A stretch of 39,158 nt of DNA from Chryseosolibacter histidinae (GTDB lineage: Bacteria > Bacteroidota > Bacteroidia > Cytophagales > Cyclobacteriaceae): NCBI RefSeq assembly GCF_018598225.1, contig NZ_JAHESF010000052.1, positions 1-39,158 of the forward strand, given 5' to 3'. The translations under genes and the position numbers were made by a program. The stretch's first letter is position 1; every line of letters begins with the position of its first letter. The notes beneath the pieces are model-generated. The model saw only the letters and a program-made list of their open reading frames with translations. It ran no database searches and was not told the DNA's origin. Below are positions 1 to 39,158 of the stretch, piece after piece.

Positions 1-142
1 AGTTGTGTTTTAGAGACTGGTAGTAAGGAGGGAATGCCCATCCATGTGTAGAAGATTCGGTGCTGGATATCAATTGCCATGGGTTTCAAACCATGGTTGG
101 CATTGTGTTTATGGTGGTAGGACAGGACTAAAGAACAAAAGT

Positions 143-928
143 ATGAAGAAGATCATGTCGATTATAATGGTATTGCTGCTGGCGGGAACATTTGCATTTG
201 CACAGCAGTCGGGCAGGGAGCGGAGAGAAGCAGCGGAAAAAAAAGCGGCGCAGGAAAGATCGCGATCGATGGGTGGCTTTCGCTCCGGGAATGAGGTGAA
301 AGATGACAAGGGCGAGGTACCCAAAGCCACGAATGCCGCTGGCCAGCAGAAAGGAGACCAACAGCCGGCAATTGATAGTGAAGATTCCAATCAGCCGACA
401 CCTGAAGAAAACCTGGGTAGTAAGGGTAGCAATGATGGTAATTCTGATACCGGTAATAGTACTAGTGCTAATAAAGGTGGTAACGCCAATGGCAGTAACA
501 ATAACAGCGGCGCAAATACCGGCAGTGAGAACGCAGAGAAGAGCAACACGCCAGCAGTGATACAGCGCACCACCAGCGAGAGCGGTTCGCCAAGTGTTCT
601 TTCAAAAGACAACGGGCGTGGCCGTGATGGTACCAACAGTGTTCAGCGCGCCACGTATAACATGGCAGGAGCGGAGGTTCCGGCTAACATGAACCTGTCG
701 CAGAAGAACAGGGGCGAAAGGAATATCAACACTGGCACTAATACTAAGATCAGGAAACAGGAAGAACAGCCACAGAAAACCCTGTCGAAGCAAACACAAC
801 GTGAAAACAAACAGCAAGTGAATGCGCAGCAGCGCTCGGATGAGCAGGCCAAAAATAAATCTGACGACAAGAAGAAAAACAAGTTACAGAAAAAGAACCG
901 CAGAAATAAAGACCGCGACTCAGGGTAA
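143..928 (+). CDS. secreted low-complexity Asn/Ser/Gly/Lys-rich protein of unknown function
   Basis: The 261-residue protein starts at the ATG at 143. An ATG at 44 is in frame, but it would add 33 residues without signal-peptide character ahead of the obvious signal sequence. That sequence is MKKIMS followed by a hydrophobic core and an AFA-QQ cleavage site, so export to the periplasm or surface is likely. The mature part has no recognisable fold: an N-terminal charged RERREAAEKKAAQ stretch, a central tract rich in Asn, Gly and Ser (about residues 95-150), and a strongly basic tail ending KKNRRNKDRDSG. Everything points to an intrinsically disordered protein. Only 44 bp separate it from the following barrel gene on the same strand, so the two may be co-transcribed. 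No family is recognised and no function is proposed. Confidence 0.75.
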   Translation: MKKIMSIIMVLLLAGTFAFAQQSGRERREAAEKKAAQERSRSMGGFRSGNEVKDDKGEVPKATNAAGQQKGDQQPAIDSEDSNQPTPEENLGSKGSNDGNSDTGNSTSANKGGNANGSNNNSGANTGSENAEKSNTPAVIQRTTSESGSPSVLSKDNGRGRDGTNSVQRATYNMAGAEVPANMNLSQKNRGERNINTGTNTKIRKQEEQPQKTLSKQTQRENKQQVNAQQRSDEQAKNKSDDKKKNKLQKKNRRNKDRDSG

Positions 929-972
929 TGCCTGGGCCGGTTTCAAAAAAATAGTGGTACTTTGCTGTTGTG

Positions 973-1563
973 ATGAAAGGGATCCTGCTTTTGGCGCTTC
1001 TTTGGGTGGCCGCGTGTGCAACGGCACAAATATCGACGGGCATCAAAGGAGGTTTGAATCTCTCCGATGTGGTCATCAACAACCTGATCGATCCGGATGC
1101 AGAATCAGGGTACAACCTCAAGGCAGGATTTCACGCAGGCATTTTTGCTGTTGCTGACATCGGTACCCGCACAAGCCTCGCCGCCGAGCTGCAATATTCG
1201 AACAAAGGCGTTCACGCTGTCACCAATATCAACCTTCACTATGTTGTGCTTCCATTGCTGGTGCGGTACGCCATTGCCGACAAGCTGATCGCGGAAGCAG
1301 GGCCTGAGCTCGGTTACCTCGTTGCGGCAACATCCAAGTATGGAAATGTGGGTAACATCTGGAACAATAAGATCGATCTGGGACTGGACATGGGACTTCA
1401 ATACACCATTTTCTCCCGCATGACCCTCGGCCTCAGATTCAACGCCGGTATCTCCAGCGTGATCGAAGACACACCACCGTCAACCCAGGGCGAAAAGATC
1501 CGCTACCAAAACCGCGTACTCCAACTCTCCCTCGGATACAAACTGTTTAAATTTGAGATGTGA
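973..1563 (+). CDS. small outer-membrane beta-barrel protein (PorT-like family)
   Basis: This 196-residue protein has a signal peptide (MKGILLLALLWVAACATAQ) followed by alternating hydrophobic strands typical of the Bacteroidota outer-membrane barrel domain. It opens with STGIKGGLNLSDV, the usual first-strand pattern G.kgG.N.s, and ends with an aromatic-containing strand (LQLSLGYKLFKFEM). The length fits an eight-stranded barrel. A GTG at 970 directly precedes the ATG at 973, and the ATG is taken as the start. The Cys in AACATAQ could be read as a lipobox, but the residues around it fit poorly and signal peptidase I cleavage after TAQ is more likely. The role is unknown; such barrels often sit in the outer membrane as structural or accessory proteins. 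A heptamer repeat array begins right after the stop. Confidence 0.8.
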   Translation: MKGILLLALLWVAACATAQISTGIKGGLNLSDVVINNLIDPDAESGYNLKAGFHAGIFAVADIGTRTSLAAELQYSNKGVHAVTNINLHYVVLPLLVRYAIADKLIAEAGPELGYLVAATSKYGNVGNIWNNKIDLGLDMGLQYTIFSRMTLGLRFNAGISSVIEDTPPSTQGEKIRYQNRVLQLSLGYKLFKFEM

Positions 1564-1564
1564 G

Positions 1565-1640
1565 TCCCGATCGGGATCAGATATGAGACATGAGATTTGA
1601 GACAAGAGACTTGTGTCTTAGCTTCAAGTCTCCTGCCTTT
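1565..1640. repeat. heptamer array, GAGACAT family, with palindrome
   Basis: Starting 2 bp after the upstream stop is the palindrome TCCCGATCGGGA (1565-1576), followed by 7-bp units GAGATAT, GAGACAT, GAGATTT, GAGACAA. A weaker inverted arm (GTGTCTT, then CAAGTCTC) reaches about 1632. It lies between convergent genes. Confidence 0.7.
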
Positions 1641-1650
1641 ATCTACTGCT

Positions 1651-1721
1651 ACTTACTCCTTACTCCTTAATTCTGACTCCTCCTTCTGACTCCTGGCTCC
1701 TGACTTCTGGCTTCTGATTCC
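1651..1721. repeat. heptamer array, GGAGTCA/GGAGCCA family, overlapping a CDS end
   Basis: Read on the minus strand, successive units are GGAATCA, GAAGCCA, GAAGTCA, GGAGCCA, GGAGTCA, a 6-bp slip (GAAGGA), GGAGTCA, GAATTAA, GGAGTAA, GGAGTAA. Most of this array lies inside the coding sequence on the minus strand and supplies its last residues and its stop codon. Confidence 0.8.
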
Positions 1722-2157
1722 CCAACATATTGATCACCGCCCCCGCCACAAGACCACCGATCACATACCACGCTACGGTCAAAGCTTTTGTTGTTGGTGT
1801 CGCGGAGACAACGCGCTCGTCGAGCCCAAGTGGTTTAGCGAGCGTGAGGGCACCGAGGCCTGCGCCCAGGCCAAGCAACGCGCCACGAAGCAGTGTTTGT
1901 TTTTTGCCACTGGCCCCGGCCATACCGAAATAGAGTGAGTTGCTGATCAGATCTCCGGCAAGCGAAGCAGGCATCATTTTACCTTTGGTGATGGTAGATC
2001 CGAGGCCGCCTCCTTTCACCAGTCTGGCTACGGCATTCATGCCGAGCACGTCGAGCCGCGGGGCATTTTTGTTAATTCTTTTTGCGCCTTCGTTCAGGGC
2101 AGTAAGCGCACACGCACCGGCAAGCCCTCCTATAGCAGATGTTAAACGCTGATTCAT
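1660..2157 (-). CDS. glycine/alanine-rich hydrophobic membrane protein, repeat-encoded C-terminus
   Basis: The 165-residue protein starts at the ATG at 2157. A TTG two codons upstream is less likely. It carries several Gly/Ala-rich hydrophobic segments (around residues 5-20, 70-110 and 125-145) with GxxxG spacing, consistent with packed membrane helices. No family is recognised. The last roughly 18 residues (starting NQKPEVRSQE) are encoded entirely by the 7-bp repeat array on this strand, and the TAA stop also lies in the array. The native protein probably ended near MLGNQ before the array arrived or expanded. Upstream lies a gap of about 170 bp shared with the VOC gene. Confidence 0.6.
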   Translation of the reverse strand: MNQRLTSAIGGLAGACALTALNEGAKRINKNAPRLDVLGMNAVARLVKGGGLGSTITKGKMMPASLAGDLISNSLYFGMAGASGKKQTLLRGALLGLGAGLGALTLAKPLGLDERVVSATPTTKALTVAWYVIGGLVAGAVINMLGNQKPEVRSQESEGGVRIKE

Positions 2158-2256
2158 GAGCAATTTGATTTAAGTGTCGGTGCATTTACACCTTACCCTT
2201 TAACAAAAAATCAAATGCCAATTTTAATTCAGCTGCTGAGGCCAGTATTTGTTAGT

Positions 2257-2331
2257 ATTGGGAAATCGGGCATTGGGACTTAGAATCGAAAACCGAGTCA
2301 TGCATGGTGACCAATTCCCGATGCCTGATTT
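2257..2331. repeat. heptamer inverted array, ATCGGGA/ATTGGGA family
   Basis: The left arm has units ATTGGGA, AATCGGG, CATTGGG. The right arm (2311-2331) is its near reverse complement, so the element can fold into a hairpin of about 20 bp with a 33-base loop. The end of the right arm overlaps the stop codon of the VOC gene. Confidence 0.75.
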
Positions 2332-2833
2332 ACTGCTGGGGCTTTAGCTCTGCCAGCAAGCTCTCCAGGGCCAAAGGTCTGGTGAACATTTCTATCGAAC
2401 CATCTTCAAGCCTGGGCCAGCTTGATTGGGGACGGTCCCAATAAAGCTCCACACCATTGTGATCGGGATCGTCAAGATACAGGGCTTCGGAGACGCCGTG
2501 ATCGGAGGCACCCGTAAGCGGATACCCGGCTTTGCGCAGGCGGTCGAAGATGTGCGCAAGGTCTTTCCTTGTAGGATATACAATGGCCGTATGAAAGAGG
2601 CCTACTGAATGTTTATCGGCCGCGGGCGCACCCTTGCTGTACCACGTGTTGAGCCCGATGTGATGATGGTAGCCACCTGCTGAAATGAAGGCGGCTTGTT
2701 CACCATACATCTGCATCAGCTCGAATCCCAGCAGGCCACAATAAAAATCAAGTGAACGTTTCAGATCAGACACTTTTAAATGAACGTGGCCGATTCTGGT
2801 CTGAGCGGGAATGACATAATGTTTATCAGTCAT
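2330..2833 (-). CDS. VOC-family metalloenzyme (catechol 2,3-dioxygenase/glyoxalase-like)
   Basis: This 167-residue protein has a single vicinal-oxygen-chelate unit of two paired beta-alpha-beta-beta-beta modules. The likely metal ligands are His18 in GHVHLKV, His81 in GLFHTAIV and Glu129 in VELYWDRP, matching the H-H-E triad of extradiol dioxygenases. The tail VELYWDRPQ.W resembles CatE-type catechol dioxygenases, but those are about twice as long, so this is a half-length, one-unit relative. It is probably cytoplasmic, as no signal peptide is seen. The substrate cannot be told from sequence; ring-cleavage, lyase and fosfomycin-type activities all exist in the superfamily. The stop codon overlaps the edge of a heptamer array. 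Confidence 0.85.
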   Translation of the reverse strand: MTDKHYVIPAQTRIGHVHLKVSDLKRSLDFYCGLLGFELMQMYGEQAAFISAGGYHHHIGLNTWYSKGAPAADKHSVGLFHTAIVYPTRKDLAHIFDRLRKAGYPLTGASDHGVSEALYLDDPDHNGVELYWDRPQSSWPRLEDGSIEMFTRPLALESLLAELKPQQ

Positions 2834-2938
2834 GATTTGGTCTATATTGATCTAAAATAAACCACATCACGCACAGTAAAAATTTTCACATCATCTTCTT
2901 CATGGAATGCCCGCCAACTTCGATTCCCGATCCAAACG

Positions 2939-2966
2939 ATGCTTGTAGAAATCCATCTACAAGCAT
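2939..2966. terminator. hairpin, 11-bp perfect stem
   Basis: ATGCTTGTAGA and its exact reverse complement are separated by a 6-base loop, 2 bp beyond the stop of the small minus-strand gene. The T-run lies on the plus-strand side (2966-2970), so it fits a plus-strand terminator best, but its position suggests it ends the minus-strand transcript. Confidence 0.6.
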
Positions 2967-2968
2967 TT

Positions 2969-3175
2969 TTAATGAACCGCTTCCGATTTTGTTGTGGACT
3001 TTACATTGCGGTAATACGCATCCAGGATCAGGCTCACGATCGTTTTTACATCCAGTTCATTTTCTGCTACTGAATGCTTTAAAGAGCCATTTTCATAAAG
3101 CTGGAACTGGCGTTTTCCTTTCAGATCGATCACTTTAAATTCATACGGCTTGCCTTTGTAATATACCTCTTTCAT
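2969..3175 (-). CDS. small conserved-looking hypothetical protein (68 aa)
   Basis: The protein is 68 residues with an ATG start (MKEVYYKGKPYEFKV) and no signal peptide or membrane segment. The pattern of short strands (YYKGKPYEFKVIDLKGKRQFQLYENG) followed by a helix (ELDVKTIVSLILDAYYRNVK) suggests a compact cytoplasmic fold. Codon usage looks like the neighbours, and a strong hairpin follows the stop directly, which supports a real gene. The family is not recognised. The next gene downstream on this strand is the VOC protein, 135 bp further, probably with its own promoter. Confidence 0.6.
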   Translation of the reverse strand: MKEVYYKGKPYEFKVIDLKGKRQFQLYENGSLKHSVAENELDVKTIVSLILDAYYRNVKSTTKSEAVH

Positions 3176-3269
3176 AAGTTTTGATTTTAGACAGTATACT
3201 TAAAAAGGCGTACCTGCAAACGTTTGAAATTTTGGCAGTAAAGACGGCAGAAAACAGCATTTGAAAAGA

Positions 3270-3300
3270 AGTCGGGAGCCAGGAGTAAGGAGCCAGGAGG
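3270..3300. repeat. heptamer array, GGAGCCA family, single arm
   Basis: Units GGAGCCA, GGAGTAA, GGAGCCA, GGAGG are in register. No inverted arm is seen nearby. This is the same family as the arrays near 1.7, 4.7, 26.8 and 30.5 kb. Confidence 0.7.
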
Positions 3301-3439
3301 CCTTCGTTCGGAGGTGGTGTTTCAGTTTGTACTAGGTTGACTTTGAAGGAAGTAGGGAGAAGAGCCGTACGCTTATTGGATGTTCGTACAGGTTAATGGG
3401 CGGTGAGCAGGTAAATAAACATGCAGAAAACTGCGGGTT

Positions 3440-3522
3440 TGAAAAAACAAAAACCCTGTATTGCTACAGGGTTTGGCAAGACTGAAGAAAAGACCCTCTC
3501 TAAAGTAAAACTCCAATCTTGC
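3440..3522 (-). ncRNA. candidate small RNA, about 80 nt
   Basis: A minus-strand promoter-like pair ends at 3528, placing the start of transcription near 3522. The RNA would end in the terminator at 3451-3474. GCAAGA at the predicted 5' end (3517-3522) is exactly complementary to TCTTGC (3476-3481) just before the terminator, which would close the molecule into a two-domain fold. There is no start codon with a plausible frame. No known RNA family is recognised. It could instead be the trailing part of the AraC transcript. Confidence 0.4.
3451..3474 (-). terminator. intrinsic terminator, minus strand
   Basis: A perfect 10-bp stem AAACCCTGTA / TACAGGGTTT with a 4-base loop is followed on the minus strand by a T-rich run (TTTTTGTTTTTT). 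Confidence 0.8.
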
Positions 3523-3527
3523 TGAGA

Positions 3528-3557
3528 CGAATATAGCATAAAAGCGGCAACAGCAAG
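3528..3557 (-). promoter_or_regulatory. Bacteroidota-type promoter for candidate small RNA
   Basis: On the minus strand CTTG (3554-3557) is followed after 18 bases by TATATTCG (3528-3535), one mismatch from the -7 consensus TAnnTTTG. The spacing is identical to the strong HU promoter in this window. Confidence 0.45.
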
Positions 3558-3643
3558 TCATGGCCGGTAAAATATTTGTTTAACCACGATAATTTCAAAC
3601 AGACGTTCTCAGAACCTAATCCCTATGCGTCGAGGGGATATTA

Positions 3644-4519
3644 TCAATCGTCTTTTTTGCGCAGCATGGCAGGGGTGTAGCCATACCTTCTTTTGAAGGT
3701 GTCTGAAAAGCCACGAACCTTATTATAGCCTACAGAAAAGGCGATCTGGTCGATAGGAGCCAGGGTATCACGAAGCAGGGCCACCGCTTTTTTCATACGT
3801 TCGTTCAGCAGGAAGTGATACACGGTGGCACCATAGAGGATCTTGAAGCCACGCTCCAGCTTGCGTTCATCGATGCCGGCTTCATCGGCCAGCAGGCCAA
3901 CCGTGCAAGCGTTCCGGATGTCGCTCAGGAGCCGGGTATGCACGTGCTTTATTTTTTCGATATCGGCCTTGTGTAGTCCCGTATGAAAATGTCGCTGGCT
4001 GTGCTCCAGGCAGCGGATGAGGATATCAACAGCCTTGATCTTCAGAAAATCTTCCCGCAGCGGACCATTGAACCGTGTATGCAGCACGTCGTTGATCTTC
4101 TCGCGCATCTCTGGTGTGATGTTGAAGTGGATGTCGTTCATGATCGAAGGGATCTTCTGCTCGACCTTGCAAAGGAATTGCCTCAGCATCGGAAAGTTAG
4201 CTGACACCAGCTTCAGGTAAGCAGGCGTGAACTCGATGCAGAATACGGCGTGGCTTCCCTTCTGTACCGTGATCTCGAATGACGACTGCGGCACATACAC
4301 GAAATTATATTGATTCCTGGCGATCGATCCTTCAAAAAGATCTTTGATCCTGTAAGAGAACTCGTTGTGAAGGTTGAATACGATTCCCAGGAATTCGCCG
4401 TGCGGTGTTGAATGAACTTCAGTGCCGGCATCAAAAACACGGAAGCAATAGTGCATGATGCCATGGTCCGTCTCCGGGTAGCCCAGAGGAAAAGTGAACG
4501 TGAGCGTGTTGAAATTCAT
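3644..4519 (-). CDS. AraC-family transcriptional regulator
   Basis: The protein has a C-terminal AraC/XylS DNA-binding domain of about 100 residues with two helix-turn-helix units: the first around CTVGLLADEAGIDERKLERGF, the second in APIDQIAFSVGYNKVRGFS, then FKRRYGYTPAMLRKK, the conserved family ending. The N-terminal two thirds lack a clear cupin signature and probably bind an unknown effector. The start is uncertain: the ATG at 4519 gives 291 residues, while a TTG at 4564 would add 15 residues (MALSSEIEV) that also look protein-like. There is no signal peptide; it acts on DNA in the cytoplasm. The upstream gene on the same strand is a permease 200 bp away, separated by a repeat array. Its targets are unknown. 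Confidence 0.9.
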   Translation of the reverse strand: MNFNTLTFTFPLGYPETDHGIMHYCFRVFDAGTEVHSTPHGEFLGIVFNLHNEFSYRIKDLFEGSIARNQYNFVYVPQSSFEITVQKGSHAVFCIEFTPAYLKLVSANFPMLRQFLCKVEQKIPSIMNDIHFNITPEMREKINDVLHTRFNGPLREDFLKIKAVDILIRCLEHSQRHFHTGLHKADIEKIKHVHTRLLSDIRNACTVGLLADEAGIDERKLERGFKILYGATVYHFLLNERMKKAVALLRDTLAPIDQIAFSVGYNKVRGFSDTFKRRYGYTPAMLRKKDD

Positions 4520-4641
4520 GGCGTTTGGAATTTGGATTACTTCAATTTCCGAACTTAACGCCAAAACCAGTTACGTTTCGCGGATAAAAATTATCTGTAT
4601 CCGTCTCCTGTAGCCGAATCTCCACAACATTGGACGGTACG

Positions 4642-4723
4642 CTCCCTACTCCTTAATTCTTACTCCTTACTTCTTTTCTTATTCTTCCATTCTCGGCCTC
4701 TGACTCCTAAAGTCTGACTCCTA
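4642..4723. repeat. heptamer array, GGAGTAA/GGAGTCA family (minus orientation)
   Basis: Repeated CTACTCC, TTACTCC and TGACTCC units, all in one orientation, begin exactly at the stop codon of the permease gene. No clear opposite arm is present. Confidence 0.7.
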
Positions 4724-7354
4724 CTCATTTTTCAGAACATCCGCCGGATTACTTCTCGCCACCCTCAGGGTTTGTGAGCCGATCATGAGAAGGGCAACAC
4801 CCATCACCACCGCGATGCTCAACAGCAGCTCGCTGATACCAATAGGGGCACGGTGAACAATATCGCTGAGGAACACCTGGTCGAAAAGGTAATACGTAGC
4901 GGGTAGTGCGATCAGTGCTGAGACCGCCAGCAACAGCAGAAAGCCCCGGCTCAGCAAATAGATCAGATGCCCTTCTGTGGCGCCGAGCACTTTGCGGATG
5001 CTGACCTCACGCAGGCGGGTCTCGGTGGTGAATACAACCATTCCGAGCAGTCCCATCGAGGCAATGGAGATCGCCAGGAAGGAGAGAAAACCGATGATCT
5101 TTATCATGGCCGAAAACTCGCTGTAAGCCTTTTCGATCTGGTCGTCGTAGAACACAGCTTCCATGGGGTGTACAGGGTCGATCTTCTTCCATGCTTTTTC
5201 AATTTTATCCATGGTGGCGGGCAGGTCTGTCGTAGAAATGCCGGCGTTGATATAACCATTCCTTCCTTTCCCGCCAGTGTAGTATCGGAAGCACACGGGA
5301 GATATTTCGCTGTCGACCTTTCCGTAGTGAAAGTCTTTGAGAACACCGATGATCTGCAGCTTCTTGCCATGGAAAGTGATAAAATCGCCAACCGCTTTTG
5401 CAGGATTGTTGCCCCCAATGTTGAATCGTTTCATAACCTGCTCGTTGATGATGATCTCGGTCTCTTCTGCGTCAGGAGCTTTGGCCGTAAAATTTCTTCC
5501 TGCCAGAAGCCGGTGACCATGGATGGGCAGGTACTGTTCGTCGATACTGTTATAATATACAAGGGCAGAATCAAGCGGATCGGTATACTTCACATTTTCG
5601 CCATAATAGCTTCCCACACTGGTGATCATCAGTGACCTTGAAAGGTTGGTTATCTCGGGAAGCTCTTTCAGCTCCTTTGCCAGCAGGTCTGCATTATTTT
5701 TCCCGAGCTTGATGTTGAGGATATTTTCTGTTTTAAAGCCAAGGTCGAATGTGAGAAAATGACGGTACTGCCTGTAGCCGATGATGGTGGCTGCGATAAA
5801 GGCAAGTGAAAAAACATATTGCATCACGATGAGCGCTTTCCTGAGACTGACGTTTCGGAAGATCTTGACACCCGCGGTCTGCTTCAAAACATAAACGGCA
5901 TTGATGCGCGAGAAGAAGAGGGCAGGCAGGAAGCCGGCGCTGATGCCCACAGCCACGGCCAGCAACAGGAAGTACGCGATGATCCGGGGTGACAGATCGA
6001 GCCTTACGATGTTGGCCAGCTCAGGCGCGATGGACATGAACTGTGGTCGCAGCAACAGAAAGATACCGAAGGCAATCACCAGCGCGAGCAATGAAATGAT
6101 CAAAGCCTCTGCGATGAACTGACCCAGCACATGGATCTTCAAGGCACCGATCACTTTGCGGATACCCACTTCACGTGAACGGCGTAGTGACCGCGCAATA
6201 GACAGGTTGGTGTAATTGAAACAGGCCGAAAGGATGACCACAAATGACAATATGCCGATAACCCACGGAACGGCAGCCACCATGGTGGGACCGATCTGGT
6301 TGGAGAGATCTTCGCCCAGCACAATATTGTTCATGGGCTGCAGCCACAGCTTTATTTTGGTGTGCGCCAGCGCCGCATTCTCTTCTGCACTGATCTTGTC
6401 GAGCCTGCGCTGCAACGCTTCAGGATCGCTCCCTTCCGGTAACACCACATAGACATAATTCGACCAGACGTGCTCCCACTTCATGTCATGGGCAGCATGG
6501 TGGGTGGGAAGCTCAAACGTGCTAAAGGAGACCAGCATCTCGAAGTGCATGTGCGAGAGCGCGGGAATGTCTTTCATCACGCCCGTAACAGCGTAGGCCG
6601 TGGTATCGAACAGAATGGTCTGGCCCAGCGCATTGGCATCGCCGAATATTTTCTTCGCTGTTTTTTCGGTGAGTACAATGGAATAAGGTTCGCGGAGCGC
6701 CGTTGCAGCATTGCCCTGCAGCAACGGGAAGGTGAAGACCTTGAAGAACGATTCAGAGGCCCACAGTCCACCGACAGGAACAACCTGGTTTCCCGAGCGG
6801 GCATCGCCGCCAAAGCCATTGCGCATGAGCACCATCTCATCAATACCCGTCTTGTCTTCCTGGATCCGCAAGCCGGCCTTCACGGAGGTGGAGGCGAGTC
6901 GTATCGGTTTCTGGTCCAGGTTTTGGTAAGTGTCGCACACGCGGTAGATGCGGTTGTGGTTAACGTGAAATTTGTCGTAGGAGAGAAGGTCGCTCAGAAA
7001 AGCGATCATCAGCAGTCCCACCGACATGCTGATGGCCAGCCCCACGATGTTGATGAATGAAAATAACTTGTTGCGCATCATACTGCGCCCAGATGTTTTG
7101 ATGTAGCTTCCCAGCATAAGCCAATGGATTAGAAAGTTGATGAACTCCGGTTTTCGTATCGTATAGATCCTGACGAACTTGAACACGTCGACGATATAAT
7201 TGAGCTTCGCCCAACGCACACCTTTCGTTTCGCAGTTCCGGTAGAAATATTCATTCAGATCACCCTGCAGGTCTTCCGCCAGCTCTGGCCGGCAATACCA
7301 CTCCAGCACCCGCTGCGCCCACTTCGGTGGTGCCAGTATCTTATGACGTTTCAT
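4721..7354 (-). CDS. FtsX/MacB-type ABC transporter permease with N-terminal prefix domain
   Basis: The 877-residue inner-membrane protein has a soluble prefix of about 85 residues (PPKWAQRVLEWYCRPELAEDLQGDL), a first transmembrane helix at about 98-120, a large periplasmic MacB-type domain, an FtsX core at about 360-490 with the EVGIRKVIGA coupling motif, a fifth helix near 506-525, a second periplasmic domain, and a C-terminal FtsX core with EVSIRKVLGA. It has no Walker A, so no ATPase; a separate ATPase must be supplied or the protein works without one. The prefix plus duplicated core matches the orphan permeases commonly found beside PadR regulators, and a PadR gene does lie upstream on the same strand, 144 bp away. 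The substrate is unknown; relatives export peptides, lipids or drugs. Confidence 0.9.
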   Translation of the reverse strand: MKRHKILAPPKWAQRVLEWYCRPELAEDLQGDLNEYFYRNCETKGVRWAKLNYIVDVFKFVRIYTIRKPEFINFLIHWLMLGSYIKTSGRSMMRNKLFSFINIVGLAISMSVGLLMIAFLSDLLSYDKFHVNHNRIYRVCDTYQNLDQKPIRLASTSVKAGLRIQEDKTGIDEMVLMRNGFGGDARSGNQVVPVGGLWASESFFKVFTFPLLQGNAATALREPYSIVLTEKTAKKIFGDANALGQTILFDTTAYAVTGVMKDIPALSHMHFEMLVSFSTFELPTHHAAHDMKWEHVWSNYVYVVLPEGSDPEALQRRLDKISAEENAALAHTKIKLWLQPMNNIVLGEDLSNQIGPTMVAAVPWVIGILSFVVILSACFNYTNLSIARSLRRSREVGIRKVIGALKIHVLGQFIAEALIISLLALVIAFGIFLLLRPQFMSIAPELANIVRLDLSPRIIAYFLLLAVAVGISAGFLPALFFSRINAVYVLKQTAGVKIFRNVSLRKALIVMQYVFSLAFIAATIIGYRQYRHFLTFDLGFKTENILNIKLGKNNADLLAKELKELPEITNLSRSLMITSVGSYYGENVKYTDPLDSALVYYNSIDEQYLPIHGHRLLAGRNFTAKAPDAEETEIIINEQVMKRFNIGGNNPAKAVGDFITFHGKKLQIIGVLKDFHYGKVDSEISPVCFRYYTGGKGRNGYINAGISTTDLPATMDKIEKAWKKIDPVHPMEAVFYDDQIEKAYSEFSAMIKIIGFLSFLAISIASMGLLGMVVFTTETRLREVSIRKVLGATEGHLIYLLSRGFLLLLAVSALIALPATYYLFDQVFLSDIVHRAPIGISELLLSIAVVMGVALLMIGSQTLRVARSNPADVLKNE

Positions 7355-7370
7355 TTCTTATATGATATCA

Positions 7371-7462
7371 GGTACGAAATACGAAGTACGTGGTACGTGG
7401 CGCCTCGATCGTAGCTAGTGCGCCAGCACAAAATCGTACTTCGTACCTCGTCCCTCGTACTT
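7371..7462. repeat. heptamer inverted array, GTACGAA family
   Basis: The left arm has GTACGAA, ATACGAA, GTACGTG, GTACGTG units (7372-7400). The right arm TACTTCG, TACCTCG, TCCCTCG, TAC (7437-7460) is its complement. The loop contains a further short complementarity (TGGCGC / GCGCCA). It lies between the PadR and permease genes. Confidence 0.8.
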
Positions 7463-7494
7463 ACTCCTTACTCCTGGCTCCTTACTTCTTTTCT
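7461..7494. repeat. heptamer array, GGAGTAA/GGAGCCA family
   Basis: TTACTCC, TTACTCC, TGGCTCC, TTACTTC run directly on from the GTACGAA array, so two unrelated heptamer families abut. The array ends 4 bp from the PadR stop codon. Confidence 0.75.
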
Positions 7495-7498
7495 AAAG

Positions 7499-7831
7499 TT
7501 AGGTTCTCTTCAAAACCATCTCCGGAATAATGCTCCACAGCTGGTCCCTGACTTCTTTCGCTCTGATCAGTGCAGCCTTGCCGGCGCTGGTCACCGTGTA
7601 ATATCGTTTCCGTTTTCCGCCCCGTACATTGGTGGCTTCGCCCAGCTTGCTTTTCACCAGCCCTTTTTCTTCCAGCCGGTTCAATACAGCATGCACCACA
7701 CCAAGCTTCGCCTGACGGCCGGTATGCTTTTCCAGCTCGTCACAGATGGCAACACTATACGCTTCATTTACCAAAGCGGCAGTAGTGAGCAGAACCAGCT
7801 CTTCAAATTCTCCGATATTGGTGCCTTTCAT
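7499..7831 (-). CDS. PadR-family transcriptional regulator
   Basis: This 110-residue protein is a PadR winged helix with almost no C-terminal dimer helix beyond the basic unit (subfamily 2-like). It begins GEFEELVLLTTAAL, followed by the recognition region TGRQAKLGVVHAVLNRLEEKGLV and the wing (GGKRKRYYTVTSAGKAAL). PadR proteins of this size normally repress their own gene and a linked membrane protein, and here the linked gene is the large permease downstream. An 8-bp inverted repeat overlaps the predicted promoter, which supports autoregulation. The start is the ATG at 7831, about 16 bases from the predicted transcription start. Confidence 0.93.
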   Translation of the reverse strand: MKGTNIGEFEELVLLTTAALVNEAYSVAICDELEKHTGRQAKLGVVHAVLNRLEEKGLVKSKLGEATNVRGGKRKRYYTVTSAGKAALIRAKEVRDQLWSIIPEMVLKRT

Positions 7832-7853
7832 AAACCAAAGCGTATTTATTTAT

Positions 7854-7887
7854 CAAATGTATGTAAAATAACGATTATACATACAAA
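7854..7887 (-). promoter_or_regulatory. predicted padR promoter
   Basis: On the minus strand TTTG (7884-7887) and TACATTTG (7854-7861) match the Bacteroidota promoter, with a 22-base spacer that is a few bases longer than usual. Transcription would start near 7847, giving a very short leader. Confidence 0.6.
7858..7885. promoter_or_regulatory. candidate PadR operator, inverted repeat
   Basis: TGTATGTA (7858-7865) and its exact complement TACATACA (7878-7885) are separated by 12 bp and lie inside the promoter, with one arm touching each promoter element. PadR regulators bind ATGT/ACAT-type dyads, so this is the likely autorepression site. Confidence 0.55.
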
Positions 7888-8084
7888 TGTGAGTGTTTAT
7901 TTTCACCACAGTTACGTTATTCCTGTGATCACGAGGGAGACACACGTGACCTATGCACAGACGTTGATCTTAACACTTGCACCAGACGTGTAGAAATTTT
8001 TTCTCTGCGTGCAAGCAGCAGATTATGTACTTTTTAAAAGATGATTGCATGTTTTTTGATGCACTTTGAAAAACACGAATGCGT

Positions 8085-8092
8085 TACCTTTG
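8085..8092 (+). promoter_or_regulatory. predicted -7 element of the metalloprotease gene
   Basis: TACCTTTG matches TAnnTTTG, and TTTG copies lie 16 and 26 bases upstream, neither ideally spaced. It lies inside the longest possible reading frame (ATG 8079), so it argues for the downstream start at 8190. The 358-bp gap 7832-8189 otherwise holds only the padR promoter and operator. Confidence 0.45.
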
Positions 8093-8189
8093 TGTAACGA
8101 TCAGCGTGCTTCTTAAACCTGGACTTTTTAGATCGCTGACGGGCTCTTGCCGGGATCTCAAATACATTGAAAAGCAAAACATAACAAGC

Positions 8190-10673
8190 ATGAAGTTGAG
8201 GATGTGCAGCAGATTCATTTTCTTTTTAAGTTCCATTGTTTTGGTTTCGTTAAACCTGCGGGCGCAGACACTTGAGTCGTTGCCGCTGCTCAGGTCTGAC
8301 ACAACGAAGCACGATACGATCAAGAACGAAACACCTTCTTCGGTGCCTGCCGGAAACGATCAGCTTTCTGCGCCGCGCAATTATTATAACCTGCTGCGGA
8401 ACAAAGCTGTGAGCCGCAAGGGATTGTTCACCGTTCACAAGGTGGAAGATAAATTTTATTTCGAGATCCCCGATAGCCTGCTCGGCAGAGACCTGCTGGT
8501 GGTGGGCCGCATTGCACAGGGCGCTGCGGGTGTGAGGCCTGGCTATACCGGTTACGCGGGCGATCAGATCGGCAGCACCATCATTCGTTTTGAAAAAGGC
8601 CCTGGCCATAAACTGTTCCTTCGCCGCATCACGTATCAGGATCACGCCGGCGATACATCCAACGCTATGTATGCTGCGGTGGTAAGGTCCAACCTTCAGC
8701 CGTTGGTAGCCGCTTTCGGCATTGGCGCGTACAGCCCCTACGGTAAGGCCAGTGTGATCGAGGTCACAGACTACATCAACGGCGACAATGATATTCTTTT
8801 CTTCAATTCGTCTACCAAGAAGTCGATGCACGTGGGAGGCCTTCTGCGAAACATGTGCTATATCAAGGATGTAGACTCTTTCCCCATGAATGTGGAGCTG
8901 CGCACCATCAAGACCTACAACCTGACCTCTTCCGGTGAGCCGTTCACGTTGGAGCTGAATACGTCCATTGTATTATTGCCGGAGAAGCCGATGCGAAAAC
9001 GTTTCGCTGACCGGCGCGTGGGCTACTTCACCGAGCGTTATACCGATTACAACGCCAACCCCCAGGGCGTAAAGGTGGTGAACTACATCAAGCGCTACAG
9101 GCTCGAGCCGAAGCCGGAAGACATGGAGCGTTATAAAAAAGGAGAGCTGGTTGAGCCGGCCCGTCCTATCGTATACTACATCGATCCGGCAACGCCTAAG
9201 AAATGGGTGCCTTATCTCATCAAAGGTATTGAAGACTGGCAGGTAGCGTTTGAACGCGCTGGTTTCAAAAATGCTATCCAGGCAAAACAGGCGCCGGCGG
9301 GTGCTGAAAAACTGAACTGGAGCCTCGAGGATGCGCGTCACTCGGCCATCGTATACAAGCCTTCGTCCATCGCCAACGCGGCAGGCCCCATCATTACTGA
9401 CCCGCGCAGTGGCGAGATCCTGGAAAGCCACATCAACTGGTATCATAACCTGATGTCTATCCTGCGCAACTGGTATTTCATTCAGTGTGCGCCTTCAGAT
9501 CCGCGCGCCCGCAAAATGAAATTTGACGATGCGCTGATGGGAGAGCTCATTCGTTCGGTGGCGGCACATGAGGTAGGCCACTCCCTGGGGCTTACGCACA
9601 ACTTCGGCGCAAGCTCCACGGTGCCCGTAGAAAAGCTGCGCGACCGCGAATGGCTTGAAGAACATGGCCATACCCCCTCTATCATGGACTACGCCAGGTT
9701 CAACTATGTTGCTCAACCGGAAGACAGCGTGAGTGAACGTGGTCTCATTTCCCGCATCGGCGAATATGACCTCTGGGCCATCGAGTGGGGATACCGTTGG
9801 TACCCGGACCTGCAACCGGAGGAAGAAATTGCTGTGCTCAACAAATGGGTGACCGAGAAGCAGGAGAACAAAAGCCTCTGGTACGGATCGGAGCTCACCA
9901 CCGACGATCCACGCACACAGACAGAAGACATCGGCAGCAACGCCATGCAGGCCAGCGAATATGGCATCAAGAACCTGAAACGTGTGATGGGCAACCTGCT
10001 CACCTGGACCTACCAGGAAAACGACGGCTACAAAGACCTTACGGAGATCTACAACGGCGTTACCAACCAGTTCGATTATTACCTGGGCCACGTGCTCACC
10101 AACATCGGCGGTATTTATGAAACCCCCAAGTCGCCGGCGCAGGCAGGTCCCGTTTTCCAGATGGTAGCCGTTGAATCGCAGAAGGAGGCTATGGAGTTCC
10201 TGAAGCGGAACATCTTCGCTACCCCTACGTGGCTGCTGGATACCATGGTGCTGGCACGTACCGGCGAATCACCCACCCAGACCGTTGGCAAATCGCAGGA
10301 CATGGTGCTGCGACACCTGCTGAGCACCAACACGCTGAGCAAGCTGTCGGTGTCAGAAGCCATGTATGGTGACAGGGCCTACCGCCTCATCGATTATTTC
10401 AACGACATCGACGAAGCCATGTGGAAAGAGCTTAAGACGTATAGCCCGGTTGACATTTACAGGAGGAACCTGCAACGCACCTATCTCGACAGGCTTATCG
10501 AGCTGTCTGAAAAAGCCGGCAAAGATTACAGGGACGTTGGCCCTATCATCCGCGTGAAATTGCAGGAGATTCACGGCCTCATCAAAAAAGCTATCTCCAG
10601 GACCAAAGATCCGATCACGGTCTATCACCTGAAGTTTATGGAAGAGAAGCTGGCACAGTCAGTTGACAATTGA
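8190..10673 (+). CDS. secreted zinc-dependent metalloprotease (DUF5117/DUF5118 family)
   Basis: The 827-residue protein has a signal peptide (MKLRMCSRFIFFLSSIVLVSLNLRA). The middle carries the regions typical of DUF5118 and DUF5117 proteins. The catalytic core has the extended zinc motif HEVGHSLGLTH (His460, His464, His470 with Glu461), i.e. HExxHxxGxxH as in metzincins, and a downstream SIMDY segment that fits the Met-turn. It is predicted to be a periplasmic or surface endopeptidase; the substrate is unknown. The ATG at 8190 is chosen over 8079 because it begins the signal peptide and lies downstream of the predicted -7 box. The last codons (SVDN) and the TGA stop fall within the first units of the AGTTGAC array, so the true C-terminus may have been altered. 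Confidence 0.92.
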   Translation: MKLRMCSRFIFFLSSIVLVSLNLRAQTLESLPLLRSDTTKHDTIKNETPSSVPAGNDQLSAPRNYYNLLRNKAVSRKGLFTVHKVEDKFYFEIPDSLLGRDLLVVGRIAQGAAGVRPGYTGYAGDQIGSTIIRFEKGPGHKLFLRRITYQDHAGDTSNAMYAAVVRSNLQPLVAAFGIGAYSPYGKASVIEVTDYINGDNDILFFNSSTKKSMHVGGLLRNMCYIKDVDSFPMNVELRTIKTYNLTSSGEPFTLELNTSIVLLPEKPMRKRFADRRVGYFTERYTDYNANPQGVKVVNYIKRYRLEPKPEDMERYKKGELVEPARPIVYYIDPATPKKWVPYLIKGIEDWQVAFERAGFKNAIQAKQAPAGAEKLNWSLEDARHSAIVYKPSSIANAAGPIITDPRSGEILESHINWYHNLMSILRNWYFIQCAPSDPRARKMKFDDALMGELIRSVAAHEVGHSLGLTHNFGASSTVPVEKLRDREWLEEHGHTPSIMDYARFNYVAQPEDSVSERGLISRIGEYDLWAIEWGYRWYPDLQPEEEIAVLNKWVTEKQENKSLWYGSELTTDDPRTQTEDIGSNAMQASEYGIKNLKRVMGNLLTWTYQENDGYKDLTEIYNGVTNQFDYYLGHVLTNIGGIYETPKSPAQAGPVFQMVAVESQKEAMEFLKRNIFATPTWLLDTMVLARTGESPTQTVGKSQDMVLRHLLSTNTLSKLSVSEAMYGDRAYRLIDYFNDIDEAMWKELKTYSPVDIYRRNLQRTYLDRLIELSEKAGKDYRDVGPIIRVKLQEIHGLIKKAISRTKDPITVYHLKFMEEKLAQSVDN

Positions 10674-10815
10674 CAAATGGGCAGTTGACAAAATTTGGAG
10701 CACGGTTTTCACGAGCATGCTGCCGATCTTAGAACAAAACAGGGCCTTGGAAGCCGGCTCCGCACGTTGTCAACTGCGCCGATAGCCTGCTATCGGAATT
10801 TGTCAACTGTCAACT
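10659..10815. repeat. heptamer inverted array, AGTTGAC family, copy 1
   Basis: The left arm has AGTTGAC/AATTGAC units from inside the CDS end to about 10691. The right arm is TGTCAACT-type from 10767, interrupted by the palindrome CCGATAG-CCTG-CTATCGG (10779-10796). The loop shares a long run with the copy at 13.4 kb. Confidence 0.85.
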
Positions 10816-10950
10816 ATTAACGCTCCCTCATTTTACGTGACCCGCCACCCATGCCTCGCCACTGAACACGGTCATTCTCATTTTCCCGTAAATTTTTGCT
10901 GCGGTAAGAGTTGAAATTCGTAAACTCAGCAAACATTTACGGGACTGCTT

Positions 10951-13383
10951 ATGCTGAAAAACTTCTTCAAGACCGCTGGCCGCAATATTCTGAAATACAA
11001 GGCCTACTCGCTCATCAATTTCCTGGGACTCACCACGGGGCTTGCGCTCGCGCTGCTGATCCTCGCCTACGTGCGCTCGGAGGTCAGCTACGACAAGTTT
11101 CATGAAAAAGCAGACCGTTTATACCGGATCAAATATGTGGCGCCCAACGGTCTCGCGCTGGCTTCAACACCACCACCCATCGCGCCACTGATGAAAGAGT
11201 TCTTTCCCGGCGTGGAAGAGGCCGCGCGCATGTATGGACGCAACGTGAGCGTCACACGTCCGGATGCGGCGGAGGCGTTTGAGGAGACCAACGTATTCTT
11301 CGCTGACTCGGCCATCATGAAGCTGCTCACGTTCGATTTTGTCAGCGGCAACCCGGACCGGGCGCTGGTTGATAAGTTCACCGTGCTGATCACCGAAGAA
11401 ATGGCCCGCAAGTATTTTGGCGACAAAGACCCGCTGGGAGAGGTGCTCTTGTTCTCAGGAAAACACTCTTTTAAGGTGATCGGGGTGGTGAAGAACTTTC
11501 CGGAGAACTCACACATCCGGTTCAACATGCTGGTACCCTACGAGAACATGTTCGACCTGGAAAGTGATCAGGCCGCACAGGCCTTGCGCAACAACCTCGC
11601 CATCAACTTTGTGATCAGCCACTCCTATACGTATGTGCTGCTGAAACCCGGCGCCGATCCCACGGAAGTGGACAGGAACATGGATGCATTCCTCAAAAAA
11701 TATGCGCAGCCCAACCTGCTGGTAGGCCAGGTATTCACGCTGATGCCGCTCACCGACATTCATTTGAAAAGTACCCTGCTGGTGGAGCCGACCCCAACCA
11801 ACTCCATGACCAACCTCTTCATCTTTGTGGGGGTGGGGATCCTCACGCTGGTGATCGCCAGCATCAACTACATCAACCTCAGCACAGCGCAGTCATTCAC
11901 TAGGATCAAAGAGATCGGCATCCGCAAGATACTGGGTTCCATGAAATACCAGCTGATCTTCCAGTTCATCGCCGAGAGCTTTTTGTTTTGCCTGATCGCG
12001 CTGCTGTTATCGTTTGCTGTGTTCTACGCAGCGCTGCCATTGCTGAACGACCTCACCAATAAAACGCTCGTGTTTACAGACGTTGTAGACAACAGCATGT
12101 TGATGGCCTCCGTGATCCTGGTCACCGGCATCACGCTGCTGGCAGGCGGATACCCGGCTTATTTTGTTACACGTTTCAATTCCATTAACGCGCTGAAGGG
12201 CGAAGCTTCGCGTACAGGCAGCCAGTTGCTGCGGCGCGCGCTGGTGGTGTTCCAGCTTGCCATTGCCTGCATGCTGCTCTCGGGTTCTCTGCTCATTGTG
12301 AAACAACTGAATTTCCTCAGCAGCAGGCCCCTGGGATTCCAGAAGGAGCAGACCATCAATATCCCGTTGTTCAGCCAGAACCTCAATGGTATTTTCAGGC
12401 AGAACGACTCGACGTTCTGGCTGAGGTTGCAAAGCTTCCGCGATGCCGTGGAGACCCATACTGGCGTTAAAGGAACAACACTGTCGTCTAACGCACCAGG
12501 ACTGGGAGCTGTGTTCAGGGGCACCATACCGGAAGGATTCACGCAGCAGGATAATATGTTCATTGCCAACATGTCGGTCGACTATAATTTCCTGGAGACC
12601 TATGGCATGGAGATGCAGGCAGGAAGACCTTTCAGCAAGGAGCACGGCACAGACAGGGCAGAGGCTTTCATCGTTAATGAAACTGCCGTGAAAGCGTGGA
12701 ACTGGGAGACGCCCGAAAAAGCGCTGGGCAAAAAACTGGTACGGGAAGGGAAGGAGGGACGTATCATCGGCGTGATCAAAGACTTTAACTTTACTTCGCT
12801 CACAACGCCTGTGTCGGCCATGGTGATCGAGATGAACCCGAACCAGTTCAACGTGTTGTCTGTAAAATTCGATAACGAGAATGTGCAGCCTACCATTGAC
12901 AAGATCGAGGCGGAGTGGAACAAGATGTTCCCGGAAAAAACCTTCCAGTTCACGTTCCTCGATGAGCAGCTCAACAGTCAATATCAGAACTTTCAGAACT
13001 TCGGCACCATTATTCAGACCTTCGCCGGCATCGCCATTCTCATCTCATGCCTTGGCGTCTATGGGCTTGTGTTGTTCGTGGTGCAGCGCAAGGTGAAAGA
13101 GATCGGCGTTAGAAAAGTGCTGGGCGCCAGCGTTGGTAATATTCTGCAATTGATCTACCGCGATTTTGCCTGGCTGTTGGTAACGGGATTTGTGCTGGCT
13201 ATTCCTGCCTCGTACTACCTCATGAAACAATGGCTGGAGAACTTCACCTATCACACGTCTATCGACGCGATCACTTATGTGATGAGCTTTGTGATGGTGG
13301 TGGTGATCGTAGCGCTTACCATTGGCTACCAGGCCGTGAAGGCATCATTGGCTAATCCGGTGAGCTCACTGCGAAGCGAATGA
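10951..13383 (+). CDS. FtsX/MacB-type ABC transporter permease (no ATPase)
   Basis: This 810-residue inner-membrane protein has the same design as the permease at 4.7-7.4 kb but no soluble prefix. It has a first helix at about 20-42, a MacB periplasmic domain with SYDKFHEKADRLYRI, an FtsX core near 285-410 with EIGIRKILGS, a helix near 425-445, a second periplasmic domain, and a C-terminal FtsX core with EIGVRKVLGA and the usual ending (ANPVSSLRSE). No Walker motifs are present. It probably pairs with an ATPase encoded elsewhere, and its substrate is unknown. It is flanked on both sides by near-identical copies of the AGTTGAC repeat element in direct orientation. The upstream gap (10816-10950) shows no clear promoter. 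Confidence 0.9.
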   Translation: MLKNFFKTAGRNILKYKAYSLINFLGLTTGLALALLILAYVRSEVSYDKFHEKADRLYRIKYVAPNGLALASTPPPIAPLMKEFFPGVEEAARMYGRNVSVTRPDAAEAFEETNVFFADSAIMKLLTFDFVSGNPDRALVDKFTVLITEEMARKYFGDKDPLGEVLLFSGKHSFKVIGVVKNFPENSHIRFNMLVPYENMFDLESDQAAQALRNNLAINFVISHSYTYVLLKPGADPTEVDRNMDAFLKKYAQPNLLVGQVFTLMPLTDIHLKSTLLVEPTPTNSMTNLFIFVGVGILTLVIASINYINLSTAQSFTRIKEIGIRKILGSMKYQLIFQFIAESFLFCLIALLLSFAVFYAALPLLNDLTNKTLVFTDVVDNSMLMASVILVTGITLLAGGYPAYFVTRFNSINALKGEASRTGSQLLRRALVVFQLAIACMLLSGSLLIVKQLNFLSSRPLGFQKEQTINIPLFSQNLNGIFRQNDSTFWLRLQSFRDAVETHTGVKGTTLSSNAPGLGAVFRGTIPEGFTQQDNMFIANMSVDYNFLETYGMEMQAGRPFSKEHGTDRAEAFIVNETAVKAWNWETPEKALGKKLVREGKEGRIIGVIKDFNFTSLTTPVSAMVIEMNPNQFNVLSVKFDNENVQPTIDKIEAEWNKMFPEKTFQFTFLDEQLNSQYQNFQNFGTIIQTFAGIAILISCLGVYGLVLFVVQRKVKEIGVRKVLGASVGNILQLIYRDFAWLLVTGFVLAIPASYYLMKQWLENFTYHTSIDAITYVMSFVMVVVIVALTIGYQAVKASLANPVSSLRSE

Positions 13384-13542
13384 CCAGTTGACAGTTGACA
13401 AAATAGCAATTGACAAAATTTGGGGCGCGGTTTTTACGAGCATGCTGCCGATCTTAGAACAGAACAGAGTCTTGAAAGCGAGCTCCGCATGTTGTCAACT
13501 GGCCCGATAGCCTGCTATCGGAATTTGTCAACTGTCAACTGT
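13384..13542. repeat. heptamer inverted array, AGTTGAC family, copy 2
   Basis: The array fills the space between two convergent stop codons (13383 and 13543). The palindrome CCGATAG-CCTG-CTATCGG lies at 13504-13521. The loop (about 13420-13490) is nearly identical to copy 1. Confidence 0.85.
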
Positions 13543-13980
13543 TCATTTCAGATCGATATGATAAACATCAGTCTGGTTCCTCGCGATGTTCTCGATGAAG
13601 AAACCTCCGGCCTGCGGGATGTCTTCGATCAGGTCGAACAGCTTGCATGATTTGGGCAACGCGGAGAAGATCAGCAGGAAAGAATAGGTTTTACCATCGG
13701 GAATCTGCGTCCAGACCGGGGCGAAGGAAATGTTCTCGGCATGCACAAGCCTGGAGCGGGCGCCTGAGGCACGGTCTACAAGATAGGTGGTGCGCCAGAT
13801 GCGGATGAGCATATCCTTGTGCTTATTTTCGAAGTAGCAGTGCACATAGACGTAGGAATCTTCCAGGGTTTCGGCGTCGATCGCTTGCAGCGTGTCGATG
13901 TCTACCGATGGTTTTGTCTTTACCGGCGGCTCCTGAACCGGCGCAGCAAACAGAGGGATCATTATCTGGGAATAGTCCAT
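13543..13980 (-). CDS. hypothetical protein, 145 aa
   Basis: The start is the ATG at 13980 (MDYSQIMIPLFAAPVQEPPV); a GTG three codons upstream is possible. The N-terminus is Pro-rich and followed by an all-beta-looking body (SYVYVHCYFENKHKDMLIRIW ... TYSFLLIFSAL) that may be an Ig-like or sandwich fold. No catalytic motif, clear signal peptide or known family was recognised. The TGA stop is immediately followed by the AGTTGAC array. Confidence 0.6.
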   Translation of the reverse strand: MDYSQIMIPLFAAPVQEPPVKTKPSVDIDTLQAIDAETLEDSYVYVHCYFENKHKDMLIRIWRTTYLVDRASGARSRLVHAENISFAPVWTQIPDGKTYSFLLIFSALPKSCKLFDLIEDIPQAGGFFIENIARNQTDVYHIDLK

Positions 13981-14099
13981 TTTGTACACAAAAATACAAC
14001 AGTTTGTTTCGGGATGAAACCTTTCAAAAGCTTTTCGCGGGGTAGTACTTTGTGATCACTGGCTCACCACCTGCATAACTTTTTGAAAGGTTAAAAAAA

Positions 14100-14122
14100 A
14101 AGCCCCGTTGTTCACGGGGCTT
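14100..14122 (-). terminator. intrinsic terminator of the HU gene
   Basis: A 9-bp GC-rich stem AAGCCCCGT / ACGGGGCTT with a 5-base loop is followed on the minus strand by a run of T (14092-14099). It lies 25 bp past the HU stop. No heptamer array follows this gene. Confidence 0.9.
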
Positions 14123-14146
14123 CTTTCATTTGTAACCGGTTGCTGG

Positions 14147-14416
14147 TTATAGTTTTGCTTGCAGCTCTTTGCCGGCCTTGAATTTGGCAACTTTTTTTGC
14201 TTTGATCTTGATCGTTTCGCCGGTTGCAGGATTGCGTCCTTTGCGGGCTGCTCTTTTCGTAACGGAGAAGGTACCGAACCCAACGAGCGTAACCCTGTCT
14301 CCGCTCTTCAGTGTCTTCGTAACTCCTTCAACGAAAGAGTCGAGCGCAGTAGCTGCCTGTGTTTTTGTGATACCAGCGTCTTCAGCAATCTTGCTAACCA
14401 ATTCTGCTTTGTTCAT
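14147..14416 (-). CDS. hup: HU-family DNA-binding protein
   Basis: An 89-residue, full-length HU: helices [20 protein letters not shown] and [13 protein letters not shown], then the beta-sheet core [14 protein letters not shown], and the DNA-bending arm with GRNPATGE (Arg61-Asn62-Pro63), ending [10 protein letters not shown]. It binds and bends DNA without strong sequence preference, as a homodimer or with a second HU. It is a single-gene unit with a textbook Bacteroidota promoter and an intrinsic terminator, suggesting strong expression. The symbol hup is generic; most Bacteroidota carry several HU paralogues. Confidence 0.96.
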
Positions 14417-14455
14417 AGTGGTTTGTTAAAAAAAATGAAATGGTTTAATGGGGCG

Positions 14456-14485
14456 CAAATATAGAGGCTTTTTCATCGCGTCAAA
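14456..14485 (-). promoter_or_regulatory. strong promoter of the HU gene
   Basis: The minus strand carries TTTG (14482-14485), an 18-base spacer and TATATTTG (14456-14463), an exact match to TAnnTTTG. The start of transcription is expected near 14449, about 33 bases before the ATG. Confidence 0.8.
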
Positions 14486-14598
14486 TTTTTTTCCGTTCAA
14501 CCGTAATAAACTATTTCCGGGTGTGTGACGAAAGCGATCAATCATGATGTTGATTTTCAAAACGGTATCAGAAATTTGAAACCCGGATGCTGAAGAAG

Positions 14599-14630
14599 TT
14601 TGGGATTTAAAAAAAAGAGTTTTACATTTG
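14599..14630 (+). promoter_or_regulatory. promoter of structured leader RNA
   Basis: TTTG (14599-14602), a 20-base spacer and TACATTTG (14623-14630) match the Bacteroidota promoter exactly. Transcription would start near 14637. Confidence 0.7.
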
Positions 14631-14636
14631 TCACAT

Positions 14637-14779
14637 GATCACAGCAATTATCATCGTGAAGGAGCGCCCGCAAAGCAAAAACTTTGCAATGGATCGCTCT
14701 GCCCGGGATATGGTGTGACTTTGGCATCAGAAAGACACATACCAGATATAAGCCCGGGCATCCACCCGGGTTTTTTTTT
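14637..14779 (+). ncRNA. structured leader or small RNA with competing hairpins
   Basis: Between the promoter and the terminator lie two further structures. Hairpin 1 pairs GGAGCG (14661-14666) with CGCTCT and, inside it, GCAAAG with CTTTGC (14682-14687). Hairpin 2 pairs CCCGGG (14702-14707), ATAT, GGT and GTG with CAC, ACC, ATAT and CCCGGG (14736-14758), with small bulges. Hairpin 2 uses the same CCCGGG (14753-14758) as the 5' arm of the terminator, so the two are mutually exclusive. The DinB-like gene starts 24 bp after the T-run. It may be an attenuator, an unknown riboswitch or an independent small RNA. No known family is recognised. Confidence 0.55.
14753..14779 (+). terminator. intrinsic terminator upstream of DinB-like gene
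   Basis: CCCGGG (14753-14758), a 6-base loop and CCCGGG (14765-14770) are followed by nine T. An A/G-to-T extension adds two weak pairs. Confidence 0.85.
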
Positions 14780-14802
14780 GACCAAACTTTTGCCAACAAC
14801 CT

Positions 14803-15351
14803 ATGAGTATAGAAATAACGATATCTAAAATAAACAGGGAGCTGATCAGCGCCTTTGCCGTGCTCGATGGCTGGTTCGATCGTGACGAAGCCTTGCTCCG
14901 GCACCGCGCTTCCATTCGCTGGTGCCCGGCAGAGATCCTGGAGCACGTGATGCTTACCAACCGTTACCTGCTGATGCTCATAGAGAAAGGAAGCGCAAAA
15001 GCGCTCAAGCTCGCCAGCGAAAAAGACCTGACGCAGGAAGTAAAACAATATCAGTTCGATAGCGTTGCCCTTGACGCCATCAGCGAGCCCGACAGCTTCT
15101 CATGGGAACGGCCGGAGCACATGGAGCCCACTGGTACACAGTCACTGGCAGAAGTGCGGGAAGAGCTGCGCAACCAGCTATACCGGTGCCTCTGCCTGCT
15201 GGAGATGTTGTGCCAGGGACAGGGCATCGCTTATCGCATCACCATGTCTGTGAACAGCCTGGGCAAGCTCGACATCTATCAGTACATCTATTTTCTCGCG
15301 CTGCATGTGAAACGACATCTACGGCAGCTTGAAAAACATTATGGGCGATGA
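14803..15351 (+). CDS. DinB-superfamily four-helix protein
   Basis: The 182-residue all-helical protein has no signal peptide. His48 in ILEHVML and His168/His172 in LALHVKRH are spaced as the three metal-binding histidines of the DinB/YfiT-like fold. Members are putative metal-dependent enzymes, several being thiol transferases; the substrate here is unknown. The annotated ATG at 14803 lies only 24 bp after a strong terminator hairpin, so expression may depend on read-through of the structured leader. The stop is directly followed by a GTCCACG-type heptamer array. Confidence 0.8.
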   Translation: MSIEITISKINRELISAFAVLDGWFDRDEALLRHRASIRWCPAEILEHVMLTNRYLLMLIEKGSAKALKLASEKDLTQEVKQYQFDSVALDAISEPDSFSWERPEHMEPTGTQSLAEVREELRNQLYRCLCLLEMLCQGQGIAYRITMSVNSLGKLDIYQYIYFLALHVKRHLRQLEKHYGR

Positions 15352-15353
15352 AG

Positions 15354-15597
15354 AGTCCACGGTCGACGGTCCACAGTCCACGGCAGTTCTCCAATTGGAA
15401 CCGTATCCTGAGCGAGGATGTGGCGTTGGATGTGCGAGCGAAGGATCCCGTGAAGTCACTGCGTGCTTAATTCGATAGCAGGTCTCTCGAAGCGTACTTC
15501 GCTAAAAGGGGGATTCTTCGCTTCCCGCTTGGCCTGCACACATGCAGCGCTCTGAATGACGGATCAAAGGAGCGTGTCGTCCGTGGACCGTTGTGGG
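15354..15597. repeat. heptamer inverted array, GGTCCAC family, with long loop
   Basis: Left arm units AGTCCAC, GGTCGAC, GGTCCAC, AGTCCAC (15354-15382); the right arm is a GTCCGTGGACCG segment near 15578-15590. The loop of about 190 bp includes CGAAGC (15488-15493) and a possible permease gene remnant. It occupies the 299-bp gap between the DinB-like and PEBP genes. Confidence 0.65.
15411..15470 (+). pseudogene. possible remnant of an FtsX-type permease C-terminus
   Basis: Frame translation ending at the TAA at 15468 gives LDVRAKDPVKSLRA, close to the standard C-terminus of FtsX-type permeases (compare ANPVSSLRSE in this window). No upstream coding part is seen. It is short enough to be coincidence. 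Confidence 0.25.
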
Positions 15598-15650
15598 CTG
15601 CTACCGGGCATTCTTTTCGTATGTCATGCGGCAGATAATGGCCGCGTGAT

Positions 15651-16130
15651 ATGGATCTTTTTATTTTATTTTTTTCAGCGTTGTTACAAACTTCAACGCT
15701 GACGGTGACAAGTCCTGATTTTGAGCATGAAGGCGAGATCCCCGAACGTTTCACTTGTGATGGCGAAGACGCGAACCCTGCTTTCAACATCCAGGGCATC
15801 CCGCAAGGTACCAAGAGCCTGGTGATCATCATGGAAGACCCTGACGTAACACTCACAACATTCAGTCACTGGGTAGTATGGAACATCCCACCGCAGGAGT
15901 CGATCCCTGCCAACACCATCCCTGGCGTTCAGGGCCGCAACAGTCTCGGCAAGAGCAGTTATCTAGGCCCGTGCCCCCCCGGTGGCACACACCGTTATTT
16001 TTTCAGGATCTACGCCCTCAATAGTATGCTGGACATCGACGAGGACTCCAACAAAAGAAAACTGGAAGCGGCGATGGAGAATCACATCCTTGCGAAAGGG
16101 GAGATTATGGGGTGGTATCATAAGAAGTGA
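15651..16130 (+). CDS. YbhB/YbcL-family PEBP (Raf kinase inhibitor-like) protein
   Basis: This 159-residue protein shows the phosphatidylethanolamine-binding fold signatures: FTCDGEDANPAF, the DPD motif in IIMEDPDV, SHWVVWNIPP, and the anion-pocket motif GPCPPGGTHRYFFRIYAL. The first 19 residues (MDLFILFFSALLQTSTLTV) resemble a short signal peptide, so a periplasmic location is possible. Bacterial members have no firmly established function. The stop is followed within 6 bp by a GTTTAAG heptamer array and then a bidirectional terminator shared with the convergent gene. Confidence 0.9.
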   Translation: MDLFILFFSALLQTSTLTVTSPDFEHEGEIPERFTCDGEDANPAFNIQGIPQGTKSLVIIMEDPDVTLTTFSHWVVWNIPPQESIPANTIPGVQGRNSLGKSSYLGPCPPGGTHRYFFRIYALNSMLDIDEDSNKRKLEAAMENHILAKGEIMGWYHKK

Positions 16131-16135
16131 GTCGG

Positions 16136-16356
16136 AGTTTAAAGTTCAAAGTTTAAGGTTTAAGGTTTAAAGTTGTGGGGAGATCGGTTGCCGGTTGCCG
16201 GTTTGCCGGTTGGTACCGTGAATGGTCGACTGACTGTGTAACGATGGAATTTGATTTGGAGAGTCGGTAAATATTTTCCCGATTTACAAAGATTGCTCGG
16301 GCGGTCTAAAGCGAAGCCCACATAACTTGAAACTTCTAACTTGAAACTTCAAACTG
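16136..16356. repeat. heptamer inverted array, GTTTAAG family, with nested GGTTGCC units
   Basis: The left arm has AGTTTAA/GGTTTAA units (16136-16173). The right arm has AACTTGA, AACTTCT, AACTTGA, AACTTCA, AACT (16323-16353). A second family, GGTTGCC x2 plus variants (16186-16213), is nested inside. The loop contains CGAAGC (16312-16317). Confidence 0.8.
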
Positions 16357-16382
16357 TCCCCAGGGAACCGGTTAAAAAGACA

Positions 16383-16412
16383 AAATCCCCCGGACGGCTT
16401 CCAGGGGATTTT
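16383..16412. terminator. bidirectional terminator between convergent genes
   Basis: AAATCCCC and GGGGATTT arms flank a 13-base loop, with A-rich and T-rich flanks on the two sides. It serves the PEBP gene and the minus-strand gene at 16489. Confidence 0.75.
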
Positions 16413-16488
16413 TTATTTACCTAACCTATACCTGAAGGTTGACTGTTATAGTCGTATATGTATTATAAAAAGGCGTGCCAACCTCTTA

Positions 16489-16818
16489 TTATGCAGCCGT
16501 GCTGCTTCCAGTTTCCCGGAGTTTTACGTGGAAAGGGTCGTCGAACTGCGTACGGAACGGAAGAACGCGCACGATCTCGCTCAGCATGATCTGCTCTTCC
16601 GGCAGCTTCATACCCAACAGATCAGTCTCTTTTAAGACGATCAGCAGATCGTTTTTGATCTCGAGAATATCTTCTACAGCCGTCATGATCATGGAAGGTC
16701 CTAGCGAAATGGCGCAAATACCCACTACGTTCCCATGTTCCTTGCTATGGAACAGTGCCTTTGCTATCTCCTCCGGACTATTGGCATAATTGAATTGCTG
16801 CTCAACCTGAACCTGCAT
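16489..16818 (-). CDS. hypothetical protein, 109 aa
   Basis: The protein is 109 residues with an ATG start (MQVQVEQQFNYANSPEEIAKAL) and no signal peptide or membrane helix. The pattern is an N-terminal helix, a hydrophobic strand (VVGICAISLGPSMIMTAVEDI) and a strand/turn-rich C-terminal half (LLIVLKETDLLGMKLPEEQIMLSEIVRVLPF), consistent with a small cytoplasmic alpha/beta protein. No family is recognised. The convergent terminator 77 bp downstream supports a real gene. There is no obvious promoter in the 410 bp upstream. Confidence 0.65.
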   Translation of the reverse strand: MQVQVEQQFNYANSPEEIAKALFHSKEHGNVVGICAISLGPSMIMTAVEDILEIKNDLLIVLKETDLLGMKLPEEQIMLSEIVRVLPFRTQFDDPFHVKLRETGSSTAA

Positions 16819-17228
16819 CTCACGCTTCTATCAATCATCGTCATCAATTTCTTATACTTATCAGCAGCCTAAACGAATCAACATATCCTGGTTATTCAGC
16901 TAGACCCCACATGCTCCACAACAAATTTTCCTGTAGAGCCCCATACACACAAATTCCAGGCTCCAGTTTTTAAAATGTCATGCCTATGGGCTAAAACGGT
17001 CTTTTATACCTAGTTGTTGGTATGCCGTGCAGGCAGGGAGCAGCTAACGGTACCGGCTATTGATAAAGCCGGATTTTGGCGCTTTAATTCCTTCAATAAA
17101 ACAAATAACAGCCTGCGGATTAGGATTTTAATGTTGATATTTGGTGAACGATCTTGCCTGAAGTGGACTTTCCCCTCACAATGAGGGATTTTGCTACAGG
17201 TGAGGTCTGGCTCTAATCTTCCCACTTA
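16819..17228. other. 410-bp divergent intergenic region
   Basis: It lies between a minus-strand gene and the YceI gene. There are no heptamer arrays, as expected if those sit only downstream of genes. Two modest hairpins are seen: CCGGCT / AGCCGG near 17056-17075 and CCCTCA / TGAGGG at 17173-17187, the latter in the YceI leader. No exact promoter consensus was found. Confidence 0.4.
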
Positions 17229-17795
17229 ATGATAAAGTTGAAAAGCCTGATCTGTACATGCATCTGTACGAGTGCCCTGCTTGCCATAAGCTTTACCATA
17301 AAGGCACAGAAGAAGTTCAGCATTGAAAAAGGCGAGATCAATTTTGCTTCCCGTGCGCAGCTCGAGCTCATCAAAGCCTCGTCTGACAAAGTTCAGGGGC
17401 TGATCGATCCGGCCACACATCAGTTTGCCTTCACGGTTGAAGTAAGATCGTTCAGAGGGTTCAACAGCGAGCTGCAGCGCGAGCATTTTAATGAAAAATA
17501 CCTGGAGAGCGAGAAATATCCGAGGGCCCGGTTCAGCGGAAAGATCATCGAGCATATCGATTTTACGCCGGGTAACACGTTCGAGGTACGCGCCAAAGGA
17601 GACCTGGAGATCCACGGCCAGAAGCAGACGCGCATCATCAAAAGCAAAGTGGTGGTCAACGACGGGCAGCTGCTCATCGAAAGTCTTTTCACGGTTCCCC
17701 TGGCAGACCATAACATCTCGATCCCCAGCATTGTGAGTCAGAAAATAGCAACCGAGATAGAAGTAGATTTCAAGGCTACCATGAAGCTTCAGTAA
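17229..17795 (+). CDS. YceI-family periplasmic protein
   Basis: The 188-residue protein has a signal peptide (MIKLKSLICTCICTSALLAISFTIKA) and a YceI lipocalin-like beta-barrel. Family features include FEVEV-like strands (QFAFTVEVRSFRGF), FNEKYLESEKYPRARFSGKI and the later GDLEIHGQKQTR segment. YceI barrels bind long lipophilic molecules such as isoprenoid quinones. The Gly of the H-G-x-T/K segment is kept. The stop is 4 bp before the sensor gene start, so the two are almost certainly one operon, suggesting that the sensor and the periplasmic lipid-binding protein act together. Confidence 0.9.
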   Translation: MIKLKSLICTCICTSALLAISFTIKAQKKFSIEKGEINFASRAQLELIKASSDKVQGLIDPATHQFAFTVEVRSFRGFNSELQREHFNEKYLESEKYPRARFSGKIIEHIDFTPGNTFEVRAKGDLEIHGQKQTRIIKSKVVVNDGQLLIESLFTVPLADHNISIPSIVSQKIATEIEVDFKATMKLQ

Positions 17796-17799
17796 CAGC

Positions 17800-20490
17800 A
17801 TGACAAGAAAAAATTTCCCGTTTGCGATACTGCTGTTTGTGCTCAGCGTCCCGGGCTGGTCGCAGGTGCCGTACTTTCAGCAGTATTATCTGCTCAAGAA
17901 GAATGAACCGGTGCAAAACAACGCCATCTTTCAGGATCATGATGGCTACATGTGGTTCGGTACAAACAGGGGTTTGTTCCGCTTCGATGGAAAACGCTAC
18001 CGGCGTTATGGTCTTGCCGACAGCCTGCCGGATGAAAGCGTCACTGCCATTGCCCAGGATGCCGAAGGGAAGATCTGGACCGGCCATGGGAACGGCAAGC
18101 TAGCCTTCCTAGAAAAGGGTAAGTTCCATACGTTCAATCCCCCGGAAGGCTCCGCCACGGCCCCGGTATCAGACATCCTCTTCGACAAACGTGGTACGCT
18201 CTGGTTCTCCACGCGTAACGACGGACTCTATTACTTCACGCGCAACCGTCTCTATCGGCTTGACGAAACCGAAGGAATGCCCGACCTTTTCGTGTACGAC
18301 ATATTGCAAGACTCACTGGGCAACATCTGGGCTGGAACCGATGGTGGCATCGCCGTGTGCACCACGCATGACGAGCAGGTGAAGATCCGCGTGCTCGATA
18401 ACAAGGCAGGCCTGGTTGACAACATCGTTAAGAAGCTTGCATTGGCCGAAGATCAGTCGATACTCGTGGGCACCGAAGATGCAGGCATCATTCGTTACGA
18501 TCAAAGCAAAGGCGCTTTTCAGCCACTGTTTCAGCAGCCGTGGACACTGGGCGCGGTCACTGACTTTGTGCTGAAAGGAACCCAGGTGTGGATCTCCACA
18601 TCGCAGGCCGGATTGTTCATGTATGATCATCAGCGCGGCGTGTTGAAAGAATACAGCCGTAAAACCGGTGCTGATCTTCCTACCTTCTCAGTGCTGGCGA
18701 AAGACAGGGAAGGCAACGTATGGGCCGGATCGAGATCGGGCGTTGTCAGAACGCCGGGCGACATCCTTGAATTCATCAAGACCCCTGTTGCTGATGGCGA
18801 TCGTAATGTGATGGCCGTTGCCGTCGAGCCCAATGGAGCGATCTGGTTCTCGACAAAAGACGGATTATTCAAACGCAGCAGAACAGCTTCAGGAGCGTTT
18901 GTGGTAGAGGAACAACTGACGGGCGCCGCCTACAGAAATTATCGCGTGATCAGCCTGTTTGTGGATCACGAAGGGCAGGTGTGGGCCGGGTTGTATGGCG
19001 AAGGAGTTTTGAGGATCAATCCTGCCACAGGAAAGATAAGGCACCTGAACAAAGAGCTGCGCAATGGAAATGTGCTTCACATCAGCGGCAAGGATAACGT
19101 GGTGTGGCTGGCTACACTGGGCGGTGGTGAAAAAATAACTGTTTCAGGTGAACGTCTCGACATCAAAAACTACAACAGTCAGAACGGGCTGTCGTCCGAT
19201 TTCATTTACCAGGTTTTTATCGACAGCCAGAACAGGGTGTGGTTCGGCACCGATGGCAAGGGTGTTGATATGCTCGATGCGACGGGGTTCCATCATCTCG
19301 AAAAAGGATTGAGCTCGCGGGTGGTCTATGGCTTTGCGGAAGGCACCCGGCAGCAGATCTGGGTGAACACACAAGGCGACGGCATTTATGAATGGAATGG
19401 CGCCATCTTCGTGCATGTGCCGGCGGCGGGCAAGCTTCAGTTCAGGGAACAGGAGATCCATTCATTCGCGGCAGACAGAGCCGGCAACCTCGTTGTGCTG
19501 CACGACCTTGGTATAGACCTCTACAACCCGCAGCAGGAGACCATGCGGTACCTCAGCGAAGAAGCAGGCCTCGAAAGCCAGCTTGCCAACCTCAATGCCA
19601 TTGCCCGCGATCAGTTCGGCAATATCCTGGCGGGAACAGATGGAGGTATTATCCGGTATGCACCGCCTGTACTGACTCCACCGGCGCCCCGGGTCTTTAT
19701 CGATGCCGTAAAAGTGTATGGCAAAGAAGTTGACCTGAAGCGGAATCCGAACCTGCGTTACGACGACAACAATGTCACCATTTCTTTTCTCGGCTTCTGG
19801 TACGACAGTCCGGAGAGCGTTCACTTCCAGTATAAGATGGACAACTACGATGCCGACTGGATCACAACTGCCGATAACAATGTCACGTATTCACAACTTC
19901 CACCAGGTGAGTACACGCTGAGGCTGCGGGCCGCCACCGCCACACTGGCCGGCACCGACGAGGCTGTGCTGCACTTCAGGATCAGTCCTCCTTTCTGGCG
20001 CACGCCGCTTTTTTATCTCGCTTCTGTGGTGCTGTTCCTGCTGGCGGGTTACGTTTACATCAAGTACCGCGAGAAGAAGCTCATGGAAGACAAGATCCTG
20101 CTCGAAGCAAAAGTGGAAGCGCGCACGCAGGAGATCCAGCGAAAGACCAAAGAGATCCAGGTGCAGAACGAAGAGATCCAGGCGCAGAATGAAGAGATCA
20201 TGGCGCAGGCCGAAGAGATCAAAGGTATCAACGAGAACCTGGAGATGCTGGTACACCAGCGTACGGCGGAGCTCGAAAAGAAGAACAAAGCACTCGAAGA
20301 ATACGCGTTCATCAACGCCCATAAACTAAGAAGTCCCCTGGCCAGCATCCTGGGCCTGATCAACCTCATCTCCAAAACCAACCTCGACGACGAAGCCAAG
20401 CTCATCAACCAGCATTTGCATCACCGTGCTAATGAGCTTGATGACATCATCAGGTCTATTACGGAGGCTATCGAAAGGGGGGAAAGGTAA
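17800..20490 (+). CDS. two-component propeller/Y_Y_Y sensor ending in a DHp helix without ATPase domain
   Basis: This 896-residue protein has a signal sequence, then about 14 repeats of the W-x-G-T-x-x-G-[LI] type (DGYMWFGTNRGLFRF, GNIWAGTDGGIAV, NRVWFGTDGKGVDML), i.e. two seven-blade propellers. A Y_Y_Y domain (about 655-730, ending PPGEYTLRLRAA) and one transmembrane helix (about 735-755) follow. The cytoplasmic part is a coiled coil with a clear seven-residue period (IQVQNEE, IQAQNEE, IMAQAEE) leading to the histidine-box AHKLRSPLASILGL with His841. The protein ends 55 residues later. Typical hybrid sensors continue with an HATPase domain and often a response regulator; neither is present. 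It may act as a phosphotransfer or dimer partner of another kinase, or by scaffolding. Confidence 0.9.
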   Translation: MTRKNFPFAILLFVLSVPGWSQVPYFQQYYLLKKNEPVQNNAIFQDHDGYMWFGTNRGLFRFDGKRYRRYGLADSLPDESVTAIAQDAEGKIWTGHGNGKLAFLEKGKFHTFNPPEGSATAPVSDILFDKRGTLWFSTRNDGLYYFTRNRLYRLDETEGMPDLFVYDILQDSLGNIWAGTDGGIAVCTTHDEQVKIRVLDNKAGLVDNIVKKLALAEDQSILVGTEDAGIIRYDQSKGAFQPLFQQPWTLGAVTDFVLKGTQVWISTSQAGLFMYDHQRGVLKEYSRKTGADLPTFSVLAKDREGNVWAGSRSGVVRTPGDILEFIKTPVADGDRNVMAVAVEPNGAIWFSTKDGLFKRSRTASGAFVVEEQLTGAAYRNYRVISLFVDHEGQVWAGLYGEGVLRINPATGKIRHLNKELRNGNVLHISGKDNVVWLATLGGGEKITVSGERLDIKNYNSQNGLSSDFIYQVFIDSQNRVWFGTDGKGVDMLDATGFHHLEKGLSSRVVYGFAEGTRQQIWVNTQGDGIYEWNGAIFVHVPAAGKLQFREQEIHSFAADRAGNLVVLHDLGIDLYNPQQETMRYLSEEAGLESQLANLNAIARDQFGNILAGTDGGIIRYAPPVLTPPAPRVFIDAVKVYGKEVDLKRNPNLRYDDNNVTISFLGFWYDSPESVHFQYKMDNYDADWITTADNNVTYSQLPPGEYTLRLRAATATLAGTDEAVLHFRISPPFWRTPLFYLASVVLFLLAGYVYIKYREKKLMEDKILLEAKVEARTQEIQRKTKEIQVQNEEIQAQNEEIMAQAEEIKGINENLEMLVHQRTAELEKKNKALEEYAFINAHKLRSPLASILGLINLISKTNLDDEAKLINQHLHHRANELDDIIRSITEAIERGER

Positions 20491-20494
20491 TTCT

Positions 20495-20672
20495 GTAGGC
20501 AGTAGGCAATTTCCGGTCGCAGGCGATCGGAACAGTAGGCAAAGGACGAGTTACAGTCAAATCCGGTAAGCTTCGTATATATTGGCTGCCGAACGTAGCA
20601 CAGTGTTGTACGTTAGTGCCCGCTATTGCCTACTGCCCCCGATAACCATCGGGGTTTTGCCTACTGCCTACT
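20495..20672. repeat. heptamer inverted array, AGTAGGC family, with palindrome
   Basis: The left arm has GTAGGCA, GTAGGCA units plus a further AGTAGGCA near 20533. The right arm is TGCCTAC units (20627-20672). The palindrome CCCCGAT-AACC-ATCGGGG lies at 20637-20654 inside the right arm, and GCTTCG at 20570-20575 in the loop. Confidence 0.8.
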
Positions 20673-20724
20673 TTTTCCATTCAGGTACAGTTCTTTTATT
20701 CAAATCCCAGTAGAACTGTGAGTT

Positions 20725-22167
20725 ATGAAAAGAACAACACCGCTGGCGGCTATAATGCTGCTGGTATATTTACTCTTTAATTCCTGTGCGAAAAACCCGG
20801 TTACAGGAAAGAATGATTTTATGCTGATGTCGAAGGAGCAGGAGATTGCTATGGGTAAACAATCTGATCCTGAGATCAAAGCTTTCTTCGGCGTGTATGA
20901 AGACCCGAAGCTGCAGGCGTTCATCAATGAGAAAGGTCAGCAGATGGCGGCCATTTCACATCGTCCGGATCTGAAATATGAATTTAAGGTGGTGGATTCT
21001 CCTGTGGTGAATGCGTTTGCTGTGCCCGGTGGCTACGTGTATTTCACCCGCGGGATCATGGCATATTTTAATAACGAAGCTGAATTTGCCGGTGTGCTCG
21101 GTCATGAGATCGGCCATATCACGGCCAGGCACTCCGCCAAGCAATACAGCAATGCACAGATCGCGCAGATAGGGCTGCTGGCCGGTTCGGTGATCTCTCC
21201 TGAATTTGCACAGGTGGCTGATATTGCGTCCACCGGTGTGCAGCTGCTCTTCCTGAAATTCGGACGTGACGCCGAGAGCCAGTCAGACAAGCTCGGTGTT
21301 CAATACTCTACCAAGATCGGTTACGACGCACAGGAGATGGCCGGTTTCTTCGAGACACTTGACCGCATGCGTGAGCAATCGGGAGGTGAAGAAGTGCCGA
21401 CGTTCCTCTCCACACACCCGGACCCTGCCGACCGTGAAAAGAAGGTTGCCAAAGAGGCTGCCAACTGGAAGAAAAAAACGGATGCAGCGCAGCTGAAAGT
21501 GAACCGCGACAGCTACCTGCGCATGATCGATGGTATTGTGTATGGCGACGATCCCAAGCAAGGCTTTGTGGAGCACAATGTGTTCTATCATCCGGAGCTG
21601 AAGTTCCAGTTCCCCGTGCCCAGCCAATGGACGTTACAAAATACGCCGCAGCAGGTGCAGATGGCACCCAGCGATGGCAGGGCAGTGATGATGCTTACGC
21701 TGGCACAAGGAAACGATCTTGAGGCAGCAGCGCGCACTGTGCTTCAGCAGTATCAGCTCAGCGTGGTGGATTCAAGGAGAACAGATGTGAATGGACTTCC
21801 CGCTGTAGTGATGGTTGCCGATCAGCAGCAACAGCAGCAGGAGCAAGGCGTACGTGCATTGGTCTACCTGATCCAGTACGGCCAGAATATTTATAACCTG
21901 ATGGGTGCCTCGTCGCTGGCTGACTTCAACGGCTACTTCCAGGTGTTCCAGAACACCATGGCCGGGTTCAGCGTGTTGAACGATCCTGACAAGATCAACC
22001 GGCAGCCGCGCAGGGTGAGGATCAAAACTGTTCAGCAGGCAGGTACACTGGCACAGGCCCTCGGAAACCGGGGCGATCAGAAAAAAATGGACGAGCTTGC
22101 CACGCTCAATGGTATGGCGCTGAACGACCGCGTGGAGAAGGGAATGCTGATTAAAGTGATAGAGTAG
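20725..22167 (+). CDS. M48-family metallopeptidase, lipoprotein, with LysM-like C-terminus
   Basis: This 480-residue protein has a lipoprotein signal with lipobox FNSC (Cys about residue 21). The M48 zinc motif is HEIGH (His127, Glu128, His131), and the probable third ligand is Glu184 in GRDAESQSDKLGV. The NAFAVPGGYVYFTRGI segment is typical of BepA/YggG-like periplasmic M48 proteases, which act in outer-membrane protein quality control. The C-terminal part (RRVRIKTVQQAGTLAQALGNRGD ... LNGMALNDRVEKGMLIKV) resembles a LysM module, a common partner in Bacteroidota members. It is predicted to be anchored in the periplasm. No clear promoter precedes it; a CAGTTC / GAACTG dyad (20688-20718) sits just upstream of the ATG. 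Confidence 0.92.
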   Translation: MKRTTPLAAIMLLVYLLFNSCAKNPVTGKNDFMLMSKEQEIAMGKQSDPEIKAFFGVYEDPKLQAFINEKGQQMAAISHRPDLKYEFKVVDSPVVNAFAVPGGYVYFTRGIMAYFNNEAEFAGVLGHEIGHITARHSAKQYSNAQIAQIGLLAGSVISPEFAQVADIASTGVQLLFLKFGRDAESQSDKLGVQYSTKIGYDAQEMAGFFETLDRMREQSGGEEVPTFLSTHPDPADREKKVAKEAANWKKKTDAAQLKVNRDSYLRMIDGIVYGDDPKQGFVEHNVFYHPELKFQFPVPSQWTLQNTPQQVQMAPSDGRAVMMLTLAQGNDLEAAARTVLQQYQLSVVDSRRTDVNGLPAVVMVADQQQQQQEQGVRALVYLIQYGQNIYNLMGASSLADFNGYFQVFQNTMAGFSVLNDPDKINRQPRRVRIKTVQQAGTLAQALGNRGDQKKMDELATLNGMALNDRVEKGMLIKVIE

Positions 22168-22175
22168 GGAAAGTA

Positions 22176-22266
22176 AGTACGAGGTACGATCCCGATAGCT
22201 ATCGGGAACGAGGTACGATGATCTCCGATCGAAGTGCACCGTACCTCGTATTTCGTACCTCGTACC
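22176..22266. repeat. heptamer inverted array, GTACGAG family, with palindrome
   Basis: It lies between two convergent stop codons. The left arm GTACGAG, GTACGAT is interrupted by the palindrome CCCGAT-AGCT-ATCGGG (22191-22206) and then continues ACGAGGTACGATG. The right arm TACCTCG, TATTTCG, TACCTCG, TACC (22242-22266) is complementary. The loop has CGAAGT (22230-22235). Confidence 0.85.
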
Positions 22267-22267
22267 T

Positions 22268-22729
22268 TCATTTTATCGATGCCTTTTCTTTCTCCGGAAC
22301 AATAGAGATGCTGCCGTCTTTTTCGAGGATGGCGTAACGGATCTGTTCCATTTTTTCTAATCCGAAATGGAAGCGTGCGGCTTCCAGGATGTCTTCTTCG
22401 GAGACTTTACACTTCCTCATACGTTTGGTCAGAGGTTTTCCCTGGTCTACCACGATGAGCGGGACACCTTCCGCTATTTTTCCAAACAAGTGAAATTTTT
22501 CTTTTATGAGGGAGAAGATCAGGTCGAGGCTGATCAGTGTTGTGATGAGGATAAAGGCTCCGGTGAGCGAGTAGTCCTGACCGACCAGCGCCTGTTGTGT
22601 TACTTCACTGATAATGAGCAGCAGCACGAAGTCGAACGTTGTCGATTCAGAGAGGCTTCGTTTGCCCATGATGCGGAATACCACCAGCAGGAACAAGTAA
22701 ACAGCAACGCCGCGTACTACAGGATTCAT
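22268..22729 (-). CDS. DUF421 (YetF-like) membrane protein
   Basis: The protein has 153 residues from the ATG at 22729. A TTG at 22774 would give 168 residues but overlaps the upstream gene. The YetF-type N-terminus has three membrane helices with the conserved FRIMGKRSLSESTTFDFVLLLIISE segment, followed by the soluble YetF domain (VDQGKPLTKRMRKCKVSEEDILEAAR). Members are inner-membrane proteins of unclear biochemical role. The upstream gene stops 1 base before this ATG (TGAGATG), so the two are translationally coupled. The stop lies 1-2 bp from the GTACGAG array. Confidence 0.9.
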   Translation of the reverse strand: MNPVVRGVAVYLFLLVVFRIMGKRSLSESTTFDFVLLLIISEVTQQALVGQDYSLTGAFILITTLISLDLIFSLIKEKFHLFGKIAEGVPLIVVDQGKPLTKRMRKCKVSEEDILEAARFHFGLEKMEQIRYAILEKDGSISIVPEKEKASIK

Positions 22730-22730
22730 C

Positions 22731-23210
22731 TCAGGGGAAAATAAAGTGAGCGATAGGAAAATTAGTATTGTCAATGGTCAGCTCGGTGTGAATGCTTCCC
22801 GTTGACTCCGGCATCAGGTAAAAGGTGATGGTTGACTCCGCCTCAGCATCGAAAGTATAGATCGCCGACCCGCCTGCCGCCTTTTGTGTTGCTGGCTCCG
22901 GTACGATCTTGTCGATCTCCATGCAGTCAAGATAGGAGCGGGGGATCCGGATCTCGATATCGCCATCGGCTTTTTCTATCTGTACAACGAGCTTCATGGG
23001 TGTTTCAAACCGCGCGATGCGTTCGAAAGACACCGTACCGTTTTTGCCTGCAACGTGGCCTGCGCTCAACCAGCCCGTACCAAACACGCCTAATGAAGCG
23101 GCGATCAACAGCAGCAGGAGCAACACCCAGCCAATGCGCTGAACGATCCACCCACTGATGTGAAGATCAATGTCATCCTTAAGTTGTAACGAAGGTTTGA
23201 TACGTTCCAC
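22731..23210 (-). CDS. single-pass membrane protein coupled to DUF421 gene
   Basis: This 159-residue protein begins with a GTG (23210). A short cytoplasmic N-terminus is followed by one helix (RIGWVLLLLLLIAASLGVFGTGW) and a periplasmic all-beta-looking domain ending FPIAHFIFP. No motif identifies an enzyme. The 1-base spacing to the DUF421 gene makes joint function likely, probably as a two-subunit membrane complex. Small single-pass partners of this sort accompany DUF421 in several Bacteroidota as far as I recall, but no specific family name is claimed. Confidence 0.75.
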   Translation of the reverse strand: MERIKPSLQLKDDIDLHISGWIVQRIGWVLLLLLLIAASLGVFGTGWLSAGHVAGKNGTVSFERIARFETPMKLVVQIEKADGDIEIRIPRSYLDCMEIDKIVPEPATQKAAGGSAIYTFDAEAESTITFYLMPESTGSIHTELTIDNTNFPIAHFIFP

Positions 23211-23278
23211 CCGCTACGGCCGGGTTTGTAATAACGGCCTGTCCATGCGAGTATAAAAGGGTGTGCCGGGTCAGTTTT

Positions 23279-23388
23279 AAAATTTAAACTTTAAGGTTTA
23301 AGGTTTAAAGTTAAGCGCGGTCCATTTAACTAACACTTGCTTCGATTTTACACACACAACTTTAAACTTTAAACTTCGAACTTGAAAC
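23279..23388. repeat. heptamer inverted array, GTTTAAG family
   Basis: Left units TTTAAAC, TTTAAGG, TTTAAGG, TTTAAAG (23279-23311); right units AACTTTA, AACTTTA, AACTTCG, AACTTGA, AACTC end at the PII stop codon. GCTTCG at 23339-23344 is in the loop. Confidence 0.8.
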
Positions 23389-23733
23389 TCAGATCGCTTC
23401 AGATCCCCGTTCTCCCGTTCTCAGTCGGATACATTCTTCGAGGGGCATCACGAAGATCTTTCCGCTGCCGATGAGGCCGCCGTCATTGGCCTGGGTGGCG
23501 TTGATGATGGCATCGCAGGTGATGTCTACAAACGCATCGTTCACGGCGATCTCCAGCCTGGCATTGGGGATGAGGTTGGGAACGACTTTCTGTCCACGGT
23601 AGATCTCTTCCGATTTGCTCCGGCCGTGACCTGATCCGTAGCTCACAGTGATGCGTTCGATCCCCGCCTGGATCAGTGCTTCCCGCACCTGGTCAAGCTG
23701 GTTTTCCCTTATAATGGCTACTACGAGTTTCAT
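23389..23733 (-). CDS. PII-family nitrogen regulatory protein without the uridylylation tyrosine
   Basis: The 114-residue PII trimer subunit begins MKLVVAIIRENQLDQVREAL, has the T-loop GSGHGRSKSEEIYRGQKVV, and ends SGKIFVMPLEECIRLRTGERGSEAI, the conserved B/C-loop region. In Escherichia coli GlnB the uridylylated Tyr51 lies five residues after Tyr46 of LYRG; aligned here that position is Val50. Uridylylation at the classic site is therefore impossible, and regulation would rest on ATP/ADP and 2-oxoglutarate binding. It lies 116 bp downstream of the ammonium transporter gene on the same strand, so it is the expected partner (GlnK type). A symbol is withheld because glnB and glnK cannot be separated. 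Confidence 0.93.
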   Translation of the reverse strand: MKLVVAIIRENQLDQVREALIQAGIERITVSYGSGHGRSKSEEIYRGQKVVPNLIPNARLEIAVNDAFVDITCDAIINATQANDGGLIGSGKIFVMPLEECIRLRTGERGSEAI

Positions 23734-23814
23734 ACAAGTAATATTTTTTATGGATCCATGCGCTGAAGCGCGTGGCGACTGATTCGAATTTTAAACAAAC
23801 CGCGATGCTCGCTT

Positions 23815-23850
23815 CCAACTTAAAACTTCAAACCTGAAACTTTAAACTTC
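23815..23850. repeat. heptamer array, GTTTAAG/GTTTGAA family, single arm
   Basis: AACTTAA, AACTTCA, AACCTGA, AACTTTA, AACTTCT lie directly at the stop of the ammonium transporter. No good second arm is seen. Confidence 0.65.
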
Positions 23851-25181
23851 TAGCTCGGATTGATCATACCATAGCCGCGCTCGCCATGGTAATAGCTGTC
23901 GAGGCCTTTCATCTCACCTTCTTCGCTTGAGCGGATGCCTACTGTTTTGTTCAGTACAAAGAGAATGGCCCACGTTCCAACGGCGGAGTAGGCAATCGCG
24001 ATGAGCACGGCCATCACCTGTACGCCGAGTTGTTTCATGGTGTTCCATCCTTCCGCCACACCGGCGGCTTCGGCCATCCAGCTTTCGCGGATGAAGAAGG
24101 TAAGGAAGATAGCGCCGGCGATACCACCGATGCCGTGGATGCCGAATGCATCGAGCGTGTCATCGAATCCAAGTTTGTTCTTCAGCAGTATGGCGAGGTA
24201 ACAGAATACCGTTGCCAGTGTGCCGATGGCGAGCGCTCCGGCCGGCTGAACCACACCCGCTGCAGGCGTGATGGCCACGAGACCGGCGAGAATACCACTC
24301 ACAAAACCGAGGGCCGTTGCTTTGCCCTGGTGCAAGCCTTCAAGGATCACCCACATCAGCGCACCTGCGGCGGCGGCCACCTGCGTGGCAGTGAGCGCCT
24401 GCGCTGTGCTGAGACCTGATGAAATGCTGCTGCCCGCGTTGAAGCCGAACCATCCCACCCAAAGCAGTCCAGCCCCGATCAATGTCATCACAAGGTTATT
24501 AGGGCGCATGGGCAGGTGAGGGTAGGATTTTCGTGCGCCCAGGTAAATGGCTGCCACCAATCCGCTGACACCGGCAGAAATATGCACCACCGTTCCGCCT
24601 GCAAAATCGATCGCGCCCTTAGCGCCCAGGTTGAACAGGAATCCGTCTGAAGCCCAGACCCAGTGGCAGAGCGGATTGTAGATCAGCAGTCCCCACAAGG
24701 CAATGAAGAAACAATATCCTTTGAAAGAAACGCGCTCTGCAAAGGCGCCGGCAATAAGGGCGGGCGCGATAATGGCAAACTTCGCCTGGAACATGGAGAA
24801 CACGTATTCAGGTATGCCCGCGCTCATGATATTGGTATCGATGCCTTGCAGCAGGAAGTAGTCATTGCTCCATCCGAACCATCCGCCGAGCACGTTCTGG
24901 CCGAAAGCCATGCTGTAACCGCATACCACCCACAGTACGGTCATGATGCCCATGGCAGTGAAGCTGTGCATCATGGTGCCCAGCACATTTTTGGTGCGCA
25001 CAAGACCACCGTAGAACATTGCCAGGCCTGGCACCATCAGCAGAACGAGGGCCGTGGAGGTCAGCATCCACGCAGTAGCCCCAGAGTCGGTGGCAACAGG
25101 CGCATCCGCGGCAAACAAGCCGGCAAAAGGTATAAGCAGGAGAACGCAAAGAAGAAGCGTTGAGCGTAGAGCTGTTTTCAT
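23850..25181 (-). CDS. amtB: ammonium transporter (Amt family)
   Basis: This 443-residue Amt channel has a signal peptide (MKTALRSTLLLCVLLLIPFAGLFAAD), then 11 membrane helices. It has FYGGLVRTKNVLG, the twin pore histidines His173 (CHW) and His349 in FGIHGIGG, and the C-terminal regulatory tail with EEGEMKGLDSYYHGERGYG. It conducts ammonium or ammonia inward, with PII docking on the cytoplasmic face. The ATG at 25181 is chosen over the TTG at 25238 because a promoter (TTTG-N19-TAATTTCG) lies between them. A PII gene follows it on the same strand. Confidence 0.93.
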   Translation of the reverse strand: MKTALRSTLLLCVLLLIPFAGLFAADAPVATDSGATAWMLTSTALVLLMVPGLAMFYGGLVRTKNVLGTMMHSFTAMGIMTVLWVVCGYSMAFGQNVLGGWFGWSNDYFLLQGIDTNIMSAGIPEYVFSMFQAKFAIIAPALIAGAFAERVSFKGYCFFIALWGLLIYNPLCHWVWASDGFLFNLGAKGAIDFAGGTVVHISAGVSGLVAAIYLGARKSYPHLPMRPNNLVMTLIGAGLLWVGWFGFNAGSSISSGLSTAQALTATQVAAAAGALMWVILEGLHQGKATALGFVSGILAGLVAITPAAGVVQPAGALAIGTLATVFCYLAILLKNKLGFDDTLDAFGIHGIGGIAGAIFLTFFIRESWMAEAAGVAEGWNTMKQLGVQVMAVLIAIAYSAVGTWAILFVLNKTVGIRSSEEGEMKGLDSYYHGERGYGMINPS

Positions 25182-25208
25182 TAAGGCGCAGGTGGTTGTT
25201 GTACGCTG

Positions 25209-25239
25209 CGAAATTAACACCGGCAGGAAATTAGTCAAA
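25209..25239 (-). promoter_or_regulatory. predicted amtB promoter
   Basis: On the minus strand TTTG (25236-25239), 19 bases, then TAATTTCG (25209-25216), one base off the -7 consensus. Transcription would start near 25202, about 21 bases before the ATG. Confidence 0.5.
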
Positions 25240-25286
25240 CAACAGGCGGAAGAATGTAGGGGAATTGTTGGCGAACGAAAGTTCGG

Positions 25287-25460
25287 TTGCCGAGCTGGTT
25301 GCCAGTTGCCGGTTGCCGGATGGCCAGTTCAGACCGAGTGCTTTTTCACAATCTGTGTTTCATTCAGACACGATATCTCACGCTTCAATTGCCACACGAA
25401 TCGAAGCAGAACTTCGATATACACACGATACGAAACCGGCAACTGGTAACCGGCAACGAT
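25287..25460. repeat. heptamer inverted array, GGTTGCC family, copy 1
   Basis: Left units GGTTGCC, AGTTGCC, GGTTGCC, GGATGGCC (about 25299-25324); right arm ACCGGCAACTGGTAACCGGCAA region (25434-25457). The loop shares several blocks (GGCCAGTTCAGAC, GTTTCATTCAG, AATCGAAGCA, ACGAAACCGG) with the copy at 32.9 kb. The array lies 1-2 bp from the exporter stop. Confidence 0.8.
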
Positions 25461-26693
25461 TCACATCAAGACAGAGGTCTCCTCCTCCACATCACGTTTA
25501 CGGGCGTTGTAACGAATGGTGAACTTCCCCACCGCGAGGAAGATTAGTCCGCAGACACTGCAGCCTACCATCACGGCGATCATGGGCACCGCTGTATTGT
25601 TGTGAAAGGCGCTCACCAGCGCGGAAGCCACACCGCCCATGGCCATACGAAAGCTTCCGGAGAGAGACGCGGCACTTCCTGCATGACGCGAGAAAGGGGC
25701 TAGCGAGAGCGCTGTGGCATTCGGGTTGATCAGGCCATGCCCTGCCATAAAAAGAGCAATGAGCGCCACCAGCGTAACCTTGTCAAATCCTCCCAGGGCA
25801 GTACCTGTGATCAGCAGGATGCCAACCAAAGTCTGCATGGCAAAAGCGCCCCGGATGACCTGCTCGCTTTTAAATCTTTTCAGGAAGACATGGTTGAGCT
25901 GTGTGGACCCGATCATGACCGCTGCCACCACGGCGAAGATCCAGCCATACTCCTGTTCGCTGGAGCCATACAGGTTCATGAACACATCGGCAGAGCCGGC
26001 GATGTAGGCAAACGGTGCGGACGAAGCGAGACCACCGGCAAGGGTATAGACGAGGAACTGCGGCTGTCGGATTACCGTGTAAAAGTTTCCGACCACCGCG
26101 CGCGGCTTCAGCGATATGGAAGGATCTGCTTTTCGTCCCTGCGGCAGAATAAAATAGACACACACTACGATCAGTGTAGTGATAACAGCCAGCACGATGA
26201 ACACCGAATGCCATCCGAAAGCAGCCGTCATGTATCCGCCAACGGTGGGAGCGATCATGGGCGAAACGGCTACCACCAGCGTCATAGAGCTGAAGGCCTG
26301 CGCCGTTTTATCAACAGGGAAAAGATCGCGTACCAACGCCTGCGCAGCAACCATACCCGCACATCCGCCCAGCGCCTGCAGAAAGCGCATGGCGATGAGT
26401 GCCTCCACAGAACCGGTGAATGCACATCCGAGCGAAGCGAAGATATAAATGATCAACCCTGCATACAGCGGAGCTTTCCGCCCAAACCTGTCGAGCAGTG
26501 GTCCATAGATCATCTGGCCAGCGGCGATACCGATAAAGTAGCTGGTCAACGAAAGCTGCACAGAGGCAATGGTCGTCTTCAGGTCTTCCGCAATCGATGG
26601 AAATCCCGGCAGATACATATCAATAGAAAACGGACTGATGGTGGCCAGCGCACCCAGGATGAGAATGAGTATGAATTGTTGTTTGCGAGTCAT
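25461..26693 (-). CDS. Bcr/CflA-family drug efflux transporter (MFS)
   Basis: The 410-residue major facilitator has about 12 membrane helices. It has the Bcr/CflA signature near the N-terminus (SPFSIDMYLPGFPSIAEDL), the motif-A loop GQMIYGPLLDRFGRKAPLY (about 59-77), and the RFLQALGGCAGMV helix with the RDLF loop. Members export bicyclomycin, chloramphenicol and sulphonamides or amino acids such as cysteine; the substrate is not predictable here. The start is the ATG at 26693. The gene is single, flanked by arrays on both sides. Confidence 0.92.
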   Translation of the reverse strand: MTRKQQFILILILGALATISPFSIDMYLPGFPSIAEDLKTTIASVQLSLTSYFIGIAAGQMIYGPLLDRFGRKAPLYAGLIIYIFASLGCAFTGSVEALIAMRFLQALGGCAGMVAAQALVRDLFPVDKTAQAFSSMTLVVAVSPMIAPTVGGYMTAAFGWHSVFIVLAVITTLIVVCVYFILPQGRKADPSISLKPRAVVGNFYTVIRQPQFLVYTLAGGLASSAPFAYIAGSADVFMNLYGSSEQEYGWIFAVVAAVMIGSTQLNHVFLKRFKSEQVIRGAFAMQTLVGILLITGTALGGFDKVTLVALIALFMAGHGLINPNATALSLAPFSRHAGSAASLSGSFRMAMGGVASALVSAFHNNTAVPMIAVMVGCSVCGLIFLAVGKFTIRYNARKRDVEEETSVLM

Positions 26694-26775
26694 GTGTTAC
26701 ATGTGCGAACATGAAAGATCGTGCCCACACGATGGCTTAACTGATTTGATCAAGAAATGGTTGCTTGGAAGTAAA

Positions 26776-26914
26776 AAGAAGTCAGGAGCCAGAAGTCAGG
26801 AGCCAGAAGTCAGAAGCCAGAAGGGCTAACGTATGGCAGACGAAGTCACACTTGAGATGACACCCCAACCTTCTGACTCCTGGCTCCTGACTTCTGACTT
26901 CTTGCTGTTGACTC
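26776..26914. repeat. heptamer inverted array, GAAGTCA/GGAGCCA family
   Basis: The left arm has AAGTCAG, GAGCCAG, AAGTCAG, GAGCCAG, AAGTCAG, AAGCCAG (26779-26820). The right arm has CTGACTC, CTGGCTC, CTGACTT, CTGACTT, then CTCCTAC (26872-26915), ending at the stop of the acyl-CoA enzyme. CGAAGT (26841-26846) is in the loop. Confidence 0.85.
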
Positions 26915-29212
26915 CTACCTAACAATTGGTGCTAGGCAACTATCCGGAATCCCAAACGCCTCCACCAACGGCACCGCTTCCTCTCTCACTTCCGCACAGA
27001 GGCGGTCTACCATTTTGCGGATGGCTTTTGTTTTTACACCTTCCATGTAGCCGTTCTCGAGGTACCAGCCTTTGTTCTTTTCGATCTGCGAAAGCGCGAA
27101 GAGATCACAGAGTTTTTTCAGCACCGTTTTGCATCCTTCGTCCTGCGTGCTGGCGATGCGTTCCAGGAACTGCTCCAGGATGATGCGTTCGATGTAGGCA
27201 AATCCTACCTGCACCAGGTGATGCTGGCATTGATTGAAGGCATCGAAGGAGTCCATGCCATCGTCGATATAACTTTTCAATCTTCTGGCGGCGGAGGTGA
27301 GCACGGCGCGTTCGCGATAGGCGAAAGCGTGGAGGTGGAATTCGGCATCCAGCAGGTGCTCGTCATCCGTGTTCCTGATCACGAAGGGGTTCTTCTCCTG
27401 TAAGCTTGTTTTGGCCTGCGTAGCCACATAGTTGAGAATGCCGAAGAGGTTCATGTTGCTGAACTCCTGCCTGAACTCCGTAAGCCGGCTCTTGGCCACG
27501 AGCTGCAGCAGCACTGTGTTGTCGCCTTCGAACGTGGTGTAGATCTCCGTGTCGTTCTTCAGGTCGTCGATCCTGTTTTCGGAGAGGTATCCCTTTCCGC
27601 CGCAGCACTCGCGGCATTCCTGCAGGGTTTGTGTGGTGTTCCAGGTGGCTACGGATTTCAGTCCCGCAGCAAGCGCTTCGATCTCCTGCATGTCTTCTTC
27701 CGTGCGCTTCAGGAACCTGTTGGTGAGATATTCGAGCGCGAAGTGAAGCGCGTACGCATTGGCCAGCAGGGGCATGAGCCTGCGCTGGTGCGTCCTGTAG
27801 TTCAATATCGGGATCTCCGCGCCACCCTCGGGACCGAACTGTTTGCGCTGGTCACCATAACGGATGGCGATGGCGAGGCCCGTCTTCGCTGCGCTGAGGC
27901 CTGATCTCGGTATGCCTATACGCCCGCCTACCAGTGTGCCCAGCATGGTGAAAAACCGCCTGTTGTCGCTGGAGATGGGGCTTTCGAATTTTCCTTCGGC
28001 GTTCACCGTGGCGAATTTATCGAGCATGTTCTCTTTCGGGATGGTCACTTGATCGAAATAGATCACGCCATTATCAACACCGTTGAGTCCCATCTTGCGG
28101 CCGCAATCCTTGATGGTTACACCCGGATGAAGTTTGCCGGAAGCATCGCGCAGTGGAACAACAAAAGCGCTCACGCCATAGTCTTTTCCGTTGAGGATCA
28201 GTTTGGCAAATACCGTGGCCATCTGTCCGTGCAGCGCCGCGTTTCCGATATACTCTTTGCGCGCGAGCTCATCGGGTGTATGGATCACGAAGCATTGTTT
28301 GCCATGATCGTAGGTGGCGGTTGTTTCAATACCCCGCACGTTAGAGCCATGCCCGGTCTCTGTCATGGCAAAACATCCCGGCAAGGTAAGCGTACCAATA
28401 TCCTTTAAATATTTGCGATGGTGTTTTTCTGTTCCGAGAAAATAGACGCTCATGCCGAAGAGCCCGAACTGCACACCGAATTTCACCACAAGACTCAGGT
28501 CGTGGTAGCTCAGCGTTTCCATGATGCTGAAATAGGAGGCCATGTCGCCTTGTCCGCCGTATTCTTTGGGATAGGCCATGGAGCCGAAGCCCTGTGCCGC
28601 CAGCATGCGACACCATTGCAGCACCTTTTCGCGGTAGATACCCAGGTCGCCGGTGTCGGGACGACTGAGCTCCGGATCGGAGATGATGGCTTTTACTTTC
28701 CTGATGATGGCAGCGTTGGGGCCGTCGAGCAGGGTTGTCAGCTTGCCGATATCGAATGTGTATTGCGTGCCCTGGCTGGCGGTTTTTGTCTGGCGGTTTA
28801 CCGGTAAAAAATTGAATGCGGCTTCACGACTGATCACGCCAAGCGTTTCTTCAATGCCCGAGAGGGAAGCGGATGCTTTGGCAAGAAGGTCTTTGCCCGA
28901 ACCGTTGGTGTGACGGCTGGCCAGCCTCACGCCGATGTCGATCAGGCTTTCCTGCTTGTCGGCCGATAGCCCTGCAGTTCGGATCTCGTCGAGCCAGCTT
29001 TTGAGCTGGTCGGCAGAAGGAGGTGACGAAGGATTGAGCTGGGCTACCAGGAACTCTTTCTCTTCACGGCTCAGCCAGGGTTGCGCATCGATCACGTTGC
29101 GGATGGCCTTGATCTCGCTGGGCGTGAGCACGGCGTCTGACCACACCGTGTAAAAGAGCGGAAGGAAAACATAGAGGCCCGGGTTTTCCCGGAGGTGTTT
29201 TGAGTCAAGCAT
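26915..29212 (-). CDS. acyl-CoA oxidase/dehydrogenase-family flavoenzyme with N-terminal extension
   Basis: At 765 residues it is about 100 residues longer than standard acyl-CoA oxidases. The first 100 residues form a helical extension (TPSEIKAIRNVIDAQPWLSREEKEFL). The FAD-binding middle domain has CFAMTETGHGSNVRGIETT (about 279) and the ISSDNRRFFTMLGTLVGGRIGI linker. The C-terminal domain has RECCGGKGYLSENRIDDLKND and TFEGDNTVLLQL, the ACOX signature. It should oxidise acyl-CoA to trans-2-enoyl-CoA; true oxidase rather than dehydrogenase activity is suggested by similarity to plant and animal ACOX but is not certain. It is cytoplasmic and apparently a single-gene unit. Confidence 0.9.
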   Translation of the reverse strand: MLDSKHLRENPGLYVFLPLFYTVWSDAVLTPSEIKAIRNVIDAQPWLSREEKEFLVAQLNPSSPPSADQLKSWLDEIRTAGLSADKQESLIDIGVRLASRHTNGSGKDLLAKASASLSGIEETLGVISREAAFNFLPVNRQTKTASQGTQYTFDIGKLTTLLDGPNAAIIRKVKAIISDPELSRPDTGDLGIYREKVLQWCRMLAAQGFGSMAYPKEYGGQGDMASYFSIMETLSYHDLSLVVKFGVQFGLFGMSVYFLGTEKHHRKYLKDIGTLTLPGCFAMTETGHGSNVRGIETTATYDHGKQCFVIHTPDELARKEYIGNAALHGQMATVFAKLILNGKDYGVSAFVVPLRDASGKLHPGVTIKDCGRKMGLNGVDNGVIYFDQVTIPKENMLDKFATVNAEGKFESPISSDNRRFFTMLGTLVGGRIGIPRSGLSAAKTGLAIAIRYGDQRKQFGPEGGAEIPILNYRTHQRRLMPLLANAYALHFALEYLTNRFLKRTEEDMQEIEALAAGLKSVATWNTTQTLQECRECCGGKGYLSENRIDDLKNDTEIYTTFEGDNTVLLQLVAKSRLTEFRQEFSNMNLFGILNYVATQAKTSLQEKNPFVIRNTDDEHLLDAEFHLHAFAYRERAVLTSAARRLKSYIDDGMDSFDAFNQCQHHLVQVGFAYIERIILEQFLERIASTQDEGCKTVLKKLCDLFALSQIEKNKGWYLENGYMEGVKTKAIRKMVDRLCAEVREEAVPLVEAFGIPDSCLAPIVR

Positions 29213-29453
29213 GGGGTTGTATGGATTGGCGTTGTAAAATTAAAACATTTTATAAATACCTGTTCGCCGGTTATGCGCGCCGGGGTATGTATCCGGTAAA
29301 AATGGCATTTGGTCGGTGACACTTATCCGGTTATTTTTTATTTCGTTTTTTTTTCCGTCTTTGAACTTTACTTGAATCAACTTGCGGTTTTAACAGCAGG
29401 ATTCACGTTAACCCAACAACGTGCACTTCAAAACAACTAAATTAAAACAGTTT

Positions 29454-29999
29454 ATGAAAAGAGTAACTCAGTTAGTGGTAGCCATGATGTTTGTGGCTGT
29501 TTTTTCAGAATTTGCGAATGCCCAGAAGCTGCCCGGCCTCGATCCAAGCCCTGCAGACATCGCTTATTTCCGTCCTGACGGCAGGGAGTCTGTTCCCGTG
29601 ATCAGGGTAATATACGGCAGACCTCAGAAGAAGGGCAGGACCATGCTGGGAGATAAAGAACCTTTCGGCAAAGTGTGGCGCCTGGGTGCCAATGAGGCCA
29701 CCGAGATCAAGCTGTATAAGGATGTGACCTTCGGCGACAAAAAAGTGAGCGCCGGTACGTACACGCTATATGCCATCCCTACAAAAGATGAGTGGACCCT
29801 CATCTTCAATACCAAGCTCGACACCTGGGGCGCTTATTCATATGACGAAAGCAAAGACGTTGCCCGTATCAAAGTTCCCACCGGCAAAACAGACTCTGAA
29901 GTGGAAGCTTTCACCATTGCCTTCGACGGCTCTGGCGGAACCGGTAAAATGGCCCTCGCCTGGGAGAACACACTCGTTACTGTTCCATTGAAGTACTGA
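29454..29999 (+). CDS. secreted DUF2911 protein
   Basis: The 181-residue protein starts at the ATG at 29454 (MKRVTQLVVAMMFVAVFSEFANA signal). A GTG at 29421 is in frame but would add 11 residues ahead of the signal peptide. Family marks are the IRVIYGRPQKKGRTMLG and FGKVWRLGANEATEI blocks, then SAGTYTLYAIP and EWTLIFN. DUF2911 is a single beta-sandwich domain of unknown function common in Bacteroidota. The TGA is immediately followed by the CAGTAAT array. Confidence 0.9.
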   Translation: MKRVTQLVVAMMFVAVFSEFANAQKLPGLDPSPADIAYFRPDGRESVPVIRVIYGRPQKKGRTMLGDKEPFGKVWRLGANEATEIKLYKDVTFGDKKVSAGTYTLYAIPTKDEWTLIFNTKLDTWGAYSYDESKDVARIKVPTGKTDSEVEAFTIAFDGSGGTGKMALAWENTLVTVPLKY

Positions 30000-30085
30000 C
30001 AGTAATTGGTAAACAGTAATCGGTATTCAGTAATCGGTTTGTGGGTATCCTGAACTGATTACCGGTTACCGATTACCGTTTACCT
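30000..30085. repeat. heptamer inverted array, AGTAATC/GGTAAAC family
   Basis: Left units CAGTAAT, TGGTAAA, CAGTAAT, CGGTATT, CAGTAAT, CGG; the right arm (30055-30085) is the near reverse complement with a loop of about 14 bases. It fills the gap between convergent stop codons, and its last units encode the end (GKR) and stop of the ArsR gene. Confidence 0.85.
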
Positions 30086-30405
30086 TTTTTCACTTTCTTC
30101 TTTTCGTTAACCAAAAATCCTTCGAGCGCATCCAGGCGACGGGTCCAGAATGCTTTGTACTGGTCGGCCCAATCGGATACTTCTTTCAGCTGGCTGAGAC
30201 GCGCTTCACAATATCGCTCACGCCCCATCTGGCGAATGGTGACCAGGCCACATTCTGTCAGGATCCTGATATGTTTGGATACCGCGGGGCGGCTTACCTT
30301 AAAATTTTCTGCAACACCATTGAGGGTCAGCGACTGATACGCCAGCAGATTCAGGATCTCTCTGCGGGTAGGATCGGCAATAGCCTGAAAAACATCTCTG
30401 CGCAT
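30073..30405 (-). CDS. ArsR-family winged-helix regulator
   Basis: This 110-residue protein is a classic ArsR fold (RRDVFQAIADPTRREILNLLA; recognition helix in VSRPAVSKHIRILTECGLV; wing RQMGRERYCEARL). It lacks the CxC metal site of ArsR/SmtB metal sensors, resembling the SdpR-like autorepressor branch that is often paired with an SRPBCC (AHSA1) gene. No such gene is adjacent here. The C-terminus (EKKKVKKGKR) runs into the repeat array, which provides GKR and the stop. The 45-bp neighbouring region shows no exact promoter consensus. Confidence 0.88.
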   Translation of the reverse strand: MRRDVFQAIADPTRREILNLLAYQSLTLNGVAENFKVSRPAVSKHIRILTECGLVTIRQMGRERYCEARLSQLKEVSDWADQYKAFWTRRLDALEGFLVNEKKKVKKGKR

Positions 30406-30470
30406 GGGATTGGTAACCGTTTAGTTACAAACGTACGGATTCTTATTGAAATTAGGAGCAAGGGTGAGAA

Positions 30471-30629
30471 GCCAGTAGTCAGTAGCCAGAAGGGCTGGGA
30501 GTAGGTAAGAAAATTACGTTGATCAGAAGAAAGCTTTCCTTCGGAGTAGAGTCGGAGCAAGGGCATGAATAGTAACTCGTCACAGGTTTCGAAGCACTTC
30601 AACTTCTGGCTCCTGACTTCTTACTTCTT
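30471..30629. repeat. heptamer inverted array, GTAGCCA/GGAGCCA family
   Basis: Left units AGCCAGTAGTCAGTAGCCAGAAG (30471-30492, 7-bp register); right units TCTGGCT, CCTGACT, TCTTACT (30603-30624). CGAAGC lies at 30590-30595. The array ends 2-6 bp from the histidine kinase stop. Confidence 0.75.
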
Positions 30630-30630
30630 T

Positions 30631-32736
30631 TTATCTCATCGGCAGATAAAGATGGAAAGTCGCTCCCTGCTCCGGCTCCGACTCCGCCACGATCATTCCT
30701 TTATGATTGTCCATGATCTTTTTGCAGATGGCGAGGCCGATGCCCGTGCCGCCGTATTCGGTGCGGCCGTGCAGGCGCTGGAACACTTCAAAGATCTTGT
30801 GCTTGTGCTCCGGCTCAAACCCGATGCCATTGTCGCGGATGGCGATGTGGTGATAGGTGGTGTCAGCGACGGCATGCGTGTTGTTGATCTTGTGTCCTTG
30901 CACCGTATTGTAGGTGATGGAGATCTCCGGTGCTGTATGGGGTTTGGAGAACTTGATGGCGTTGCTGAGCACATTGGTGAGCAGCTGGGCGAACTGGAAA
31001 CGGACCACCTCCAGTGTCGGCAAAGGCTGCGATGTGATCACAGCATGCTTTTCATCGATGGACTCCTTCAGATCATTTTTTACTTCTTCCAGGATCTCGT
31101 TGAGATTGGTTTGCTCGAACTTGCTCTCGGAAGTATTGGTGCGTGAATAGGCGAGCAGGTCTTCGATCAGCGTTTGCATCCGGTGCGCGGCGTTCTGCAT
31201 GCGGGCGAAATAATCCTGTCCCTTGGGCGACAGGTTCTTTTCGGACTCTATGATGCGTGAAGCGAATGTCTGTATTTTACGGAGCGGCTCCTGGAGATCG
31301 TGACTCGATACGTAAGCAAAAGAAGCGAGCTCCTGGTTCATGGCTTCCAGCTCGCGATTCTTATCTTCAAGCTGCATGGCGCTCGCCTTCAGGGCATCGT
31401 CAGCCAGTTTCTTGTCAGTGAGATCGCGGGTAACTTTTGAAAAGCCGATCACATCGCCGGCGTCGTTGTGCAGCGCGGTGATCAGGATGCTGCCCCAGAA
31501 CTTGGAACCGTCTTTCCTTACCCGCCAGCCTTCGTGCGTAGCTTTCCCTTCGTTATATGCACGCTGGATCAGCTGCTCGGGCAGTTTCCTTTGCTGATCT
31601 TCGGTGGTGTAAAACATCTTGAAGCTTTTGCCGATCGCTTCTTCAGCGGTATAACCTTTGATCTTTTCTGCGCCCTTGTTCCAGTTCTCGATAATACCTT
31701 CTTTGCTTAAGAGAATAATAGCGTAGTCCTGCACCTCGCTGATCATGCGGTGGAACCGCTCTTCGCTTTTCTTTAATTCGATATTCTTGAGGCGCAGCTC
31801 TTCTATTGTATCCTGAAGCACTTCTTCCATGGCCACCCGCTTTTGCTGTTGTGACGTAACATCTTCAAGAATACCGATGTAACCCATAAAGCGCTGCTGA
31901 GCATTGTAACGCGGATTGCCGCTCACGGAGGCGAGAATGTAGCCGTCGTCTTCTTTTTTGAGCCTGAAGCTGATGTTCAATGGTTGCCGTGCTTCGAAGC
32001 ACCGGTTCCAGTCATGCAACGCTGTGTCATGATCATCGGGATGCACAGAGTCAAGCCAGCCCTTATCCTGGGCATCGGCAAAGGACTTGCCCGTGATCTC
32101 GTTCCACTTGCGGTTCATGTAGTTGTTATTTCCGGCCTCATCGGTCATCCATACCACAACGGGGGCGTGGTCTGCCATGGAATGGAACCGTTCCTCACTT
32201 TCTTTGATAGCGGCTCCTGCGCGTTTGAAGTCAGAGATATCAATGAGCATATTCACGGCGCCCACCAATGTGCCTGAGATGTCGAATAACGGCTTCGGAT
32301 GGGGAAGCACGTTGACCCTTACGCCATCCGGGCGCTCTACAATGATCTCACGCCCGTAAACCGGCCGCTTTTCCTTTAACGCAATGGCCATGGGACAGGA
32401 ATCCAGCGGGAGCTCGCTGCCATCCGGGTTGTAGATCTTCCACGAACCGCACCAAAGGTCCTTTCCGATCTCAGGTTCTTTTCCCCACAAGGCAACGGCG
32501 GCGTCATTGTATAAAGTAATGTGGCCTTGTGCATCGCAGGTATAAACCGCGGCAGGAAGGCTTTGAATGAACTGGTTATAGCGAAATTCGCTTTGCTCGA
32601 GTGCGCGTGCGTATTCTTGTTCCCGCAAATTGTCTGAAGAATGACTCTGATCGGTGAGATTGTTTTCAGCGGAAATAGTCCGATCCTTCTTTATTTTCAT
32701 ATTCGCTGCGGTACGGCCAGGAAAAGTGTCGTGCAT
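30631..32736 (-). CDS. cytoplasmic triple-PAS sensor histidine kinase
   Basis: The 701-residue kinase has no membrane helix. It has three PAS domains (about 50-175, 185-300 with a PAC motif, 330-440), then a coiled linker and a HisKA domain with SSHDLQEPLRKIQTFA, phospho-acceptor His479. The HATPase domain has LTNVLSNAIKFS, DNGIGF and TGIGLAICKKI. It belongs to the phytochrome-type HWE-like DLQEPLR group common in Bacteroidota, where the response regulator is usually encoded elsewhere. The start may be the ATG at 32700 (MKIKKDRTI), because a -7-like TATTTTTG (32739-32746) lies 3 bp from the upstream ATG; its -33 element is poor. Confidence 0.92.
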   Translation of the reverse strand: MHDTFPGRTAANMKIKKDRTISAENNLTDQSHSSDNLREQEYARALEQSEFRYNQFIQSLPAAVYTCDAQGHITLYNDAAVALWGKEPEIGKDLWCGSWKIYNPDGSELPLDSCPMAIALKEKRPVYGREIIVERPDGVRVNVLPHPKPLFDISGTLVGAVNMLIDISDFKRAGAAIKESEERFHSMADHAPVVVWMTDEAGNNNYMNRKWNEITGKSFADAQDKGWLDSVHPDDHDTALHDWNRCFEARQPLNISFRLKKEDDGYILASVSGNPRYNAQQRFMGYIGILEDVTSQQQKRVAMEEVLQDTIEELRLKNIELKKSEERFHRMISEVQDYAIILLSKEGIIENWNKGAEKIKGYTAEEAIGKSFKMFYTTEDQQRKLPEQLIQRAYNEGKATHEGWRVRKDGSKFWGSILITALHNDAGDVIGFSKVTRDLTDKKLADDALKASAMQLEDKNRELEAMNQELASFAYVSSHDLQEPLRKIQTFASRIIESEKNLSPKGQDYFARMQNAAHRMQTLIEDLLAYSRTNTSESKFEQTNLNEILEEVKNDLKESIDEKHAVITSQPLPTLEVVRFQFAQLLTNVLSNAIKFSKPHTAPEISITYNTVQGHKINNTHAVADTTYHHIAIRDNGIGFEPEHKHKIFEVFQRLHGRTEYGGTGIGLAICKKIMDNHKGMIVAESEPEQGATFHLYLPMR

Positions 32737-33183
32737 TACAAAAATATAAAATTACGAATGTTAAAACGTCTAAAGAAGGCTTTATTCACTACAGTCGGAT
32801 TGAATGGATTAGTGATAAAAAAATCATGCCCGCCCGCTTTTGTACCTTTTTTCAGACCGATGTTTAACATGGACGTTTCTTGTAAAGTTCGGCGTTGGGG
32901 AATCGGGGTCGAGTTTGGTTGCCGGTTGCCAGTTGCCGGATGGCCAGTTCAGACTGGGTTTCACTTTCACACAATATGTTTCATTCAGTAGGTTTTAAAA
33001 AAAATTACAATCGAAGCAACGCCTTGAAACATAGACCACACGAAACCGGTAACCGGCAACTGGCAACAAGGACAGGCGTGTGGGGAGAAATCTGCTCATC
33101 CTCATCACAGGGTCGAGCCAGGCGAAAACAAACGCACAGGCAGGATAATTGAGTGCCTTTAGCTGAATCTAAATGACAGCATT
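32737..33183. other. 447-bp intergenic region with GGTTGCC array
   Basis: It lies between the divergent kinase and oxidoreductase genes, so both starts face it. It holds the second GGTTGCC element (32918-33067), which is one of the few arrays not abutting a stop codon, and a -7-like box at 32739-32746. No gene is seen. Confidence 0.5.
32918..33067. repeat. heptamer inverted array, GGTTGCC family, copy 2
   Basis: Left arm GGTTGCC, GGTTGCC, AGTTGCC, GGATGGCC (32919-32946); right arm GAAACCGGTAACCGGCAACT region (33042-33066). The loop shares blocks with copy 1 at 25.3 kb, including CGAAGC (33012-33017). Confidence 0.8.
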
Positions 33184-34740
33184 ATGATCGAGAGAGATGG
33201 CGCCCGCATTAGCCTGTGGCAGGATACTGTACCAGCCTTTGAACCGGCTTCGGTTATATCGAAAGAGAAATACGACGTGGTCATCGCCGGCGGAGGAATG
33301 ACCGGTCTAACCCTGGCCCTGCAGCTGCAACAACACGGCCTGAAATGTATTGTGCTCGAAGCTCAGAACATCGGGTTCGGCACTACCGGAGGAACCACGG
33401 CCCATCTGAACACCCTGCTGGACACGCCTTACACCCGCATCATCAAAAACTTTGGCATGGAGAGCGCCAGGGTGGTGGCCAGCGCAACGAGAGCGGCCCT
33501 TCAGCTCGTCAAAGACAACATCGATCAGTATAATATTTCCTGTGGTTTTGAGGAGGCGCCAGGTTTCCTCTTCTCGCAAACCGACGATCAGCAGAAGGAG
33601 CTGGAAGACATCTATGACGCGTGTGTTGACGTGGGCGTTGAAGTGGAGCTGACCGGTGCCATACCCGTGCCCTTTGCTTTCAACAAGGCCATCAGGATTC
33701 CGCGTCAGGCCCGGTTCCATCCGCTTCGTTACCTGCAGGGCATCGCCGGCGTGTTCGAGAAGGAGGGAGGCGCCATTGTTCAGCATTGCAGGGTGATCAG
33801 TTGTGAAAGGCTGAACGACTCGGGAAAAGTATTAAAGGTGGAAACAAGCGAAGGTAATTTTCTCGCCGACCACCTGGTATATGCCACCCACATTCCGCCC
33901 GGTATCAACATCCTTCACCTGCGTTGCCCCGCCTACCGAAGTTATGCCATCGCTGTGAAGCTGGAAGACGACTCTTATCCCGAAGGACTCATTTACGATA
34001 TGTATGACCCGTATCGCTATTACAGAACGCAGGAGATCGACGGCACCCGTTACCTGATCGCGGGTGGAGAAGATCACAAGACCGGGGAGGAGTCGAATAC
34101 CAGTGGCAGGTTCCTGAAGCTCGAGAGCCATGTGCGGTCGCACTTCAACGTGGCTGAGGTGGTTCACCAGTGGTCGTCACAATATTTTGAACCGGTGGAC
34201 GGGCTTCCGTACATCGGTCATCTGCCGGGCAACCCTGACAATGTTTATGTGGCTACGGGATACGGCGGAAATGGCATTACCTATAGCCACGTGGCGGCAC
34301 TGTTGCTGCGGAGCCTGATCCTGGGGTACGAAAATCCATACGGCGAGGTCTTCCACCCCGGCCGTGTGAAGCCCGTGGCAGGATTTGCGGAATTTGTCAA
34401 ACACAATGCCGATGTGGTGAAACAGCTTGCCGGCAAATGGTTCTCGAAAGAGGAGCTTCATGAGCTCGCAGGGCTGGCGCCGGGTGAAGGAAAAGTAGTA
34501 CAATACGAGGAGCACACCCTGGCATTGTATAAGGACGATGCCGGTGCGCTTCATGCCGTGAACCCGGCCTGTACACACCTGAAATGTTCCGTGCGCTGGA
34601 ATGCGGCGGAAAAATCGTGGGATTGTCCCTGCCACGGCTCTCGTTTCTCCTTTGATGGAGAGGTACTTACAGGCCCTGCCGTCACAAACCTCGAGCCCGC
34701 GGAAATACGTTCGCTGGAGACAGAAGAAAAGATGCGTTAA
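33184..34740 (+). CDS. FAD-dependent oxidoreductase with C-terminal Rieske domain
   Basis: The 518-residue protein has an N-terminal DAO-type FAD domain (dinucleotide site VVIAGGGMTG, Gly36-Gly41; VLEA at the end of the second strand) and a large substrate domain. At about 440-510 comes a Rieske module with the [2Fe-2S] ligands Cys463-x-His465 and Cys481-x-x-His484 (CTHLKC ... CPCHGS). The same fusion is seen in Bacillus YhfW-like proteins. The Rieske cluster should pass electrons to or from FAD; the substrate is unknown. No signal peptide is present. The ATG start at 33184 is well placed. A strong hairpin follows the stop. Confidence 0.92.
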   Translation: MIERDGARISLWQDTVPAFEPASVISKEKYDVVIAGGGMTGLTLALQLQQHGLKCIVLEAQNIGFGTTGGTTAHLNTLLDTPYTRIIKNFGMESARVVASATRAALQLVKDNIDQYNISCGFEEAPGFLFSQTDDQQKELEDIYDACVDVGVEVELTGAIPVPFAFNKAIRIPRQARFHPLRYLQGIAGVFEKEGGAIVQHCRVISCERLNDSGKVLKVETSEGNFLADHLVYATHIPPGINILHLRCPAYRSYAIAVKLEDDSYPEGLIYDMYDPYRYYRTQEIDGTRYLIAGGEDHKTGEESNTSGRFLKLESHVRSHFNVAEVVHQWSSQYFEPVDGLPYIGHLPGNPDNVYVATGYGGNGITYSHVAALLLRSLILGYENPYGEVFHPGRVKPVAGFAEFVKHNADVVKQLAGKWFSKEELHELAGLAPGEGKVVQYEEHTLALYKDDAGALHAVNPACTHLKCSVRWNAAEKSWDCPCHGSRFSFDGEVLTGPAVTNLEPAEIRSLETEEKMR

Positions 34741-34750
34741 CTCCCCCTGG

Positions 34751-34773
34751 CCCCCTCTACTTCGTAGAGGGGG
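34751..34773 (+). terminator. GC-rich hairpin after the FAD/Rieske gene
   Basis: CCCCCTCTAC and GTAGAGGGGG, a perfect 10-bp stem with a 3-base loop, start 10 bp after the stop. A CCCC/GGGG pair outside it would lengthen the fold. The T-run is weak (GGTTTTG), so it may stabilise rather than terminate. Confidence 0.55.
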
Positions 34774-34900
34774 ATAGACGGGGTTTTGTCTAAGATTTCC
34801 TACCTTATATATTCAAATAAGCCCCGGATCATAAAAAACCGCAAAGCCCAGGCAACCCTTTGTTCAAAATGGTTGTATTGGGCTATTAAATGCAGCTCCC

Positions 34901-35464
34901 TTGGAAGGAACAGATGACCGCTTGAGAGAAATTCTGGCCGGATGCAGAAAGCATCACCGGGAGAGCCAACGCCTGCTCTACGAAGAATTCTATGCCTACA
35001 GCATGAGCATCTGCCTCCGTTATGCCGACAACCGCGATGAGGCCGCGGAAATTTTAAACGACGGGTTTATGAAGATATTTACGAACATCAGGCAGTTTGA
35101 CCTTAGCAAACCATTGAAGCCCTGGCTCCGGAAAGTGATGGTGAATACCTCCATCAACCATTACAAGCAAAAACAGCGCGACCTCCAGTCAGAAGAGATG
35201 GAGAACGCCAAACACGAGCAGGAAGCCGAAAGCATCATCTCGGGAATATCGTACCAGGAGATCATCGGCATGCTGCACAAGCTTCCGCCAGCGTACCGTA
35301 CTGTATTCAACCTGTATGTGATCGAAGGATACCGCCATGAAGAGATCGCCAAAATGCTGGGCATCACCGTAGGCACTTCCAAGTCTAACCTGTTCAAGGC
35401 CAAGGAATCGCTGCGTAAAATATTGAACGACTTTTTTGAATCCGACTATGTCGAAAAAAAATGA
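34901..35464 (+). CDS. ECF-type RNA polymerase sigma factor
   Basis: This 187-residue sigma-70 family member has region 2 (about 25-92: YEEFYAYSMSICLRYADNRDEAAEILNDGFMKIF, the -10 recognition helices) and region 4 (about 125-178: LHKLPPAYRTVFNLYVIEGYRHEEIAKMLGITVGTSKSNLFKAKESLRK). It lacks regions 1 and 3, so it is an extracytoplasmic-function sigma. The only plausible start is TTG at 34901, since no in-frame ATG lies upstream before a stop. It overlaps the next gene by 17 bp, indicating translational coupling with its anti-sigma factor. Confidence 0.92.
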   Translation: MEGTDDRLREILAGCRKHHRESQRLLYEEFYAYSMSICLRYADNRDEAAEILNDGFMKIFTNIRQFDLSKPLKPWLRKVMVNTSINHYKQKQRDLQSEEMENAKHEQEAESIISGISYQEIIGMLHKLPPAYRTVFNLYVIEGYRHEEIAKMLGITVGTSKSNLFKAKESLRKILNDFFESDYVEKK

Positions 35465-37268
35465 AGATAGCTTAGAGCGGTTTTTCAGAAAGGCAGTAAC
35501 ACAACACGATACGGCCTTCAGGGAGAACGACTGGCTCAAGATGGAGAAAATGCTGGACGAGAAAGCAGCGGAAAGAGCTGCCTTGCGTCTGACCAATCTC
35601 AAGCGGGTCGGCTATTCCCTGGCGGGCCTTGCAATTATTCTGACCGGAATTTATTTCTTAACGCTGAATGGCAACGCCTCGATGTCCACTGAAGAGGTTT
35701 TGCCCAAACAGATGCAGGTGGCAGCTGGTGAGGAAGCTCCTGTGACGGATCATACAATGGAAAAGCCCGCTGCCGGCCTGCATTCTGCTCAGCCACAAGC
35801 CAATAACGATAGCCAAAAGGAAAGCAATAACACGGAAAGCCTGACGGGGGAAAACCCGGCGACATCCCAGAGCCCGGCTTCGGAAGAAGCGGTCATCCTG
35901 AAAGAAAATAATACAACATCCCTTGCGCAGTCACAGACAAAAATGGCAGACGTTGATAAGGGTACCGCGATCGGCAAACGCCCAATAGAGAAAGGCACTC
36001 AACAGGCGAATGTTTCCGGGCAGTCACAATCAAAAGCGACGGATGTTGACAAGGGTTCAGCGATCAATAAACAACTGATAGAAAAGGGCACAGCTCGAGC
36101 GGATGGTAGCAAGCTGCAGCCTCAACCGCTGCAAGACCTGGCGGATCAAAAAACAGGAACGGGTCGGAAAATGGAAAACACCGGCGATCTGAAAAATACG
36201 GCGATCTCCGTGGTTCCAACAGACAACACCTCGAAAACAGGCCCGTCACGCCAACAACCCGCTGGTGCACTTGAAAATCAGGAGCGTAAGGATGTTGCCG
36301 CGTCCTCAGAAAAAGAAACAGAAGATCTTCAGAAGGCGGCTGACGTAACCAAAAAAACAGGCGCACTGCCTGTAGCGGAAGATCCGTCGCGAATCACAGC
36401 GTTGGATGACCGGGACAAGCAGCGCACACAAGATGAGCAGGCCCGGCAGCAGGTCATTGATCCTGCCACACAAGATCGTGCAGCAAAAACAGCTCCTGCA
36501 GATAATGGCATAGCACCTGAACCCGAAAAAGCCCCGCTCAAGCAAATTGAAAAAGACTCTGTGGCTGCGGCAGAAGCTGTTGAGGAAACAATGCCTCCTG
36601 ACGAGAAACTGAAACCGGTACCTACCCGATGGAATGTAGCGCTTGTGCTGGCTCCTGATTTCAGCAGCACGGCGCTGGAACGTTATACAGCTCCCGGGGA
36701 AGCTTACGGGTTCGCGGTGGGCTACCGGTTTCTCGACAGGTTTACCGTAACCACAGGCCTTGTGAGGAGCACCAAAAAATATGTGGGCTATGGCAGCGAC
36801 TACCAGCCACCGGAAGGATACTGGAACAGGCGCACCAATGGCATCGTGCCTGACGACATTACCGGAAAATGTGGGATCCTGGAGATTCCCCTTGCGGTAC
36901 AGTACGCCTTCAGGCAAAGAGAGAAGTCGCGGATGTATGTTGCCGCGGGAGTCTCCAGCTACATCATGCTCCACGAATCGTACCGTTATTCATTCGATGC
37001 GCCGAATCCGGGAGCGGCCAGGGGATGGTCTACCTCAAAATCATCCAGGTACCCGTTTGCCATCGGGCATGTATCAGCAGCGTATGAAAGAAACCTCTCT
37101 CAACGGTGGGCTATTGGCCTGGAGCCATTTTTAAAGATACCCTTTGCGGGTGTCGGATGGAGCAACGTGGACCTTTATAGCACAGGCGTGTTCGTTAACC
37201 TGCGCTACAGGTTTTTCAGGAAGCAGCAGTTCACTGTACCGGAAGAACGAAAACAACCCATTAAATGA
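35448..37268 (+). CDS. probable dual-membrane-spanning anti-sigma factor (Dma-like): inner-membrane anti-sigma fused to outer-membrane barrel
   Basis: The 606-residue protein starts at ATG 35448, inside the sigma gene. Residues 1-50 are a short acidic/basic cytoplasmic segment with W..ME.ML (DSLERFFRKAVTQHDTAFRENDWLKMEKMLDEK), the place where the sigma factor would bind. Residues 54-72 form one membrane helix (RVGYSLAGLAIILTGIYFL). Residues 73-392 are disordered, rich in Gln, Asp, Lys and Thr, and include a 31-residue tandem duplication. Residues 393-600 look like an eight-strand outer-membrane barrel (WNVALVLAP, GYRFLDRFTVTTGL, FVNLRYRFFRK). A chain of 320 residues is ample to cross the periplasm. 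This matches the Dma architecture described in Bacteroides. There is no signal peptidase site, as required for an inner-membrane anchor. Confidence 0.85.
   Translation: MSKKNEDSLERFFRKAVTQHDTAFRENDWLKMEKMLDEKAAERAALRLTNLKRVGYSLAGLAIILTGIYFLTLNGNASMSTEEVLPKQMQVAAGEEAPVTDHTMEKPAAGLHSAQPQANNDSQKESNNTESLTGENPATSQSPASEEAVILKENNTTSLAQSQTKMADVDKGTAIGKRPIEKGTQQANVSGQSQSKATDVDKGSAINKQLIEKGTARADGSKLQPQPLQDLADQKTGTGRKMENTGDLKNTAISVVPTDNTSKTGPSRQQPAGALENQERKDVAASSEKETEDLQKAADVTKKTGALPVAEDPSRITALDDRDKQRTQDEQARQQVIDPATQDRAAKTAPADNGIAPEPEKAPLKQIEKDSVAAAEAVEETMPPDEKLKPVPTRWNVALVLAPDFSSTALERYTAPGEAYGFAVGYRFLDRFTVTTGLVRSTKKYVGYGSDYQPPEGYWNRRTNGIVPDDITGKCGILEIPLAVQYAFRQREKSRMYVAAGVSSYIMLHESYRYSFDAPNPGAARGWSTSKSSRYPFAIGHVSAAYERNLSQRWAIGLEPFLKIPFAGVGWSNVDLYSTGVFVNLRYRFFRKQQFTVPEERKQPIK
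35928..36113. repeat. 93-bp tandem duplication in the anti-sigma linker
   Basis: Two units (35928-36020 and 36021-36113) each encode 31 residues. Unit 1 contains ADVDKGTAIGKRPIEKG and unit 2 TDVDKGSAINKQLIEKG. The period is a whole number of codons, so the reading frame is kept. Confidence 0.7.
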
Positions 37269-37720
37269 AAACTATAGTCCAAGAGCGATCTGTCGTGAGA
37301 GAGCCGAGCGCCACGCAGAAGAAGTTCTATGAAGATCAGTATGCAATGGTTTCTTTTGTAGAATCCGTTCCCTGCATCAAAGTGAAGTTGTCAGGTGTGC
37401 CGCACAGCAGCGAACACTATCAGTATGTGCATTCCAAGTTACTGGAGTTCATCCACTCCGAGATCGAGAATTACTGCCGGTTGCACCTGCTTACCGACAG
37501 CACACAGGCGGGCCTGGTACTGGATGAAGATCTTTCCTATTATAAAATGAATGTGATCCCCGCCATCGAAAAAGCCGGGATCCGGTATCACGCCATCGTG
37601 ATCCCGCAGAGCCTGTTCGGAAGATTGTTCTTCCAGGAAATATCATTATCAACCAAAAAACTCAAGGTAGCTTATTTTAATACGATCAGCGGAGCGTGTA
37701 AATGGCTTAAGAACAGATGA
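37265..37720 (+). CDS. STAS/SpoIIAA-like protein coupled to the anti-sigma gene
   Basis: The 151-residue cytoplasmic protein starts at ATG 37265, overlapping the barrel gene stop by 4 bp (ATGA). The C-terminal half follows the pattern of SpoIIAA-like/STAS proteins of Bacteroidota: LLTDSTQAGLVLDEDLSYYKMNVIPAIEKAGIRYHAIVIPQSLFGR, then KVAYFNTISGACKWLKNR. No serine phosphorylation motif typical of SpoIIAA is evident, so the family link is structural-pattern only. The position in an operon with a sigma and an anti-sigma suggests a role as antagonist, adaptor or target, but this is inference. Confidence 0.7.
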   Translation: MKTIVQERSVVREPSATQKKFYEDQYAMVSFVESVPCIKVKLSGVPHSSEHYQYVHSKLLEFIHSEIENYCRLHLLTDSTQAGLVLDEDLSYYKMNVIPAIEKAGIRYHAIVIPQSLFGRLFFQEISLSTKKLKVAYFNTISGACKWLKNR

Positions 37721-37724
37721 AATA

Positions 37725-37771
37725 AGTTGACAGTAGGAAATCCCGATAGTTATCGGGAGGCAGTTGTCAAT
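37725..37771. repeat. short AGTTGAC-type array with palindrome
   Basis: AGTTGAC/AGTAGGA units and a partial inverted CAGTTGTCAA arm flank the palindrome CCCGAT-AGTT-ATCGGG (37742-37757). It starts 4 bp after the stop of the STAS-like gene. Confidence 0.7.
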
Positions 37772-37787
37772 ATTTCTTGAAATACAT

Positions 37788-37863
37788 TTCCCGCGGATCA
37801 CGCTGATTTTCGCAGATTTTTAAGTACTTGATCTGCGTCTATCTGCGAAATCTGCGGGAAACT
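37788..37863. repeat. inverted GCAGAT-rich element
   Basis: TTTCCCGCGGAT and GATTTTCGCAGAT on the left pair with ATCTGCG and ATCTGCGAAATCTGCGGGAAA on the right around a short loop. The internal period is about 9-10 bp rather than 7, so it is a different repeat type from the heptamer arrays. Confidence 0.7.
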
Positions 37864-37944
37864 GGCATTTAACTTTTTTCACGGTTGGAACGACATTTTT
37901 AGCGACGGTGCCCAGAGACGGCTTTAATCTTCGTCTGCACCGGA

Positions 37945-39158
37945 ATGAGAAAAATAGTTGGTTTGTGGGTGCTGCTCATAGCTAGTGTTCCCGCATTTGC
38001 CCAGGTTGACACCTCCTTTATCTACAACACTTCAATGCCCTATGGCACCCTCGATCTGAGGATCGCCAAATCGCCTACGCGGTATTATTACCTCCAGGAA
38101 GGCATTACATTCAGTTTCCGGGAGAGCGCTCCCGGTGTAAAGACCAATACGTACCGCGACATGACGTCGTGGGATTCATCACCCTATCGCCAGGGAAATC
38201 TTCGAGAAAAGAACGGCGCCAGCGACCTGTTCGTCATGAACTACCGTTACCTGCTGCCGAACAACTACAACGCCTCCTATGAGCCCGGCTATCCCGTCAT
38301 CATCATGTTCCACGGCCTGGGTGAACGGGGAAATTGCTGGGAAGACAAGTGCTACTGGAGCACACCGGGTTGGAACCCTAACACCAACAGTCCGCCGGCA
38401 CCTGTTTCCGCCACGCACAACCTGATGAATAATGACCACAATCTCCTGCACGGAGGCCTCAAACATCTCACCGCAGTGAACCTGGCGGGATCAAAACTTC
38501 CCAACGACCCAACGCTTCCGGCCAATGCATTTCCGGGGTTCCTCATCTTTCCGCAGAACCTCAATGGGTGGGCACAGCCTGCCAGGATCGAAGACGCCAT
38601 CCGCATCCTTCGGCTCATGATCAAAAAATACAACATCGACGAGAACAGGGTTTACATTCATGGATTGTCCAACGGTGGTGGCGCTGTGTTCCAGGCCATC
38701 AAACGTGCACCCTGGCTGTTTGCTGCGGCGCTCCCGATGTCGGCCGTGAACAACGGAGGTATCATCGGCGATGGCATGACGGCGGAAGTGAGCAAAATTC
38801 CGCTCTGGGTATTTCAGGGTGCCAAAGACACCAACCCCACGCCGAGCAGGACTTATAATACCATCAAGAGCTTTCGCGAGGCAGGGGCGGACATCCGCTA
38901 CAACCTCTATCTTAACCTGGGCCACGGAACCTGGAATACGGCGTATAACGAACCGGACTTTTTCAGCTGGATCCTTTCCAAGCGCAAATACAACCCGCAC
39001 GTTTATTATGGCAATCCGGTGATCTGCAACACCAACGGCCAGGGGGTGCGCATCAGCTTCTCCAACGGTTTCCCCGCCTATCAGTGGCAACAGGACGGGC
39101 AGGTGATCGCCGGCGCCACGCAATCGCAGTACATTGCCAATACGCCGGGCACTTACAG
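37945..39158 (+). CDS. secreted alpha/beta-hydrolase (PHB-depolymerase-like esterase) with Ig-like domain, partial
   Basis: The reading frame is open from ATG 37945 to the window edge (404 codons plus 2 bases), so the 3' end is missing. A signal peptide (MRKIVGLWVLLIASVPAFAQ) precedes an alpha/beta-hydrolase: oxyanion region MFHGLGERG, nucleophile elbow GLSNGG with Ser242, probable acid Asp295 in GAKDTN, and His327 in LGHGTW. An Ig/PKD-like module starts near residue 355 (VICNTNGQGVRISFSNGFPAYQW). Such Ig-like tails occur on secreted Bacteroidota proteins routed by the type IX system, but the sorting domain itself would be beyond the window. It is predicted to be an extracellular esterase; the substrate is unknown. 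Confidence 0.85.
   Translation, partial: MRKIVGLWVLLIASVPAFAQVDTSFIYNTSMPYGTLDLRIAKSPTRYYYLQEGITFSFRESAPGVKTNTYRDMTSWDSSPYRQGNLREKNGASDLFVMNYRYLLPNNYNASYEPGYPVIIMFHGLGERGNCWEDKCYWSTPGWNPNTNSPPAPVSATHNLMNNDHNLLHGGLKHLTAVNLAGSKLPNDPTLPANAFPGFLIFPQNLNGWAQPARIEDAIRILRLMIKKYNIDENRVYIHGLSNGGGAVFQAIKRAPWLFAAALPMSAVNNGGIIGDGMTAEVSKIPLWVFQGAKDTNPTPSRTYNTIKSFREAGADIRYNLYLNLGHGTWNTAYNEPDFFSWILSKRKYNPHVYYGNPVICNTNGQGVRISFSNGFPAYQWQQDGQVIAGATQSQYIANTPGTY

Follow-up and report, generated by a model that had tools for sequence, protein, structure and literature searches.

The 39,158-nucleotide stretch of Chryseosolibacter histidinae DNA analysed here (the window) probably encodes a Dma (Reo)-type sigma/anti-sigma pair that is predicted to switch its own operon and a few extracytoplasmic lipoprotein genes, some of them redox-related, from the promoter element AGGCAACC-N16-TGTAY. 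How could the state of the outer membrane reach a sigma factor? We propose that the N-terminal 50 residues of the anti-sigma factor tie the ECF sigma factor to the inner membrane, that one helix anchors the protein there, and that about 300 disordered residues cross the periplasm to a C-terminal 8-strand barrel sitting in the outer membrane. If the outer membrane or the assembly of the barrel is disturbed, the tether would be altered, most likely by cutting, and the sigma factor would be freed. The freed sigma factor would then act through AGGCAACC-N16-TGTAY on its own operon and on a few lipoprotein genes, which in its own genome would be a CHRD lipoprotein gene, the SprB-repeat gene behind it and a Lipoprotein_15 gene, joined in relatives by plastocyanin-like genes. 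Gene order, architecture, Dma kinship, the motif and the genes behind the motif were computed, and from them we infer sigma binding, membrane placement, signal and release. In the portions of the Dma and Reo literature drawn on here, the anti-sigma factor keeps the sigma factor in check, and envelope stress is proposed to lift this control (PMC13088901, PMC9308784, PMC13114119).

Both genes lie on the forward strand. The ECF sigma factor gene (34901..35464, 187 aa) runs from a TTG at 34901 to a stop at 35464, matches Pfam Sigma70_r2 (3.9e-10) and Sigma70_r4_2 (1.8e-16), and is included in the sigma tree discussed below. The gene of the predicted Dma/Reo-type dual-membrane anti-sigma factor (35448..37268, 606 aa) starts with an ATG at 35448 and overlaps the sigma gene by 17 bp. 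The mechanical ORF opens 12 bp further 5' at a TTG. A third operon gene (37265..37720, forward strand, 151 aa) overlaps the anti-sigma gene by 4 bp and is matched by a gene in the corresponding position in each of the three closest relatives (57, 61 and 43% identity). The 151-aa protein has no significant Pfam or NCBIfam match and no PDB relative (best E 0.63), and AlphaFold2 models it poorly (pLDDT 44); a STAS-like fold, considered from the order of strands and helices, was dropped. The sigma gene lacks an in-frame ATG before the conserved start in 38 of the 47 scorable Dma-type loci versus 19 of the 64 scorable other ECF loci (2 Dma-type and 38 other ECF loci could not be scored), and this scarcity of ATG starts suggests a low translation of the sigma factor relative to its anti-sigma partner. 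The ECF sigma model matches the 8.04-Mb genome 80 times, a count that includes fragments. Generic scans gave fewer terminator sites than in their shuffles. They gave 5 promoter sites, where shuffles average 2.6 (sd 1.8), and no site of the 5 coincides with the motif described below.

The anti-sigma protein divides into four parts. The putative N-terminal cytoplasmic anti-sigma domain (residues 1-52, 35448..35603) is supported by a profile of alignment columns 1-100, which cover the domain and the helix. It is followed by a single predicted inner-membrane helix (about residues 53-74, 35604..35669); hydropathy gives one hydrophobic segment in the whole 606-aa protein, at about residues 54-72, and the AlphaFold2 model, built from an 18-row alignment of homologues, has a helix at 26-73. 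Residues 78-368 fall nearly all below a pLDDT of 50, marking a disordered, probably periplasmic tether (about residues 75-390, 35670..36617; linker of 307 residues by script). The C-terminal part (residues 395-589, 36630..37214) is modelled as eight long strands and one short one with pLDDT mostly above 90, consistent with an 8-strand outer-membrane barrel. The whole model reaches a pLDDT of 61 and a pTM of 0.45, modest values that are expected because the 300-residue linker is disordered. Among the best Foldseek matches of the model are OmpA (9fzd_A, E 1.7e-8, TMt 0.72), NspA (1p4t, TMt 0.76), Ail and OmpX, together with a Legionella porin and the 10-strand Pla/OmpT barrels, at an rmsd of 4.7 and more. 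Pfam alone would miss the barrel, for which OMP_b-brl_2 scores below the cut-off (E 0.011). The original prediction had given the same coordinates and 17-bp overlap, with which the ORF ends and the ATG at 35448 agree, and a layout of cytoplasmic segment, one helix, about 320 disordered residues and barrel, which hydropathy and AlphaFold2 bear out with a linker nearer 300; the structure prediction that it had named as a check of the C-terminal barrel returned eight confidently modelled strands of OmpA-like form. From the model, the protein is predicted to be placed at both membranes.

Among 59 related genomes, 18 have a match to the window protein at E 0.001, and when these 18 homologues are made into a profile, it detects 97 of 392 genomes of the phylum at 1e-5, the own genome being included in both counts; many of the weaker profile matches cover the N-terminal part and the linker only. 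Many genomes carry this fusion downstream of a sigma gene, so it is not a chance event. From 153 different sigma genes extracted, two (L021 and L059) were set aside as second copies, and in 49 of the remaining 151 loci the protein behind the sigma gene matches the N-terminal profile below 1e-3; these 49 form the Dma-type set, and since most loci were fetched by likeness to the window protein, counts over the set describe the family rather than a random sample. A hydrophobic segment (best 19-residue mean above 1.0) is present in all 49 proteins and exceeds 1.5 in 46, with the N-terminal side of the helix the more positive one in 42 of the 49. The anti-sigma gene overlaps the sigma gene in 34 loci, lies 0-10 bp behind it in 14 and further off in one.

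Is the fusion maintained as one polypeptide? A disordered linker of 300 residues offers proteases an easy target, its sequence is not conserved in the family, and barrel loss can occur, as in the 248-aa protein L075 of the own genome, in which no barrel is seen. Constitutive cutting, which would leave the barrel and the anti-sigma domain as two separate proteins with no physical tether, is nevertheless very unlikely in our judgement. The barrel profile matches 44 of the 49 Dma-type proteins below 1e-3 (a count favoured by the fetching of most loci by whole-protein likeness), and the linkers of these 44 span 133-323 residues (median 160.5; 307 in the window protein) and are never shorter than 133, as a constraint on reach would give. 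Besides L075, the five proteins without a barrel-profile match are L115, also from the own genome, whose barrel is backed by Pfam, and L062, L063 and L082, which are Dma proteins from Bacteroides-like genomes. We keep the intact tether as the preferred reading.

The founding Dma paper of 2024 reportedly places the family throughout the phylum. In the sections of PMC13088901 used here, a Dma protein is one that binds sigma through its N-terminal domain, continues with a helix and a disordered tether, ends in a barrel and is encoded beside an ECF21 sigma gene, and the class is described solely among Bacteroidota, with adjoining ECF21 sigma genes. The same sections give the surroundings of dma2 as BT_1559 (das2), BT_1557 (DUF4943), BT_1556 (DUF4858) and BT_1555, which is likened to enoyl-ACP reductases and nitronate monooxygenases (PMC13088901). 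A DUF4943 search of 392 genomes gave a match in 3. Two of them (L062 and L063) carry the order sigma gene, Dma, DUF4943, one further ORF and a nitronate-monooxygenase-like gene, the last recognized by eye; the third (L064) has no sigma gene. The dma2 genes compared here were accordingly identified by published operon order, and L082, a third Dma that stands opposite a NigD gene, by its nigD neighbour; they do not come from the published strains, and the 'Bacteroides-like' label of the three genomes is a presumptive one.

The N-terminal domain and the sigma factor carry the case for kinship. Searched against 4807 ORFs, the N-terminal profile (columns 1-100) finds L062 at 8.8e-7, L082 at 1.8e-6 and L063 at 9.3e-5; for the proteins behind other ECF genes, 0.022 is the best value. 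By hhalign, the family barrel, and not the N-terminus, aligns with the dma2 barrel at a probability of 97%; because such barrels are common, this match alone is weak evidence of Dma kinship. A quick tree was built of 148 of the 153 ECF sigma factors (L021, L059, L005, L168 and L172 were left out, and the sigma factor of G001 is absent); its 49 Dma-type rows are the set defined above minus L005 and plus L137, which was added on architecture. All 49 rows lie on one side of one branch (support 79), with a single label change, and sit in a starred clade of 51 with a support of 98, which also contains the sigma factors of L105 and L147, two loci of the own genome with short partners. Within this clade, the window sigma factor clusters with the syntenic das2 and, as in Dma, its gene adjoins that of the anti-sigma factor; the starred subclade of the window comprises 43 rows and is separate from the three Bacteroides-like rows. 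Assignment of the protein to the Dma/Reo class is well supported at the level of sequence comparison, in line with the Dma-like architecture and the coupling to a sigma gene that had been suspected from the window. The suggestion that the locus extends the Dma family to a distant, probably Cytophagales lineage stands in part: the Cytophagales origin is supported by inference, and the extension is small, adding little because Dma is already described, in the sections available to us, as a Bacteroidota class (PMC13088901).

What this locus adds concerns the promoter and its targets. The predicted promoter AGGCAACC-N16-TGTAT (34850..34878, forward strand) ends 22 bp before the TTG of the sigma gene. 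GCAACC occurs no more than 320 bp before the sigma domain in 35 of the 40 Dma-type loci that have 250 bp or more of upstream DNA, versus 10 of 101 other ECF genes, and GCAACC-N17-GT[AC] does so in 26 of 40 versus 0 of 101; letter shuffles give 2 at most. Taking L021 in place of L005 changes the Dma-type counts to 36/41 and 27/41. The exact spacing is thus found in only 26 of the 40 loci, and several carriers have near forms such as AAGCAACC; upstream of L105 stands GCAACC-N16-GTC. GCAACC is not seen upstream of the sigma gene in L023, the three Bacteroides-like Dma loci, and L115 and L137 of the own genome (L137 lies outside the 40 loci scored), and because it is absent before the sigma genes of these six loci, the motif marks a subclade and not the Dma family. 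The two dma2 loci share instead GCAGCA-N14-GCGTCTAA, as judged by eye. The part of PMC9723704 consulted deals with other ECF promoters, in Flavobacterium. Because the motif was chosen after the upstream regions had been viewed, the counts before sigma genes are descriptive and the genome scans are the test. AGGCAACC-N16-TGTAY is probably read by this sigma factor.

The own genome contains three sites of the form AGGCAACC-N16-TGTAY, including the sigma promoter. The second lies 101 bp before a CHRD lipoprotein gene and shares 26 of its 29 letters with the sigma promoter. Behind the CHRD gene stands an ORF of 303 codons that encodes a SprB repeat and, close to its end, a CX4CH segment; this end is called cytochrome-like from the CX4CH segment and sub-threshold Pfam matches of related proteins, and the SprB-repeat protein has no Pfam match of its own for cytochrome. 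The third site lies 63 bp before a Lipoprotein_15 gene. The predicted target proteins have, by eye, lipoprotein-like signal sequences. Positional links tie these and further families to Dma in other genomes. In L007, L011, L012, L014 and L017, the gene directly after Dma encodes a protein with 36-38% identity to the SprB protein. The Lipoprotein_15 protein is 37-47% identical to proteins behind Dma in L029 and L031, and 57% identical to a protein of the Chryseolinea genome G017 whose gene carries this promoter too. The gene next behind Dma encodes CHRD in L010 (381 bp on), a PSCyt1 cytochrome in L039 and L046, a plastocyanin in L030 and L048, a Rieske protein in L047 and L054, and YceI in L009 and L056, the YceI, PSCyt1 and Rieske genes being tied to Dma by position only. 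At the other Dma loci, the next gene belongs to no assigned family or none lies within reach.

The motif was scanned in 18 genomes chosen as carriers. In G000, G001, G002 and G017, its seven sites stand before four sigma genes, one CHRD gene and two Lipoprotein_15 genes. Across 14 further carriers, 14 sites occur in nine genomes, and five genomes have none; five of these sites precede sigma genes, two CHRD, three plastocyanin and one Lipoprotein_15 genes, two are inside genes on the other strand and one has no gene behind it. The 18 carriers together hold 21 sites, nine before sigma genes, nine before lipoprotein genes (CHRD, Lipoprotein_15 or plastocyanin; five of the nine from the single genus g142, in G207, G138, G282, G405 and G341) and three elsewhere. 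As controls, the pattern read backward gives 3 sites in the 14 genomes and 3 in the 59 relatives. Shortening the spacer by three bases leaves four sites in the 18 carriers; three of the four are inside genes, no sigma or lipoprotein gene follows any of them, and this shorter form has 5 sites when read backward. Scanning the 59 relatives yields 22 sites, 13 of them newly met (ten in nine genomes without a detected homologue, three in carriers); 11 of the 13 are inside genes and two precede unrelated genes. Overall, 18 of 24 sites in carriers lie before sigma or lipoprotein genes, compared with 0 of 10 in non-carriers, and among the 59 relatives an exact site before such a gene is found in only 5 of the 18 carriers (G000, G001, G002, G006 and G017). 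Two other forms of the motif were rejected: GGCAACC-N16-TGTAY, tried first, has 7 sites in the own genome, 4 of them inside genes, which the common leading A removes, and the looser AGGCAACC-N17-GTAY has 8 of its 15 sites in four genomes at places not before a sigma or lipoprotein gene. The output predicted from these sequences is a small lipoprotein set, some families of which are tied to electron or metal carriage, and not NigD. We found no earlier account of the regulon or the motif in the open literature, a scope outside which most subscription journals lie, and the predicted promoter and regulon may be new.

The original prediction had linked the locus to vesiculation. A Dma-type anti-sigma factor with vesiculation through envelope lipoproteins as its main output, as in Bacteroides thetaiotaomicron, and with a merely incidental redox flavour, would have the same architecture and kin as Dma, and its targets could be of the predicted lipoprotein-like kind, given that NigD proteins are also called surface lipoproteins in the portions of PMC9308784 / PMC13114119 used. 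NigD1 is, however, required for the Dma1 effect according to the consulted sections of PMC13088901, and NigD_N, searched at E 0.01 with one NigD model, has no match in the 6 genomes searched from the window's order, own included, or in the 1 genome of group f42, and is present in 2 of 2 Bacteroides-like genomes. Furthermore, the promoter element differs from the one before the syntenic das2 genes, evidence that points to another regulon, and no NigD-like gene was seen among the predicted targets. Because NigD_N was not found in the searched genomes of the order and the predicted output is different, vesiculation is not supported as the function, and we regard this alternative as decidedly unlikely next to the proposed control of a small lipoprotein set.

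Some of the predicted target families are redox proteins, which would also fit a barrel that is a mere anchor in a system sensing oxidative stress and not outer-membrane damage. This alternative is unlikely, given that Dma/Reo relatives, including the Reo of Phocaeicola vulgatus, respond to envelope-acting toxins in the portions of PMC9308784 and PMC13114119 considered, and that, of the six columns that are invariant in the 18-row alignment, five fall in the barrel. The proposed signal is still a disturbance that affects the outer membrane or the assembly of the barrel. More tentatively, the Dma subclade that shares the promoter code with group f42, which is placed outside the window's class, might link the outer membrane to the genome in a circuit dedicated to restocking the redox and metal-binding lipoproteins outside the cytoplasm, with the barrel reporting outer-membrane integrity or oxidation.

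The predicted promoter and its short, recurrent target list outside gut Bacteroidales could provide a reporter for the signal in other Bacteroidota. The list suggests extracytoplasmic redox and metal lipoprotein functions, which set it apart from the NigD and polysaccharide-utilisation genes described to date. In FecI/FecR/FecA cell-surface signalling, the state of a barrel is conveyed to an ECF sigma factor by three separate proteins that include a large TonB-dependent receptor. The window system is predicted to relay the state of an outer-membrane barrel to an ECF sigma factor in the same way, but through one polypeptide with a plain 8-strand barrel. To our knowledge, no anti-sigma factors other than the Dma/Reo proteins have been proposed to contact both membranes. 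The closest parallel is Dma2/Das2 of Bacteroides thetaiotaomicron (BT_1558/BT_1559), which, in the sections of PMC13088901 drawn on, shares the N-terminal domain, helix, disordered tether, barrel and adjoining ECF sigma gene. The window protein differs in its linker of about 307 residues versus roughly 130, by eye, in the syntenic dma2 of L062; the own genome has no DUF4943 match, the promoter element and predicted regulon are different, and no NigD_N was found in the searched genomes of the window's order. EcfO/Reo of Bacteroides fragilis and Phocaeicola vulgatus, in the parts of PMC9308784 and PMC13114119 used here, likewise comprises a sigma gene followed by that of a large anti-sigma factor with a predicted barrel in the outer membrane, for which release by envelope stress is proposed. 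There, nigD genes and a longer O-antigen are involved, whereas CHRD, SprB-repeat and Lipoprotein_15 genes are the predicted targets here.

The Chryseosolibacter histidinae genome (G000) encodes two additional sigma/anti-sigma pairs that, judged from their sequences, appear to be of the dual-membrane type. The anti-sigma protein of the first pair (locus L115, G000:C21:129000-134500) comprises 611 residues and contains a barrel backed by Pfam, and that of the second (L137, G000:C36:87500-92500) comprises 425 residues with a barrel recognized by eye only. The GCAACC element of the predicted promoter motif at 34850-34878 is not found within 320 bp of the sigma gene in either locus. A related anti-sigma protein of 248 residues (L075 and L098, G000:C26:98504-99190) retains the N-terminal domain, helix and linker, and yields no barrel match.

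In the window, the third gene of the operon (37265-37720) encodes a 151-residue protein with no assigned family; a counterpart occupies this position in L003, L004 and L005, the nearest relatives. The upstream gene (33184-34740) codes for an FAD-dependent oxidoreductase that ends in a Rieske domain; Rieske proteins are also encoded behind Dma in L047 and L054. Between this gene and the sigma promoter lies a stable hairpin (34743-34783; folding energy of the 34738-34800 region, -27.7 kcal/mol, z -2.45), which possibly forms the end of the upstream gene's transcript and is absent from the terminator-scan list.

In genome G293 (L177:990-3700), a Dma gene and its sigma gene lie opposite a gene for a NigD protein, and on the far side of the NigD gene a LysR/OxyR-like regulator gene was noted by eye.
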